Part shown: positions 1 to 46,913 of the stretch, piece after piece
Layout: each line of letters begins with the position of its first letter
Position numbering within the stretch: the first letter of the stretch is position 1
Assembly: GCA_017463185.1 (NCBI GenBank)
Contig: JAFTPS010000003.1
Location: 91,113 to 138,025 of the forward strand
Reading direction: 5' to 3'
From: Alphaproteobacteria bacterium
Lineage (GTDB): Bacteria > Pseudomonadota > Alphaproteobacteria > Rs-D84
DNA: 46,913 nt
Notes under the pieces: model-generated
The model's database searches: none
The model's input: only the letters and a program-made list of their open reading frames with translations
Told to the model about the DNA's origin: nothing
Position numbers and translations under genes: made by a program

Positions 1-363
1 ACAAACAAACAGCAAACGAGTGTCGCCCGCGGTGGTCAGGGCTGCTGAAACCTCTTCTATCAAATAATCCCAACGGACATCAATGTATAAATCGGGGTCA
101 GTCAATAAAACATCTTCATCTGGGCTGACACGTGCCAATAAATAATCACGACAAACATCTATGTTTTTGGTAAAAAATTCAACCAACCCATCAGACGCAA
201 TTATGACTATATCTTTATCCTGGTCAATATGCTGTTCAATTGTGCCACTTAAATCACGGGACAAAGCCTGTAAACAGGGGTCAAGGTTAGCCATTGCGCC
301 CCCCCCCGTTATAAAAACGACCGATAAAATAAATAAAAATTTACACAATATATTTCTTATCAT
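1..363 (-). CDS. Secreted hypothetical protein, C-terminus beyond window
   Basis: The frame is open from an ATG at 363 to the left edge, so only about 120 N-terminal residues are visible. It begins with a signal-peptide-like stretch (MIRNILCKFLFILSVVF, then TGGGAMA) followed by a hydrophilic, Asp/Glu-rich region. The start codon overlaps the stop of the upstream gene as ATGA (360-363), so translational coupling with that gene is likely. A run of nine G residues (299-307, coding strand) encodes the Gly-Gly-Gly of the signal peptide and could be slippage-prone. I do not recognise the family. The existence of the gene is well supported by the coupling and signal peptide; its function is unknown. 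Confidence 0.7.
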   Translation of the reverse strand, partial: MIRNILCKFLFILSVVFITGGGAMANLDPCLQALSRDLSGTIEQHIDQDKDIVIIASDGLVEFFTKNIDVCRDYLLARVSPDEDVLLTDPDLYIDVRWDYLIEEVSAALTTAGDTRLLFVC

Positions 364-1295
364 TTTGGAAATGCCGCTATAATTCTGTTTATCAAAGATT
401 CTTTTTCACTGTCAGACAAGCCAGTTTTAGTTTCTGTTTCTTTACCAGATTTTGTGTCTTTACATTTTTCAGCATCGGGATATTTTTTGCAAAACTCTTC
501 CTGCGACAAAGCGGCTTCGTCGCGCAATCTTTGTAAATTTTTCTGACGGGTCAAATATTGTTCTTCGGTTTCTATTTTCATTGTTTTGTATGCAGAAGTA
601 CCCGCGTATGGTTCATAGCCAGCACTCGCGTTTTCCATACGCTCGGAAAAAGACAGGTCCGCATATGTCGCCGGAAATGCAGTATGTGCCAGCGATACAT
701 CGCCGGCACCATTTTGAGATTGCAGGTCTTTTAACTCTTGCTCTCGCGCTTTCATTTCAAGCATCCAATCTGGCGCATTTGGCTGGTATGGATTTTCAAT
801 TTGCAATGTTGGTGAATTTACATTTGGATTGGCAACCGTTGCCGACGGAAACGCCACAACACCGGTTGGCGCAGAATTGGCATACTGTTTTACATAACTG
901 TCAAATTCGGCGTCTATAAATCCAGAACAAGCGGTTGCATAATTATGCCCCGGAACTCGTGATAACTGGACCATAATGGATGGACGAACATCGGACAAAG
1001 TTGCACCAATGCAATTATTACGTGTAGCACACTCGGTCGCGACCAGACCACGAACTATGCGTTGACAGTCGGATGTTTCAACATCCACGCCCTGGACATA
1101 TACAGCCTGGGGCTTTTTTTGATTATATGGTGAATTTGGTGTCCAAAACGGATTAGAAGAATAATTCTGAACATTCTGAATAACGCCATATTTGCTCATT
1201 GGGGTCGTTGCGCTTTGCGCAACGCCAATGACAAATAGCAATGAGCAAAGAGCAGAGAGCAAAGATGGTAAAAATCTATTGAAATTTATTCTCAT
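360..1295 (-). CDS. Secreted hypothetical protein (311 aa)
   Basis: It has an N-terminal signal peptide of about 29 residues (hydrophobic LLSALCSLLFVIGVAQSA), which predicts export. The mature part has Cys residues near 77, 89, 94 and 118 and then a Pro/Asn-rich middle. A charged C-terminal third is Glu/Lys-rich and probably helical (for example KNLQRLRDEAALSQEEFCKK). The ATG has an AGGGA-type Shine-Dalgarno. It lies 23 bp downstream of the prepilin peptidase stop and overlaps the next gene by 4 bp, so the three form one operon. I do not recognise the family. The linkage to a prepilin peptidase makes a role in surface or pilus assembly conceivable, but this is inference only. Confidence 0.75.
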   Translation of the reverse strand: MRINFNRFLPSLLSALCSLLFVIGVAQSATTPMSKYGVIQNVQNYSSNPFWTPNSPYNQKKPQAVYVQGVDVETSDCQRIVRGLVATECATRNNCIGATLSDVRPSIMVQLSRVPGHNYATACSGFIDAEFDSYVKQYANSAPTGVVAFPSATVANPNVNSPTLQIENPYQPNAPDWMLEMKAREQELKDLQSQNGAGDVSLAHTAFPATYADLSFSERMENASAGYEPYAGTSAYKTMKIETEEQYLTRQKNLQRLRDEAALSQEEFCKKYPDAEKCKDTKSGKETETKTGLSDSEKESLINRIIAAFPK

Positions 1296-1318
1296 TCCAT
1301 TCCCTAAGTTTGCTTATA

Positions 1319-1789
1319 TTATAACAAAAACACAATTCCAATCAAAGCCAAAATTCCACCCAGTAAAAAGAATGGCGCAAATGGTATGTATTGTTGTTTT
1401 TTTGTGCGCGCCCAAACCGCCCCAGTCAGGCACGCAACGACCAATGCAATGGCCAATCCAGTCGCCCCCAGCCATAGACCACCAACGCCAATCAATTTTA
1501 TATCACCCATACCAATAGGGCTTAGCGCGTTTGAATCACGACGACGCAGGAAATAATCAAATACAAACCCAACCGTTGCCGACAGCGCATACCCAAATGC
1601 CCCACCAACGGCGGCGGCGGGTAATGAAATCGGGTATGGATAGAACGCCAGCAACAACAATCCCGTCAGCATAAGTGGGAACAAGTAAGCATCAGGGATA
1701 ATACGACGACGAAAATCGGCGGTGGCTATTCCCACCACACAAACCAATGCGACAACCACCAAAAATATAAAAAAGATGTTATAAATCAT
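1319..1789 (-). CDS. Prepilin peptidase (A24 family, CpaA/TadV type)
   Basis: This is an inner-membrane aspartic protease that cleaves type IV/Flp prepilin leaders. At 156 aa it matches the short, methylase-less TadV/CpaA form. The two family Asp motifs are visible: Asp25 in TADFRRRIIPD after the first membrane helix, and Asp96 in GMGDIKL. The remainder is about five hydrophobic helices. The ATG has a good GGGGG Shine-Dalgarno upstream. It is first in an operon with two secreted hypotheticals (360-1295 and 1-363). No pilin or secretion ATPase is in the window, so the substrate is unknown. Confidence 0.85.
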   Translation of the reverse strand: MIYNIFFIFLVVVALVCVVGIATADFRRRIIPDAYLFPLMLTGLLLLAFYPYPISLPAAAVGGAFGYALSATVGFVFDYFLRRRDSNALSPIGMGDIKLIGVGGLWLGATGLAIALVVACLTGAVWARTKKQQYIPFAPFFLLGGILALIGIVFLL

Positions 1790-1811
1790 ATTTTTCCCCC
1801 TTGCCTTTCGA

Positions 1812-1841
1812 TTCGGAACTATGCTACACTTGTACTATAAT
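1812..1841 (+). promoter_or_regulatory. Promoter of gcrA
   Basis: TTCGGA (1812-1817), 18-bp spacer, TATAAT (1836-1841). The ATG of gcrA is 21 bp further on and is preceded by AAGGA. Confidence 0.6.
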
Positions 1842-1862
1842 GAATAATAAGGATTTTGTAAA

Positions 1863-2471
1863 ATGAGTAAAGGTTGGGATAACGCAACACTAAAAAAGTT
1901 AAAGGCTTTGACAGGCAAAGGTTTGTCTACATCCGAGATTGGCAAACGCCTGGGGATGAGCAAAAACGCCATTGTTGGCAAACTGAACCGTTTGGGGTGG
2001 AATGCCAAGGCAACAGGGAATGTTGCCGACGCTGCAAAGGCCGAGTTAAAGAAAACCGCGCCTAAGACTGCCGCCGCGACCAAGAAAGCAACCGCGGTCA
2101 AAGCCTCCGCTAAAAAAGTAGCCACAGGCGCAAAAAAGCCCACGACTAAGGCTGCCGCTAAGGCCCCTGCTAAAAAAGTGGCTACGCAAAAAAAGCCGGC
2201 TGCAAAAGCCACAACGGCTAAGGCCACCACAAAGAAAGAGGCAACGCCCAAGGAAAGCAAGGCGAACGCGAAAACACTGGCGATGCATCAGCGGATTATT
2301 CAACATTCATTGGAAATGGCAAATCTGAAACCGAATCAGTGCCGTTGGCCAATTGGTGACCCGGATTCAGAACACTTTCATTTCTGTGGTGAAACGGTGT
2401 TTGTTGGCAAGCCTTATTGCTATGAACACTGTAAACAGGCATATCAATTTACGCCACCCAAGAAAAAATAA
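1863..2471 (+). CDS. gcrA: GcrA cell-cycle regulator
   Basis: GcrA is an alphaproteobacterial transcription factor that acts with sigma70 at promoters carrying methylated GANTC sites and drives cell-cycle genes. Residues 1-45 are the characteristic helix-turn-helix (WDNATLKKLKALTGKGLS, then TSEIGKRLGMSKNAIVGKL). Residues about 55-140 are a long Lys/Ala-rich linker of AKK/ATK repeats. The C-terminal part (about 160-198) holds the conserved CRWPIGDP motif with Cys/His residues (HFHFC, YCYEHC). At 202 aa it is somewhat long for the family because of the linker, which resembles histone H1-like tails. It is followed after 20 bp by the next gene, so the two are probably co-transcribed. Confidence 0.93.
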   Translation: MSKGWDNATLKKLKALTGKGLSTSEIGKRLGMSKNAIVGKLNRLGWNAKATGNVADAAKAELKKTAPKTAAATKKATAVKASAKKVATGAKKPTTKAAAKAPAKKVATQKKPAAKATTAKATTKKEATPKESKANAKTLAMHQRIIQHSLEMANLKPNQCRWPIGDPDSEHFHFCGETVFVGKPYCYEHCKQAYQFTPPKKK

Positions 2472-2491
2472 TCGCGCACGAGGGGAATATT

Positions 2492-4513
2492 ATGCCGAAC
2501 GAGAGAGAAATTTACATCGCGCCATTGACCGCAACCGAATATAACATTTCGGGCAATGTGTTTCGTGCGTACTATGACGCGGATGATAAATTAGTATTTA
2601 TCCTGGATTCCACCGATGCGCCGCAAAAGCCCAATGTTTTACTGGTAATAAATCCCGTTGGCGACCGCAAATGGGATGATATTTTGATGAATGACTATGG
2701 CGTGGATTTGGAAACCGTCCGTCCGAAAAAGGACAATAAATATCAAAAAATGGATATTGAATATGCAGGATTGGCGGAATACGACAATCTGATTGGCGCA
2801 TACAATAATGGTGCGGACTTAGCGGGCGCGTTGGCGGAACTGGAATCTTTCAAAAATGCGGCGGCAATACGCGCGGCAAATGAACGCAAAAGTGCGGCAA
2901 TTGATACAATATCAAAAGCCCGTACAACTATTGAAAAAACAAATGAGACTATTTCTGAATTACAGGCGCGTCTGAAAACACTACGTACCAGACTGGGGGC
3001 ACAGCGGCGCGAAATCGGCAAAGAGCCTACAAAGCAATCCGCGGCAAAAATATTGCGGACAGAATCACAGATTGATGCAACAAATGCTAAATTGGTGCGG
3101 GCAAGAAAACGATTGGAAAATGCACAGCACAGACTTGCCGCTGCCGAAGAAGAAATTGATGTGGCGGACGCTATTTTGGCAATGCTGAAAAAAGATAGCG
3201 AAAACCTGCCGGTGCGGATGGTAAGGAACGATATCGCCCCGGTTGACCCCGCCCCAGTACCAATGGCGACCGCCCCACAATTTACAGAAATTATCCCAGC
3301 ACAACCAAATGAACCAAAGGCAGATGATATGGCTGACGATGAAGTAAAACCACTGTTTGACAAAGACCCAGAAATTTTGGATGAAGAAATTGCATTCAAA
3401 CCGATTGAGTTTGACGCGCCTGCACCTGTTCAGCCGACACCAGTTGCGCCAATCGCAGATGTGTATTCTGAGCCTGCACCAGTACAACCATTGTCATTCT
3501 CGCCACCAACGTCAACTGCGCCTGTGTCTGATTTTGCGCCAATTGACGCGCCTGTGCTGGACACCATTACCACAGTTGATGCGCCTGTGACAGCTGAAAC
3601 CTTTGTCCCGACCCCAATTGTGGACGAAGTACCAGCACCACACCCCATACCGCAAAATGCGCCCGCGCCAGTTGCCCCCGTATCAACGGTGCCAGATGTG
3701 GCACCTGCACCGATTTCGTCGGACTTTCGTCCCGTATCCCCAATCAGTGGCACGTCCGTCGCACCCGCAGCACCCGTGCAACAACGTAAACCCGCTATGA
3801 TTTATTATGTGTTGCTGATTGTGTTGATTGCGCTGTCTATATTTACACTGTGGTTGTACCAAAAATCAACAAATGATACTGTGCCTGAACTGGGGGCAAA
3901 AACTCAGCCCGTGGCGACGACAGAGGCCCCCACATCAGTTGCGGACACAACAACCGCCGAAGCCCCAACACCGTTTATTGAAGCCGCGCCGGTTGCGGAA
4001 ACCGTGTCTGTGGAGTCCCCCACCGCGCCAGCTGTTGAACCAGAACCTGTTGAGCCAGAAGTTGTTGTGGGGGAAATTGAATCAATCCCAGTCACCCCAG
4101 CCAATGATGATATCCAGGTGGCCCAGGCAGTTGTGGAAACAGTGCCCGTCACACCAGCGGTGGCCGAAGAAACACCTGTTGCGGTAATTCCAACCGTGCC
4201 GACCGTGTCGCCATTTCTGGACGAAGAGCCAGTTGTAATCCCAAGCGAGGAAGAAATACTGGCCAGCAAACCGACATATAATGTATCGCAACAGGAAAAA
4301 ATGTTTGTTGCGGATACAGAATATGAAACCGATACCCCCACCGTTGTATCAGCCGAAGAAACAGTTATAACAGAGGAAGTTGATACCTGTGCCGACGGAA
4401 ATGCGCCCGATATGGATGGATGTTGCACGGGTGAAACACTGACTGATATGGGCGATGGCACATTTGCCTGTTGTGCAGAAAGCAATGGCGAATGTTTCCC
4501 ACCGATGATATAA
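2492..4513 (+). CDS. Large single-pass membrane protein with coiled coil, Pro-rich linker and Cys-rich tail
   Basis: This 673-aa protein is of unknown family. In order, residues 1-115 are a probably globular N-terminus and residues about 125-235 are a long coiled coil rich in Glu, Lys, Arg and Ala. Residues about 245-430 are a Pro/Ala/Val low-complexity region, and residues about 432-455 are one hydrophobic helix (YYVLLIVLIALSIFTLWLY). A second acidic Pro/Val-rich stretch follows, and then a C-terminal 42 residues with seven Cys (motifs CCTGET, CCAESNGEC). The Cys-rich tail suggests an oxidising, periplasmic C-terminus with the coiled coil inside, but topology is inferred. Shine-Dalgarno GAGGGGA precedes the ATG. 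It probably shares the gcrA transcript. A terminator follows directly. Confidence 0.8.
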   Translation: MPNEREIYIAPLTATEYNISGNVFRAYYDADDKLVFILDSTDAPQKPNVLLVINPVGDRKWDDILMNDYGVDLETVRPKKDNKYQKMDIEYAGLAEYDNLIGAYNNGADLAGALAELESFKNAAAIRAANERKSAAIDTISKARTTIEKTNETISELQARLKTLRTRLGAQRREIGKEPTKQSAAKILRTESQIDATNAKLVRARKRLENAQHRLAAAEEEIDVADAILAMLKKDSENLPVRMVRNDIAPVDPAPVPMATAPQFTEIIPAQPNEPKADDMADDEVKPLFDKDPEILDEEIAFKPIEFDAPAPVQPTPVAPIADVYSEPAPVQPLSFSPPTSTAPVSDFAPIDAPVLDTITTVDAPVTAETFVPTPIVDEVPAPHPIPQNAPAPVAPVSTVPDVAPAPISSDFRPVSPISGTSVAPAAPVQQRKPAMIYYVLLIVLIALSIFTLWLYQKSTNDTVPELGAKTQPVATTEAPTSVADTTTAEAPTPFIEAAPVAETVSVESPTAPAVEPEPVEPEVVVGEIESIPVTPANDDIQVAQAVVETVPVTPAVAEETPVAVIPTVPTVSPFLDEEPVVIPSEEEILASKPTYNVSQQEKMFVADTEYETDTPTVVSAEETVITEEVDTCADGNAPDMDGCCTGETLTDMGDGTFACCAESNGECFPPMI

Positions 4514-4540
4514 AAATCCCCCCAATTGGGGGATTTATTT
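4513..4540. terminator. Intrinsic terminator between convergent genes
   Basis: An AATCCCCC/GGGGGATT hairpin with a four-base loop is followed by T-rich sequence. It overlaps the stop of the 673-aa gene and serves the facing Cys-rich gene too. Confidence 0.8.
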
Positions 4541-5186
4541 AATTTGTGTAATAACAATTACTGGTATATTCATAAGTGCCCGTGGAATCTTCCATTTGAT
4601 CCCCGACGACAATATAGCACGATGTGATTGATGTACTGCCCGCGGCGGACGTTCCAGTCATTGAGTTGTCTGATGGACAAATTGTGCACCCAGATGTACC
4701 GTTTGTAGAACTGCCGTAATATCCCGCGGCACAACGATAGGACGTGGATGAATAACATGTATTGCAATCACATGTTCGGGTGACTTTCTTTTGATAACCC
4801 GTATTACCCGCAGACCAATATGCGTCCGATGTACAATCGGTGCAACCGTTGCAATCTTGTTTACAGTAATAGTATGTCATAGTAGAGCTAGAACTGCCAC
4901 ACCTAAAAGTGGCACTGGTCTGCGTTCTGGTATAGCCAACTTCGCAACTATTGCACGTGTACCATGTTGCATAATCTGTGCCGTTAGACCAACATTGTTT
5001 GCTGAGTCCCAATATAGTACACCCCGGCATAGTTCCATCCAGAGCATTCACGCCAGTCATTTGGGTTGATGATGTTGGGCAAAGCGTTGTGTCCGCAACC
5101 TGAGAACAATAGGCCGTTACGGCCAATCCACGTCCGGGTTCCAGTGTCAATATACCAATAGCACAATAAATAAAAATTTTTTTCAT
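4539..5186 (-). CDS. Secreted Cys-rich protein with ephrin-receptor-like GCC module (215 aa)
   Basis: The start is placed at the ATG (5186), ten bases after CAGGAG; a TTG nine bases upstream would be too close to that site. The N-terminus is a signal peptide (KKIFIYCAIGILTL). The mature protein has more than 20 Cys, mostly in CxxC pairs, and a CaaGYYG...CxxCP module near residues 150-190 that resembles GCC2/GCC3 repeats of eukaryotic receptors. It ends in TSNCYYTN, the tail shared by its four paralogues in this window. It is probably a disulfide-rich surface or secreted protein. Its own promoter and a long structured leader (5187-5424) with an internal terminator precede it, so expression is probably set by attenuation. 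Confidence 0.8.
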   Translation of the reverse strand: MKKIFIYCAIGILTLEPGRGLAVTAYCSQVADTTLCPTSSTQMTGVNALDGTMPGCTILGLSKQCWSNGTDYATWYTCNSCEVGYTRTQTSATFRCGSSSSTMTYYYCKQDCNGCTDCTSDAYWSAGNTGYQKKVTRTCDCNTCYSSTSYRCAAGYYGSSTNGTSGCTICPSDNSMTGTSAAGSTSITSCYIVVGDQMEDSTGTYEYTSNCYYTN

Positions 5187-5424
5187 TTTGTTCAATCTCC
5201 TGATTTTGTGTTAAACAAAAACCACCCAAAAATTTTGAGCGGTCAGGAGGTTCAGAACAATCCAACGAATTGCGTGCTTATTCAATATATTCGCAACCCT
5301 CCTGACACTGGGTCAGGAGTTTTTCATCGGAATAATAAAAAATAACACACATCGTGCGTCATAAGTATGTTTTCCGATGCGTTGGCAGAGGTTCTGACGC
5401 CTCATCACGACAAAACACCGTGAC
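5187..5424 (-). ncRNA. Structured 5' leader / candidate attenuator, copy 1
   Basis: This is the leader of the 4539-5186 gene, starting about 7 nt after its -10 box. In order along the transcript: hairpin P1 (TCACG/CGTGA) at the very 5' end, and long stem P2 (CATCGGAA at 5372-5379 with TTCCGATG at 5325-5332) with an inner stem ACGCAC/GTGTGT. Next is copy-1 CTCCTGACC (5311-5319) facing GTCAGGAG (5299-5306), and the conserved sequence GCGAATATATTGAATAAGC (5276-5294). Last are copy-2 CCTCCTGACC (5241-5250) and a terminator (arms 5237-5243 and 5221-5227, then a T run) just before the ribosome-binding site. Copy 2 shares three bases with the terminator arm, so pairing it with GTCAGGAG would open the terminator. 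The same layout occurs at 11113-11356 and 46469-46661 with compensatory changes. The ligand or trigger is unknown. Confidence 0.75.
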
Positions 5425-5430
5425 ATTATC

Positions 5431-5459
5431 ATTATGCAATATTAAACAGATAAGTTCAA
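5431..5459 (-). promoter_or_regulatory. Promoter of Cys-rich gene leader, copy 1
   Basis: On the minus strand TTGAAC (5459-5454), 17-bp spacer, CATAAT (5436-5431). The predicted transcript begins with hairpin P1. It sits immediately after the stop codon of the M48 protease gene. Confidence 0.65.
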
Positions 5460-5465
5460 CAAAAT

Positions 5466-6767
5466 TTACCGTAATATGTCGGTGGTTTTGATATATTCGG
5501 GGGTGGACTTTTTTAATTTTTTCTGGGCGCGGGTGGCGTATTGTTTGGCGCGAGTCGTGTCGCCCTGGGCGGCATAAAATTCCGCCATAGCCCAATCGGC
5601 ACGTCCTGGGTCCATATCGCCATAGGCACGCGACAAAACCCAATATGTAAATGGTGCGGGGGCGTGTAATAATGCACGCTTGCATAATTCAATTGCACGG
5701 TAAATATCATCGGGGCGTTTTCGTTCGGTCAGAACCAGGGCCAGGGCCGTTTGAATTTGGGGTGCTTCATCCGACAGGGATAAAGATTTTTCATATGCAG
5801 AAATACTGTCATCATAATGGCCAAACTGATATTCTATATCACCCAATAATTCATAAAAATATGGGTTCTTAGGATTACGAGCAATCAATGTTCTGATTCC
5901 AACAAGCGCACCGTCCAGATTCCCACCACGCATATTGGCAATCGCGCGCGCATACAATGCTGGGTCAGATTTATCCGAATACGGATACAGTTCACGCACA
6001 CGCGACGGGGTATCCAGATAGCCCACCAATTTAGCGCGTACCAATTCATATGCGCGTGTCCAACGTTCCCCTTGCGCAGCGTCCGCCACATAATCGGGTG
6101 CAATGTTCGCAATACGGGCACGAACATTGTTTAATCGTTCGGTTGTCAATGGGTGGTTTACACGATTTGGATTTACGCGTGATTCCGCCGCACCGGTTAA
6201 ATCCCGCATTTGTTCAAACACCGTGATAAATCCGTTCGGGTTCAGTCCAGCCCGCACCATTAAATCCACCCCCAGATTGTCGGCTATGCGTTCTTCGTCA
6301 CGGGAAAACGCCAACATAGATTGCTGTGCAACACCAGACGAACCAGCCAATACCCCTGCCCCCAATGACGGATTTCCACCAGCGACCATAAGCCCCACCC
6401 CCAACGCCTGAATCAGCATAGTACGACGCAATTCGGCATCCATTCGTGCGGACATTTGTGCCATATGCCCCCCCAATGTGTGCCCCATTTCGTGGGCAAT
6501 TACAGCCTGGAAAGCGTCGGGGGTACGAATCTGGGTCAACAGGCCGGTGTAAATATAAATATCCTCGCCCCCCATAACAAAGGCGTTAAAGTCATCATCA
6601 TTTATAATATGAATTTTGAACCTATTGTCGGGAACATCGGCCGCACGTGCAATTGGCGCAACCAATTCAGTCAATAAATTTTCCGTTTCCGTATCATTTA
6701 CAAATGATGCGCCATGTGCAAAATTTACACAAAGCGCGACCAGTAAAAATATCAATATTCTAGGCAC
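5466..6767 (-). CDS. Periplasmic M48 metalloprotease with TPRs (BepA/YfgC-like)
   Basis: This is a zinc metalloprotease of the COG4783 type, whose characterised member BepA maintains outer-membrane protein assembly. An N-terminal signal peptide (ILIFLLVALCVNFAHGA) puts it in the periplasm. The zinc motif HEMGH is at residues 92-96, and the third ligand region is SRDEERIADNLG near 148-160. Residues about 250-420 form TPR-like helical repeats. At 433 aa it is close to family length. Its start overlaps the end of recG by 8 bp, so it is translated from the recG transcript. All active-site motifs are intact. Confidence 0.9.
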   Translation of the reverse strand: MPRILIFLLVALCVNFAHGASFVNDTETENLLTELVAPIARAADVPDNRFKIHIINDDDFNAFVMGGEDIYIYTGLLTQIRTPDAFQAVIAHEMGHTLGGHMAQMSARMDAELRRTMLIQALGVGLMVAGGNPSLGAGVLAGSSGVAQQSMLAFSRDEERIADNLGVDLMVRAGLNPNGFITVFEQMRDLTGAAESRVNPNRVNHPLTTERLNNVRARIANIAPDYVADAAQGERWTRAYELVRAKLVGYLDTPSRVRELYPYSDKSDPALYARAIANMRGGNLDGALVGIRTLIARNPKNPYFYELLGDIEYQFGHYDDSISAYEKSLSLSDEAPQIQTALALVLTERKRPDDIYRAIELCKRALLHAPAPFTYWVLSRAYGDMDPGRADWAMAEFYAAQGDTTRAKQYATRAQKKLKKSTPEYIKTTDILR

Positions 6768-8814
6768 CTAGATTTACCCCACGGTCAAATATAAACATTA
6801 AATCATCGGTCCAGGAATCCGGGGCGTTTTCACGAGCAGCACGCGACGCCAATTTGAACAAATCGTGATGTTCACGATAATCAACAAAATGATACTGTAC
6901 CCAGCCACTTTGACGTGTGCCCAATAATTCACCAACACCGCGCATCATCAAATCTTGTTCGGCGATAACAAATCCGTCATCTGTGTCACATAAAACATCC
7001 AAACGCTTTAATCCGTCGTCGGTCGTGCTGAATCCGTACACCAACACACAATACGATTGCAAATTTCCACGCCCGACACGACCGCGCAACTGGTGCAAAG
7101 CAGCCAGACCAAATCGTTCGGCATTTTCTATGACTATGATAGTGGCACGTGGGACATCTATGCCAACCTCTATGACCGTGGTGGCAACCAAGATTTGCAT
7201 ATCGGAATCATTATCGGCAAACCTTGCCATAACCGCATCACGCGATTTTTTATCCATCTGGCCGTGGCACAATCCGACGGTGGGAAAGTATTGGCGCAAA
7301 AATTCATGGCGACTTTCCGCCGCGGTGGCGGGGTTGTCGGGATTATCCTCTACCAATGGGCAGACCCAAAAAACCTTGGCCCCGGTTGCGATTTGCGCAG
7401 CGATACGACCGACCAATGCATCAACACGCGCCAATGGTAATTTAGTTGTTTTAATGGGCAAACGCCCGGCTGGTTTCTCGTTTATAACAGAGACATCCAT
7501 ATCGCCATAAATGGTCATAGACAAAGTACGCGGAATGGGGGTCGCAGATAATGCCAACAAGTCCGGGTTTGTACCCTTGGCACGCAGGGCTTCACGTTGG
7601 GATACGCCAAAGCGGTGCTGTTCGTCCACAATCACCAACCCTAAATCACGATATTCCACATCGGTTGAAAATAATGCGTGAGTTCCCACAACTATGCGTG
7701 TCCGACCAGAACGCAGGGATATCAATTTCTCGCGCCGGAGGGTCCCCTTGTCGCGACCGGTCAGAACATCACAAACTATGCCAATTTTATCGCACAAAGG
7801 CTTTAATTTTGCAAAATGCTGTTGTGCAAGTGTATCGGTCGGCGCAAGCAACGCGGTCTGGGCACCAGATTCCGCCATTTTTATTGCCGCCGCCAGGGCA
7901 ACAATTGTTTTACCACTGCCCACATCACCCTGGACCAAACGCATCATAGGTGTAGTACGCGCCATATCTGCAAAAATTTCATCACAGGTACGCTTTTGTG
8001 CCCCCGTCATTTCAAACGGCAAATTCGCCCAAAAATTATCCAACAAATTATACTTTTTAGGCCGAACCACACGACGATTTTTTTCATCTGTGCGATTTTT
8101 ACGACTGATACAGATTGCTGATTGATGTGCGAATAATTCGCTGTATGCCAGTTTTACCATATAGGTCGCATTTGGTGCCAGGTCCGCATCAGATTCTGGA
8201 TAGTGTATATGGGTCAGCGCATCAAAGAATTCACGAGTGCGTTCGGTCGGCTCGCCCCGTAATTTTTCGGGTAAAATTGTAAAAATCTGGTCGCGAACAT
8301 TGGCAAATATTTTTTGGGTCAGTCCCTCGCCCGCGGGATAAATTGCCTGGGCTGCCGGAATTTTGGCAGCATTTTGCATTTCCTCTATAAAATCTGGATG
8401 GTTGATGGTCGGGCGTGATGCGCGTTCCAGCTTTCCAGATACCATCCGCCATTCGCCAATGGGCAATTTCTTTAACCAATATTCCAGATAGTTCGCATTA
8501 AAGAATTGAATAACAACGGTATTGTTTAGCTTGTCATTACATATAATCTGGGTCGGACGGCGACGACCACGTCCAAAACTGCCCCCCGGTTTATGGGACT
8601 TTATCAATAATGGAATTGTTATCGTATCGCCGGGCGTAACGGCAAGTACACTGTCGGTAATACCGCGTGCACGAACATATGATGGCCGATGCAGTAAAAA
8701 ATCACGCACACTGCGCCCGCCCAGCACATCTTCAAATCGGGCGGCCAGAACGGGCCCCACCCCCTTGATAAATTGCAGGTCCGTATTCAGAAAATCAATC
8801 AATTCGCGTTTCAT
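6760..8814 (-). CDS. recG: ATP-dependent DNA helicase RecG
   Basis: RecG is a branch-migrating helicase that regresses stalled forks and resolves Holliday junctions. At 684 aa it has normal length. The N-terminal wedge/OB region contains FIKGVGPVLAARFEDVLGG and the middle contains the Walker A motif GDVGSGKT. The DEAH-type box is DEQHRFG, followed by LSATPIPRT, and the C-terminal helicase motif ATTVIEVGIDVPRA is followed by QLRGRVGRG. The start ATG is at 8814. The bepA-like protease gene follows with an 8-bp overlap. No anomaly is seen. Confidence 0.96.
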   Translation of the reverse strand: MKRELIDFLNTDLQFIKGVGPVLAARFEDVLGGRSVRDFLLHRPSYVRARGITDSVLAVTPGDTITIPLLIKSHKPGGSFGRGRRRPTQIICNDKLNNTVVIQFFNANYLEYWLKKLPIGEWRMVSGKLERASRPTINHPDFIEEMQNAAKIPAAQAIYPAGEGLTQKIFANVRDQIFTILPEKLRGEPTERTREFFDALTHIHYPESDADLAPNATYMVKLAYSELFAHQSAICISRKNRTDEKNRRVVRPKKYNLLDNFWANLPFEMTGAQKRTCDEIFADMARTTPMMRLVQGDVGSGKTIVALAAAIKMAESGAQTALLAPTDTLAQQHFAKLKPLCDKIGIVCDVLTGRDKGTLRREKLISLRSGRTRIVVGTHALFSTDVEYRDLGLVIVDEQHRFGVSQREALRAKGTNPDLLALSATPIPRTLSMTIYGDMDVSVINEKPAGRLPIKTTKLPLARVDALVGRIAAQIATGAKVFWVCPLVEDNPDNPATAAESRHEFLRQYFPTVGLCHGQMDKKSRDAVMARFADNDSDMQILVATTVIEVGIDVPRATIIVIENAERFGLAALHQLRGRVGRGNLQSYCVLVYGFSTTDDGLKRLDVLCDTDDGFVIAEQDLMMRGVGELLGTRQSGWVQYHFVDYREHHDLFKLASRAARENAPDSWTDDLMFIFDRGVNLGA

Positions 8815-8917
8815 ATACTATAAATTTAATGAAAAGCGGCACAATATTCAATAAAAATGATAGTGAAAAAGGCATTGGTTATCAGGCATTAGTTATTTCC
8901 ACTTTCATCAACCAATA

Positions 8918-8943
8918 AAAAATCCCGCGATGCGGGATTTTTA
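8918..8943. terminator. Terminator of acpS
   Basis: An AAATCCCGC/GCGGGATTT hairpin is flanked by A and T runs on both sides. It overlaps the acpS stop codon. Confidence 0.85.
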
Positions 8944-9315
8944 TTTCTCTATTACCACCATTGCGGCGCAATAGTCATCCTGGTCCGTCAGCGACAGGAA
9001 TATTTTTGCATCCCCGCCCGCCAGTTCTTTTAACACAGCCTTGGCCCCGCCAGCAATAAGTATTTCTGGTTTCCCCGCATCATTATGAACAACCGATACA
9101 TCCGAAAACGCAATGTCTTCACCGAACCCGGTTCCCAATGCTTTCAGACACGCTTCACGTGCAGCCCAGAAATTAGCCAAATGCTTCTCCGCATTCGCAT
9201 TGTCGTTATCGGCATATTCCAATTCTTTCTTTGTAAAAATGCGTTGCTTTTTGAACGCGGACCAGTCCAAGAAACGCCCACATTCAACCAAATCAATTCC
9301 AATCCCAATAATCAC
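8941..9315 (-). CDS. acpS: Holo-[acyl-carrier-protein] synthase
   Basis: AcpS transfers 4'-phosphopantetheine from CoA to the serine of apo-ACP, enabling fatty-acid synthesis. The protein is 124 aa when started at the GTG at 9315, which follows a GGGGGG Shine-Dalgarno. A longer in-frame extension upstream adds 17 residues with no family similarity and was rejected. The magnesium-binding motif IGIGIDLVECGRF is at the N-terminus, and the second motif FWAAREACLKALGTGF is mid-protein. The C-terminal strand SLTDQDDYCAAMVVIEK completes the fold. The upstream region is shared with the divergent Cys-rich gene. Confidence 0.93.
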   Translation of the reverse strand: MIIGIGIDLVECGRFLDWSAFKKQRIFTKKELEYADNDNANAEKHLANFWAAREACLKALGTGFGEDIAFSDVSVVHNDAGKPEILIAGGAKAVLKELAGGDAKIFLSLTDQDDYCAAMVVIEK

Positions 9316-9430
9316 GGCCAGCCCCCCTTGCGTTGGTTTAACTTGATATGCGCATACTAATAACATTTATCCGATTCGTGCAAGCACAAAATATATATTT
9401 CGCGGATAAAATTCAGACTATCATTTTTGC

Positions 9431-9459
9431 TTGCCAAAAATGGCGCAAAGCGGTATAAT
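9431..9459 (+). promoter_or_regulatory. Fixed promoter upstream of invertible segment A
   Basis: TTGCCA (9431-9436), 17-bp spacer, TATAAT (9454-9459). It points into the invertible segment and lies outside it, so transcription should occur in either orientation. Confidence 0.7.
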
Positions 9460-9484
9460 ATCTGGCACAGAGCGTAAAAAACTA

Positions 9485-9601
9485 TGCCGAATCTAATGGG
9501 ACGATTGTCCTCGGCATAAATTCACAAATAAAAATCCCGGTTTTTCGCATATTTTGTCCCCCTTAGTTGTGCCGAATCTAAACGTCGGTTTGCTTTCGGC
9601 A
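9485..9601. other. Invertible segment A with recombination sites (start-codon switch, OFF orientation)
   Basis: The 79-bp segment 9504-9582 is the exact reverse complement of 39282-39360, while the flanks match in the same orientation. The left site is arm TGCCGAATCTAA (9485-9496), overlap TGGGACGA (9497-9504) and arm TTGTCCTCGGCA (9505-9516). The right site is arm TGCCGAATCTAA (9570-9581), overlap ACGTCGGT (9582-9589) and arm TTGCTTTCGGCA (9590-9601). Overlap centres are 85 bp apart. In this orientation the Shine-Dalgarno, ATG and first half of the signal peptide are on the opposite strand. The downstream frame therefore has no proper start. Confidence 0.88.
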
Positions 9602-10576
9602 ACGGTAGCTATAAATACCGCGAACGCCGCCGATGGTTGTGCCGTAATAGACTCAAACGCGGCATGTTGCCATGCAACTGACGGCATTCAATGTACAGAC
9701 TCAACAGCATATTCTACTTGCAATCAATGTGAATCTGGATACGAACTTGTCTATTATACAGAACCTATTGGTGGCAAAAAAAATTCTGACGGAGACTATT
9801 GTTATGCCGCGTACTGCCGACTTTTAGAAGATGACGGCAATGATGATGCGGATACCACCTCAACCAGATTATTGGTGATGTCAGACACGGGAATTTCAGG
9901 AACTGTTTATAGACATATAGCTTTCTATGTTGATATATCTGGCGCTGACGATGACGACAATCAAGATGGGATATATGATTCTGATAATTTACCCATATTA
10001 CCAAAAGATGACAATGACAATTTCATATTCAAACCCGTATGCTATGGAGATTATTATTACCCAACGAATGGCACAGCTGTGACATGTGATTTTAATATGG
10101 ATTTATATACGGACTACCACGACGAAGCAGGTACATATACCGGTGATTTTTCTGAACTTGTTAGCAATTGTTCTGGCTGTACTTTGTGCAGAAATGGCGG
10201 CTGTGCCCACTATGAAGTTGGAGTATCCGGTTATTTACAAAAAAAATGTTATCAATATCAAGATGTAATCGGCAACTATTGTCCACTTGTGCCATCAGAT
10301 GTATATATATGTGCCGCTGGATATTATGGGACGCCAACATATAATAACGGTAATTATTCTGGTTGTAATGCGTGTATGTCTTTGGCAGATGCAGGCATAA
10401 CCGTTGTAAGCAATCCATTAGGAGTTGAAACGCTATCTAGCCCAAGCGGTTCTACCCTGGCCACTGACTGTTATGCGAATTCGGGTGATAATGATACACG
10501 CGTGACATTAAATGACGGCAAAGGCAATTTCCATTGGGACAACGATGGGTATGGAACCTGTTATTTTAGTGAATAG
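9554..10576 (+). CDS. Phase-variable secreted Cys-rich protein A (start codon switched off)
   Basis: The frame is open from 9554, but its first ten codons lie inside the reversed segment and there is no ribosome-binding site, so I read this gene as OFF. If the segment at 9504-9582 is flipped, the frame becomes MRKTGIFICEFMPRTIVG joined to LLSATVAINTANA. That is a complete signal peptide ending at ANA|AD. The mature protein is about 315 aa and rich in Cys, Asp, Tyr and Gly, with CxxC pairs. It carries the CAAGYYGTP module near residue 255 and ends in YGTCYFSE, the paralogue tail. An acidic Asp-rich stretch (GADDDDNQDG) is unique to it. Function is unknown; it is probably a surface or secreted protein. 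Confidence 0.75.
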   Translation: MSPLVVPNLNVGLLSATVAINTANAADGCAVIDSNAACCHATDGIQCTDSTAYSTCNQCESGYELVYYTEPIGGKKNSDGDYCYAAYCRLLEDDGNDDADTTSTRLLVMSDTGISGTVYRHIAFYVDISGADDDDNQDGIYDSDNLPILPKDDNDNFIFKPVCYGDYYYPTNGTAVTCDFNMDLYTDYHDEAGTYTGDFSELVSNCSGCTLCRNGGCAHYEVGVSGYLQKKCYQYQDVIGNYCPLVPSDVYICAAGYYGTPTYNNGNYSGCNACMSLADAGITVVSNPLGVETLSSPSGSTLATDCYANSGDNDTRVTLNDGKGNFHWDNDGYGTCYFSE

Positions 10577-10587
10577 TTGTCGCTTTT

Positions 10588-10620
10588 ATAAATTCCCCTT
10601 CATTTGACGAAGGGGATTTA
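10588..10620. terminator. Bidirectional terminator between convergent Cys-rich genes
   Basis: A CCCCTTC/GAAGGGG hairpin is flanked by AAATT and ATTTATT. It lies between the stop of gene A and the stop of the 10621 gene. Confidence 0.75.
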
Positions 10621-11112
10621 TTATTCCGTGTAATGGCAAGAATCGGTATATATGCCAGAGCCTGTATCATCAGAAAAAGTTGTGCCAGATGGAATATAAC
10701 ATTCGGTTATACTGGTCGCACCAGCCGCAGCGGTTGTGCCATACACACCATCAGATGAGGGACAACGGGTACAGGTTCCTGAACAAGAACCGCTTTCCCC
10801 AATCACAAGTCCAAAACTATATGATGGGGTGCCATAGTAGCCCTGTTCGCATTTACAGGTATTTTTTGTGCTGCATACTACTGTATTGTGGAGCAACCTG
10901 CTGGTGGCACAGGTCACCGTAAGCGTATTTGTTGTTTCCAGAATAATGTGATTTTCGTCTGGGGCGGATACAGTTGTGCCTTCTGTACAACAATTTTCCG
11001 TACATTGCGATTCAGTCTGATTATAGGGACAGCTGGCGCAGCAGTTTAATGCCCCATCGGCTGGACAGGCGCACCATACGATGCAGCCTGCAATAATAAA
11101 AAGTTTTTTCAT
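10621..11112 (-). CDS. Secreted Cys-rich protein (163 aa)
   Basis: The start is the ATG at 11112, ten bases after CAGGAG, exactly as in the paralogue at 5186. A 34-residue upstream in-frame extension runs through the leader terminator and is not taken as coding. A signal peptide (KKLFIIAGCIVWCACPADG) precedes a mature part with CxxC clusters and the module KCEQGYYGTP, then CTRCPSSDG. It ends in YTDSCHYTE, the family tail. It has a strong own promoter and a structured leader (11113-11356). It is convergent with phase-variable gene A. Function is unknown. Confidence 0.8.
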   Translation of the reverse strand: MKKLFIIAGCIVWCACPADGALNCCASCPYNQTESQCTENCCTEGTTVSAPDENHIILETTNTLTVTCATSRLLHNTVVCSTKNTCKCEQGYYGTPSYSFGLVIGESGSCSGTCTRCPSSDGVYGTTAAAGATSITECYIPSGTTFSDDTGSGIYTDSCHYTE

Positions 11113-11356
11113 GTTGTGCAATCTCCTGATTTTTGCGTTAAACAAAAACCACCCAAAAAAATTTTGAGCGGTCAGGAGGTTGACTACAATCTTACGAATT
11201 GTGTGCTTATTCAATATATTCGCAGCCCTCCTGACCGGAGGTCAGGAGTTATTTTCATCTGAAAAATTAAAAACAGCGCGACATGCGCGCCATAGGCTTA
11301 TTTTCAGACGCGTAAGCAGAGGTAGTCACACCCCATCGCCGAAAAATCCCGGCGAC
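11113..11356 (-). ncRNA. Structured 5' leader / candidate attenuator, copy 2
   Basis: The layout is the same as at 5187-5424. P1 is TCGCCG/CGGCGA (11350-11355 with 11336-11341), starting at the predicted transcript 5' end. P2 is CGTCTGAA/TTCAGATG (11303-11310 with 11256-11263) with inner stem GCGCG/CGCGC. Copy-1 CTCCTGACC is at 11240-11248 and faces GGTCAGGAG at 11228-11236. The conserved GCGAATATATTGAATAAGC is at 11205-11223, copy-2 CCTCCTGACC at 11170-11179, and the terminator arms at 11166-11172 and 11148-11154. P1, P2 and the inner stem differ in sequence from copy 1 but keep pairing, which supports a real RNA structure. Confidence 0.75.
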
Positions 11357-11362
11357 ATGGAT

Positions 11363-11391
11363 ATTATACGCCATAAAAATATTTTTTTCAA
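11363..11391 (-). promoter_or_regulatory. Promoter of Cys-rich gene leader, copy 2
   Basis: On the minus strand TTGAAA (11391-11386), 17-bp spacer, TATAAT (11368-11363). This is close to the sigma70 consensus. Confidence 0.75.
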
Positions 11392-11422
11392 TTGCTAAGA
11401 TTGACCAGCTGGGTGGTGGGGA

Positions 11423-12331
11423 TTAGTCGGCGCGGGGGTGGGCGTGGTTATAAATTTCGGTAATTTCCGACATATTAACACGCGTGTACAATTGCGTTGT
11501 GGACAGGGACGCGTGTCCCAATAATTCCTGTAAGGTACGCAAGTCTGCCCCATCTGACAACAAAGCGGTTGCAAAAGTATGACGCAATGCGTGTGGTGTT
11601 ACATAGTCTGGCAATTGTAAATAATTGCGCAGGTTTTCAACAACCTTTTCCGCCATACGCGCCGTCATAGGCAGACCACGAACACTGCGGAATAATTCAT
11701 CGTCCGCGGCATTTCCAAACGGACGCACGTCAACATATCTATCAATCGCAGTCCAAACCGCAGGCAAAACCGGGACCAGGCGTTCTTTGTTGCCCTTGCC
11801 CACAATGCGCAGGATATCGGGGTGTGCGGCTATGTCGCGATTGCGCAGGGATAAAGCCTCGGATATTCGCAGACCACAGCCAAACAGCAATAAAACCAAT
11901 GCCCAATCGCGCGCCGCAATCCAGGGATTTTTTCCGTCCAGTTCGCGGATGGCATCGTTCATATTTTCCACATCAATTGGTTCAATGGCCTTAGACAATT
12001 TTCGTGGGACGCGCGGCGAAGAAATTAGGCTTATGGCTTCGTTTTGTATGCCGTGGTGTTTCGCCAGGTATTTGAAAAATCCGCGCAATGATGATAATGC
12101 CCGCGCCGTTGATTTATGTGCCAGTCCCCGTCGCCCACGGTCTGCCAAAAACGCACGAAAGCAAACTGTGTCCACACAGGCCAAATCGCGCGGAAGCGCG
12201 GGCGCATTTGTATAATTTTCATAAAAAGAAATAAAATCGCGGATATCCATGTCATAGGCGGCGGCTGTGTGGGACGAATAATTTTTGGTCCCAGTCAGAT
12301 ATTCCAGAAAATCCGCAATGATTTCATTCAT
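11423..12331 (-). CDS. xerC: Tyrosine recombinase, XerC-like
   Basis: This 302-aa site-specific recombinase has the full catalytic set: Arg155 (GLRISEAL), Lys in KGNKERLVP (179-187), His247 and Arg250 (HALRH), His273 (LLGHASLSTTQ) and nucleophile Tyr282 (QLYTRV). The N-terminal SAM-like core-binding domain spans about residues 1-105. Family knowledge says XerC pairs with XerD to resolve chromosome dimers at dif. It is the only recombinase in the window and lies 0.9 kb from invertible gene A, so it is also a candidate invertase for the 12-8-12 sites described here. That link is inference. It follows the SIMPL gene by 7 bp in the trpS operon. Confidence 0.88.
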   Translation of the reverse strand: MNEIIADFLEYLTGTKNYSSHTAAAYDMDIRDFISFYENYTNAPALPRDLACVDTVCFRAFLADRGRRGLAHKSTARALSSLRGFFKYLAKHHGIQNEAISLISSPRVPRKLSKAIEPIDVENMNDAIRELDGKNPWIAARDWALVLLLFGCGLRISEALSLRNRDIAAHPDILRIVGKGNKERLVPVLPAVWTAIDRYVDVRPFGNAADDELFRSVRGLPMTARMAEKVVENLRNYLQLPDYVTPHALRHTFATALLSDGADLRTLQELLGHASLSTTQLYTRVNMSEITEIYNHAHPRAD

Positions 12332-12338
12332 TTTATCA

Positions 12339-13076
12339 CTATCTTATTTCAAAAACGGCAGAAACGCTGACAGATACTTCGGTATCTTTGGACACAAATC
12401 CACCACCGGTATCAATAGCAGATTCCGCAACCATCATTTTCGCACCGCGCAAAACACCCGCCGTTGGGCGTGCAACATCGTTGGTCTGGGTGTCATAGGA
12501 CACAGATAGCATTTTACCCGCACGACGACCATCCCCAGCGGCCAGGGCATTGGCACGAACACGTGCATTTTCAACAGCCACACCCAAGCAATCTTCCAGA
12601 ATTGGTTTCATCGTTTCGGGGCTGGTAAACATACGCAGATTTTCAGAATAGATATTTGGTATACCCGCGAATTGATTTAGTACTGTTTCAATTGTATCAA
12701 TACTGCTGGCAGAAACCTCTATTGCAATTGTGGTTTCAATACCCAGCGACACAGATTTTTGTAATTCACGATTCCATTCAGTCTTTTCATATGAATTAAA
12801 TTCGGTTGTTTGCATTTGCACAGGCTGTGTTTTTAGGAAATCTGTTATTTTTGTGGCTTGACCCGTTGCTATTTTCATAGACGTGGCCGCAGAAGCCTCC
12901 AAAGCCGTCACCCGCAAAGTTATTGCGGTTCGGTCCTTTGGCACGGTGGTTAAACATTCGCCATTTACCGCAATTGTACGCGGACCAGTATAGTTGCGCT
13001 CTATTGTTCCAAGTATTAGCGCAAAAAACGCCCCAAGCCCTATTACTGATGCAATCCAAACAACTGTTTTTTTCAT
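12339..13076 (-). CDS. SIMPL (DUF541) domain protein
   Basis: This 245-aa protein has an N-terminal signal or anchor helix (VVWIASVIGLGAFFALILG) and a periplasmic SIMPL domain. Recognisable features are RTIAVNGECLTTVPKDRTAI at the domain start, the long helix, VENARVRANALAAGDGRRAG in the second half and the final strand VSVSVSAVFEIR. The family (YggE, BP26) is periplasmic or outer-membrane-associated and linked to stress tolerance; its molecular role is not settled. It lies 21 bp after trpS and 7 bp before xerC, so all three are co-transcribed. Confidence 0.85.
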   Translation of the reverse strand: MKKTVVWIASVIGLGAFFALILGTIERNYTGPRTIAVNGECLTTVPKDRTAITLRVTALEASAATSMKIATGQATKITDFLKTQPVQMQTTEFNSYEKTEWNRELQKSVSLGIETTIAIEVSASSIDTIETVLNQFAGIPNIYSENLRMFTSPETMKPILEDCLGVAVENARVRANALAAGDGRRAGKMLSVSYDTQTNDVARPTAGVLRGAKMMVAESAIDTGGGFVSKDTEVSVSVSAVFEIR

Positions 13077-13097
13077 CGCTGTCCCCCTTTTTTTATT

Positions 13098-14090
13098 TTA
13101 GCCCAACATTGCGCGTTTAACACGGTCCAATGTTTCCGATGCGACCACGCGGGCGCGGTTTGCGCCATCGTTTAATATTGCCTCTATTTCCGCTGGATTG
13201 GCCATCAGACGTTCATATTCCGTGCGAACGGGTGTCAATACCGAATTGATTTTTTCAAACAATATCGTCTTGGCCGTGCCATATCCCATACCGGGTGCTG
13301 CAAATGCAGCACGAAATTCCGCAATTTCGGATTCCGTCGCAAAATGTTTATATAACTGGAATATTGTGGATGTGTCTGGGTCCTTAGGTTCGTCAGGGGT
13401 TTTAGAATCCGTGATAATACGCATAATTTTCTTTTTCAATTCCTTTTCAGGGGCAAACAATGGGATTACATTATCGTATGACTTGCTCATCTTACGACCG
13501 TCTAACCCAGGTATAAGCCCCGTTTCACGCCCAATTACAGGTTCTGGTAATTTTAAGATATTACCATAAATATGATTAAAGTATCCCGCGATATCACGAG
13601 CAAATTCAACGTGCTGTTTCTGGTCTGCACCGACGGGCACAGTATCCGAGTTATACAGCAATATATCCGCCGCCATTAAAATCGGGTATGTGTACAATCC
13701 CATATTTACCCCGGCATCCGCATCCAGGCCCGCCGCAGTGTTGCGGTCAACAGCGGCCTTGTATGAATGAGCGCGGTTCATCAACCCCTTTGGGGTGACA
13801 TTCATCAACATAGTATTCAATTGGTATATTTCGGCAATGTCCGATTGACGGAACAAAACCGCATTATTCAAATCCAGTCCCAAAGCAATCAAAATTGCCG
13901 CAATTTCATATGTATGCTGTTTTATCAATTTTGGGTCGTGAATAATATTCAATGCGTGCAAATCCGCAATAAACATAAATGTTTTATTGGATTGCGCCAT
14001 TTCAATCAATGGTTTTAATGCTCCAACATAGTTTCCCAGGTGCGGCGTGCCGGTTGGCTTGATACCAGTCAATACAATTTTATCAGACAT
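13098..14090 (-). CDS. trpS: Tryptophanyl-tRNA synthetase
   Basis: A class I aminoacyl-tRNA synthetase that charges tRNA-Trp. At 330 aa it is normal length. The HIGH-type motif appears as GTPHLGNYVGAL (residues 14-25) and the KMSKS loop as GRKMSKSYDN (near 196-205). An AAAGGA Shine-Dalgarno precedes the ATG. The transcript starts about 140 nt upstream and carries a short Trp-containing ORF and a terminator-like hairpin (14138-14225). It is first in the trpS-SIMPL-xerC operon. Confidence 0.96.
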   Translation of the reverse strand: MSDKIVLTGIKPTGTPHLGNYVGALKPLIEMAQSNKTFMFIADLHALNIIHDPKLIKQHTYEIAAILIALGLDLNNAVLFRQSDIAEIYQLNTMLMNVTPKGLMNRAHSYKAAVDRNTAAGLDADAGVNMGLYTYPILMAADILLYNSDTVPVGADQKQHVEFARDIAGYFNHIYGNILKLPEPVIGRETGLIPGLDGRKMSKSYDNVIPLFAPEKELKKKIMRIITDSKTPDEPKDPDTSTIFQLYKHFATESEIAEFRAAFAAPGMGYGTAKTILFEKINSVLTPVRTEYERLMANPAEIEAILNDGANRARVVASETLDRVKRAMLG

Positions 14091-14137
14091 AATAGGCTAT
14101 CCTTTCTTTGATTTTAATTTTAATGATTTTTTGTTGA

Positions 14138-14162
14138 AATAAAAGCCCAAAATTCGGGGCGC
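14138..14162 (-). terminator. Terminator-like hairpin in trpS leader
   Basis: On the minus strand GCCC/GGGC (14160-14157 and 14148-14145) is followed by TTTTATTT, upstream of the trpS ribosome-binding site. An alternative stem, GGCGCAT at the end of the leader ORF with ATGCGCC, overlaps its 5' arm. Confidence 0.45.
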
Positions 14163-14171
14163 ATAAAATAC

Positions 14172-14225
14172 CTAGGCGACGATGCGCCAACAAAAACCAG
14201 AAAAGACATACAATTTTTTCAACAT
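14172..14225 (-). CDS. Putative trpS leader peptide (17 aa)
   Basis: The small ORF reads MLKKLYVFSGFCWRIVA and contains one Trp codon near its end. Its ATG is about 3 nt after the predicted transcription start (TATAAT at 14235-14240), so it would be translated as a leaderless message. It is followed by the terminator-like hairpin at 14138-14162 and then trpS. Its position fits a ribosome-sensing leader. The competing stems do not give an obviously correct response to Trp-tRNA shortage, so regulation is uncertain. Confidence 0.4.
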   Translation of the reverse strand: MLKKLYVFSGFCWRIVA

Positions 14226-14234
14226 AGCAGTTTT

Positions 14235-14263
14235 ATTATATTCAACATATAATAAAAACGCAA
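14235..14263 (-). promoter_or_regulatory. Promoter of trpS operon
   Basis: On the minus strand TTGCGT (14263-14258), 17-bp spacer, TATAAT (14240-14235). It overlaps the end of the rpsD terminator. Confidence 0.65.
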
Positions 14264-14296
14264 TAAAAAACCCCGGCAACACCGGGATTTTTTGTT
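14264..14296. terminator. Terminator of rpsD
   Basis: A CCCCGG/CCGGGA-type hairpin with a short loop is flanked by an A run and a T run, just after the rpsD stop. Confidence 0.85.
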
Positions 14297-14307
14297 TCCA
14301 TATGGTT

Positions 14308-14940
14308 TTAGCGTGAATAGAATTCAACAACCAATTCTGGGAACATTTGAACAGGATACGGAACATCCTCAAATGCGGGGACGCGTACAAATGTCGCGGT
14401 GAAGTTTGCACTGTCAACCGATACATAATCTGCAAAGTTGCGTTCAGCAGATTCCAACGCCAACACAACCAATGGCATCTGTTTTGCTTTTTCGCTGACG
14501 GTGATAACGTCGCCAGGATTTACGCGATAGGAAGCAACCTTGACACGTTTCCCATTGACATATATATGACCGTGGCTGACCAACTGACGCGCCGAGAATA
14601 CGGTTGGTGCCAATTTTGCACGATATACAACCGCGTCCAGACGACGTTCCAGCAAACCAATCAAGTTTTCTGGGGTGTCACCTTTCATATTATTGGCTTC
14701 TATATAATATTTATGGAACTTCTTTTCACCGATGTTGCCATAGTAACCCTTTAAAGTCTGTTTTGCACGCATCTGTTTTGCGTAATCAGACGAATTACCA
14801 CCACGGGATGTTGGACCGTGCTGACCCGGTTTATATTTACGTTTGTTAAATGGGGATTTAGCCTGACCCCACAGATTGACACCCAGTGAGCGTCCAATCT
14901 TTAGCTTGCGTGTGCTGCGCTTTGCGCCTGCTCTTGCCAT
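14308..14940 (-). CDS. rpsD: 30S ribosomal protein S4
   Basis: Primary 16S rRNA-binding protein of the small subunit. At 210 aa it is normal length. The start MARAGAKRSTRKLKIGRSLG and internal RRLDAVVYRAKLAPTVFSAR plus GHIYVNGKRVKVASYRV (S4 RNA-binding domain) are diagnostic. It is monocistronic, with its own promoter, a roughly 110-nt leader and a downstream terminator. That is unlike the alpha-operon context of S4 in gamma-proteobacteria, but common in alphaproteobacteria. Confidence 0.97.
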   Translation of the reverse strand: MARAGAKRSTRKLKIGRSLGVNLWGQAKSPFNKRKYKPGQHGPTSRGGNSSDYAKQMRAKQTLKGYYGNIGEKKFHKYYIEANNMKGDTPENLIGLLERRLDAVVYRAKLAPTVFSARQLVSHGHIYVNGKRVKVASYRVNPGDVITVSEKAKQMPLVVLALESAERNFADYVSVDSANFTATFVRVPAFEDVPYPVQMFPELVVEFYSR

Positions 14941-15054
14941 AATTTTATCCTTTTATTTTGGTTTTTCGGTGCCGGATATTTTACAGAATCCTTATCGCGG
15001 GCGGGACCAAAAATGCACCGCCGTTTAATCAGTTCTGATTACCCAGCGGGGCTT

Positions 15055-15083
15055 AGTTTATATGTTTTTATTTGAAAAATCAA
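15055..15083 (-). promoter_or_regulatory. Promoter of rpsD
   Basis: On the minus strand TTGATT (15083-15078), 17-bp spacer, TAAACT (15060-15055). The roughly 110-nt GC-rich leader contains GGCGGTGC...CCCGCC-type dyads that could fold. No further feature is seen in 14941-15132. Confidence 0.5.
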
Positions 15084-15132
15084 GTTTTTTATTCTGTATA
15101 ATATCAGCTTTCAGTATTAGATAAATAAAATT

Positions 15133-15957
15133 TTATCGCAATATGGTATCCAATGTCATAAAATTATTCACACCACAATTGTGGGCGAAATCCATTGCGT
15201 TTTCAAAGTGACGGGCAACCTGGTCCACTGAATGTGCATCATCGCTGATAAAAACGGGAATATTGGCATTGGCAATCATTTTTAGTATCTGGGCAGACGG
15301 ATAAAAATCTGTCGCCAAGCCAGTATTGATTTCAATCGCGGTTTTATTAGCGGAAATTGCAGAAACCGCAGACGCCCAACAACCATCCCATTGTGGTTCA
15401 GAGCCAAGTCCAACTTTTTTTGGTAAATCCAAATGCGCCATCCAATCAAACAACCCCGCCCCCGCGGCCGTGGCCACATTTTGCCAATATTGATGCAACA
15501 TTTGATTTTGTGTATCAATATCTGCTTTCGCCATATCATGAACATTGCATAGCACGCCGTCATATTCTATAAAGTGACAAGAGCCGATTAAATAATCCGG
15601 TTGTAAAATTTTCAAAGCCTGTTCAAATCCCCGTCGCCAAGTGACGGATGGGAAAAAGTCAACTTCCATCCCGCGCAGGATACGGATATTTGCGGACGCG
15701 GCAATCCGTTCCAGTTCTTGATAATGTGACATAAACAGTTTTATCGCTTCATCAAAGGATGACGAATATATGTTTTTATATCCACGAGCAACAGAAAACG
15801 GATAAAATTTTGCATTGGTTATTTCAGGATGAACAATAAAATGATTTGAAATCCCGATTGCATTCATTCCCAACTGGGCGGCACGCGCAACCATTTCAGC
15901 AATTGTATTTTTGCCATCAAAACCGATTGTATGAGTATGCAGAGTAAAATTTTGCAT
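15133..15957 (-). CDS. PHP-domain histidinol-phosphatase-like phosphoesterase
   Basis: This 274-aa PHP-fold metal-dependent phosphoesterase has the N-terminal HxH motif LHTHTIGFDG (residues 6-15) and NHF (near 38). GMEVDFFP (near 95) and SDDAH (near 238) supply further metal ligands. Overall similarity is to HisJ/HisK-type histidinol phosphatases. No other histidine genes are nearby, so the real substrate may be different. The start lies 1 bp after the lemA stop, so it is translated from the lemA transcript. Confidence 0.8.
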   Translation of the reverse strand: MQNFTLHTHTIGFDGKNTIAEMVARAAQLGMNAIGISNHFIVHPEITNAKFYPFSVARGYKNIYSSSFDEAIKLFMSHYQELERIAASANIRILRGMEVDFFPSVTWRRGFEQALKILQPDYLIGSCHFIEYDGVLCNVHDMAKADIDTQNQMLHQYWQNVATAAGAGLFDWMAHLDLPKKVGLGSEPQWDGCWASAVSAISANKTAIEINTGLATDFYPSAQILKMIANANIPVFISDDAHSVDQVARHFENAMDFAHNCGVNNFMTLDTILR

Positions 15958-15958
15958 A

Positions 15959-16498
15959 TTAAAATTTTACCTTTGGCGCAACTTTTTCAGATTCATTTAT
16001 TTCAAATGGCTTTTCGGGATTTATTCCAAACATACGCGCAACAATGTTTGATGGGAACTGTTCAATCTGGGTATTCAGTGCCATTACAACGGTATTATAA
16101 AACTGGCGCGTGGCTTGGATTTTTGTTTCCGTATCGCTCAATTCGCGTTGCAGTTCCAAAAAGTTTTGGTTTGCCTTTAAATCAGGGTACGCTTCGGCAA
16201 CAGCGAACAAACTTTTTAATGTTTGTGTCAATTTATTCTGGGCGTCTGCGCCGGTTGGGCCATTTGCCGCCATTGCAGCGTTGCGCGCGTTTGTTACGGC
16301 ACTTAAAGTTTCCTTTTCGTGCTTAGCCGCGCCGCGAACTGTTTCAACCAAATTGGGAATCAAATCATAACGACGCTTTAATTGAGTGTCTATGGTTGCC
16401 CACGCTTCACGTACTTGGTTGCGACGCGCCACCAATCCATTATATACAGCGATAAAATACAATAATAAAACAGCGATAATTGCAATTGCAGTCCACAT
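15959..16498 (-). CDS. lemA: LemA family membrane protein
   Basis: At 179 aa it has one N-terminal membrane helix (IAIIAVLLLYFIAVYNGLV) followed by the LemA helical domain. Diagnostic motifs are VREAWATIDTQLKRRYDLIP (residues about 33-52), NLVETVRGAAKHEKETL, and VAEAYPDLKANQNFLELQREL. LemA proteins usually expose their C-terminal domain to the periplasm. Their function is not settled. It is co-transcribed with the PHP phosphatase gene. Confidence 0.93.
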   Translation of the reverse strand: MWTAIAIIAVLLLYFIAVYNGLVARRNQVREAWATIDTQLKRRYDLIPNLVETVRGAAKHEKETLSAVTNARNAAMAANGPTGADAQNKLTQTLKSLFAVAEAYPDLKANQNFLELQRELSDTETKIQATRQFYNTVVMALNTQIEQFPSNIVARMFGINPEKPFEINESEKVAPKVKF

Positions 16499-16551
16499 AA
16501 AATCATCCCTTGGTTTTTTATTATTTTATAATTTATAACGACGAAAAAGCA

Positions 16552-16583
16552 ATAAAAAACCGCCCATTGGGCGGATTTTTTAT
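16552..16583. terminator. Terminator of cold-shock gene
   Basis: A CCGCCC/GGGCGG hairpin is flanked by A and T runs and overlaps the cold-shock gene stop. Confidence 0.85.
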
Positions 16584-16921
16584 TTTTTCCAAAATGCAAA
16601 ACCGCGGCGGGTGGATTTTTCCTCGCGCGATTTGCGGTCTTCGGCCGCACGACGACGCTCGGCACGGCGTTCGTGGAAACGACGCGCAGCTTCTTCGTCA
16701 CGTTGAATCAATTTAATTGTGGTCGCGGACAGTTTGTCATTACGGACCTCTTCTTCAAATTCTACGATATCGTTTTCATTCAGAAAACGAATTCCGGCGG
16801 CCTTTAATGAGCTGGAATGAACAAATACATCATCTGTGTTGCCGTTTTCATTTGGGGTGTCGGGACTGATAAAGCCAAAACACTTTTTACCATTGTACCA
16901 TTTTACTTTTCCTTGACGCAT
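16580..16921 (-). CDS. Cold-shock domain protein with basic C-terminal tail
   Basis: Residues 1-70 are a cold-shock OB fold with RNP1 (KCFGFI) and RNP2 (DVFVHSS), which binds single-stranded RNA or DNA. The loop insert PDTPNENGNTD is slightly long. Residues 74-113 form a very basic, Arg/Glu-rich helical tail ending in RRGFAFWKK, unlike the 70-aa CspA. The tail probably adds RNA affinity. It is monocistronic with its own terminator. The leader region 16922-17014 is AT-rich and no clear extra element is seen there. Confidence 0.9.
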   Translation of the reverse strand: MRQGKVKWYNGKKCFGFISPDTPNENGNTDDVFVHSSSLKAAGIRFLNENDIVEFEEEVRNDKLSATTIKLIQRDEEAARRFHERRAERRRAAEDRKSREEKSTRRGFAFWKK

Positions 16922-17014
16922 AATCGTTATCCTTTGTTATGCTTGTTATGGTTCCGTGAGACTTGTAAGAACCTGGTATAATTTTGACAGTTTTATAGAA
17001 CGAATGCAAGGGGA

Positions 17015-17045
17015 ATAAAAATCGCCCCAGTGGGGCAATTTTATG
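17015..17045. terminator. Terminator of lysS operon
   Basis: A TCGCCCC/GGGGCAA hairpin is flanked by A and T runs, 20 bp after the 466-aa gene stop. Confidence 0.8.
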
Positions 17046-17064
17046 GTACACAACCACAGATTTA

Positions 17065-18465
17065 TTACTTTTTGTAATAGCGTTGAACTTCGTTCATTAC
17101 AAAATTAAATAATTTACCCGCCTGGGTGTCCGACGGCATTGCCCAGTCACGCTGCATGTATGGCATAGCAGAAACCAGGACAAATCGCGCCATAAAGTGA
17201 AAGATTTTTGATTCCTGGTCGCGGGACAATTTTGCCGGTGCATTGCTGATATGGAAAAATTCGTTTTGTATGGCATCATCCAGTTTTTCCACAATATTAT
17301 CCAGCACCTTTTGCGGGTAATAGAGTTTACATTCTTTGGGGAAGCCTTCAAACATAGAAACACCATTACCCTGGCTGTATAAAATATTCCAGCCAACACG
17401 GTCAAATAAATCAACCAAGCAGTCGCAAATCATGCGATTATAAGATTTTACGCCCAACTCATAATAATCGGCTAATTTTGCTTCTATGCTGTCAGATTTG
17501 GCACTCTTCTTTTTACGCGATGTTTCATAGACAACGTGCGTTTTGTTTTCAAATTCAAAAAATGTACGAACTTGGCATATAATTTCCATCGGGATAACAT
17601 GATTGGCGTTTGGACCGATATTTATTATTACCTTAGCGTCACGATAATTACGGGGATTGCGCATATTATAAAAACTGTCACGGACGGATAAAACCCGGTC
17701 TGGCATCATAGCCTGGATTCGCTCAATAAATGTCCGCGCCTGGGGTATCAGGTCAAACAGGCACTTTACACGCCAAACATCTTGCAGGCGCATACGCGGG
17801 CGTTCAACTTTATCCAATGCCCGAACCAGGTCAACCGCAATTTTTTCATGTCCAGACCCTATAATAGACAGGACTGTTTCAGACGGGGTAGAGATATAAC
17901 GCTCGTTTAACTTGGCACGGATTTTGGACGCGATGGCGCGGGCGGATGCTTCGCGCTCGTGCGACGAGATAACGCGATAAACAGTGTCTGCAACCTCGTC
18001 AACATAAGAGGCATAGTATTTACCAGTCACTTTGTCCAGGGCACGATTGATTTTCTTTTGCGCGCCAACAATTACAGTAACAATGGACGAGACAGCCAAA
18101 TCAATTTTATGCCCAGCAGAACTGGTAAAGAACTGATTACGCATTGGGTCTGCATCCAGACGATGTTGTACAATATATGGCGACAATGGATTGATATCAG
18201 AAATCTGGATAGGTTCATCAATTGCTGTGTCGTTCGCATAATCATAACGCATAACGGCCGCCTTGGGCGCGCCAAAACATTTGCCCAGGACATAAAAAAT
18301 TTCGCGAAACCAGTGCATACTGTCCGAATATAATATTTTCAGATAGGCGGCGGCTTCATCATTTATGCGACCGCTGGCACAGGCAGCATCAATTGCCGCC
18401 AAATTTTTGCGATCGTTATCGGCAACCCGCGCTGCTGTCAGGTTGTCGGTTTCTATATATTTCAT
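17065..18465 (-). CDS. RelA/SpoT-like nucleotidyltransferase-fold protein (466 aa)
   Basis: The central region (about 225-315) reads RLQDVWRVKCLFDLIPQA, then RNYRDAKVIINIG, then PMEIICQVRTFFEFENKTH, then YE. This parallels the order of the (p)ppGpp synthetase fold: an Asp/Arg substrate-binding segment, a YRD/YRS-like strand and the vElQiRt...EH...Y segment. The flanking N- and C-terminal parts are helical and not recognised. There is no HD, TGS or ACT domain. I infer a RelA/SpoT-related fold but cannot say it makes alarmone. It follows lysS by 19 bp, and charging-related context would fit stringent signalling. Confidence 0.55.
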   Translation of the reverse strand: MKYIETDNLTAARVADNDRKNLAAIDAACASGRINDEAAAYLKILYSDSMHWFREIFYVLGKCFGAPKAAVMRYDYANDTAIDEPIQISDINPLSPYIVQHRLDADPMRNQFFTSSAGHKIDLAVSSIVTVIVGAQKKINRALDKVTGKYYASYVDEVADTVYRVISSHEREASARAIASKIRAKLNERYISTPSETVLSIIGSGHEKIAVDLVRALDKVERPRMRLQDVWRVKCLFDLIPQARTFIERIQAMMPDRVLSVRDSFYNMRNPRNYRDAKVIINIGPNANHVIPMEIICQVRTFFEFENKTHVVYETSRKKKSAKSDSIEAKLADYYELGVKSYNRMICDCLVDLFDRVGWNILYSQGNGVSMFEGFPKECKLYYPQKVLDNIVEKLDDAIQNEFFHISNAPAKLSRDQESKIFHFMARFVLVSAMPYMQRDWAMPSDTQAGKLFNFVMNEVQRYYKK

Positions 18466-18484
18466 AATATCCCCCAGTTAGCCC

Positions 18485-19951
18485 CTATTTCATTATTGGG
18501 AACAAAATTACATCGCGCAGTGTCGGTTGGTCAGCGATGATTGAAAAGAATCTGTCAATCCCCAGGCCCAGTCCCGAAATTGGTGGCATGCCGTGTTCCA
18601 TTGCACGCAGGAAATCTTCGTCCAGGTCAAAAGCCTCGTCATCGCCGGCGGCTTTGTTGGCGGCCTGCTCTTCAAATGCGGCGCGTTGAACAATTGGATC
18701 AACCAATTCAGAATAAGCCTTGATAAGCTCTGCCCCACAAACAATCAACTGGAATATATCAATACGACGATTGTCCGCATCGTTGCGACGGGCCAGCGGA
18801 ATCAAATACGCCGGGTAATTATGCACAATTGCTGGTTGAACAATCTGGTCGCGGATTTTACGCTTAAACACATAGTCCACAATTGACGGTACAGATTTTA
18901 ACGGTTCCAATTCATCGGCCGGGAACATACCCGCGGAAACCAGTTGCGATTTTAGCGCATCGGTATCCTTAAATTCAAGAATATCCACACCCAATAATTC
19001 ATTCATGCGCGCAGTATAATCAATTTCTTCGTACTTGGAAAAATCCAATTTTGTACCCTGGTATTCAATCTGTAATGTGCCACGCAAGTCCATCAAGATT
19101 TTTTGAATCATATTCCAAGAAAATTCTATGTTTTTATGATAATCCCAATACGCCGCGTACCATTCCAGCATTGTAAATTCCTGGAGGTGCATTGCATCCA
19201 TTCCTTCGTTCCGGAAATTTTTGCCCAGTTCATAAACCCGGTCAAATCCAGCGGCAATAGTCTGTTTCAAGAACAATTCCGGCGCAATTCTTAGATAAAA
19301 ATCAGCATCCAAAGCATTGTGATGGGTAATAAATGGACGGGCGGCCGCACCACTGGCTACAACCTGCATAATCGGTGTTTCAACCTCTGTAAATCCATTA
19401 TTATTCAAATAATCACGGATAAGGCGCAACATCTGGAAACGCATTTTCATTGTGCGACGGGTATCTTCGTTGGCAATAATATCCAAATAACGCTGACGAT
19501 ATCTGGTTTCCATATCGGTCAGACCGTGATACTTTTCCGGCAAAGGACGCAAAGCCTTGGACAAAATCTCATACCCAGATACCTTTACCGTCAATTCGCC
19601 GGCCGTGGTGTGGTATAACTCACCTGTGATACCAATAAAATCCCCCAGGTCAACATTTGCCTTCATAAATTTATATTGTTCTTCGCCCAGTTCTTCGCGT
19701 GACATAGAAAACTGGATTTCTCCATCAATGTCATAAATACGACCGAACATCAATTTACCCAACCAGCGCAACGCCGTGACACGACCCGCCAATTTAACCG
19801 CCACACCATCCGCCAAGCTGCGTGCGTCGGCAATGCGATGAGTACGGTCAAATTTATCTTTCCATACAACACCGTCACGGGCGCGGATGTTTTCGGCCTT
19901 TTGCAGGCGTGCGGTCAATTCATTGGTAGAGATAGTCGTATTTTCTGACAT
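18485..19951 (-). CDS. lysS: Lysyl-tRNA synthetase (class II)
   Basis: This 488-aa enzyme charges tRNA-Lys. The N-terminal OB anticodon-binding domain spans about residues 50-150. Class II motif 1 includes GFTEVETPIMQVVASGAAAR, motif 2 NFRNEGMDAMHLQEFTMLEW, and motif 3 GLGLGIDRFF near the C-terminus. Start at the ATG 19951 after AAGGA. The 140-nt leader carries a 9-codon ORF with Lys codons and a strong terminator (19980-20065), which suggests attenuation. The RelA/SpoT-like gene follows in the same operon. Confidence 0.96.
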   Translation of the reverse strand: MSENTTISTNELTARLQKAENIRARDGVVWKDKFDRTHRIADARSLADGVAVKLAGRVTALRWLGKLMFGRIYDIDGEIQFSMSREELGEEQYKFMKANVDLGDFIGITGELYHTTAGELTVKVSGYEILSKALRPLPEKYHGLTDMETRYRQRYLDIIANEDTRRTMKMRFQMLRLIRDYLNNNGFTEVETPIMQVVASGAAARPFITHHNALDADFYLRIAPELFLKQTIAAGFDRVYELGKNFRNEGMDAMHLQEFTMLEWYAAYWDYHKNIEFSWNMIQKILMDLRGTLQIEYQGTKLDFSKYEEIDYTARMNELLGVDILEFKDTDALKSQLVSAGMFPADELEPLKSVPSIVDYVFKRKIRDQIVQPAIVHNYPAYLIPLARRNDADNRRIDIFQLIVCGAELIKAYSELVDPIVQRAAFEEQAANKAAGDDEAFDLDEDFLRAMEHGMPPISGLGLGIDRFFSIIADQPTLRDVILFPIMK

Positions 19952-19977
19952 TTTTTGTTTCCTTGTTATGTTTTACA

Positions 19978-20009
19978 TTAAAAAAACGGACGCATAAAGT
20001 GTGCGTCCG
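19978..20009 (-). terminator. Intrinsic terminator inside the lysS leader
   Basis: On the minus strand ACGGACGC/GCGTCCGT with a 7-9-base loop, then seven T. It lies between the lysS promoter and the lysS start, so it must act as an attenuator. The alternative stem GTGCG/CGCAC overlaps its 5' arm. Confidence 0.75.
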
Positions 20010-20035
20010 TCATTTAATCTGATGGTCGCACAGAA

Positions 20036-20065
20036 TCAATTAAAACGTTTCAAAATGCATTTCAT
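20036..20065 (-). CDS. Putative lysS leader peptide (MKCILKRFN)
   Basis: A nine-codon ORF preceded by AAAGG at plausible spacing lies inside the lysS leader. It has Lys at positions 2 and 6. The GTGCG arm of the antiterminator begins four bases after its stop codon. A ribosome reaching the stop would mask this arm and allow termination. A ribosome stalled at Lys6 would leave it free. The sign therefore fits control by uncharged tRNA-Lys. Confidence 0.5.
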   Translation of the reverse strand: MKCILKRFN

Positions 20066-20097
20066 TGTATATGGACCTTTTATTTAACTGCCCACAG

Positions 20098-20125
20098 ATT
20101 ATATATAAGTTTTATAAAAAGTAAA
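20098..20125 (-). promoter_or_regulatory. Promoter of lysS
   Basis: On the minus strand TTTACT (20125-20120), 16-bp spacer, TATAAT (20103-20098). Confidence 0.55.
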
Positions 20126-20163
20126 GCGGAAAAAGTACACGCAACGTAATGATTTTACGAGTC

Positions 20164-20191
20164 TTGACAAAACATATTTATGTTTTATGCT
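20164..20191 (+). promoter_or_regulatory. Promoter of glycosyltransferase gene, leaderless
   Basis: TTGACA (20164-20169), 16-bp spacer, TATGCT (20186-20191). The ATG follows 10 bp after the -10 box and there is no Shine-Dalgarno, so the mRNA should be leaderless or nearly so. Confidence 0.6.
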
Positions 20192-20201
20192 ATGACACAC
20201 G

Positions 20202-21287
20202 ATGAAAACGCATGAATTATCCGTTATTATTCCCGCTTATAACTGTGCCGATTGTATCGGGGCGTGTCTGGACAGCGTGTTTTATCAGGCAAACTCACAA
20301 AATCTGGATGTTATTGTTATAAACGATGGTTCTACGGACAGAACAGGCAGTATTGTTTCCAGATACCAAGACCAATATCCAAATATTACATTGATAAACC
20401 AGCGCAACGCAGGTGTATCGGCCGCGCGCAATATGGGGATTGAAGTAGCCGAGGGAAAATATATAACGTTTGTAGATGCCGATGATACGGTGGGACTGTC
20501 AGCGAAATATGTAAAAACATTCCTGGATGCGCGAATGGACTATGTACGCTGGTCCGACATTGACGGGTTGCAGTTTCGGCTGCGCAATTTTGATAAAATG
20601 CCGGAATTTAAGCCAATTTATGAACGCGCATATTTTTCCCGAATGTTGCACGCGGCGAATATGTTTAATGCCGATGTTGCCCTGGGCGGGAAAGCAACCC
20701 TGAATACCGAAGATAAATATATCAGTTCACTGGGCTATCACGACCAATTGTATAGTGGACCATATGCCAAGCAACAGATTCTGCGCCACGCGGACAAGCG
20801 CGAAAGTGCGAACTTTGCATTGTATCGGCGAGATTTTCTGAACCAGACTAATTTGCGGTTTGAGCAATCAATGCCACTGGATGAAGATATTTTATTTACT
20901 ATGTTGGCAGTGTTGCGGGCCAAGTCTGTGATAACCGTACCAAAGTCAACATACCTGTATAACCGGTACCGGGGGACGGCGTCTAATTTTCACGATGTGG
21001 CCCAAGCGAACTATAAATATACAATAGCGACAATTCAGCGACTGTCGGTGTTGATGCAGGAACTGGGGTCGCGGCCGGAATGGGATGTGGAATATAACGA
21101 ATGGATGCGGGAATTTGCCCGCATTGGGCGCGATGCACCAATTGAATATCAGCGACATTTTGCAAATGAAAACTGCCTGGGGTGTCCGTGCGATAAGTGT
21201 GGGGACTGTGCCCAGCGGCGCGCCACCGACCGCCGTATAACCGAAAATATTCAAATGTTTTTACAAAACACAAAATCACGGGAATAA
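20202..21287 (+). CDS. Family 2 glycosyltransferase
   Basis: This 361-aa GT-A fold enzyme probably transfers a sugar from a nucleotide-sugar to a surface glycan. The N-terminal ELSVIIPAYNCADCIGACLD, VINDGSTDRT and NAGVSAARNMGIEVAEGKYI motifs lead to FVDADD, the metal-binding DXD-type site (near residues 89-94). The C-terminus ends with a Cys cluster (CLGCPCDKCGDC, near 327-338) that could bind a metal; this is unusual for GT2. No membrane helix is seen. Initiation is probably leaderless. No polysaccharide cluster surrounds it, so the product is unknown. Confidence 0.85.
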   Translation: MKTHELSVIIPAYNCADCIGACLDSVFYQANSQNLDVIVINDGSTDRTGSIVSRYQDQYPNITLINQRNAGVSAARNMGIEVAEGKYITFVDADDTVGLSAKYVKTFLDARMDYVRWSDIDGLQFRLRNFDKMPEFKPIYERAYFSRMLHAANMFNADVALGGKATLNTEDKYISSLGYHDQLYSGPYAKQQILRHADKRESANFALYRRDFLNQTNLRFEQSMPLDEDILFTMLAVLRAKSVITVPKSTYLYNRYRGTASNFHDVAQANYKYTIATIQRLSVLMQELGSRPEWDVEYNEWMREFARIGRDAPIEYQRHFANENCLGCPCDKCGDCAQRRATDRRITENIQMFLQNTKSRE

Positions 21288-21346
21288 AAAAATTAAAAAT
21301 AATACTTGCAAAGTATAAAAATATATGTCAATATATACCACGCAAT

Positions 21347-21423
21347 GCGAGCGTAGCTCAGTTGGCTAGAGCGCAACCTTGCCAAGGTTGAGGTCGAGGG
21401 TTCGAGCCCCTTTGCTCGCACCA
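21347..21423 (+). tRNA. tRNA-Gly (GCC)
   Basis: The acceptor stem GCGAGCG pairs with TGCTCGC, including one G-U. The D arm is GCTC/GAGC, and the anticodon arm CAACC/GGTTG carries loop TTGCCAA with anticodon GCC. The T arm contains GGTTCGAGCC. Discriminator A and an encoded CCA end at 21423. Confidence 0.96.
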
Positions 21424-21427
21424 GTAT

Positions 21428-21456
21428 TTAAAACCGTCCAAATGGACGGTTTTGTT
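21428..21456 (+). terminator. Terminator of tRNA-Gly
   Basis: AAACCGTCC/GGACGGTTT hairpin with loop AAAT, then TTGTTTATT. Confidence 0.85.
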
Positions 21457-21515
21457 TATTCTTTGTTCACAGATAAAATTATCCCCCATCATTAGCGATG
21501 GGGGCATATTAGGAA

Positions 21516-22505
21516 TTAAAACCATTTCCAGGGTTGCAGTACCTTTAATAAACTAATTGCGGTACGTTTGTCGGCATAGGTGTGGCCGCAACGCGGGCAA
21601 ACATTAAATGGTTTCAGGATTGCCTTGGCTTTCTTAAAGAACAACGACCAGATATACAATCCCAACGCCCATGCCGCAATCACCAATCCCCACGCAACAT
21701 ATCCGAAGTATTTATCAACCGTGTTGGTGATTACCGTAATTGTTGTAATGTCCGAATTAGACAGTTCGTTATAGATTTTTGTTGCAACCGGCCAGGATGA
21801 CGGACGCCACGGATATACATGGTCTATGCCATAGTTGGTCAACAATGTTGTCCCCAGGCCACCAGAATTTTTATCCAGCGCGTTTTTAATCGCCGCATCC
21901 AGGACTTTATCTATTTCGGTTTGGGCGACTTTGGTTAAATCATTTTGGATTTTATCCAGTTTTTCATTTACCAATTTGGCGGTATTATCAACGGTTGCAA
22001 TGGCCTCGTTGGTTTTGGCGATACCTTTATCCACTTCTGCCACGGCCTTATCCACGCCGGTGGTTTTTACGCCAAACGCATTGGCCAGGCCAGATAACTT
22101 TTTAACCCCAGATGTGGTCTCGGATGCCTTGGCCGTTTCAGCCCGGGCCGCGGCGGTGGTGTCTGTGACCTTGTCAACGGCGGATTCGGCCATTTTCACC
22201 TGTTTAATTGCGGCGGCAATTGGCTTTTCCAGGTTGACTGATTTAGCAACACCATCCAATAAAGCCTCGTATTGCTTTACAATACCTTTTTGCAGGTCAA
22301 AAAACATTGACACAACAATGGATTTTTTAATCGGCGCCGAATAAGTATTTTTTATATGCAGCGGAAACCATGCAACCAACGCAATCCAGATAATCGTAAA
22401 AATGGTTATTATACGCTTGGTCCAGGTAATGACAGATTGTTTTTTGGCGACTGTTTTTACGCCCCCCATATCAATAACTTCCACTTGTTTCTTTGTACGC
22501 GCCAT
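21516..22505 (-). CDS. Two-helix membrane protein with helical domain and zinc ribbon (329 aa)
   Basis: Family not recognised. A short basic N-terminus precedes membrane helix 1 (IITIFTIIWIALVAWFPL, about 31-49). Residues about 60-200 form an Ala/Lys/Thr-rich extended coiled coil (repeats of VDKAVAEVDKGIAKTNEAI type). A second helix (YVAWGLVIAAWALGLYIWSLF, about 270-290) follows, and the C-terminus has one CPRCGH half of a zinc ribbon. The long coiled coil lies between the helices and so probably sits in the periplasm. It is downstream of tgt by 76 bp with its own AAGGGAG Shine-Dalgarno; a hairpin there (22506-22535) may end the tgt transcript. Confidence 0.75.
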   Translation of the reverse strand: MARTKKQVEVIDMGGVKTVAKKQSVITWTKRIITIFTIIWIALVAWFPLHIKNTYSAPIKKSIVVSMFFDLQKGIVKQYEALLDGVAKSVNLEKPIAAAIKQVKMAESAVDKVTDTTAAARAETAKASETTSGVKKLSGLANAFGVKTTGVDKAVAEVDKGIAKTNEAIATVDNTAKLVNEKLDKIQNDLTKVAQTEIDKVLDAAIKNALDKNSGGLGTTLLTNYGIDHVYPWRPSSWPVATKIYNELSNSDITTITVITNTVDKYFGYVAWGLVIAAWALGLYIWSLFFKKAKAILKPFNVCPRCGHTYADKRTAISLLKVLQPWKWF

Positions 22506-22581
22506 AAGAAAACTCCCTTTGTTTTTACAAAAGGAGTTTATACGATTATTACGCCAAATTGCAATATTTTTCTAGCGCGAT

Positions 22582-23737
<1,156 letters not shown>

Positions 23738-23769
23738 GGGGGATAAACAATGCGCCAAGGGCGCATTTT

Positions 23770-23832
23770 TAGTGGTTAGTGTAAGTGGTTAGTGGTGGAA
23801 GGCATTAGTCATCAGTCATTAGTTATTAGTGT
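23770..23832. repeat. Degenerate AGTGGTTAG / ATTAGTCATCAG short repeats
   Basis: Low-complexity tandem words (AGTGGTTAGTG, CATTAGTCATCAGTCATTAG). Similar words occur at 8868-8895, 32230-32255 and 39165-39186, always between genes. Confidence 0.5.
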
Positions 23833-23833
23833 A

Positions 23834-23935
23834 TTTGTCATTGCGAGCGTAGCGTGGCAATCCAGTTTTATGCATTCCTATTTGATTCTATTTACTGGAT
23901 TGCCACGCTTCACTTCGTTCGCTCGCAATGACAAA
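23834..23935. repeat. 102-bp palindromic element
   Basis: The left arm begins TTTGTCATTGCGAGCG and continues AGCGTGGCAATCCAGT. The right arm is its inverse, ACTGGATTGCCACGCT to CGCTCGCAATGACAAA, with about nine extra bases inserted. It resembles the dispersed palindromic or MITE-like repeats seen between genes in several bacteria. Two further hairpins follow (TTGCGAAC/GTTCGCAA at 23962-23980 and CCCCTTCGC/GCGAAGGGG at 23985-24005). No gene is seen in 23738-24054. Confidence 0.75.
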
Positions 23936-24051
23936 GGATATATATTTACCACTACCCCGTCTTGCGAACAAAGTTCGCAATCCACCCCTTCGCCAAGCGA
24001 AGGGGATTTATGTATTCTGCAATTGAACTTTGCACTTTGAACATTGAACAT

Positions 24052-24084
24052 TGAAAAAATCCCCCATTCGGGGGATTTTTTATT
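24052..24084. terminator. Terminator of Cys-rich EF-hand gene
   Basis: A TCCCCC/GGGGGA hairpin is flanked by long A and T runs at the stop of the 24080 gene. Confidence 0.85.
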
Positions 24085-24622
24085 CTGCCATTTTTGGGGC
24101 GGGAATCATTTTTGGTTCGGTATCTTTATTGCCACGCTTTTCCTGGCGCAACTGTTTTTTCAATGCTTTGTATTCTTCCATACTGATGCAATCGTCGCCG
24201 TTGACATCCATTGCCGGCAACAGATCGCGCATTTTCTGGCATTTTACTGTTTCCATTACCAGGCAACCATTACGAAATTCTGGCTTTGGCATATGACGCT
24301 TGCCACAGCAGCACATCTTTGCCGCCGCAAACCCCAATGCAAAGATAACCAAAACGATAAATAATTTTTTAATAAAGCGACCAAATTTGCAACCGCCGTG
24401 GCATTTGCAATCGTGACCACATTTACAGTCATGACCGCATGGACATGGGGCAACCATTGGTGCCGGCATTTCAACAACCGGGGCAACTTTTTTCGGTGCG
24501 ACAGCCTTTTTCACTGGGGCTTTTTTTGCAACTGGCTTTTTTGTGGCGGCTGCTGCCTTAGAAACTGTTTTTTTTGCTGGGGCTTTTTTAGCCGCTGTTT
24601 TTTTGACTGATTTTTCTGCCAT
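24080..24622 (-). CDS. Membrane protein with Lys/Ala-rich tail, Cys/His cluster and EF-hand (180 aa)
   Basis: The start is the ATG at 24622 after AAGGAAGGA; the longer frame upstream has no ribosome-binding site. Residues 2-55 are AKK/AVK repeats like the gcrA linker. Next is a metal-binding-type cluster (CPCGHDCKCGHDCKCHGGC, about 60-78), then one membrane helix (LFIVLVIFALGFAAA) and CCCGKRH. A single EF-hand follows with DVNGDDCISMEEY (near 142-154), whose D-N-D-E ligands fit calcium. The combination is not a family I know. The basic, Cys-rich part is probably cytoplasmic and the EF-hand periplasmic. Confidence 0.75.
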   Translation of the reverse strand: MAEKSVKKTAAKKAPAKKTVSKAAAATKKPVAKKAPVKKAVAPKKVAPVVEMPAPMVAPCPCGHDCKCGHDCKCHGGCKFGRFIKKLFIVLVIFALGFAAAKMCCCGKRHMPKPEFRNGCLVMETVKCQKMRDLLPAMDVNGDDCISMEEYKALKKQLRQEKRGNKDTEPKMIPAPKMAE

Positions 24623-24708
24623 TTGTCCTTCCTTTTGTTTGACGGTTTGATTGTATTCAATATAAAAAAATATGTAAAGAAAAAATTTTAATTTCTTGCA
24701 TACAAACT

Positions 24709-24743
24709 GAAAAATCCCGACAAAATTGCCGGGATTCATTTTC
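24709..24743. terminator. Terminator of HU gene
   Basis: AATCCCG/CGGGATT hairpin with AT-rich flanks downstream of the HU stop. Confidence 0.75.
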
Positions 24744-24762
24744 AAACATAAATCAAACAGAT

Positions 24763-25035
24763 TTAGTTCAAAGCTTCTTTCAAAGCCTTGCCTGGTTTGA
24801 ATTTCGGCTGAGTAGAAGCCGGAATCTTAATCGCAGCACCAGTCTGAGGGTTGCGGCCAGTTGTTGCTTTGCGTTTTGCAGTTGCAAATGTGCCAAAGCC
24901 AACCAAGCGAACTTCACCTTTCTTTTTCAGAACTTTGGTTACTGTGTTGATGAATGCATCCAAGCAAGCAGCAGCAGTTGCCTTGGTGACTTCTACTTCG
25001 TTTGCGATTGCTTCAATCAATTGCTGTTTGTTCAT
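24763..25035 (-). CDS. hup: HU family DNA-binding protein
   Basis: A 90-aa nucleoid protein. The N-terminal helical dimer region MNKQQLIEAIANEVEVTKAT is followed by the signature GFGTFATAKRKATTGRNPQT (residues about 47-66). Ile-Pro-Ala at the arm tip replaces the usual IPA/VPA loop. The length and all hallmarks are typical. It is monocistronic with a strong promoter and terminator. Confidence 0.96.
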   Translation of the reverse strand: MNKQQLIEAIANEVEVTKATAAACLDAFINTVTKVLKKKGEVRLVGFGTFATAKRKATTGRNPQTGAAIKIPASTQPKFKPGKALKEALN

Positions 25036-25106
25036 ATGTTTCTCCTTTCATAAATATTAGTAAGGTGTCCAGCATTTCAGGGACTTTTCCTGTTCTGCTT
25101 GTCCGA

Positions 25107-25135
25107 ATCGTAGAGAATTCCGCGCTTTAAGTCAA
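25107..25135 (-). promoter_or_regulatory. Promoter of HU gene
   Basis: On the minus strand TTGACT (25135-25130), 17-bp spacer, TACGAT (25112-25107). Confidence 0.65.
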
Positions 25136-25184
25136 GCCAATAATTAAAAAACCGCAAAAAACTGCAATATTGACAAAATTCATA

Positions 25185-25661
25185 TTACCGATGCACAGCA
25201 TCTGCACGAACTGGACGCGCACCAGGGGTATTAGATTCGCATAAAACCCAGTCCCCACGTACACCGGTCAATTGGACCCGACGATAATAATTTGGTGTAT
25301 GCACCAACAATAAAACAATTACAAAAGCCCAGAAAGTTATCTTGGTCAAAGCCCAGGGATTTTTGAAACTGTCGCGATTAAATTTATCCTTTAACAAATT
25401 CTGGTACATTGCCCAGCCCCACGAAAACAACAACATTATAACCGCAAAGAAAAATCCAATGACTATATATTTTGTGAATGGTGCAAAGCCCGATGCCAAC
25501 GGGTCCCAAATACTGGACTTGGTTGGGCATACATAAAGCGCATTGGGTGCAGCCGCCGCGGATACCGCAACAGACTGGTCCGGGGACAAGTTCAAACCAA
25601 ATGCAACCATCAATATAATAGATGTCAACATCACGATTGAAAAAAGCATTGTTGGTTTCAT
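25185..25661 (-). CDS. Three-helix membrane protein, unknown (158 aa)
   Basis: An N-terminal hydrophobic segment (signal or helix, SIVMLTSIILMVAFGL) is followed by a short loop with one Cys, a second helix (YIVIGFFFAVIMLLFSWGWAMY) and a third (ITFWAFVIVLLLVHT). A C-terminal hydrophilic end reads LCESNTPGARPVRADAVHR. The two Cys could form a disulfide. Family not recognised. The ATG follows AAGGGG. The 25036-25184 gap holds the HU promoter and the end of this gene. Confidence 0.7.
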   Translation of the reverse strand: MKPTMLFSIVMLTSIILMVAFGLNLSPDQSVAVSAAAAPNALYVCPTKSSIWDPLASGFAPFTKYIVIGFFFAVIMLLFSWGWAMYQNLLKDKFNRDSFKNPWALTKITFWAFVIVLLLVHTPNYYRRVQLTGVRGDWVLCESNTPGARPVRADAVHR

Positions 25662-25707
25662 TTGCGTGCCCCTTGTTATGCATATTATATCACAAACAAC
25701 TAAGACA

Positions 25708-25736
25708 TTGCAATTTTAGAAACTTTTATTTAAAAT
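25708..25736 (+). promoter_or_regulatory. Promoter of 276-aa gene, leaderless
   Basis: TTGCAA (25708-25713), 17-bp spacer, TAAAAT (25731-25736). The ATG is 7 bp further (25744) with no Shine-Dalgarno, so transcription should start at or beside it. Confidence 0.65.
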
Positions 25737-25743
25737 TTATCAT

Positions 25744-26574
25744 ATGTTTGGCAAAAAACAGCATATTATTGTGGGTTTGACCACATTTAATAATGAAAAC
25801 CTGGCAATTTCTGTTCCGGGGCTGGGGAAAATACGCAAAAAATTTGACCTGGTTATATATAATGACAATCCGAATACTAATATTTCCGCGCGACAAATTC
25901 GCAAACATGGGTACCGGGGGAAATTACATGTTATAAATGGCGCGACAAGGCTGGGTACTTTGGGGGCGCGGTTGGCGATATTGGATGCAATAAAGAATAA
26001 AAATATTCATGGCGACTGGATTGAGTTTGTTGATGACGATGATGTTTTATTGAATCTGGATTTACCACGCGTTGGCAATAATAATTTTGCGATTATTCAA
26101 AATATGGTGGTGATGCGGACGCGTCTGGTTGATGTATTACGCATTATGAAAAATCCCAATGATTACCAGGTGGACAATGAAAATGTATTCTTGGTGCGGC
26201 CACATATTGGAATGGCGGGAACAATAGTGCGGTTGGATATTATGCAATCGCTGGGCAATACGCTGCGTCGTATAATGCCAGACATCGTTAAAATCATGGA
26301 ATGTTTATCTTTTCGTGCGCCGATTGATGCGGCAATGTGGTCCTGGACAAATATATATGCACGGCATTTGGGTGAAAATTATGCGCCCGTATATATGGAT
26401 CGGGTAAATTATATCGCGACCGATATTGATACGGCTGAAAACAAGTATGGAATACGCGCAATGCCGGCCAAGGATATGGCAGCCACACTGGGGCGCGTGA
26501 TTGAAATGCTGGACAAAGTTTTACGCAATGCATTGGCTGATGCCGCCCCGGCGGGGCAGGAACAAAACGCATAA
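25744..26574 (+). CDS. Glycosyltransferase-like protein (GT-A fold)
   Basis: This 276-aa protein has GT2-like spacing of motifs: IIVGLTTFNNENLA at the N-terminus, VIYNDNPNTN in place of the usual VDDGS, RLGTLGARLAILDAI and then EFVDDDD, a likely metal site (near residues 96-102). The C-terminal half is divergent. It has no membrane helix. I infer a nucleotide-sugar-dependent transferase with moderate certainty. Initiation is probably leaderless, as for the other glycosyltransferase at 20202. Confidence 0.65.
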   Translation: MFGKKQHIIVGLTTFNNENLAISVPGLGKIRKKFDLVIYNDNPNTNISARQIRKHGYRGKLHVINGATRLGTLGARLAILDAIKNKNIHGDWIEFVDDDDVLLNLDLPRVGNNNFAIIQNMVVMRTRLVDVLRIMKNPNDYQVDNENVFLVRPHIGMAGTIVRLDIMQSLGNTLRRIMPDIVKIMECLSFRAPIDAAMWSWTNIYARHLGENYAPVYMDRVNYIATDIDTAENKYGIRAMPAKDMAATLGRVIEMLDKVLRNALADAAPAGQEQNA

Positions 26575-26603
26575 AAATTTTTTCAAAAATCCAAAATATA
26601 TGA

Positions 26604-26632
26604 TTGAAACCGTGGTGCAATATTTATACAAT
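26604..26632 (+). promoter_or_regulatory. Promoter of alaS
   Basis: TTGAAA (26604-26609), 17-bp spacer, TACAAT (26627-26632), about 27 bp before the alaS ATG, which has AAGGAA. Confidence 0.7.
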
Positions 26633-26659
26633 GCCCCGTGATAAAAAAGGAAATTTATA

Positions 26660-28738
26660 ATGACATATAATGATATTAGAAAAGCGTTTTTAGAATATTT
26701 TGAATCTAAGGGACATAAAATCGTGCCGTCTGCATCGTTGATTCCCAACGACCCAACATTATTATTCACGGTGGCTGGCATGGTCCCATGGAAGGGAATT
26801 TTACAGGGAACCGAACCCGCATTTGCGCCACGCGTTGCCGATGTGCAGAAGTGTATTCGCGCAGGTGGAAAACACAATGACCTGGAAGATGTAGGGTTTG
26901 ATGGTCGCCATCATACATTCTTTGAAATGCTGGGGAACTGGTCATTTGGGGACTATTTCAAAGAAGGCGCAATTGAAATGTCCTGGGAATTATTGACCCG
27001 CGTGTTTGGTCTGGACCCAAATCGCATTGTTGTGACAACCCATTACAGTGATGACAAAGCCGCAAAAATATGGAAAAAGGTCGCGGGCAAAGATGCCATT
27101 TTACTGGGGGACAAAGACAATTGGTGGTCGGCGGGCGATACCGGTCCGTGTGGTCCATGCACAGAAATGCACTATGATATGGGGGCGGATTTGCCGGGCG
27201 GTATGCCGGGCAGCGCGGATGAAGACGGTGGTCGCTGGGTTGAAATCTGGAACGATGTGTTTATGCAGTTTGACCGCGACGCGAATGGAAATCTGAGCCC
27301 ACTGCCAAAACAAAATGTTGATACAGGGGCTGGTTTGGAACGCTTTGCATCCATTTTACAGGGCAAGACCGATAACTATGACACTGATTTATTTGTAAAC
27401 CTGAAACGCGCGGTGTCCGATATAACAGGCGTGACGGAAACACCGGAAAACATCGCGAGTTTTAAGGTTATCACGGACCACCTGCGTAGCGTCGGATTTG
27501 CAATTGCAGACGGGGTTATCCCATCCAATACCGACCGCGGATATGTAATTCGTCGCATCCTGCGTCGTGCGATGCGCCATGGACAAATCCTGGGGCATAA
27601 GGGGGCATTGCTGTCCAAACTGTACCCTGCCCTGATTACAGAAATGGGGACGGCATATCCAGAACTGGCACGCGAGGAAGCACGCGTTGTTGAAATTATC
27701 AAAAACGAAGAAAATTCCTTTGCTGATATGTTGCAAAACGGAATGAAGTTATTGGAAAGCGAATTGCCAAAAATAAATAACAATGTGTTGCCGGGTGATG
27801 TGGCGTTCAAATTGTTTGACACATATGGCTTTCCATTGGATTTGACGCAAATGATTCTGCGCGACCGCAAGATTGATGTGGATGTGGCGGGATTTGAAAA
27901 ATCTATGGCGGAACAAAAGGAACGCAGCCGCGCCAATACCAAGGGAACGCGTATATTCTGGGAATCACAGACCGATTTAGCGGCGACAAATGACACGGCA
28001 AAATATGCGCCAACGGATATGGAATCACGTGTATTGTCCATTCTGCGCAGTGGCGAATTTGTTGAATCTGCAAATGCCGGGGACGAGGTAGAGGTTGCGT
28101 TGGACAAAACCGTATTCTATGGCACTCAGGGTGGCCAAGTTGGTGACAGTGGGGAATTAAAACGCGGGAATGATGTCGTTATGAATGTATCGGAGGCGGG
28201 ACGCGTGGATAATATAGTTATTCATAAGGGTATTTTGAGCGCAGACTTATCCGTTGGTGACACAGTACAGCCAGTTATCAATAACGCAGTGCGCCAACAA
28301 ACGGCACGTGCACACACGGCAACACACCTGTTGCAGGCGGCTTTACGTAGCGTTCTGAACGAAGATGTTGAACAGCGCGGGTCTAAGGTTAGTCCGGATT
28401 CTGTACGGTTTGACTTCTCGTTTGGGCGCGCAATGACGGCGGAAGAAAAACAAGCGGTAGAAGACCTGGTGAATAAATGGATTGCAGCAGATATGCCCGT
28501 CACGCACGAAGAAATGTCTATGGACGACGCAGTCCAGAAAGGCGCAATGGCATTATTTGGTGAAAAATATGGCGACAAGGTAAAGGTTATTACCGCGGGC
28601 GATGTATCGTGCGAACTGTGTGGTGGCACACACGTATATCACACCGGCGAAATATTAAAGGCCAAGATAAATAAAGAAAAATCCATAAGTAGCGGTATCA
28701 GACGCATTACTATGTCGGTCGGCACATTAGCTGAATAA
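26660..28738 (+). CDS. alaS: Alanyl-tRNA synthetase lacking the C-Ala domain
   Basis: A class II synthetase that charges tRNA-Ala. The N-terminal catalytic core is complete (FLEYFESKGHKIVPSASLIP, then LLFTVAGMVPWK and FFEMLGNWSFGDYFK), as is the tRNA-recognition middle. The editing domain keeps its zinc ligands HTATH (near 556-560) and CELCGGTH (651-658). At 692 aa it is roughly 180 residues shorter than typical bacterial AlaRS, because the C-terminal dimerisation/C-Ala (DHHA1) domain is missing. A terminator directly follows the stop, so this is the natural end and not an obvious frameshift. Confidence 0.95.
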   Translation: MTYNDIRKAFLEYFESKGHKIVPSASLIPNDPTLLFTVAGMVPWKGILQGTEPAFAPRVADVQKCIRAGGKHNDLEDVGFDGRHHTFFEMLGNWSFGDYFKEGAIEMSWELLTRVFGLDPNRIVVTTHYSDDKAAKIWKKVAGKDAILLGDKDNWWSAGDTGPCGPCTEMHYDMGADLPGGMPGSADEDGGRWVEIWNDVFMQFDRDANGNLSPLPKQNVDTGAGLERFASILQGKTDNYDTDLFVNLKRAVSDITGVTETPENIASFKVITDHLRSVGFAIADGVIPSNTDRGYVIRRILRRAMRHGQILGHKGALLSKLYPALITEMGTAYPELAREEARVVEIIKNEENSFADMLQNGMKLLESELPKINNNVLPGDVAFKLFDTYGFPLDLTQMILRDRKIDVDVAGFEKSMAEQKERSRANTKGTRIFWESQTDLAATNDTAKYAPTDMESRVLSILRSGEFVESANAGDEVEVALDKTVFYGTQGGQVGDSGELKRGNDVVMNVSEAGRVDNIVIHKGILSADLSVGDTVQPVINNAVRQQTARAHTATHLLQAALRSVLNEDVEQRGSKVSPDSVRFDFSFGRAMTAEEKQAVEDLVNKWIAADMPVTHEEMSMDDAVQKGAMALFGEKYGDKVKVITAGDVSCELCGGTHVYHTGEILKAKINKEKSISSGIRRITMSVGTLAE

Positions 28739-28768
28739 TAAAAATCCCGCAATGCGGGATTTTTTTAG
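28738..28768. terminator. Terminator of alaS and facing small gene
   Basis: ATCCCGC/GCGGGAT hairpin with flanking A and T runs. Confidence 0.85.
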
Positions 28769-29004
28769 CGGGTGTGGGCGAAGATTTCTTCGCGGGTATA
28801 ACCAGATAACAGGCAACCATTACCGCGCTGGAATGGGTTAAAGACTGGTTCTTCCTTGGCCTGGGTGGCTGGGGTTGCGGCAACTTTGACCGCAGATGTC
28901 GCGTATGGGTCACGATGCAAGTTCATATTACGAATTACGCAAACACCACCATATGTACATTCACCGGCTTTTGGGCCACGATGGGCACAATTATTACAAT
29001 ACAT
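28765..29004 (-). CDS. Small Cys-containing protein, unknown (79 aa)
   Basis: The start is the ATG at 29004 after AAGGATATGAA. The N-terminal half has CNNC, a Cys at 16 and another at 22 (MYCNNCAHRGPKAGECTYGG), which could make a small zinc site. The middle is Ala/Pro-rich, and the C-terminus carries CLLSGYTREEIFAHTR. No signal peptide is seen. Family not recognised. It converges with alaS and shares its terminator. Confidence 0.65.
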   Translation of the reverse strand: MYCNNCAHRGPKAGECTYGGVCVIRNMNLHRDPYATSAVKVAATPATQAKEEPVFNPFQRGNGCLLSGYTREEIFAHTR

Positions 29005-29169
29005 TTCATATCCTTTTTTATAATTACCGCGGCAGATACTATCACACATTTTGCATTTGTCAACCTGTTTATATTCCTATATCTAATCCTTGGCCAAATC
29101 ACATATTTGGATTTAGGGTTGCTTTTTTATATAAAATCATTATTCTTATATGCTTGAAAAAGGATTTTT

Positions 29170-30189
29170 ATGTCAGCCAAGGCAAAACGCCTGTTCAAGA
29201 AAGCTATTAGTTACGCAGGTATTTTCTTTTTTATTTTAGCCGCTGGTATGCTGTGGTGGCAATTACGTGATTATAGCCTGCGGGATATTGCACACGCAAT
29301 CCTGGACATTCCATTCACCAATCTGATTTTGGCGTGTGTGGCGTGTATGCTGGGGTATTTGGCGTTGTCGCTGTATGATTACCTGGCGTTGAATTATGTT
29401 GGGGGGCGCGTTTCCTGGTGGAAATGGATGTTGGCGGGAATGCTGGGGTTTGCAATCAGTAATAACGCTGGTCACGCGGTGGTCAGTGGTGGTGCTATTC
29501 GCTATCGCCTTTACACACGGTGGCGTATTCGCGGTGGTGACATTGTAAAAATGTTGACAATTTCTGGATTTACATATTTCCTGGGTGCTTCGGCGATTGT
29601 TGTGATTGGATATTTCCTGGTGCCGCGTGATATGTTCCAGAACTCTATAGGGGCCAGCATGGGTGTGAATGCATTGTTTATAATCTGCCTGGCGGCACTG
29701 TTAGCGTATTTTGCGATGACAATCTTTTTTCATAAAAAAAGTGTAAAAATCGGTCAGATACGGTTTCAAGTTCCCAGTACGAAAATGGCATTTACCCAGA
29801 CTGTATTGGGCATAACGGACAGTGTTTTGGCCGGATTAGTACTGTATTTCTGTATGACACCGTTTGTAAATATTCCATTTGGCACATTTATTGGTCTGTT
29901 TGTAATTGCCCAATCTATGGGTGTTTTCAGCCAAGTTCCGGGTGGCATTGGGGTATTTGAAAGCGTCTTTATGTTAGCATTACCAGATACCGTGGACAAA
30001 GCCAGTATATTTGGGGCATTGTTGGCATATCGCATAATTTACTATGTGTTGCCATTGATTGGTGCTGGCAGTTTGTTTTTTATCTATGAACGCTGGTTGC
30101 GGGCGCGTATGAAACGCTGGTTGGCCGAGGCCAAGGAAATTCCCGCAAAAATCAAACGCCTGAAATCGGAAATTAGAAATAAAAAATAA
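29170..30189 (+). CDS. LPG-synthase TM-region-like membrane protein (UPF0104/YbhN type)
   Basis: This 339-aa protein has about eight hydrophobic helices and matches the flippase-like membrane domain of MprF and YbhN. Visible hallmarks are FAISNNAGHAVVSGGAIRYR (near 95-115) and the near C-terminal SQVPGGIGVFESVFML. It lacks the soluble lysyl-transferase domain, so it cannot itself make lysyl-PG. The role is probably lipid translocation or membrane homeostasis. Start ATG at 29170 after AAGGA. The 29005-29169 gap is AT-rich with no further gene seen. Confidence 0.85.
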   Translation: MSAKAKRLFKKAISYAGIFFFILAAGMLWWQLRDYSLRDIAHAILDIPFTNLILACVACMLGYLALSLYDYLALNYVGGRVSWWKWMLAGMLGFAISNNAGHAVVSGGAIRYRLYTRWRIRGGDIVKMLTISGFTYFLGASAIVVIGYFLVPRDMFQNSIGASMGVNALFIICLAALLAYFAMTIFFHKKSVKIGQIRFQVPSTKMAFTQTVLGITDSVLAGLVLYFCMTPFVNIPFGTFIGLFVIAQSMGVFSQVPGGIGVFESVFMLALPDTVDKASIFGALLAYRIIYYVLPLIGAGSLFFIYERWLRARMKRWLAEAKEIPAKIKRLKSEIRNKK

Positions 30190-30395
30190 ATACCTTGCGA
30201 AGACGTATAATCACGTGTTAAAGTAAGGTTTGTGTATGATAATGGGGCTAATATAGGTGTTTGTATTATCACTGTTTTCAATAATTCGCAGTGCACTGAT
30301 GTTTATCGTGGTGCAATCCCTTGGCATAGGCTTGGACGCCTCACGGGGACGGGTTATTTCCATTGCATACATTGCACAACACAAAGGATTACAAA
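30190..30395 (+). promoter_or_regulatory. Long 5' region of RNase E/G gene
   Basis: About 200 bp without a gene, with TATAAT-like boxes near 30206 and 30238. The transcript would have a long leader with local dyads (for example GTGCAAT/ATTGCAC). Long leaders mediate autoregulation of rne in enterobacteria. Whether this one does is not visible. Confidence 0.35.
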
Positions 30396-32189
30396 ATGTC
30401 AAAAAAAATATATGTGGACGCTGTCCACCCAGAGGAGACACGTGTAGTTGTGGTTGATACCGCAACCAATCGCGTTTCTGATTTTGACGTTGAAACAACC
30501 ACAAAACCCCAGATAAAGGGAAATATTTATCTGGCCAAGGTTATTCGCGTTGAACCTTCTTTGCAGGCAGCTTTTGTTGACTATGGTTCGGGTAAGAATG
30601 GCTTTTTGCCTTTTTCCGAAATTCATCCGGACTATTACCAGGTAACGCCTGAGCAAAAGAAAAAATTGTTGGAATTGGCACACGCCAATATAGTTGACGA
30701 CGATGACGACCCAAACGATGAAGAGGATGAAGTCGCCGAATACGATGACCACAGTGCCGGCGAAGATAACAAAGAATTTGCAAAACGCGCCCGGGAATTC
30801 AAAATTCAGGATGTTATTAAACCTAAACAGATTTTGTTGGTCCAGGGTGTAAAAGAGGAACGTGGCCAAAAAGGCGCGTCTATGACAACATATTTGTCAT
30901 TGGCGGGTCGGTTTGCGGTTTTGATGCCAAACTCGCGCAAGCGCAACAGTTATGGTATATCTAAAAAAATCTCGGACAAAGCGGAACGTGCACGCCTGCG
31001 TGAAATTCTGCACGGATTAAAAATACCTAAGGGTATGACCGTTGTTCTGCGTACCGCTGCATTTGGTGCGGCATCCGCGGATGTGGCAGCGGACTATGAT
31101 TACCTGGTGAATTTGTGGAATGAAATCCGCAAAACAACACTGGCATCGGTTGCCCCCGTCACCATTCATACCGAGGATTCATTACTGCGTCGCGTGGTGC
31201 GTGATTTCCTGTCGGACAAAGAAGATACACTGGTCATCCAGGGCGAGGACGCCTATGATGCAGCTAAACAGTATTTCCAGCAAATGTACGGGCGCGCCCC
31301 GCGCAAGCAATTGGTGCTGTACAAAGATGCCGCCGTTCCTTTGATGGTCAAGGCCGGCGTTGAAAAACAACTGGAAGGCTTGCATGGTCCATACGTTTCA
31401 TTACCATCGGGCGGGTCGCTGGTTATAAATCAGACAGAAGCGATGGTGACAATTGATGTGAACAGTTCCCGCGCGATAAAGGAAAAAGACATTGAACAAA
31501 CAGCCCTGAATACCAATTTGGAAGCAGCCGAGGAAATCGCTCTGCAACTGCGCCTGCGTGATTTGGCGGGGATTGTTGCGGTTGACTTTATTGATATGGA
31601 AGAGGAAAAGAATAACCGCAAACTGGAACTGAAAATGCGCGAGGTTATGAAACGTGACCGCGCACGCACCCAGGTGGCAAAAATCAATAACTTTGGCGTG
31701 TTGATGTTGTCGCGTCAGCGTTTGCGCAGTAGTTTTATGGAATCGTCCTATGTCCAGTGTCCGCACTGTATGGGCGCGGGTGTCGTGCCATCTATCCAGA
31801 CCGCGGCGATTATCCTGTTCCGTCATTTACAGGAGAAATTACTGGCCAAGGCAGCCCAGAAAATTATTATGACCGTTCCAACCGATGTGGCGATTTATCT
31901 GCTAAACCACAAGCGTGCAGAACTGGCCGGGATGGAAGCCAAGTTTGAAACAGAAATCGTAATTGTTGGCGATGACAGCCTGATGAATATTGACCAATAT
32001 TCAATCCAGCGCGTTGCGCCAGAAACAAATAAAACCGAAGAAGTTTTAAACGCATACGCCCCATCAACGGATATAAAAAAGAAAAATGCCCAGCATATGG
32101 AAGCAAAACGCACAACCGTATCTGCGCAGCGTCGCAAACGCAAAAAACAACCACAAAAGAAAAACTTTTGGCAAAAATTGGTTGGATAA
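30396..32189 (+). CDS. rne: Ribonuclease E/G family endoribonuclease
   Basis: The start is set at the ATG 30396 after AAAGGA; the 11-residue upstream extension lacks a site. The 597-aa protein has the S1 domain split by an acidic insert (IYLAKVIRVEPSLQAAFVDY, then DDDDDPNDEEDE). The DNase I-like catalytic part has VTIDVNSSRA and AVDFIDMEEEKN with the two metal-binding Asp. The Zn-link CPHCMGAG is also present. The long RNase E scaffold is missing; only a basic tail (RRKRKKQPQKKN) follows, so size is between RNase G and E. It processes rRNA/tRNA precursors and degrades mRNA. Confidence 0.92.
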   Translation: MSKKIYVDAVHPEETRVVVVDTATNRVSDFDVETTTKPQIKGNIYLAKVIRVEPSLQAAFVDYGSGKNGFLPFSEIHPDYYQVTPEQKKKLLELAHANIVDDDDDPNDEEDEVAEYDDHSAGEDNKEFAKRAREFKIQDVIKPKQILLVQGVKEERGQKGASMTTYLSLAGRFAVLMPNSRKRNSYGISKKISDKAERARLREILHGLKIPKGMTVVLRTAAFGAASADVAADYDYLVNLWNEIRKTTLASVAPVTIHTEDSLLRRVVRDFLSDKEDTLVIQGEDAYDAAKQYFQQMYGRAPRKQLVLYKDAAVPLMVKAGVEKQLEGLHGPYVSLPSGGSLVINQTEAMVTIDVNSSRAIKEKDIEQTALNTNLEAAEEIALQLRLRDLAGIVAVDFIDMEEEKNNRKLELKMREVMKRDRARTQVAKINNFGVLMLSRQRLRSSFMESSYVQCPHCMGAGVVPSIQTAAIILFRHLQEKLLAKAAQKIIMTVPTDVAIYLLNHKRAELAGMEAKFETEIVIVGDDSLMNIDQYSIQRVAPETNKTEEVLNAYAPSTDIKKKNAQHMEAKRTTVSAQRRKRKKQPQKKNFWQKLVG

Positions 32190-32218
32190 AAAATCGCCCC
32201 AGTTGGGGCGTTTTTTTA
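32187..32218 (+). terminator. Terminator of RNase E/G gene
   Basis: TCGCCCC/GGGGCG hairpin followed by seven T. Confidence 0.85.
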
Positions 32219-32283
32219 TTTTAAAGAGCAATTTATTAGTGAATATTAGTGGAATTCATAAATTGAACTTTGAGCATTAAAGA

Positions 32284-32303
32284 AATCCCCTTTCGGGGAT
32301 TGT
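32284..32303 (-). terminator. Terminator of 35-aa Cys-rich ORF
   Basis: AATCCCC/GGGGATT hairpin just after the small ORF stop on the minus strand, followed by TTTCTTT. Confidence 0.6.
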
Positions 32304-32411
32304 TTATTTATCACAGGTCTTTTTGTCGCATTCTGGTTTCTTGTCGCAGGGCACAGCGGCAACATTTGAACAGTTTTTACATTTACAAGGCTTATTTTCA
32401 TTTTTTGACAT
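32304..32411 (-). CDS. 35-aa Cys-rich small protein
   Basis: The short ORF begins MSKNENKPCKCKNC and has six Cys and eleven Lys. The ATG is preceded by AAAAGGA at good spacing and the stop by its own terminator, which supports a real gene despite the size. The CKCKNC and PEC/KTC pattern suggests metal binding, similar in flavour to the CGHDCKC cluster in the 24080 gene. No signal peptide. Family not recognised. Confidence 0.6.
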   Translation of the reverse strand: MSKNENKPCKCKNCSNVAAVPCDKKPECDKKTCDK

Positions 32412-32554
32412 ATTTTATTCCTTTTGGTTGAAAAATGTTATTTGTCCGGACATTTTTATAATACACGCGGGCCAGCCCATCGGCAATACGCGTGTTTTCC
32501 CAAAAAAAGTGATTGTTTTTTCACAGACTATGATATAAGATGGTTTTCGGTTGT

Positions 32555-32631
32555 CGGGGTGTAGCTCAGCCTGGTAGAGTACTTGCATGGGGTGCAAGGG
32601 GTCGCAAGTTCGAATCTTGTCACCCCGACCA
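32555..32631 (+). tRNA. tRNA-Pro (GGG)
   Basis: The acceptor stem CGGGGTG/CACCCCG is perfect. The anticodon arm CTTGC/GCAAG holds loop ATGGGGT with anticodon GGG. The T arm includes AAGTTCGAATCTT. Discriminator A and encoded CCA end at 32631. Its last 20 bases are repeated exactly at 32798-32817. Confidence 0.96.
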
Positions 32632-32817
32632 TAAAAATTTAAACCGGTCTTGTACCGGTTTTAATTTTTATCCGTGGGTTGGACAGTTCGGTATTTCGCA
32701 TTGCCAGCAATGCCAAGTCCGACAACGAGTAAGCGAAAACAAGTGAAACGCAGTTTGAGTGCTAACGAGTGCCCCGCAGGTCGCTTTGCGACCGAGGGAA
32801 TCTTGTCACCCCGACCA
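32612..32817 (+). repeat. Duplicated tRNA-Pro 3' end (att-like direct repeats)
   Basis: GAATCTTGTCACCCCGACCA occurs at 32612-32631 inside the tRNA and again at 32798-32817. Integrases often use tRNA 3' ends as attachment sites and leave such a copy. The 166 bp between (32632-32797) contain the tRNA terminator and no gene, so most of any integrated element is gone. A phage-type lysozyme follows on the right. Confidence 0.65.
32640..32664 (+). terminator. Terminator of tRNA-Pro
   Basis: AAACCGGT/ACCGGTTT hairpin, then TAATTTTT. Confidence 0.75.
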
Positions 32818-32827
32818 GAATTTGTAA

Positions 32828-32856
32828 TTGATATTTTTTGTGATTTATGGTACAAT
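32828..32856 (+). promoter_or_regulatory. Promoter upstream of lysozyme gene
   Basis: TTGATA (32828-32833), 17-bp spacer, TACAAT (32851-32856). Two terminators lie between it and the lysozyme start. Confidence 0.6.
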
Positions 32857-32870
32857 ACGTTTGATGAATT

Positions 32871-32931
32871 TGACGGCGTGCCGTCTTTTTTTATTTTAAC
32901 CGCCCCCCAGAATTTCTGGGGGCTTTTTTAC
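32871..32931 (+). terminator. Two tandem terminators before lysozyme gene
   Basis: GACGGC/GCCGTC followed by seven T (32871-32890), then CCCCCAGAA/TTCTGGGGG followed by six T (about 32904-32929). The lysozyme ATG is 2-3 bp after the second T run, and no Shine-Dalgarno is seen. Confidence 0.7.
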
Positions 32932-32932
32932 A

Positions 32933-33448
32933 ATGGATATAAATATGAAAGTAAGTAATCAAGGCATAGAATTCCTGAAAAGGGTTGAAGGATGTGTAAT
33001 AATAAACAACCAACACGTTATTTACGACGATGCGACCGGGCAACCCGTACCGACGGGGGCGGAGTTGCCAATCGGCGCGACGATTGGATATGGGCATTTA
33101 ATACGCCGGGGCGAGGATTTTAATCAAGGCCTGAGCGAGATGGCGGCTGATACCCTGTTACGGGCAGATGTGGCAATTGCGGCGCATGCGGTTGACAATT
33201 ATATTTACATGCCCCTGGCCCAGCATCAATATGATGCTTTGGTATCATTGGCATTTAATATTGGTGTGGTAAATTTCAAGGAATCCACACTGGTAAAATA
33301 TATAAATGACCCAAAATTCTATAACAGTATGTATCCGAATCCTGAACGTGCGTGGAAAGCCTGGAACACAAGTCGTGGACGGGTATCGCGGGGCTTGGTC
33401 AATCGGCGGCGGGCCGAATGGGATATGTTTGCGCGGGGTATATATTAA
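32933..33448 (+). CDS. Phage-type lysozyme (glycoside hydrolase 24)
   Basis: A muramidase of the T4/P22 lysozyme type, about 171 aa (167 if the second ATG at 32945 is used). The catalytic Glu is in LKRVEGC near residue 19, followed after an insert by ATIGYGHLI, the conserved Asp/Thr region in variant form. LVSLAFNIGVVNFKESTL and GLVNRRRAEWDMF close the fold. No signal peptide, SAR helix or holin is visible, so export is unexplained. It lies beside a duplicated tRNA-Pro end, suggesting phage origin. Initiation is odd because a terminator abuts the ATG. Confidence 0.85.
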   Translation: MDINMKVSNQGIEFLKRVEGCVIINNQHVIYDDATGQPVPTGAELPIGATIGYGHLIRRGEDFNQGLSEMAADTLLRADVAIAAHAVDNYIYMPLAQHQYDALVSLAFNIGVVNFKESTLVKYINDPKFYNSMYPNPERAWKAWNTSRGRVSRGLVNRRRAEWDMFARGIY

Positions 33449-33458
33449 AGGTTCAGAT

Positions 33459-33486
33459 TTGACAAATGCGTAAATTGTGATATTTT
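33459..33486 (+). promoter_or_regulatory. Promoter of 266-aa gene, leaderless
   Basis: TTGACA (33459-33464), 16-bp spacer, TATTTT (33481-33486). The ATG is at 33496 with no Shine-Dalgarno. Confidence 0.55.
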
Positions 33487-33495
33487 ATTAGCGTT

Positions 33496-34296
33496 ATGAT
33501 TAAAAATGGCGATATTTTTACACACCATGAATTGACTCAATCCGTGGACCAGATAACCAGTGCGGATATTCGTCCGCATTTATTGTACGACAAATCCAAT
33601 ATTATGTATATGGATGGGGATACGTTTATAAACCTGATGGATTGGACACCAGAATCATACGCCCAGTATAAAATTGATGCATATGCCGACATTCCGTCCA
33701 GTGCAGTAGCGTTGGACAAAAGTCTGCGCGATAATGGGTTCCGCACAACATACAAATTTGCACACGAGTATCATATTCCGGGCATAAGTCCAAACCGCAT
33801 TGTGCGTGATGCATACAAATTGGAATATTTCTATAAATTGGCGACCGGGCCTATGCACATTCGGCGCGGTCACAAAAAGCCCGTTCATACCAAGATTGAC
33901 GAAGCAACCCGCCATTCATACTACTATGCCCAATATATATGGTCGGCAAATCCGATGGCACGGTTTGACTATGCGGAAAAAATACATATGTATCGCGATT
34001 GGGGGTTGGTACTAAATTTCCTGATTGGGACGGGGTATGGTTTTCATCCAAATGATGTGTATGAATTTGTTATGCATCACAACGACCCAAATTTGACCGT
34101 GGCGGGTCGCAGGGAATTATACGAACGCCAATTGGCATTCAAAAATTGGTGTATGAACAAATATAATGTTGATACGGGGTGCTTGGTTCTGAGTACGGAG
34201 CATCAGGAAAAACTGCGCTCAATTTTAACCCGTACTGATACGCCATATGCAATACAATTGATTCAAAAACTGTTTAAACCCGGCAAACAGTACTAG
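33496..34296 (+). CDS. Hypothetical protein (266 aa)
   Basis: This soluble protein has no signal peptide or membrane helix and is rich in Tyr, His and Asp. The middle part has HEYHIPGISPNRIVRDAY and a His/Arg-rich loop (HIRRGHKKPVHTKID). The C-terminal half is predicted mostly helical. No known motif is recognised. Initiation looks leaderless. It converges with the membrane protein gene at 34293, overlapping by 4 bp. Confidence 0.7.
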   Translation: MIKNGDIFTHHELTQSVDQITSADIRPHLLYDKSNIMYMDGDTFINLMDWTPESYAQYKIDAYADIPSSAVALDKSLRDNGFRTTYKFAHEYHIPGISPNRIVRDAYKLEYFYKLATGPMHIRRGHKKPVHTKIDEATRHSYYYAQYIWSANPMARFDYAEKIHMYRDWGLVLNFLIGTGYGFHPNDVYEFVMHHNDPNLTVAGRRELYERQLAFKNWCMNKYNVDTGCLVLSTEHQEKLRSILTRTDTPYAIQLIQKLFKPGKQY

Positions 34297-34736
34297 TTCG
34301 CGTCAGCACAATATATTTTTATCATATCGGCGGTTTGCTGGTCCTGGGCCAGCATACGGGCCGATGGTACCGCGCACGGGTCGCATTCACGGCGCAATTG
34401 TCCCACACGACAGGTAAAAGCAACATCATTGCATATGCCATAGATTTTGGTTTCTATGGGTTGATTTATGTACTTATCGGCCATACGCCAATATTTGTCA
34501 GGGACATTTGCTGAATCATACGCCCACATTTGCGCGACCAGGTTTGATATTCGCTGGGCGCACGGGTCGTTGGCGTGGATATGGGTAATGCTTGGGGCAA
34601 CATTATTTGATGGCGCATTATTATTGCGACGCACCAATGTCCAGGCCACCAATCCTATGCACAGTCCCACAACCAGAAACAGCAATATATAATGCGCGAT
34701 TGAAAATGCGTTTGTATCGTTTTTGATTTTTGGCAT
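34293..34736 (-). CDS. Membrane-anchored periplasmic protein, unknown (147 aa)
   Basis: One N-terminal helix (YILLFLVVGLCIGLVAWTLV, about 17-36) is followed by a linker rich in Asn and a hydrophilic domain with six Cys (for example DPCAQR, GICNDVAFTCRVGQ, CDPCAVP, KIYCADAN), consistent with disulfides in the periplasm. A good AAGGGGGAAA Shine-Dalgarno precedes the ATG. It is convergent with the 266-aa gene. Family not recognised. Confidence 0.7.
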   Translation of the reverse strand: MPKIKNDTNAFSIAHYILLFLVVGLCIGLVAWTLVRRNNNAPSNNVAPSITHIHANDPCAQRISNLVAQMWAYDSANVPDKYWRMADKYINQPIETKIYGICNDVAFTCRVGQLRRECDPCAVPSARMLAQDQQTADMIKIYCADAN

Positions 34737-34810
34737 TGGATATTTCCCCCTTGCCTTTTATTTTAGCACGGGGGACACGACCACGATATAAATTTTTATT
34801 CCCAAAATAA

Positions 34811-34839
34811 TTGCAATTTGAAAAATACTGCGATAAAAT
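34811..34839 (+). promoter_or_regulatory. Promoter of corA
   Basis: TTGCAA (34811-34816), 17-bp spacer, TAAAAT (34834-34839). The corA ATG follows AAAGGAG. Confidence 0.65.
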
Positions 34840-34869
34840 TACGCGAACATAAACCAAAAGGAGAATGCA

Positions 34870-35754
34870 ATGTTTATAACAGAAAAATTAAAGACATTCT
34901 CTTGGGTAAATGTGGGAAATCCCGACCACGAGGATTTTGAAAAACTGCAAACCGAATACAAGATTGACGAAGACACCATATCCGACATTCTGGACCCGGA
35001 CGAACAACCGCGGTTAGAGGTAGAAGATGATTACAAGGTTATCATCGTGCGTTTTCCTATTATCAATCGCGAAACAGATACCCTGTGGCACACCGAACCA
35101 TTGTCTATAATATATTCAGCCAGTCGTGTAATAACCGTGTGCAGAAAACGCTGTGATATCCTGGACCGTATTAAAAAGTCCGAGAAAACATCCCGCGAAG
35201 AATTTATTTTAAATATATTGTACTATATCGCAGAATCTTATCTGCGTATGTTAAAAGCGTTAAATAAACGCGTTCTGGAATCCAAGAAAGTATTATTAGA
35301 ACGTATTCGCAAAAAAGAATTACTGGACCTGTTAGAGGTAGAAAACAGTTATACCCTGTATATGGCGGGTATTAAAGGAAATGTTGCGGTACTGGACAAA
35401 CTGGAAAAGGTTCGTGGTTTCGTAAAAACCGATGAAGCCGCTGAATTAGCCGAAGATGCACGCATTGAGTTTGGCCAGGCAACAGAGGTAGTGACCAGTT
35501 ATAGCAAGATGCTTAAATCCATCAAAGAAACATTTGAAAGTGTTATCAATATGGATTCCAATACAAACATCAATCGGTTGACTATGTGGAACATTATCTT
35601 GGTCGTACCAACGGTGATTGTTGGGTACTATGGTATGAATGTAAAGTTGCCATTTGCCGAATATGACCAGGTTGCCACAGGTATATTTATTTTTATAATG
35701 GTTTTACTGCTTAGTTTTGCGTTATTTGGTGCGCTGCGCCGCAGGATTGTATAA
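34870..35754 (+). CDS. corA: CorA family divalent-cation transporter
   Basis: This 294-aa member of the CorA family imports Mg2+ (or Co2+/Ni2+) as a pentamer. An N-terminal cytoplasmic alpha/beta domain and long helix lead to two C-terminal membrane helices (IILVVPTVIVGYYGMN and GIFIFIMVLLLSFALF). The YGMN signature is intact (near 257-260). It is slightly shorter than E. coli CorA but normal for the family. No M-box riboswitch-like leader is seen; the 5' leader is only about 25 nt. Confidence 0.92.
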   Translation: MFITEKLKTFSWVNVGNPDHEDFEKLQTEYKIDEDTISDILDPDEQPRLEVEDDYKVIIVRFPIINRETDTLWHTEPLSIIYSASRVITVCRKRCDILDRIKKSEKTSREEFILNILYYIAESYLRMLKALNKRVLESKKVLLERIRKKELLDLLEVENSYTLYMAGIKGNVAVLDKLEKVRGFVKTDEAAELAEDARIEFGQATEVVTSYSKMLKSIKETFESVINMDSNTNINRLTMWNIILVVPTVIVGYYGMNVKLPFAEYDQVATGIFIFIMVLLLSFALFGALRRRIV

Positions 35755-35783
35755 AAAACCACCCAACGGGTGGTTTTTTATAC
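35752..35783. terminator. Terminator of corA
   Basis: ACCACCC/GGGTGGT hairpin flanked by A and T runs. Confidence 0.85.
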
Positions 35784-35800
35784 AAAGAATCCCAATCAGA

Positions 35801-36778
35801 TTAAAATTCAAAGCGCAGACCAAGCATTATATTGGCATAAATGACATTTTCAGCAGCAAAGAAATTACGGCTGCGTGTATCGTCCACATTTGTCAGTGCC
35901 CATTTGATTTTTGGAATATACGCGACGCGCACGCCAAAATCCAGAAACATCGTTTCCGTTATTCCATACGACAATCCCAACGCCAATAGCCCCGCAACAT
36001 TAGATGAATTTTTTTCAGACCGATAGAATTGAACCACATTATAATCATCCAATTCACCAAACTGCAACAAATCAACCTGGGACGACAGGTCACCATACGG
36101 GTCAGACAAATTCAGAACCGTTTTCGTATCCGCATATCCCGCACCAAATCCAATATATGGAATAACCGTGCGTGTTGGTTTTTGCAGTCCGTCAAAGAAA
36201 TCATAGAACGCCATTATACTGATGATATCAGTGGTGACTTTGGAACTGACCGCCCCACTTTGTGCCGAGATGGTAACATCACCAGATTCGCCCCCCGTCA
36301 GGGTTAAATCGCCGTCAAACATTGGGGACGCGTTATATTCACTTTCGGAAATATGGTCCCAGCCCGCTTCTATACGCCACTGGGGGCGGTTCGGGATGGT
36401 CCAACCGATACTGGCACCGGCGGCGAATGAAAAAGTTTCAAAATCTTCGCCCGCGGGCAGGTCCGATAATTCGCCCAATCCCGCAAATACATAGCCATCA
36501 CAGCCCCCATCAGCAACACACGCATCATAATATGTTGCGCTGACCACGACAGATGCATCAGGGCTCATATAATACTCGTTAGATATTGCGCCAACTTCGT
36601 TTTTAATACTGCCAAAGCCCATCGCCGCACCACCACGGACGGAAATAACAAAACGACTGCCGTCATCCTGGTACCAGCCATCGCCGACATAGGTGCCGGG
36701 ATATTGCCAATTAGCAAGGCTGGGCGTGGCCAACACACATGATAAAACAGATAAAGCACAAAAGATTCTTTTTCTCAT
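35801..36778 (-). CDS. Outer-membrane beta-barrel protein (surface-antigen-like)
   Basis: The signal peptide (IFCALSVLSCVLATPSLA) precedes about 300 residues with alternating strands (RFVISVRGGAAMGFG, FSFAAGASIGWTI, PYIGFGAGYA, VAGLLALGLSYGIT). The last strand IMLGLRFEF ends in Phe, the usual BAM recognition end. Overall pattern is that of small porin/Msp-type surface antigens. The -10 box lies only 7 bp before the ATG, so the mRNA is probably leaderless. It converges with corA. Confidence 0.82.
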   Translation of the reverse strand: MRKRIFCALSVLSCVLATPSLANWQYPGTYVGDGWYQDDGSRFVISVRGGAAMGFGSIKNEVGAISNEYYMSPDASVVVSATYYDACVADGGCDGYVFAGLGELSDLPAGEDFETFSFAAGASIGWTIPNRPQWRIEAGWDHISESEYNASPMFDGDLTLTGGESGDVTISAQSGAVSSKVTTDIISIMAFYDFFDGLQKPTRTVIPYIGFGAGYADTKTVLNLSDPYGDLSSQVDLLQFGELDDYNVVQFYRSEKNSSNVAGLLALGLSYGITETMFLDFGVRVAYIPKIKWALTNVDDTRSRNFFAAENVIYANIMLGLRFEF

Positions 36779-36785
36779 ACCCGAT

Positions 36786-36791
36786 ATTATA
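36786..36791 (-). promoter_or_regulatory. Extended -10 of outer-membrane gene inside a dyad
   Basis: TGATATAAT on the minus strand, flanked by CCCGAT and ATCGGG. The dyad brackets the -10 and start region and could be an operator. ATG at 36778 is 7 bp from the -10 box. Confidence 0.5.
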
Positions 36792-36857
36792 TCACAAATC
36801 GGGGGACGATAAAAACGAAAATTATATGATTGCGTACCCGCACGTGGTAAATAGTAT

Positions 36858-36886
36858 TTTACATTGCGGCACGATTTTTGTATTCT
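36858..36886 (+). promoter_or_regulatory. Promoter of rph
   Basis: TTTACA (36858-36863), 17-bp spacer, TATTCT (36881-36886); rph has AAAGGA before its ATG. Confidence 0.55.
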
Positions 36887-36916
36887 GGGTCTTAGGCAGT
36901 ACCAAAAGGATTTATT

Positions 36917-37633
36917 ATGATGCGTCCATCAATGCGTAAAAACGACCAAATGCGACCCGTATCCATTGAAACCGGGGTAAACAAGTGGGCCGAGGGCTCG
37001 TGTCTGATTAAAATCGGGGGCACCCAGGTTCTGTGCACCGCGTCGGTGGATATGAATCAGCCAACCTGGAAACGGATGCAGAATAAACCCGGCGGGTGGG
37101 TCACAGCGGAATATTCTATGTTGCCCCGCGCAAATGGTGTACGCAAGGGACGCGAATCAATTATGAAGGACAACCGCAGTGCGGAAATATCGCGCTTGGT
37201 CGGGCGGGCATTGCGCAGTGTGGTGGACATGGACGCCCTGGGCCGACATACAATCACAATTGATTGTGATGTGATTCAGGCTGATGGCGGCACACGTTGT
37301 GCCAGTATTACGGGTGGATTTATCGCAATGGCGTTGGCGGTAAAGTGGCTGATGGCGCGCGGACGCATTGGCGAAAATCCAATTCGTGAAAATGTGGCGG
37401 CGGTGTCGGCCGGACTGTGGAACGGCGAATTGATTCTGGATTTAGATTACGAAGAAGATTGCACCGCGGAAATGGATTCAAACTATGTTGTGGCGGCCGA
37501 CGGGCGTTTTGTTGAAATCCAGGCCACGGGCGAGGCACATCCATTTGATGCCGTGCAATTGACTGAACTGATGAATATGGCCCGTGCGGGATGTAAAAAA
37601 TTGATAGATTTACAGAATCAGGTATTGGAATAA
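36917..37633 (+). CDS. rph: Ribonuclease PH
   Basis: A phosphorolytic 3'-5' exoribonuclease that trims tRNA 3' ends. At 238 aa it is normal length. Hallmarks are the start MRPSMRKNDQMRPVSIETG, the tRNA-binding loop EYSMLPRANGVRKGRESI, VDMDALGRHTITIDCDVIQA, then DGGTRCASITGGFIAM, and the C-terminal VEIQATGEAHPFDAVQL. No anomaly. Confidence 0.96.
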   Translation: MMRPSMRKNDQMRPVSIETGVNKWAEGSCLIKIGGTQVLCTASVDMNQPTWKRMQNKPGGWVTAEYSMLPRANGVRKGRESIMKDNRSAEISRLVGRALRSVVDMDALGRHTITIDCDVIQADGGTRCASITGGFIAMALAVKWLMARGRIGENPIRENVAAVSAGLWNGELILDLDYEEDCTAEMDSNYVVAADGRFVEIQATGEAHPFDAVQLTELMNMARAGCKKLIDLQNQVLE

Positions 37634-37670
37634 AAATCGGGATGGTGGGATATAAACAGCGAAAAAAGAT

Positions 37671-37702
37671 TACCGCCCACGCGCTGAGCACGGGCGGATT
37701 AT
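37671..37702. terminator. Terminator between rph and Cys-rich gene C
   Basis: CCGCCC/GGGCGG hairpin with a 13-base loop, then ATTATCATTTTTATT. Confidence 0.65.
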
Positions 37703-37707
37703 CATTT

Positions 37708-38946
37708 TTATTCTTCGTATGTACATTGGTACCAATCACTGCCGTCGCGATATTCATATGTACCGGTGGTATCGCTGCCCATAAATTCAACACACGATGT
37801 ATCATCATATGATGAATAGTCGCTGTACAAACAATCCGTTGTGCTGGCATAGCCCTGGCCCCATTCATATCCATAGTCGCCAGTACCAGACACCCCCGTA
37901 CAATCCGACAGGCTGGCTGTATAGTTTGCCCAGGTCATTCCATTGCCGGGACAATCGCGACAAACAACCTCTGTATCCGGGTCGCCGTCAACATAGTATG
38001 GAAAACTGCCCGCGGGACAATATACATAATTGCCATCACATATCGCATTTATTGGACAATCACGATAGTCGTATTCTTCGCTGCCGGCATAATTATACAT
38101 ATCATATCCGTCACCACCCGTTACACAGGCTGCATCGGACGCATTATAACCATAGCCCTCGTCACAATATGGGGTACAGGTGCTGCTGGTGTGCCAGGCG
38201 GCACTGTTATAGCCACCGTTTGCTAAATCGCCACAATAAACACAACTGGTCCCCGATAATTTATATCCCGACGCACAACCATCATACTGATTGACCCGGG
38301 TGGTTGTGCCATCGGCATTGGTGATTGTATAATAGCAAGCTATCTGAGAGTCACTAAACATCTGATTTCCGCCCTCAAAATAGTAATATGGATCCATTGC
38401 AAACTCGGCGGCGGAACCGTTATGAAAATCGTTGCAATCGCCAAAGGTTTCCTCGTGATAGCCCGTACCACAATAATTGCGCAATGTGATATATTCGTTT
38501 AATACATATTGGCCATCACAGCCGCTGGTGTACGCGCCTTCTACGGCCTCTAACATAACCCAATTGCCCGATACATCACAGGCAAAAACACCATCGCCAT
38601 ATTCACCATCAACATTTGGACCATAACCCTCAAAATAAGAACCATTGGGTAAAATTTCAACTATGTTATATGTGGATGATGAATAGCGCGTACACGCACC
38701 ATTACAACTGTAAATCGTTGTGCCGGCGGTGGGGGTACCTTCACTGCCACTGCGGGCGAATGCACATGTACGGTCATAGCCATATACCCGTAAATTTGCG
38801 CTGGTATATGCACCATCTACATAGTCGTAGCTGGTACTGATAGCGTTGCCATCCGCATCGTAAAAATATGTATTTTCACTGGCGACAGCGGGCAAGGCTA
38901 TGCAAACGAACATTATCACGCACAGTATTTTGTTTATTGTTTTCAC
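37708..38946 (-). CDS. Phase-variable secreted Cys-rich protein C (promoter switched off)
   Basis: The start is the GTG at 38946 after GGAAAGGAGAG; a longer frame to 39123 passes through the invertible segment with no ribosome-binding site and is rejected. The 412-aa product has a signal peptide (INKILCVIMFVCIALPAVAS) and a long Cys/Tyr/Gly/Asp-rich mature part with repeated CxxGY and CxxC units. It is the longest paralogue in the window. It ends in GSDWYQCTYEE, a variant of the family tail. The only strong upstream promoter lies in an invertible segment and points away, so I read the gene as OFF. Confidence 0.78.
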   Translation of the reverse strand: MKTINKILCVIMFVCIALPAVASENTYFYDADGNAISTSYDYVDGAYTSANLRVYGYDRTCAFARSGSEGTPTAGTTIYSCNGACTRYSSSTYNIVEILPNGSYFEGYGPNVDGEYGDGVFACDVSGNWVMLEAVEGAYTSGCDGQYVLNEYITLRNYCGTGYHEETFGDCNDFHNGSAAEFAMDPYYYFEGGNQMFSDSQIACYYTITNADGTTTRVNQYDGCASGYKLSGTSCVYCGDLANGGYNSAAWHTSSTCTPYCDEGYGYNASDAACVTGGDGYDMYNYAGSEEYDYRDCPINAICDGNYVYCPAGSFPYYVDGDPDTEVVCRDCPGNGMTWANYTASLSDCTGVSGTGDYGYEWGQGYASTTDCLYSDYSSYDDTSCVEFMGSDTTGTYEYRDGSDWYQCTYEE

Positions 38947-38977
38947 GGATTTCTCTCCTTTCCTTAGAATCTTGGGG

Positions 38978-39094
38978 GACCGTGGGAAAACGGTCCTTTG
39001 GATTCGGCATAAAATCCAATTGACAAAGCCCCGATTTCCGCGGTAGAATATATATGAATAAATGCCGAAAATAATGGACCGTTTGGATTCGGCA
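38978..39094. other. Invertible promoter segment C with recombination sites (OFF orientation)
   Basis: The left site is arm GACCGTGGGAAA (38978-38989), overlap ACGGTCCT (38990-38997) and arm TTGGATTCGGCA (38998-39009). The right site is arm TGCCGAAAATAA (39063-39074), overlap TGGACCGT (39075-39082) and arm TTGGATTCGGCA (39083-39094). AAACGGTCC and GGACCGTTT form a perfect 9-bp inverted repeat. The segment between is 79 bp and overlap centres are 85 bp apart, the same as at loci A and B. It contains a strong promoter on the plus strand. Confidence 0.75.
39020..39049 (+). promoter_or_regulatory. Invertible promoter, pointing away from gene C
   Basis: TTGACA (39020-39025), 18-bp spacer, TAGAAT (39044-39049). 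Transcription to the right ends at the terminator at 39123-39147. Inversion would aim it at gene C. Confidence 0.7.
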
Positions 39095-39122
39095 TAACAA
39101 AATCCCAGCAAACCCAGACTCA

Positions 39123-39147
39123 CCGCGCCGCGCGGCGTTTTTTTATT
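39123..39147 (+). terminator. Terminator catching the outward promoter
   Basis: CGCCG/CGGCG hairpin followed by seven T. No plus-strand gene precedes it, so its likely role is to stop transcription from 39020-39049 and insulate gene B. Confidence 0.7.
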
Positions 39148-39208
39148 GTAAAAAAATAGGCAGTGTAAGTGAATAGTGGTTTGTGGCGAATTTGTGCTAA
39201 AAACACAC

Positions 39209-39237
39209 TTGCAAAAATGGGTTGAATGTGGCAGAAT
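39209..39237 (+). promoter_or_regulatory. Fixed promoter upstream of invertible segment B
   Basis: TTGCAA (39209-39214), 17-bp spacer, CAGAAT (39232-39237). It is similar in sequence and position to the promoter at 9431-9459. Confidence 0.65.
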
Positions 39238-39262
39238 ACGTGGCGTACAAGATAAAATAAAC

Positions 39263-39379
39263 TGCCGAATCTAATGGGACGTTTAGATTCGGCACAACTA
39301 AGGGGGACAAAATATGCGAAAAACCGGGATTTTTATTTGTGAATTTATGCCGAGGACAATCGTCGGTTTGACTTTGGCG
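39263..39379. other. Invertible segment B with recombination sites (start-codon switch, ON orientation)
   Basis: The left site is a perfect palindrome of arms TGCCGAATCTAA (39263-39274) and TTAGATTCGGCA (39283-39294) around overlap TGGGACGT (39275-39282). The right site is arm TGCCGAGGACAA (39348-39359), overlap TCGTCGGT (39360-39367) and arm TTGACTTTGGCG (39368-39379). The 79 bp 39282-39360 are the exact reverse complement of 9504-9582. In this orientation the segment carries AGGGGGA and the ATG at 39314, in frame with the gene. Confidence 0.88.
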
Positions 39380-39988
39380 TTGGGGGGCGTAAATAGCGCA
39401 ATGGCGTATTTGCAAGTGTCCGCCGGAAGTGCCGTTGGAACATATTGTTATTCTGATTGTACTTGGGCTGGGTGTTTAGTGGTTGTTGCGTGTGATTGTA
39501 CATTGGATATGGGGGCCACATTGGACAGTTGTTCAAATGATGATAATTATTCGTGTACACTGGGTACGTCGGGTGGTGTTTCCTATTTTTGCGATACATC
39601 TGGGGAAAGTGCGTGTTCATTCTGTGGTTGTAGCAGCAGATATTTGACGGATTGGGGCAGTCCCAATTCCAGCGGTGTTGTGACACGCACATATGAAACA
39701 GTTGATGATTCCAGTTACGAGTATTGCACATCCACGACACAAACGCATTATGGTTGTACGGCGGGGTATTATAAAACCAGTGGAGCGGCTTCGTATGCGG
39801 GGACAATATATTGCGGGAAGTGTCCGTCCCACCAAACAACGTCTGGGACCGTTTATGGTAATACCAGTAACGGCAATAGAAGCGATAGAACTGCCTGTTG
39901 GTTGCCGGCAGGTACCACCAGTAATTTTTCAGATGGCTCTGGTTCAGGAACACAGAGTTTTGAATCAACGTGTTATTACAGCAACTAA
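39314..39988 (+). CDS. Phase-variable secreted Cys-rich protein B (ON)
   Basis: ATG at 39314 lies 6 bases after AGGGGGA. Both are inside the invertible segment, which also encodes residues 1-15. The frame then continues into fixed DNA to complete the signal peptide, ending near VNSAMA. The 224-aa protein has about 20 Cys, CxxC pairs, the module GCTAGYYKTS and CGKCPSHQT, and ends in FESTCYYSN. It is the member of the inverted pair that is currently expressible. A terminator follows the stop. Confidence 0.82.
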   Translation: MRKTGIFICEFMPRTIVGLTLALGGVNSAMAYLQVSAGSAVGTYCYSDCTWAGCLVVVACDCTLDMGATLDSCSNDDNYSCTLGTSGGVSYFCDTSGESACSFCGCSSRYLTDWGSPNSSGVVTRTYETVDDSSYEYCTSTTQTHYGCTAGYYKTSGAASYAGTIYCGKCPSHQTTSGTVYGNTSNGNRSDRTACWLPAGTTSNFSDGSGSGTQSFESTCYYSN

Positions 39989-40018
39989 AAATCCGCCCAA
40001 CGGGCGGATTTTTTTATT
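39986..40018. terminator. Bidirectional terminator between gene B and fabI
   Basis: ATCCGCCC/GGGCGGAT hairpin flanked by A and T runs. Confidence 0.88.
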
Positions 40019-40823
40019 TGTCCAGTTCCTTTAACAAAATGTCTTTCATTTCATTTGGAATCATACCGGTGGTGGAATAGCCACAATCTACGTGGTGAAT
40101 TTCGCCAGTTACAGCACTGGACAGGTCGCTGAACAGGTACATTGCCGCACCCGACACATCGTCCAATGTCATATTGCGACGCAACGGGGTGGTTTCCGCG
40201 TTCAGACGTAACATAGCCTTGAACCCGCCGACACCACTGGACGCCAATGTCATAATCGGACCTGCGCTTATCGCGTTTACGCGAATACCATCGCGTCCCA
40301 GGTCGGACGCCAAATAGCGAACACTGCTGTCCAGGGCGGATTTTGCAACACCCATTACATTATAGTTTGGCACGGATTTTTCCCCGCCAAAGTATGTCAG
40401 GGTGACAATACTGCCACCATTGTCCATCAATTTTGATGCACGACGGGTCAAATCAACCAACGAATATACGGAAATATCCATTGTGTTTTTGAAATTATCA
40501 CGCGATGTATCGGCATAGCGACCCGTCAATTCATTTTTGTCAGAAAAAGCAATAGCGTGCAACATACCGTCCAGGTGGCCCCATTCGGATTCTATTTTAT
40601 TAAACAAATCATCCAGTTGTTCATCGTTCTGGACATTGCATTCCTGGACAAATTTTGCACCAATTGATTCCGCCAATGGGCGCACCCGCTTTTCCAATGC
40701 AGGCATTGCGTAGGGCATTGCGATTTCCGCGCCCTGCTCTGCTGCGCGTTTGGCAATTGCCCACGCCATAGACCAATCGTTGGCAACACCGGTGATTAAA
40801 ATCTTTTTTCCTTTTAATAACAT
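40014..40823 (-). CDS. fabI: Enoyl-ACP reductase (NADH)
   Basis: FabI performs the last reduction of each fatty-acid elongation cycle. The start is the ATG at 40823 after AAAGGAAG; 29 further upstream codons lack similarity. The 269-aa SDR protein begins LLKGKKILITGVANDWSMAW. It contains the catalytic Tyr-x6-Lys as YNVMGVAK and ends in HHVDCGYSTTGM. The motif RVNAISAGPIMTLASSGVGG is typical of FabI. The length is normal. Confidence 0.95.
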   Translation of the reverse strand: MLLKGKKILITGVANDWSMAWAIAKRAAEQGAEIAMPYAMPALEKRVRPLAESIGAKFVQECNVQNDEQLDDLFNKIESEWGHLDGMLHAIAFSDKNELTGRYADTSRDNFKNTMDISVYSLVDLTRRASKLMDNGGSIVTLTYFGGEKSVPNYNVMGVAKSALDSSVRYLASDLGRDGIRVNAISAGPIMTLASSGVGGFKAMLRLNAETTPLRRNMTLDDVSGAAMYLFSDLSSAVTGEIHHVDCGYSTTGMIPNEMKDILLKELDK

Positions 40824-40865
40824 TGTAATACTTCCTTTGTTGTTATTCTTTATTGGACACCGTTC

Positions 40866-40894
40866 AGTGTACCACCAAAAAATCCCACGCGCAA
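40866..40894 (-). promoter_or_regulatory. Promoter of fabI
   Basis: On the minus strand TTGCGC (40894-40889), 17-bp spacer, TACACT (40871-40866). Confidence 0.55.
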
Positions 40895-40903
40895 CCGCGA
40901 AGT

Positions 40904-40932
40904 TTGACACCGCCCCACCCCCGCGGTATGAT
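40904..40932 (+). promoter_or_regulatory. Promoter of tatD-like gene, leaderless
   Basis: TTGACA (40904-40909), 17-bp spacer, TATGAT (40927-40932). The ATG is 7 bp further (40940), with no Shine-Dalgarno. This is the clearest leaderless arrangement in the window. Confidence 0.7.
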
Positions 40933-40939
40933 ATAAATT

Positions 40940-41596
40940 ATGAACGATTATATTGATGCACATTGTCATTATTGTGGCGGAAAAAACACAATTTATAACG
41001 CAACGCGACCAGATGACTGGGACGCGGTGGTGGCCCACGTGCGCGATGGGGGCCATGGCGCGATTGGGATTCATCCGTGGTATATCGGCGACGCGCATAA
41101 CAATGCTATTGATAAATTACGACAAATATTGGCCGAAAATCCAAAACTGACGGTGGGGGAAATTGGTCTGGATAAGTACCGCCCCGACATGGACCGACAG
41201 ATAGAGATTTTTTGCCAGCAACTGGATATTGCGACACAAATGGGACGCGGGGTGCACGTTCACTGCGTGGGGGCGTGGGATAAAATGCTGAACATTATGA
41301 AATCCTGCGGGCAGAAATTGCCACCATTTATACTGTTTCACAGGTATTCCGGAAATGTGGCAGACATGCCACGGTTGGCGGAAAAATATAATGCTTTCTT
41401 TTCATATCATAATGCCCAAGATATTGTACGTATTGCACAAACGCCGACGAACAGAATTCTGGTGGAAAGCGATATGGATATACCGACGGACACCACGCAA
41501 ATTGTAAAAGACATTGCGGCAATACGTCACACAACATATGCAGAAATGCTAAATATTTTTCATAAAAACTTTATACGGATGATTCAAAATGGATAA
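40940..41596 (+). CDS. TatD-like metal-dependent hydrolase
   Basis: This 218-aa TIM-barrel hydrolase of the TatD family has the N-terminal metal motif DAHCH (residues 6-10), GIHPWY (43-48), GEIGLD (72-77), HVHCV and ESDMD. Family members are metal-dependent DNases. It is about 40 residues shorter than E. coli TatD. It overlaps the next gene by 8 bp, so the two form an operon. Initiation is probably leaderless. Confidence 0.88.
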   Translation: MNDYIDAHCHYCGGKNTIYNATRPDDWDAVVAHVRDGGHGAIGIHPWYIGDAHNNAIDKLRQILAENPKLTVGEIGLDKYRPDMDRQIEIFCQQLDIATQMGRGVHVHCVGAWDKMLNIMKSCGQKLPPFILFHRYSGNVADMPRLAEKYNAFFSYHNAQDIVRIAQTPTNRILVESDMDIPTDTTQIVKDIAAIRHTTYAEMLNIFHKNFIRMIQNG

Positions 41597-42272
41597 ATTA
41601 CACAGAATACGTTTATTGGCTGGCGATACGGCGGTTGCAAAATTACAGTCCGCAACCGTTATGGTGGTTGGATGCGGGGCGGTTGGTTCGTTCGCGATAG
41701 AGGCCCTGGCCCGCAGTGGCGTGGGCCACATTATCGTCGTAGACAATGATTGCATAGAGGCCACCAACATCAACCGGCAACTGTTTGCGCTGACCAGCAC
41801 GATTGGCCAACCAAAGGTAGACATTGCCACCCAACGCATTCACGATATAAACCCAGAAACAGATGTTATGGCACTGAATATATTCTGGGATGAAAATACA
41901 GATATAGATGTACGACCGGACTTTGTAATTGACGCAATTGATACGGTGTCGTCAAAAATTGCCCTGTATAAATGGTGCAACGCGCGTAAAATCCCGTTTA
42001 TTTCCAGTATGGGGGCGGCCCTGAAAACCGATCCCGCGCATGTACGAATTGCGGATATTATAAAAACATCCGTTTGTCCATTGGCGGCAAAAATTCGCCG
42101 TATGGTAAAAGAGCAAAACATTGCCAATTTTCCGGTTGTTTTTTCATCAGAAATACCATTTGTGTCGGCACAGCCCGGAAAAAATCTGGGGTCAATTATA
42201 ACTGTAACCGGGACATTTGGATTGATGTTGGCAAATTGGGTTATTTGGCAGATTACCAAACATACAAACTAG
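41589..42272 (+). CDS. tcdA: ThiF/MoeB-family ATP-dependent dehydratase, TcdA-like
   Basis: This 227-aa E1-like adenylating enzyme has the nucleotide-binding loop VMVVGCGAVGSFAIEALARSG (residues 23-43), the NRQL motif (INRQLFAL, near 61-68) and DAIDTVSSK. The C-terminal region PPxxAxx seen in TcdA/CsdL is reduced. Family knowledge points to cyclisation of t6A to ct6A in tRNA. A short length and lack of CxxC zinc pairs fit TcdA better than ThiF. It overlaps the tatD-like gene. Confidence 0.82.
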   Translation: MDKLHRIRLLAGDTAVAKLQSATVMVVGCGAVGSFAIEALARSGVGHIIVVDNDCIEATNINRQLFALTSTIGQPKVDIATQRIHDINPETDVMALNIFWDENTDIDVRPDFVIDAIDTVSSKIALYKWCNARKIPFISSMGAALKTDPAHVRIADIIKTSVCPLAAKIRRMVKEQNIANFPVVFSSEIPFVSAQPGKNLGSIITVTGTFGLMLANWVIWQITKHTN

Positions 42273-42300
42273 CAGATTCATATAAAGGAGCTTATAGTAT

Positions 42301-42897
42301 ATGCCACACTATTATTATAAAAAATATCCGTATTTGAATTATCCCTATCTGGACGAGGATGGCGAGCCCTGGATTATGTTTTCAATACCTGCCTATGCTT
42401 TGGCAAATATGTATAAACAAAGGCTGGGAACAATGCCACAATCTTTTTTTGATTGTGGGGCTGCGGTTGGGGAATTGGTACGACAAGCAGATGAAATAGG
42501 AATGGATGCGCGCGGAATTGACATTCGTCAGTATCCATTTGATGTGCGACATGCCAAGTATTTTAAATCTGGACGCATTCAAATAAAATCTATTTTGGAT
42601 TGCGATCCAATTAAATCAGATTTGGCATATTGTAACGGTACATTGACATATATGGACCAAAAAACATTGCCATTGGCACTTAGTAAATTTAAAAATGTCG
42701 GAATGCTGATTGCGGCTCATAATACGACCGAAGACATAGAAGCAGCACGTGCCCAAGGTGACGATTTACAATATTGCAGCGAACCACGTTTGATTAAATC
42801 ACGAGATTGGTGGATGAACAGTTTTGTAAAAAATGGATTTTTACCTGATTGGGACAGCAAATACCAATGCTTTTGCGCCATACCAAAAACACGATAA
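42301..42897 (+). CDS. Class I SAM-dependent methyltransferase-like protein
   Basis: At 198 aa it has motif I as FFDCGAAVGELVRQADEIG (residues about 49-67), motif II acidic end GIDIRQYP, and SDLAYCNGTLTYMD at the motif IV position. The N-terminus is Tyr-rich (YYYKKYPYLNYPYLD). The AAAGGAG before the ATG is strong. The substrate is unknown. It follows tcdA by 28 bp and may share its transcript. Confidence 0.65.
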   Translation: MPHYYYKKYPYLNYPYLDEDGEPWIMFSIPAYALANMYKQRLGTMPQSFFDCGAAVGELVRQADEIGMDARGIDIRQYPFDVRHAKYFKSGRIQIKSILDCDPIKSDLAYCNGTLTYMDQKTLPLALSKFKNVGMLIAAHNTTEDIEAARAQGDDLQYCSEPRLIKSRDWWMNSFVKNGFLPDWDSKYQCFCAIPKTR

Positions 42898-42926
42898 AAA
42901 ACGATGTAACCTCTGTGAATCTAAAC

Positions 42927-42952
42927 ATAAAACCGCCCGATTTGGGCGGTGT
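42927..42952 (-). terminator. Terminator of protease operon
   Basis: On the minus strand ACCGCCC/GGGCGGT then TTTATG, just after the subtilase stop. Confidence 0.7.
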
Positions 42953-42963
42953 GGGTTAAACCA

Positions 42964-44172
42964 TTATTCATGTTGTGCGGTTGATTTTTGTTTTATCAAA
43001 TCCATTTCCATTTGTCTAACGATTTCTGAAACACGATTACGAATGCCAGTTGGATTTATCATGTAATTGCCGTCTGGGGATTGTGTGGCGGTTGATTTCA
43101 ATATGTCGTTCAGTTCGCTTTGCCAATCGGGTCGTGTCATAAACAGTTGATTCCCAGACAGTGCAGCAGCATATACACCGGCAATGTATGGTGCGGCCGA
43201 ACTTTCGCCACCAGTTATATTGTATTGCCAGCCATCTGCACCCATTGGGGTCGTACGCATATTTGTTGGAATACCAACTATTTTGTCGGGAGTGTATCTA
43301 GTATTAGCAAACATGTATGTTAGATGTTCTCCCTCGGCTTGTACGTCTGGCTGAACGTCTGTCATGTTGGGATTATTACATGGCATAAAATCGCGCCCAG
43401 AAATAGTATAGTCAATTTCCATATCGTCTGAACTGCATAACAAAATTTTTACACCGCTTGCCTCCAGCTGGTCAAATAATTCATATACTTGCGGAGAATA
43501 TTTTTTGCGTGCGCCCCAACTGCAAGATAATATATGGATTTTGTTTTCGGGGGCTTGGGCATTGTTGAATCTGATTACATTTTGTAAGACTTTGCAAATT
43601 TCTTGGTCAAACTTTTTGCGGTCTTGGTATGTGGTTTTTGTAAAGAAATAAATATTCGCATCTGGTGCCATGCCGGTATGACGACCTGCAATATGTCCAA
43701 CAACCATACTGGCATGATTGTTCATCCGTATTTGCGACCCATCAACCGGACCCTCAAAATGTTTTATTTGTGTGGCATATTCTGGGTTTGTTGTATCCAG
43801 CATATTGTCAATGACGGCAATGTTTATCCCGCGACCCGTTGCACCGGCATTTGTATTTGGTCGTTTTGCACGTTCCATTATTTCCATTGGATGAAATCCG
43901 TCTGGCATTTTGTCTGGGCTTGGCCATATAACATTGGTTGTCCAACCACGAATCCCAGAACGCAGCATTGATTCTGTTGGGGCATAGTCAAACAAATCCT
44001 TGTATCCACGCAAATCCAGTTCCGACAGGTCATGATAATCCAGTTTTGGCACATCTTTGATTTCTTCTATGCTGGAAACCTTGATATATTGTATGCCGGC
44101 CTGTTGCGATATTTTATGTCGCATAGCATTTATTGCAGAATAAAATTTTTGAAACATGTTTGATTTATCCAC
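42964..44172 (-). CDS. Subtilisin-like serine protease (S8), no signal peptide
   Basis: The 402-aa protein starts at a GTG (44172) after AAAGGA. The S8 triad is visible: Asp122 (IAVIDNM), His153 (NNHASMVVGHIAG) and Ser324 (GGESSAAPYIAG). The usual oxyanion Asn segment is replaced by SSDD (near 247-250), so catalysis may be altered. No signal peptide or membrane helix is present, so it is predicted cytoplasmic. The N-terminal 100 residues could be a prodomain. It is last in a four-gene run starting with the leader at 46469-46661. Confidence 0.82.
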   Translation of the reverse strand: MDKSNMFQKFYSAINAMRHKISQQAGIQYIKVSSIEEIKDVPKLDYHDLSELDLRGYKDLFDYAPTESMLRSGIRGWTTNVIWPSPDKMPDGFHPMEIMERAKRPNTNAGATGRGINIAVIDNMLDTTNPEYATQIKHFEGPVDGSQIRMNNHASMVVGHIAGRHTGMAPDANIYFFTKTTYQDRKKFDQEICKVLQNVIRFNNAQAPENKIHILSCSWGARKKYSPQVYELFDQLEASGVKILLCSSDDMEIDYTISGRDFMPCNNPNMTDVQPDVQAEGEHLTYMFANTRYTPDKIVGIPTNMRTTPMGADGWQYNITGGESSAAPYIAGVYAAALSGNQLFMTRPDWQSELNDILKSTATQSPDGNYMINPTGIRNRVSEIVRQMEMDLIKQKSTAQHE

Positions 44173-44218
44173 TTACTGTCCTTTGTGTGAATTATACCAT
44201 AAAAAATCAGGAATTTGG

Positions 44219-44758
44219 TTATTTCGGGTTTTCTGTGACCTTGGCGATAATTTGTTTAAGTACATTGACGTTGCGACTGCCCAATCCAGATTTTGTTTTG
44301 TTTGCGGCATCTTGGATTTGTGCAATACCGGCATTCAATTTGTCTGCTTTGGATTGTGTCGCAGATAATTCAGTTTGCAATCTGCGTGATTCCATCTTTT
44401 GCATTGTATTGCGAATCAATTCGCTTAAAAATGCTTTTTCTTCATCGGATACTTTGGACAAGTCAATAAAGGTTGCACTCATAAAACCACTATCTGACAA
44501 AATAAAGTTTCCATTTTGCTCGGCAATTTTCATTGTAATAACGGCATCGCCATTGCCGGCATTTTTCAAGTTATCCGTCAAGGCTGATTGATATTTATTG
44601 TGTGGTGTGCGATTTTCAAATCGTACAAACCGTTTAATACGATTTGGATTGCTGATTTCCCTGAATGAATCAATGTTTTGACCGTGGTTCAATTTATCGC
44701 ATTCATAAACCGCATCCGTCAATCGCATTATTTCAGTAATATTCATTGTGTTTAACAT
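44219..44758 (-). CDS. Hypothetical helical protein (179 aa)
   Basis: The start is the ATG at 44758 after AAGGAAA. It has no signal peptide. The N-terminal 110 residues mix alpha and beta (NRIKRFVRFENRTPHNKYQS, GNFILSDSGFMSATFIDLSK). The C-terminal 70 are a likely coiled coil (LQTELSATQSKADKLNAGIA). Family not recognised. It lies 46 bp before the subtilase and 59 bp after the secreted 239-aa gene, so it is in the same run. A partner or inhibitor role for the protease is only a guess. Confidence 0.65.
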   Translation of the reverse strand: MLNTMNITEIMRLTDAVYECDKLNHGQNIDSFREISNPNRIKRFVRFENRTPHNKYQSALTDNLKNAGNGDAVITMKIAEQNGNFILSDSGFMSATFIDLSKVSDEEKAFLSELIRNTMQKMESRRLQTELSATQSKADKLNAGIAQIQDAANKTKSGLGSRNVNVLKQIIAKVTENPK

Positions 44759-44817
44759 CGTATTTTCCTTTTTGTTATTTAATTTCAAAATATATCAAAT
44801 TCTATAGTACCATCTGT

Positions 44818-45537
44818 TTAATTTTTTAGTTTTTCCATAGTACCATCAAAATGAACGCGCCAATGCACCACACCAGCACTTTCAAACAACCCATCACAAA
44901 AATCACCAACTTCGTAGTATAAGGTTTTTGCATAATCACTACCTGTAACTTCAATTATATCTTGTCCTAGAGCCTGACACTTACCGCCACACTTCATAGG
45001 ATACTTTAGACCACGCTTTAGTGCATCAGCTGTCAATATCTTACAAAACTCCTTAGAACTATGCTCTTCATCCTTAAAAGTAATAATTACATCCCTATCA
45101 ATAGCGCGCGTACCGGTAATATATGCAGCACCTTTCCAACTATACTGCATATTATAACCAACGGTTTGGCTTTCAGTATTCCCGGTCAACAAAGTATTAT
45201 TTGCTATCACCAACGAACTCGCAAATTCTTCACACAACTGTGGACATTTTTTGCCACTATTACCTTGTCCTTCTTTTAACATCTTTGACTTGTTACATTC
45301 TTCCATACAGACTTCAACAGCCTGGCGTGCCGAAAATGTATCCAGTTCTAACAACGCTTTAAGTATTCTATTATACACGGGCCCCACACTGGATTTTGGT
45401 TTAAAACCAGTAACTTTTAACGCCTCTTCAATAACTTTTGAATTCCATTTTATTGGTGTGTTAAAACCAATTGTTTTAGCAATCGCAATGCCAGACGTAA
45501 AAAATATTGCCCCTGCAAATATTAAACTTTTCTTCAT
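44818..45537 (-). CDS. Secreted hypothetical protein with Cys pairs (239 aa)
   Basis: A signal peptide (KKSLIFAGAIFFTSGIAIA) precedes a mature domain with eight or more Cys (CMEECNK, KCPQLCEEF, KCGGKCQA, DFCDGLF). This is compatible with disulfides in the periplasm or outside the cell. Its start lies 1 bp after the stop of the upstream secreted gene, so the two are translationally linked. Family not recognised. Base composition here is more AT-rich than in the housekeeping genes, which could reflect acquisition. Confidence 0.72.
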   Translation of the reverse strand: MKKSLIFAGAIFFTSGIAIAKTIGFNTPIKWNSKVIEEALKVTGFKPKSSVGPVYNRILKALLELDTFSARQAVEVCMEECNKSKMLKEGQGNSGKKCPQLCEEFASSLVIANNTLLTGNTESQTVGYNMQYSWKGAAYITGTRAIDRDVIITFKDEEHSSKEFCKILTADALKRGLKYPMKCGGKCQALGQDIIEVTGSDYAKTLYYEVGDFCDGLFESAGVVHWRVHFDGTMEKLKN

Positions 45538-45538
45538 T

Positions 45539-46468
45539 TTATTTCAGCGCCCCCTCGCATTCATCGGCAACGGTTGCCGCACGTTTAATTGCACTTATTT
45601 GTGTTGCGTTAAATATTGTTGCGGATAAGCTGGCGGCTGTTGTACCACCCGCCAATACATTTGCCGCGGTGTTCAGGTTCTTTTCCCGCTGTTTGTCATC
45701 ACCATTGCGAATATCTTTTGAATTTGCCGATGCAGATGTTATTGTGCCGGCCAGACCCAATCCCGCACCAATACCAGATGATACGGTTGCGCCTGTTGAA
45801 CGTTTGTTAATGGAACTGATGTCAACCGTGGTCCATGCATCGCACGCACGAATAATATTTTCCGCATGTGCCAAATCTGTGTCCGTGGCACTGCCGTCTA
45901 TGCGTGCCTGCATACGAACATTTGATAATGTTTTAACCGATGCCAAACATTCATCAATTTGTTGTTTCAAATCGCCTTTGACCCGATTGGTACCAGACAT
46001 AACCGCACCTGCGATGTTTGTTGCTGTGGCGGTCGCCAATGTTCCCGTACGAACATTGCCCAGGGTTTTGGATTTCTTTTCTGCGGCGGATAATTCTTGC
46101 TCTGTCGCCTGATAAGACGCAATAAATTCAGTCACCTGGCGTTTGAACAAGGCTTCATCTTCTATTTGCAAATGTTCAATCGGTACATCACCGCGGTCCG
46201 CATTTAAGCGTGCGATTTGGGCTTCTAATTCTTCTATTTCTTTATCAACAATTGTTTTGGCAATACCGGTGTCCAGTGCAACACCACCGGCGACCGTGCC
46301 AACGCCCGTTACCGCGGTGGCAATTCCCGCCATTTTCTTCATATCTGATAATTCTGCACTAATGTTGCCACATGTTGTGCGAACATTTTCAATCGCCGCG
46401 GTCAGGTCGGTATTTGCGTGTGCCGCCCCAACCATCAACGACATTAAAATCCCAAATGTTAGTCGCAT
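45539..46468 (-). CDS. Secreted helical hypothetical protein (309 aa)
   Basis: A signal peptide (MRLTFGILMSLMVGAAHA) is followed by long Ala/Glu/Lys helices. There are two Gly/Ala/Thr-rich hydrophobic stretches (GIATAVTGVGTVAGGVALDT and TGATVSSGIGAGLGLAGTIT) that could insert in or contact membranes. Three or four Cys are spread widely. Family not recognised. It is first in the four-gene run to 42964 and is preceded by copy 3 of the structured leader. Confidence 0.72.
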   Translation of the reverse strand: MRLTFGILMSLMVGAAHANTDLTAAIENVRTTCGNISAELSDMKKMAGIATAVTGVGTVAGGVALDTGIAKTIVDKEIEELEAQIARLNADRGDVPIEHLQIEDEALFKRQVTEFIASYQATEQELSAAEKKSKTLGNVRTGTLATATATNIAGAVMSGTNRVKGDLKQQIDECLASVKTLSNVRMQARIDGSATDTDLAHAENIIRACDAWTTVDISSINKRSTGATVSSGIGAGLGLAGTITSASANSKDIRNGDDKQREKNLNTAANVLAGGTTAASLSATIFNATQISAIKRAATVADECEGALK

Positions 46469-46661
46469 ATTTCTAATCCCCCTGTATAAAAAAATACCGT
46501 CACAAGTCGGACGGTTGGAGGTTCGAAACTATAATTTACGGAAAATAGCGGGCTTATTCAACATATTCGCCTCCCTCCAACCAAAAAGTTGGAGGTATTT
46601 TTTGTCCCCACGGACACCGCAAATTTCAGGGTTTCGACGCCCCAACACAGTCGCCTGTGTC
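46469..46661 (-). ncRNA. Structured 5' leader / candidate attenuator, copy 3
   Basis: The architecture is the same as copies 1 and 2 but the sequence is strongly diverged. P1 is ACACAG/CTGTGT (46655-46660 with 46645-46650) and P2 is TGTCC/GGACA (46612-46616 with 46603-46607). Copy-1 CCTCCAAC (46588-46595) faces GGTTGGAGG (46574-46582). The conserved GCGAATATGTTGAATAAGC is at 46552-46570 and copy-2 CCTCCAACC at 46513-46521. Terminator ACCGTC/GACGGT (46510-46515 with 46496-46501) ends in a long T run. The CTCCTGAC to CTCCAAC change occurs together in all three partner segments, which is strong covariation. Confidence 0.75.
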
Positions 46662-46667
46662 AAGGGG

Positions 46668-46673
46668 ATTATA
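46668..46673 (-). promoter_or_regulatory. Promoter (extended -10) of leader copy 3
   Basis: TGATATAAT on the minus strand with TATAAT at 46673-46668; no good -35 is seen. The transcript start predicted 7 nt downstream is the first base of P1. Confidence 0.6.
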
Positions 46674-46723
46674 TCATATATTCAGATGAATTTGTACATA
46701 TTTTTTTACATGGGAATACCGAC

Positions 46724-46756
46724 ATAAAAATACCGCCCGATTTGGGCGGTGGATTG
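46724..46756 (-). terminator. Terminator of the right-edge gene
   Basis: On the minus strand ACCGCCC/GGGCGGT then ATTTTTATG. Confidence 0.75.
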
Positions 46757-46768
46757 TTTTTGTTGTTT

Positions 46769-46913
46769 CTATCGTGTCTTGTAATGGTCGCAGAACTTAA
46801 CTATTTCATGCGCCAGTTCGTTTATCTGTTTTCTTGCACGATACATATCAATAAAAGTGCTATAACAATAGTCTCGAACAGCATCAACAATTTGATTGTT
46901 TTCATCTTTGTAC
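46769..46913 (-). CDS. C-terminal fragment of an unknown gene, truncated by window edge
   Basis: About 47 residues are visible, ending in AHEIVKFCDHYKTR before a TAG stop, with no upstream start inside the window. The visible part is charged and helical (IDMYRARKQINELAHEIVKF). A terminator follows the stop. Nothing identifies the family. Confidence 0.55.
   Translation of the reverse strand, partial: YKDENNQIVDAVRDYCYSTFIDMYRARKQINELAHEIVKFCDHYKTR

What the first reader, a model, noticed from the sequence alone, without database searches (positions are those of the whole stretch)
9485..9601. Invertible start-codon switch: the same 79-bp segment sits here in the opposite orientation to 39282-39360
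The 79 bp 9504-9582 read as the exact reverse complement of 39282-39360, yet the flanking bases (TGCCGAATCTAATGGG on the left, CGTCGGTTTG on the right) match in the same direction. This is what site-specific inversion leaves behind. In the 9.5-kb orientation the Shine-Dalgarno, ATG and half the signal peptide are reversed, so gene A is OFF. Flipping restores an in-frame signal peptide. The promoter lies outside, so the switch acts on translation start and export, not on transcription, unlike fimS-type promoter inversion.
Basis: seen in the sequence. Interest (0 to 1): 0.95.

Follow-up and report, generated by a model that had tools for sequence, protein, structure and literature searches.

The report
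Flip-switch that turns translation on
In a gut bacterium with a very small genome, an 83-base DNA segment carrying the ribosome-binding site, start codon and first half of a signal peptide lies in opposite orientations at two predicted exported-protein genes; a recombinase of the Bacteroides Mpi family likely flips it, and similar cassettes found across the genus, which would switch such genes on and off.

Summary
9504-9582 is the exact reverse complement of 39282-39360, inside flanks that keep their direction. Each locus is a pair of 32-bp sites 85 bp apart. At 39 kb the segment supplies Shine-Dalgarno, ATG and 16 signal-peptide residues in frame (ON); at 9.5 kb it is reversed (OFF), with a promoter-like site outside. 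A 98% identical protein on another contig shows the 39-kb gene with the N-terminus expected of the inverted junction, so that locus occurs in both orientations. This genome has six recognised start cassettes (one ON) and 15 examined promoter cassettes with the same kind of site, mostly beside signal-peptide genes. Related genomes carry both orientations, once at an orthologous locus. The likely enzyme is the genome's only serine recombinase (Mpi family by NCBIfam): paired sites agree at the central dinucleotide in 50 of 53 cassettes, beside it less often, and genomes with the gene have more sites, with exceptions. New: a palindrome at the exact midpoint of 41 of 49 cassettes, of every payload type, which stays central where spacing grows by two helical turns. 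Inferred: enzyme, role of the palindrome, phenotype.

The parts
9431..9459 (+). Promoter-like site outside the cassette (TTGCCA, 17, TATAAT), facing the 9.5-kb gene
   Evidence: 1 found in the region, 0.8 expected; the same site precedes the C6 and C13 copies
9485..9516 (+). Left recombination site, central dinucleotide GA at 9500-9501
9502..9584 (-). Invertible segment in the OFF orientation; its ATG is at 9548-9550 and its AAGGGGG at 9558-9564, both on the minus strand
9538..9547 (.). Midpoint palindrome, 2 mismatches to CNGAAATCNG, centre 0.5 bp from the segment's midpoint
9570..9601 (+). Right recombination site, central dinucleotide TC at 9585-9586
9585..10576 (+). Body of gene A (OFF), open for 329 residues from the exchange point in the phase that fits the segment; Cys-rich, no Pfam match at E 0.1
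37708..38946 (-). Gene for a 412-aa Cys-rich protein with a signal-peptide-like start (GTG start), behind the OFF promoter cassette; no Pfam match at E 0.1
38978..39094 (-). Promoter cassette: sites 38978-39009 and 39063-39094, segment 38995-39077, promoter-like TTGACA-18-TAGAAT at 39020-39049 (+) facing away from gene 37708-38946 (OFF); midpoint palindrome without mismatch
39123..39145 (+). Terminator-like hairpin and T run downstream of the OFF-facing promoter
39209..39237 (+). Weak promoter-like site (TTGCAA, 17, CAGAAT; 8 of 12) outside the ON cassette
   Evidence: not listed by the stricter scan
39263..39294 (+). Left recombination site of the ON cassette
39280..39362 (+). Invertible segment in the ON orientation: AAGGGGG 39300-39306, ATG 39314-39316, midpoint palindrome 39317-39326
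39348..39379 (+). Right recombination site of the ON cassette; it codes for part of the signal peptide
39314..39988 (+). Gene B, ON: 224-aa Cys-rich protein with signal-peptide-like start; its OFF form is P0004

Best explanation
The two loci belong to a genome-wide set of invertible cassettes that a Mpi-family serine recombinase likely flips, and in these two the cassette carries the ribosome-binding site, start codon and first 16 codons, so that inversion would switch translation and export of a predicted exported protein while the outside promoter stays in place. Shown by sequence: opposite orientations, paired sites with fixed spacing, fitting reading phase, both orientations of the 39-kb locus on different contigs, both orientations of one orthologous locus in two species. 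Inferred: that the recombinase at C14:11719-12330 is the enzyme, that exchange is at the central dinucleotide, and that OFF cells export no product. Also inferred: the palindrome at the exact midpoint of most cassettes is a third cis site, for a symmetric accessory protein that helps to pair the two crossover sites; its sequence would dictate residues 2-5 of start cassettes and the -35/-10 spacer of promoter cassettes.
For: Exact inverted copy with same-direction flanks. P0004: 98% identical to gene B but starting MPNLNVGL, the reading of the inverted junction, on a 1,466-bp contig. L016 and L037: upstream 93% alike, segment 95% alike as reverse complement and 48% in the same direction, downstream 77%. 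30 start cassettes: 26 of 30 in the fitting phase (chance 1/3, p 2e-9, not corrected for relatedness); 10 ON and 20 OFF by script, 9 and 21 by eye; outside promoter-like site in 24 of 30. Only one PF00239 protein in the genome, over the NCBIfam Mpi cut-off (299.5 against 272 bits). Central dinucleotide equal in 50 of 53 non-redundant pairs, adjacent positions in 35, 36, 47 and 46. Orthologues (75% identity or more) in 23 of 59 genomes, median 4 site matches against 0.5 in the other 36 (Mann-Whitney p 6e-6); two or more sites in 18 of 23 against 5 of 36. Spacing 83-86 in 76 of 82 pairs. Midpoint palindrome with at most 2 mismatches in 41 of 49 segments; 0.8 in shuffles, at most 3 of 49 at 12 off-centre positions; central also at spacings 106 and 107.
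Against: No reads, no culture, no expression data. P0004 is a predicted protein from an unnamed source without DNA context. G026 has six site matches but no orthologue found; G006, G023, G076 and G077 have 2-3 (some look like chance); five carriers (G003, G010, G017, G061, G062) have 0-1. Extra tyrosine recombinases also correlate with site number, less well (rho 0.37 against 0.49). The palindrome pattern was drawn from the same segments; 8 of 49 lack it at that threshold, and two pairs with spacing 95, perhaps mispaired, have it off centre. In OFF the body could be entered from GTG or TTG codons, as gene callers assume for P0002 and P0004.
Confidence: 0.85

Rival explanations
1. The inversion is real but made by a tyrosine recombinase: XerC (window 11423-12331, 0.8 kb past the end of gene A), XerD (C13:92833), or the 388-aa integrase (C6:126123).
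For: Three PF00589 proteins in the genome; XerC lies close to the 9.5-kb locus; 13+6+13 arm-core-arm geometry could suit a tyrosine enzyme; extra tyrosine recombinases correlate with site number (rho 0.37, p 0.004).
Against: Only the central two positions agree nearly always between paired sites; the window's own sites have cores GGGACG and CCGACG, a mismatch inside a 6-bp overlap. 57 of 59 genomes have at least two PF00589 proteins whether or not they have sites. Of seven orthologue carriers with only two tyrosine recombinases, four have two or more sites.
Confidence: 0.1
2. Inversion switches transcription rather than translation: the OFF leader forms a terminator or is destabilised, as in cwpV.
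For: The promoter is outside in both systems (PMC2784873, passages). Some G020 cassettes carry terminator-like hairpins in the segment.
Against: No terminator-like site in 9380-9700; folds of the two leaders differ little from shuffles (z -2.2 ON, -1.4 OFF). The segment carries the start codon itself, in a fitting phase in 26 of 30, which a pure leader switch would not need.
Confidence: 0.12
3. A dispersed repeat or assembly error: the inverted copy came from gene conversion between paralogous leaders or from misassembly.
For: Several contigs end near such sites (C3, C4, C6, C8 and C15 of this genome).
Against: P0004 has the opposite junction for gene B; an orthologous locus differs in orientation with conserved flanks on both sides; other species show both orientations with quite different segments.
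Confidence: 0.05

Closest known systems
Mpi regulon of Bacteroides fragilis
   Same: [quoted passage not shown] the enzyme here passes the NCBIfam Mpi model.
   Different: Alphaproteobacterium; short cassettes of about 83 bp; besides promoters, cassettes carry Shine-Dalgarno, start codon and half a signal peptide; midpoint palindrome. Whether B. fragilis sites have such a palindrome was not tested.
cwpV switch of Clostridioides difficile
   Same: Promoter outside an invertible segment downstream of it.
   Different: There the segment holds neither promoter nor reading frame and OFF is explained by a terminator (PMC2784873, passages); here it holds the start codon.
Intragenic and gene-altering inversions (Chanin 2024; Milman 2023)
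   Same: Inversions that overlap coding sequence. Seen only as references; content recalled, papers not held.
   Different: Here a standard start module is repeated at many genes under one likely invertase, and exchange lies inside the signal peptide.
Vsa and Mpl systems of Mycoplasma
   Same: Small genomes; inversions switch surface proteins; Mpl genes have individual invertible promoters (PMC2268961, passages).
   Different: Vsa joins one expressed 5' part to silent genes in a cluster; here each scattered gene keeps its own flipping start.

Membership tests
Mpi-family master DNA invertase (enzyme) | Score above the curated NF009949 cut-off | tested here: met
   299.5 bits against 272
Mpi-family master DNA invertase (enzyme) | Inverts many scattered regions in trans | tested here: inconclusive
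   Many scattered cassettes with one kind of site; gene and sites co-occur with exceptions; no activity test
Serine-recombinase crossover | Two-bp overlap: paired sites identical at the central dinucleotide, free beside it | tested here: met
   50 of 53 against 35, 36, 47 and 46 at the four neighbouring positions
fimS-type promoter inversion | Promoter inside the inverting segment | tested here: not met
   For the two start cassettes: promoter-like site outside. For 38978-39094 the promoter is inside
cwpV-type leader switch | Segment free of coding sequence; terminator in OFF | tested here: not met
   Segment carries the start codon; no terminator-like site
Tyrosine-recombinase switch | Identical 6-8 bp overlap in both sites | tested here: not met
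   Window sites GGGACG and CCGACG; mismatches in the six core positions in many pairs
Phase variation | Both orientations of one locus in nature | tested here: met
   Gene B ON in the window, OFF in P0004; L016 and L037
Phase variation | Reversible switching in a clone with a change of phenotype | not testable with these tools
   No reads or culture

The most novel reading that the evidence does not exclude
A genus of minimal-genome gut Alphaproteobacteria runs its exported-protein repertoire through a standard flip module with three cis elements: two crossover sites and a palindrome at the exact midpoint that a symmetric accessory protein must bind. The module takes different payloads (translation start plus signal peptide, promoter, two-way promoter), and the start-codon version is a distinct class of phase switch that acts on translation and export.
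Probability: 0.55. Interest if true: 0.9.

Novelty: new variant of a known kind. Interest (0 to 1): 0.8.

Why it matters
The well-known DNA-inversion switches move a promoter. Here one likely invertase appears to move promoters at some genes and the translation start with half a signal peptide at others, in bacteria with about 1 Mb of DNA. The midpoint palindrome gives a testable handle on how a serine invertase pairs two sites 85 bp apart, and the signature (two sites, fixed spacing, central dyad) lets such switches be called from assemblies alone.

Tried and rejected
Tried without gain: genome-contig scan with gene B (no relative); Rfam on the window (two tRNAs only); AlphaFold of gene B (mean pLDDT 27, not used, no fold search made); Pfam on six proteins, five of them products of switched loci of this genome or of G029 and one a relative (no match at E 0.1). 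Scan of 23 recombinase loci for cassettes: site-like matches in six, of which only the one in L145 (G071:C7:24080) is a known site; the strict palindrome occurs in one (L140); nothing points to self-control.

Considered and rejected: XerC as the enzyme because it lies near; a terminator as the OFF mechanism; assembly error.

Dropped before counts: of 82 paired sites, L157 and L178 as false pairs; then near-duplicates, leaving 53 for the core test and, with spacing 83-86 only, 49 for the palindrome test. The three central mismatches kept in the 53 are L018 (one base short), L176 and L205's first pair. Three further promoter-type sites of this genome (C3:13408, C4:10061, C6:174147, near contig ends) were not classified. 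Site listings were cut ('more matches are not listed'); I fetched a chosen part of the places shown, so cassette counts outside this genome are a sample.

Papers: passages only of PMC11868660, PMC11892184, PMC12306168, PMC4747536, PMC2784873, PMC2268961 and PMC5903667; other papers as search listings. Chanin 2024, Milman 2023, Coyne 2003 and Jiang 2019 are not held. No start-codon inversion of this kind was seen in the titles and abstract openings listed, which cover open-access papers only; a passage of PMC5903667 reports inversion signatures in 0 of 4 alphaproteobacterial samples.

Full report
What is there. The window is 46.9 kb of a 1.04-Mb, 15-contig genome, 94% complete. The closest named relatives of its serine recombinase are gut alphaproteobacterial MAGs, among them Candidatus Enterousia excrementavium at 83%; Enterousia/Rs-D84 is described as genome-reduced in PMC12306168 (passages).

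9504-9582 is the reverse complement of 39282-39360, and the flanks run in the same direction. Each locus is a pair of 32-bp imperfect palindromes 85 bp apart. In the 39-kb orientation the segment supplies AAGGGGG, a 7-nt gap, ATG and 16 codons, and the frame continues through the right site into a Cys-rich protein with a signal-peptide-like start (MRKTGIFICEFMPRTI, then VGLTLALGGVNSAMA). In the 9.5-kb orientation these read backwards and end five codons past the exchange, right after the left site, while the gene flank is open for 329 residues in the phase that would fit. A promoter-like site lies outside at 9431-9459.

Both orientations exist. A protein 98% identical to the 39-kb product, represented by a 1,466-bp contig, begins MPNLNVGLTLALGG (P0004). 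PNLN is what the inner half of the left site codes for once the segment is turned (one search prints half-site and flank). The gene that is ON here is OFF there. Its source is not named and only the predicted protein was seen. The 9.5-kb gene is OFF in a 98% identical protein as well (P0002), and more distant relatives P0003 and P0005-P0007 start MPNLNVGL too. In another pair of species an orthologous locus has upstream flanks 93% alike, a segment 95% alike only as reverse complement, and downstream DNA 77% alike (L016 and L037).

A genome-wide and genus-wide set. In this genome 30 places match the site pattern with up to three mismatches and none match the reversed control; at least one of the 30 looks like chance. 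Six start cassettes with Shine-Dalgarno and ATG were recognised: C1:100597, C1:130375, C6:15432, C13:227130, C14:20388 and C13:241367; only C1:130375 is ON (the script calls C14:20388 ON, but the flank with a signal-peptide-like frame in the fitting phase lies behind it). Of 15 promoter cassettes examined, the promoter faces away from the gene for a signal-peptide-like protein in 13, faces it in one (C2:12977), and one is cut by a contig end; one of the 13 (L159) also has another gene ahead of the promoter. In 11 of the 15 a terminator-like hairpin lies 45-48 nt past the exchange point the promoter faces, which would silence it when OFF. One promoter cassette is in the window (38978-39094). 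In the genus 37 of 59 genomes match the site pattern at least once, some by chance. Of 30 start cassettes in the loci I held, the script finds 10 ON and 20 OFF; by eye L020 and L154 are OFF and L033 ON, giving 9 and 21. 26 of 30 are in phase by script. Promoter cassettes facing their gene also occur elsewhere (L069, L188, L190, L203). In G032 one promoter cassette lies between two divergent paralogous genes and would choose between them (L021).

The enzyme. The genome has one PF00239 protein, C14:11719-12330, over the cut-off of the NCBIfam model for Mpi-family invertases; its nearest solved relatives are DNA invertases and resolvases. First argument: paired sites share the central dinucleotide in 50 of 53 non-redundant cassettes although it varies between cassettes (AC, GT, GA, AA, GC, TC, TA), while the neighbouring positions agree in 35, 36, 47 and 46; the core was not used to find the pairs. 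That fits a two-bp serine crossover and not a 6-8 bp tyrosine overlap. Second: orthologues of 75% identity or more occur in 23 of 59 genomes, with a median of 4 site matches against 0.5 in the other 36; two or more sites in 18 of 23 against 5 of 36. Third: 57 of 59 genomes have at least two PF00589 proteins, and further tyrosine recombinases track site number less well (rho 0.37 against 0.49 for the serine enzyme). Relatedness is not corrected for. Against: G026 has six site matches and no orthologue found; five carriers have 0-1.

A third cis element. The segments share a near-palindrome, roughly AAAAAnCCCRGAAATCYGGGnTTTTT, in the middle. With CNGAAATCNG, 41 of 49 non-redundant segments have at most two mismatches within 1 bp of the midpoint; shuffled segments give 0.8, and twelve off-centre positions at most 3 of 49. 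In the two cassettes with spacing 106 and 107 it is still at offset 0.0 and +0.5 with one mismatch; in two pairs at spacing 95, perhaps mispaired, it is off centre. In promoter cassettes it fills the spacer; in start cassettes it codes for residues 2-5. A sequence kept in place under such different payloads is best explained as a DNA site used in inversion. The pattern was drawn from these data, which inflates the contrast with shuffles; the off-centre comparison and the longer cassettes are the better support. The window's two start cassettes have it with two mismatches, its promoter cassette with none.

How it would work. The invertase binds both sites; a symmetric factor on the midpoint element, about 42 bp or four helical turns from each exchange point, helps to pair them; exchange at the central dinucleotide turns the 83-bp segment. 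ON: the outside promoter's transcript has Shine-Dalgarno, start and whole signal peptide. OFF: they lie reversed; by inspection no Shine-Dalgarno precedes the remaining GTG and TTG codons, and the signal peptide lacks its charged start. Shown: anatomy, phase, orientations. Inferred: enzyme, partner, phenotype.

Standing. By model score the enzyme is a member of the Mpi family, and the system works like the B. fragilis Mpi regulon (PMC4747536, passages). The two start cassettes are neither fimS-type promoters nor cwpV-type leaders. The repeated start cassette and the midpoint element were not seen in the papers searched, but the main papers on intragenic inversion could not be read.

Noticed in passing
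window 38978-39094: An OFF-facing invertible-promoter cassette beside the 37708-38946 gene, 168 bp from the ON start cassette of gene B.
   Followed up: yes
L021 1504-1641 (G032:C84): Promoter cassette with 106-bp spacing between two divergent genes whose products start almost alike (MKKLLFLPFLTLACF and MKKLLFLPILTLACF): a likely two-way selector.
   Followed up: partly
L194-L201 (G020): Cassettes with the gene's own ribosome site outside and a CCCGGATTTCTGGGATTTTTT-like hairpin inside; perhaps an invertible terminator, or just the midpoint palindrome next to a T tract.
   Followed up: partly
L205 834-1032 (G025:C3): Three sites in a row: what looks like a start cassette and a promoter cassette sharing the middle site, between divergent genes.
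   Followed up: no
G000 C3, C4, C6, C8, C15; G012 C3, C4; G020 C5, C9: Sites lie within about 240 bases of contig ends, as expected if assemblies break at these repeats or at mixed orientations.
   Followed up: no
window 5169-5324 and 11095-11253: A repeated stretch (97 nt at 88% and 64 nt at 78%) with a GTCAGGAGG-type inverted repeat, unrelated to the cassettes.
   Followed up: no
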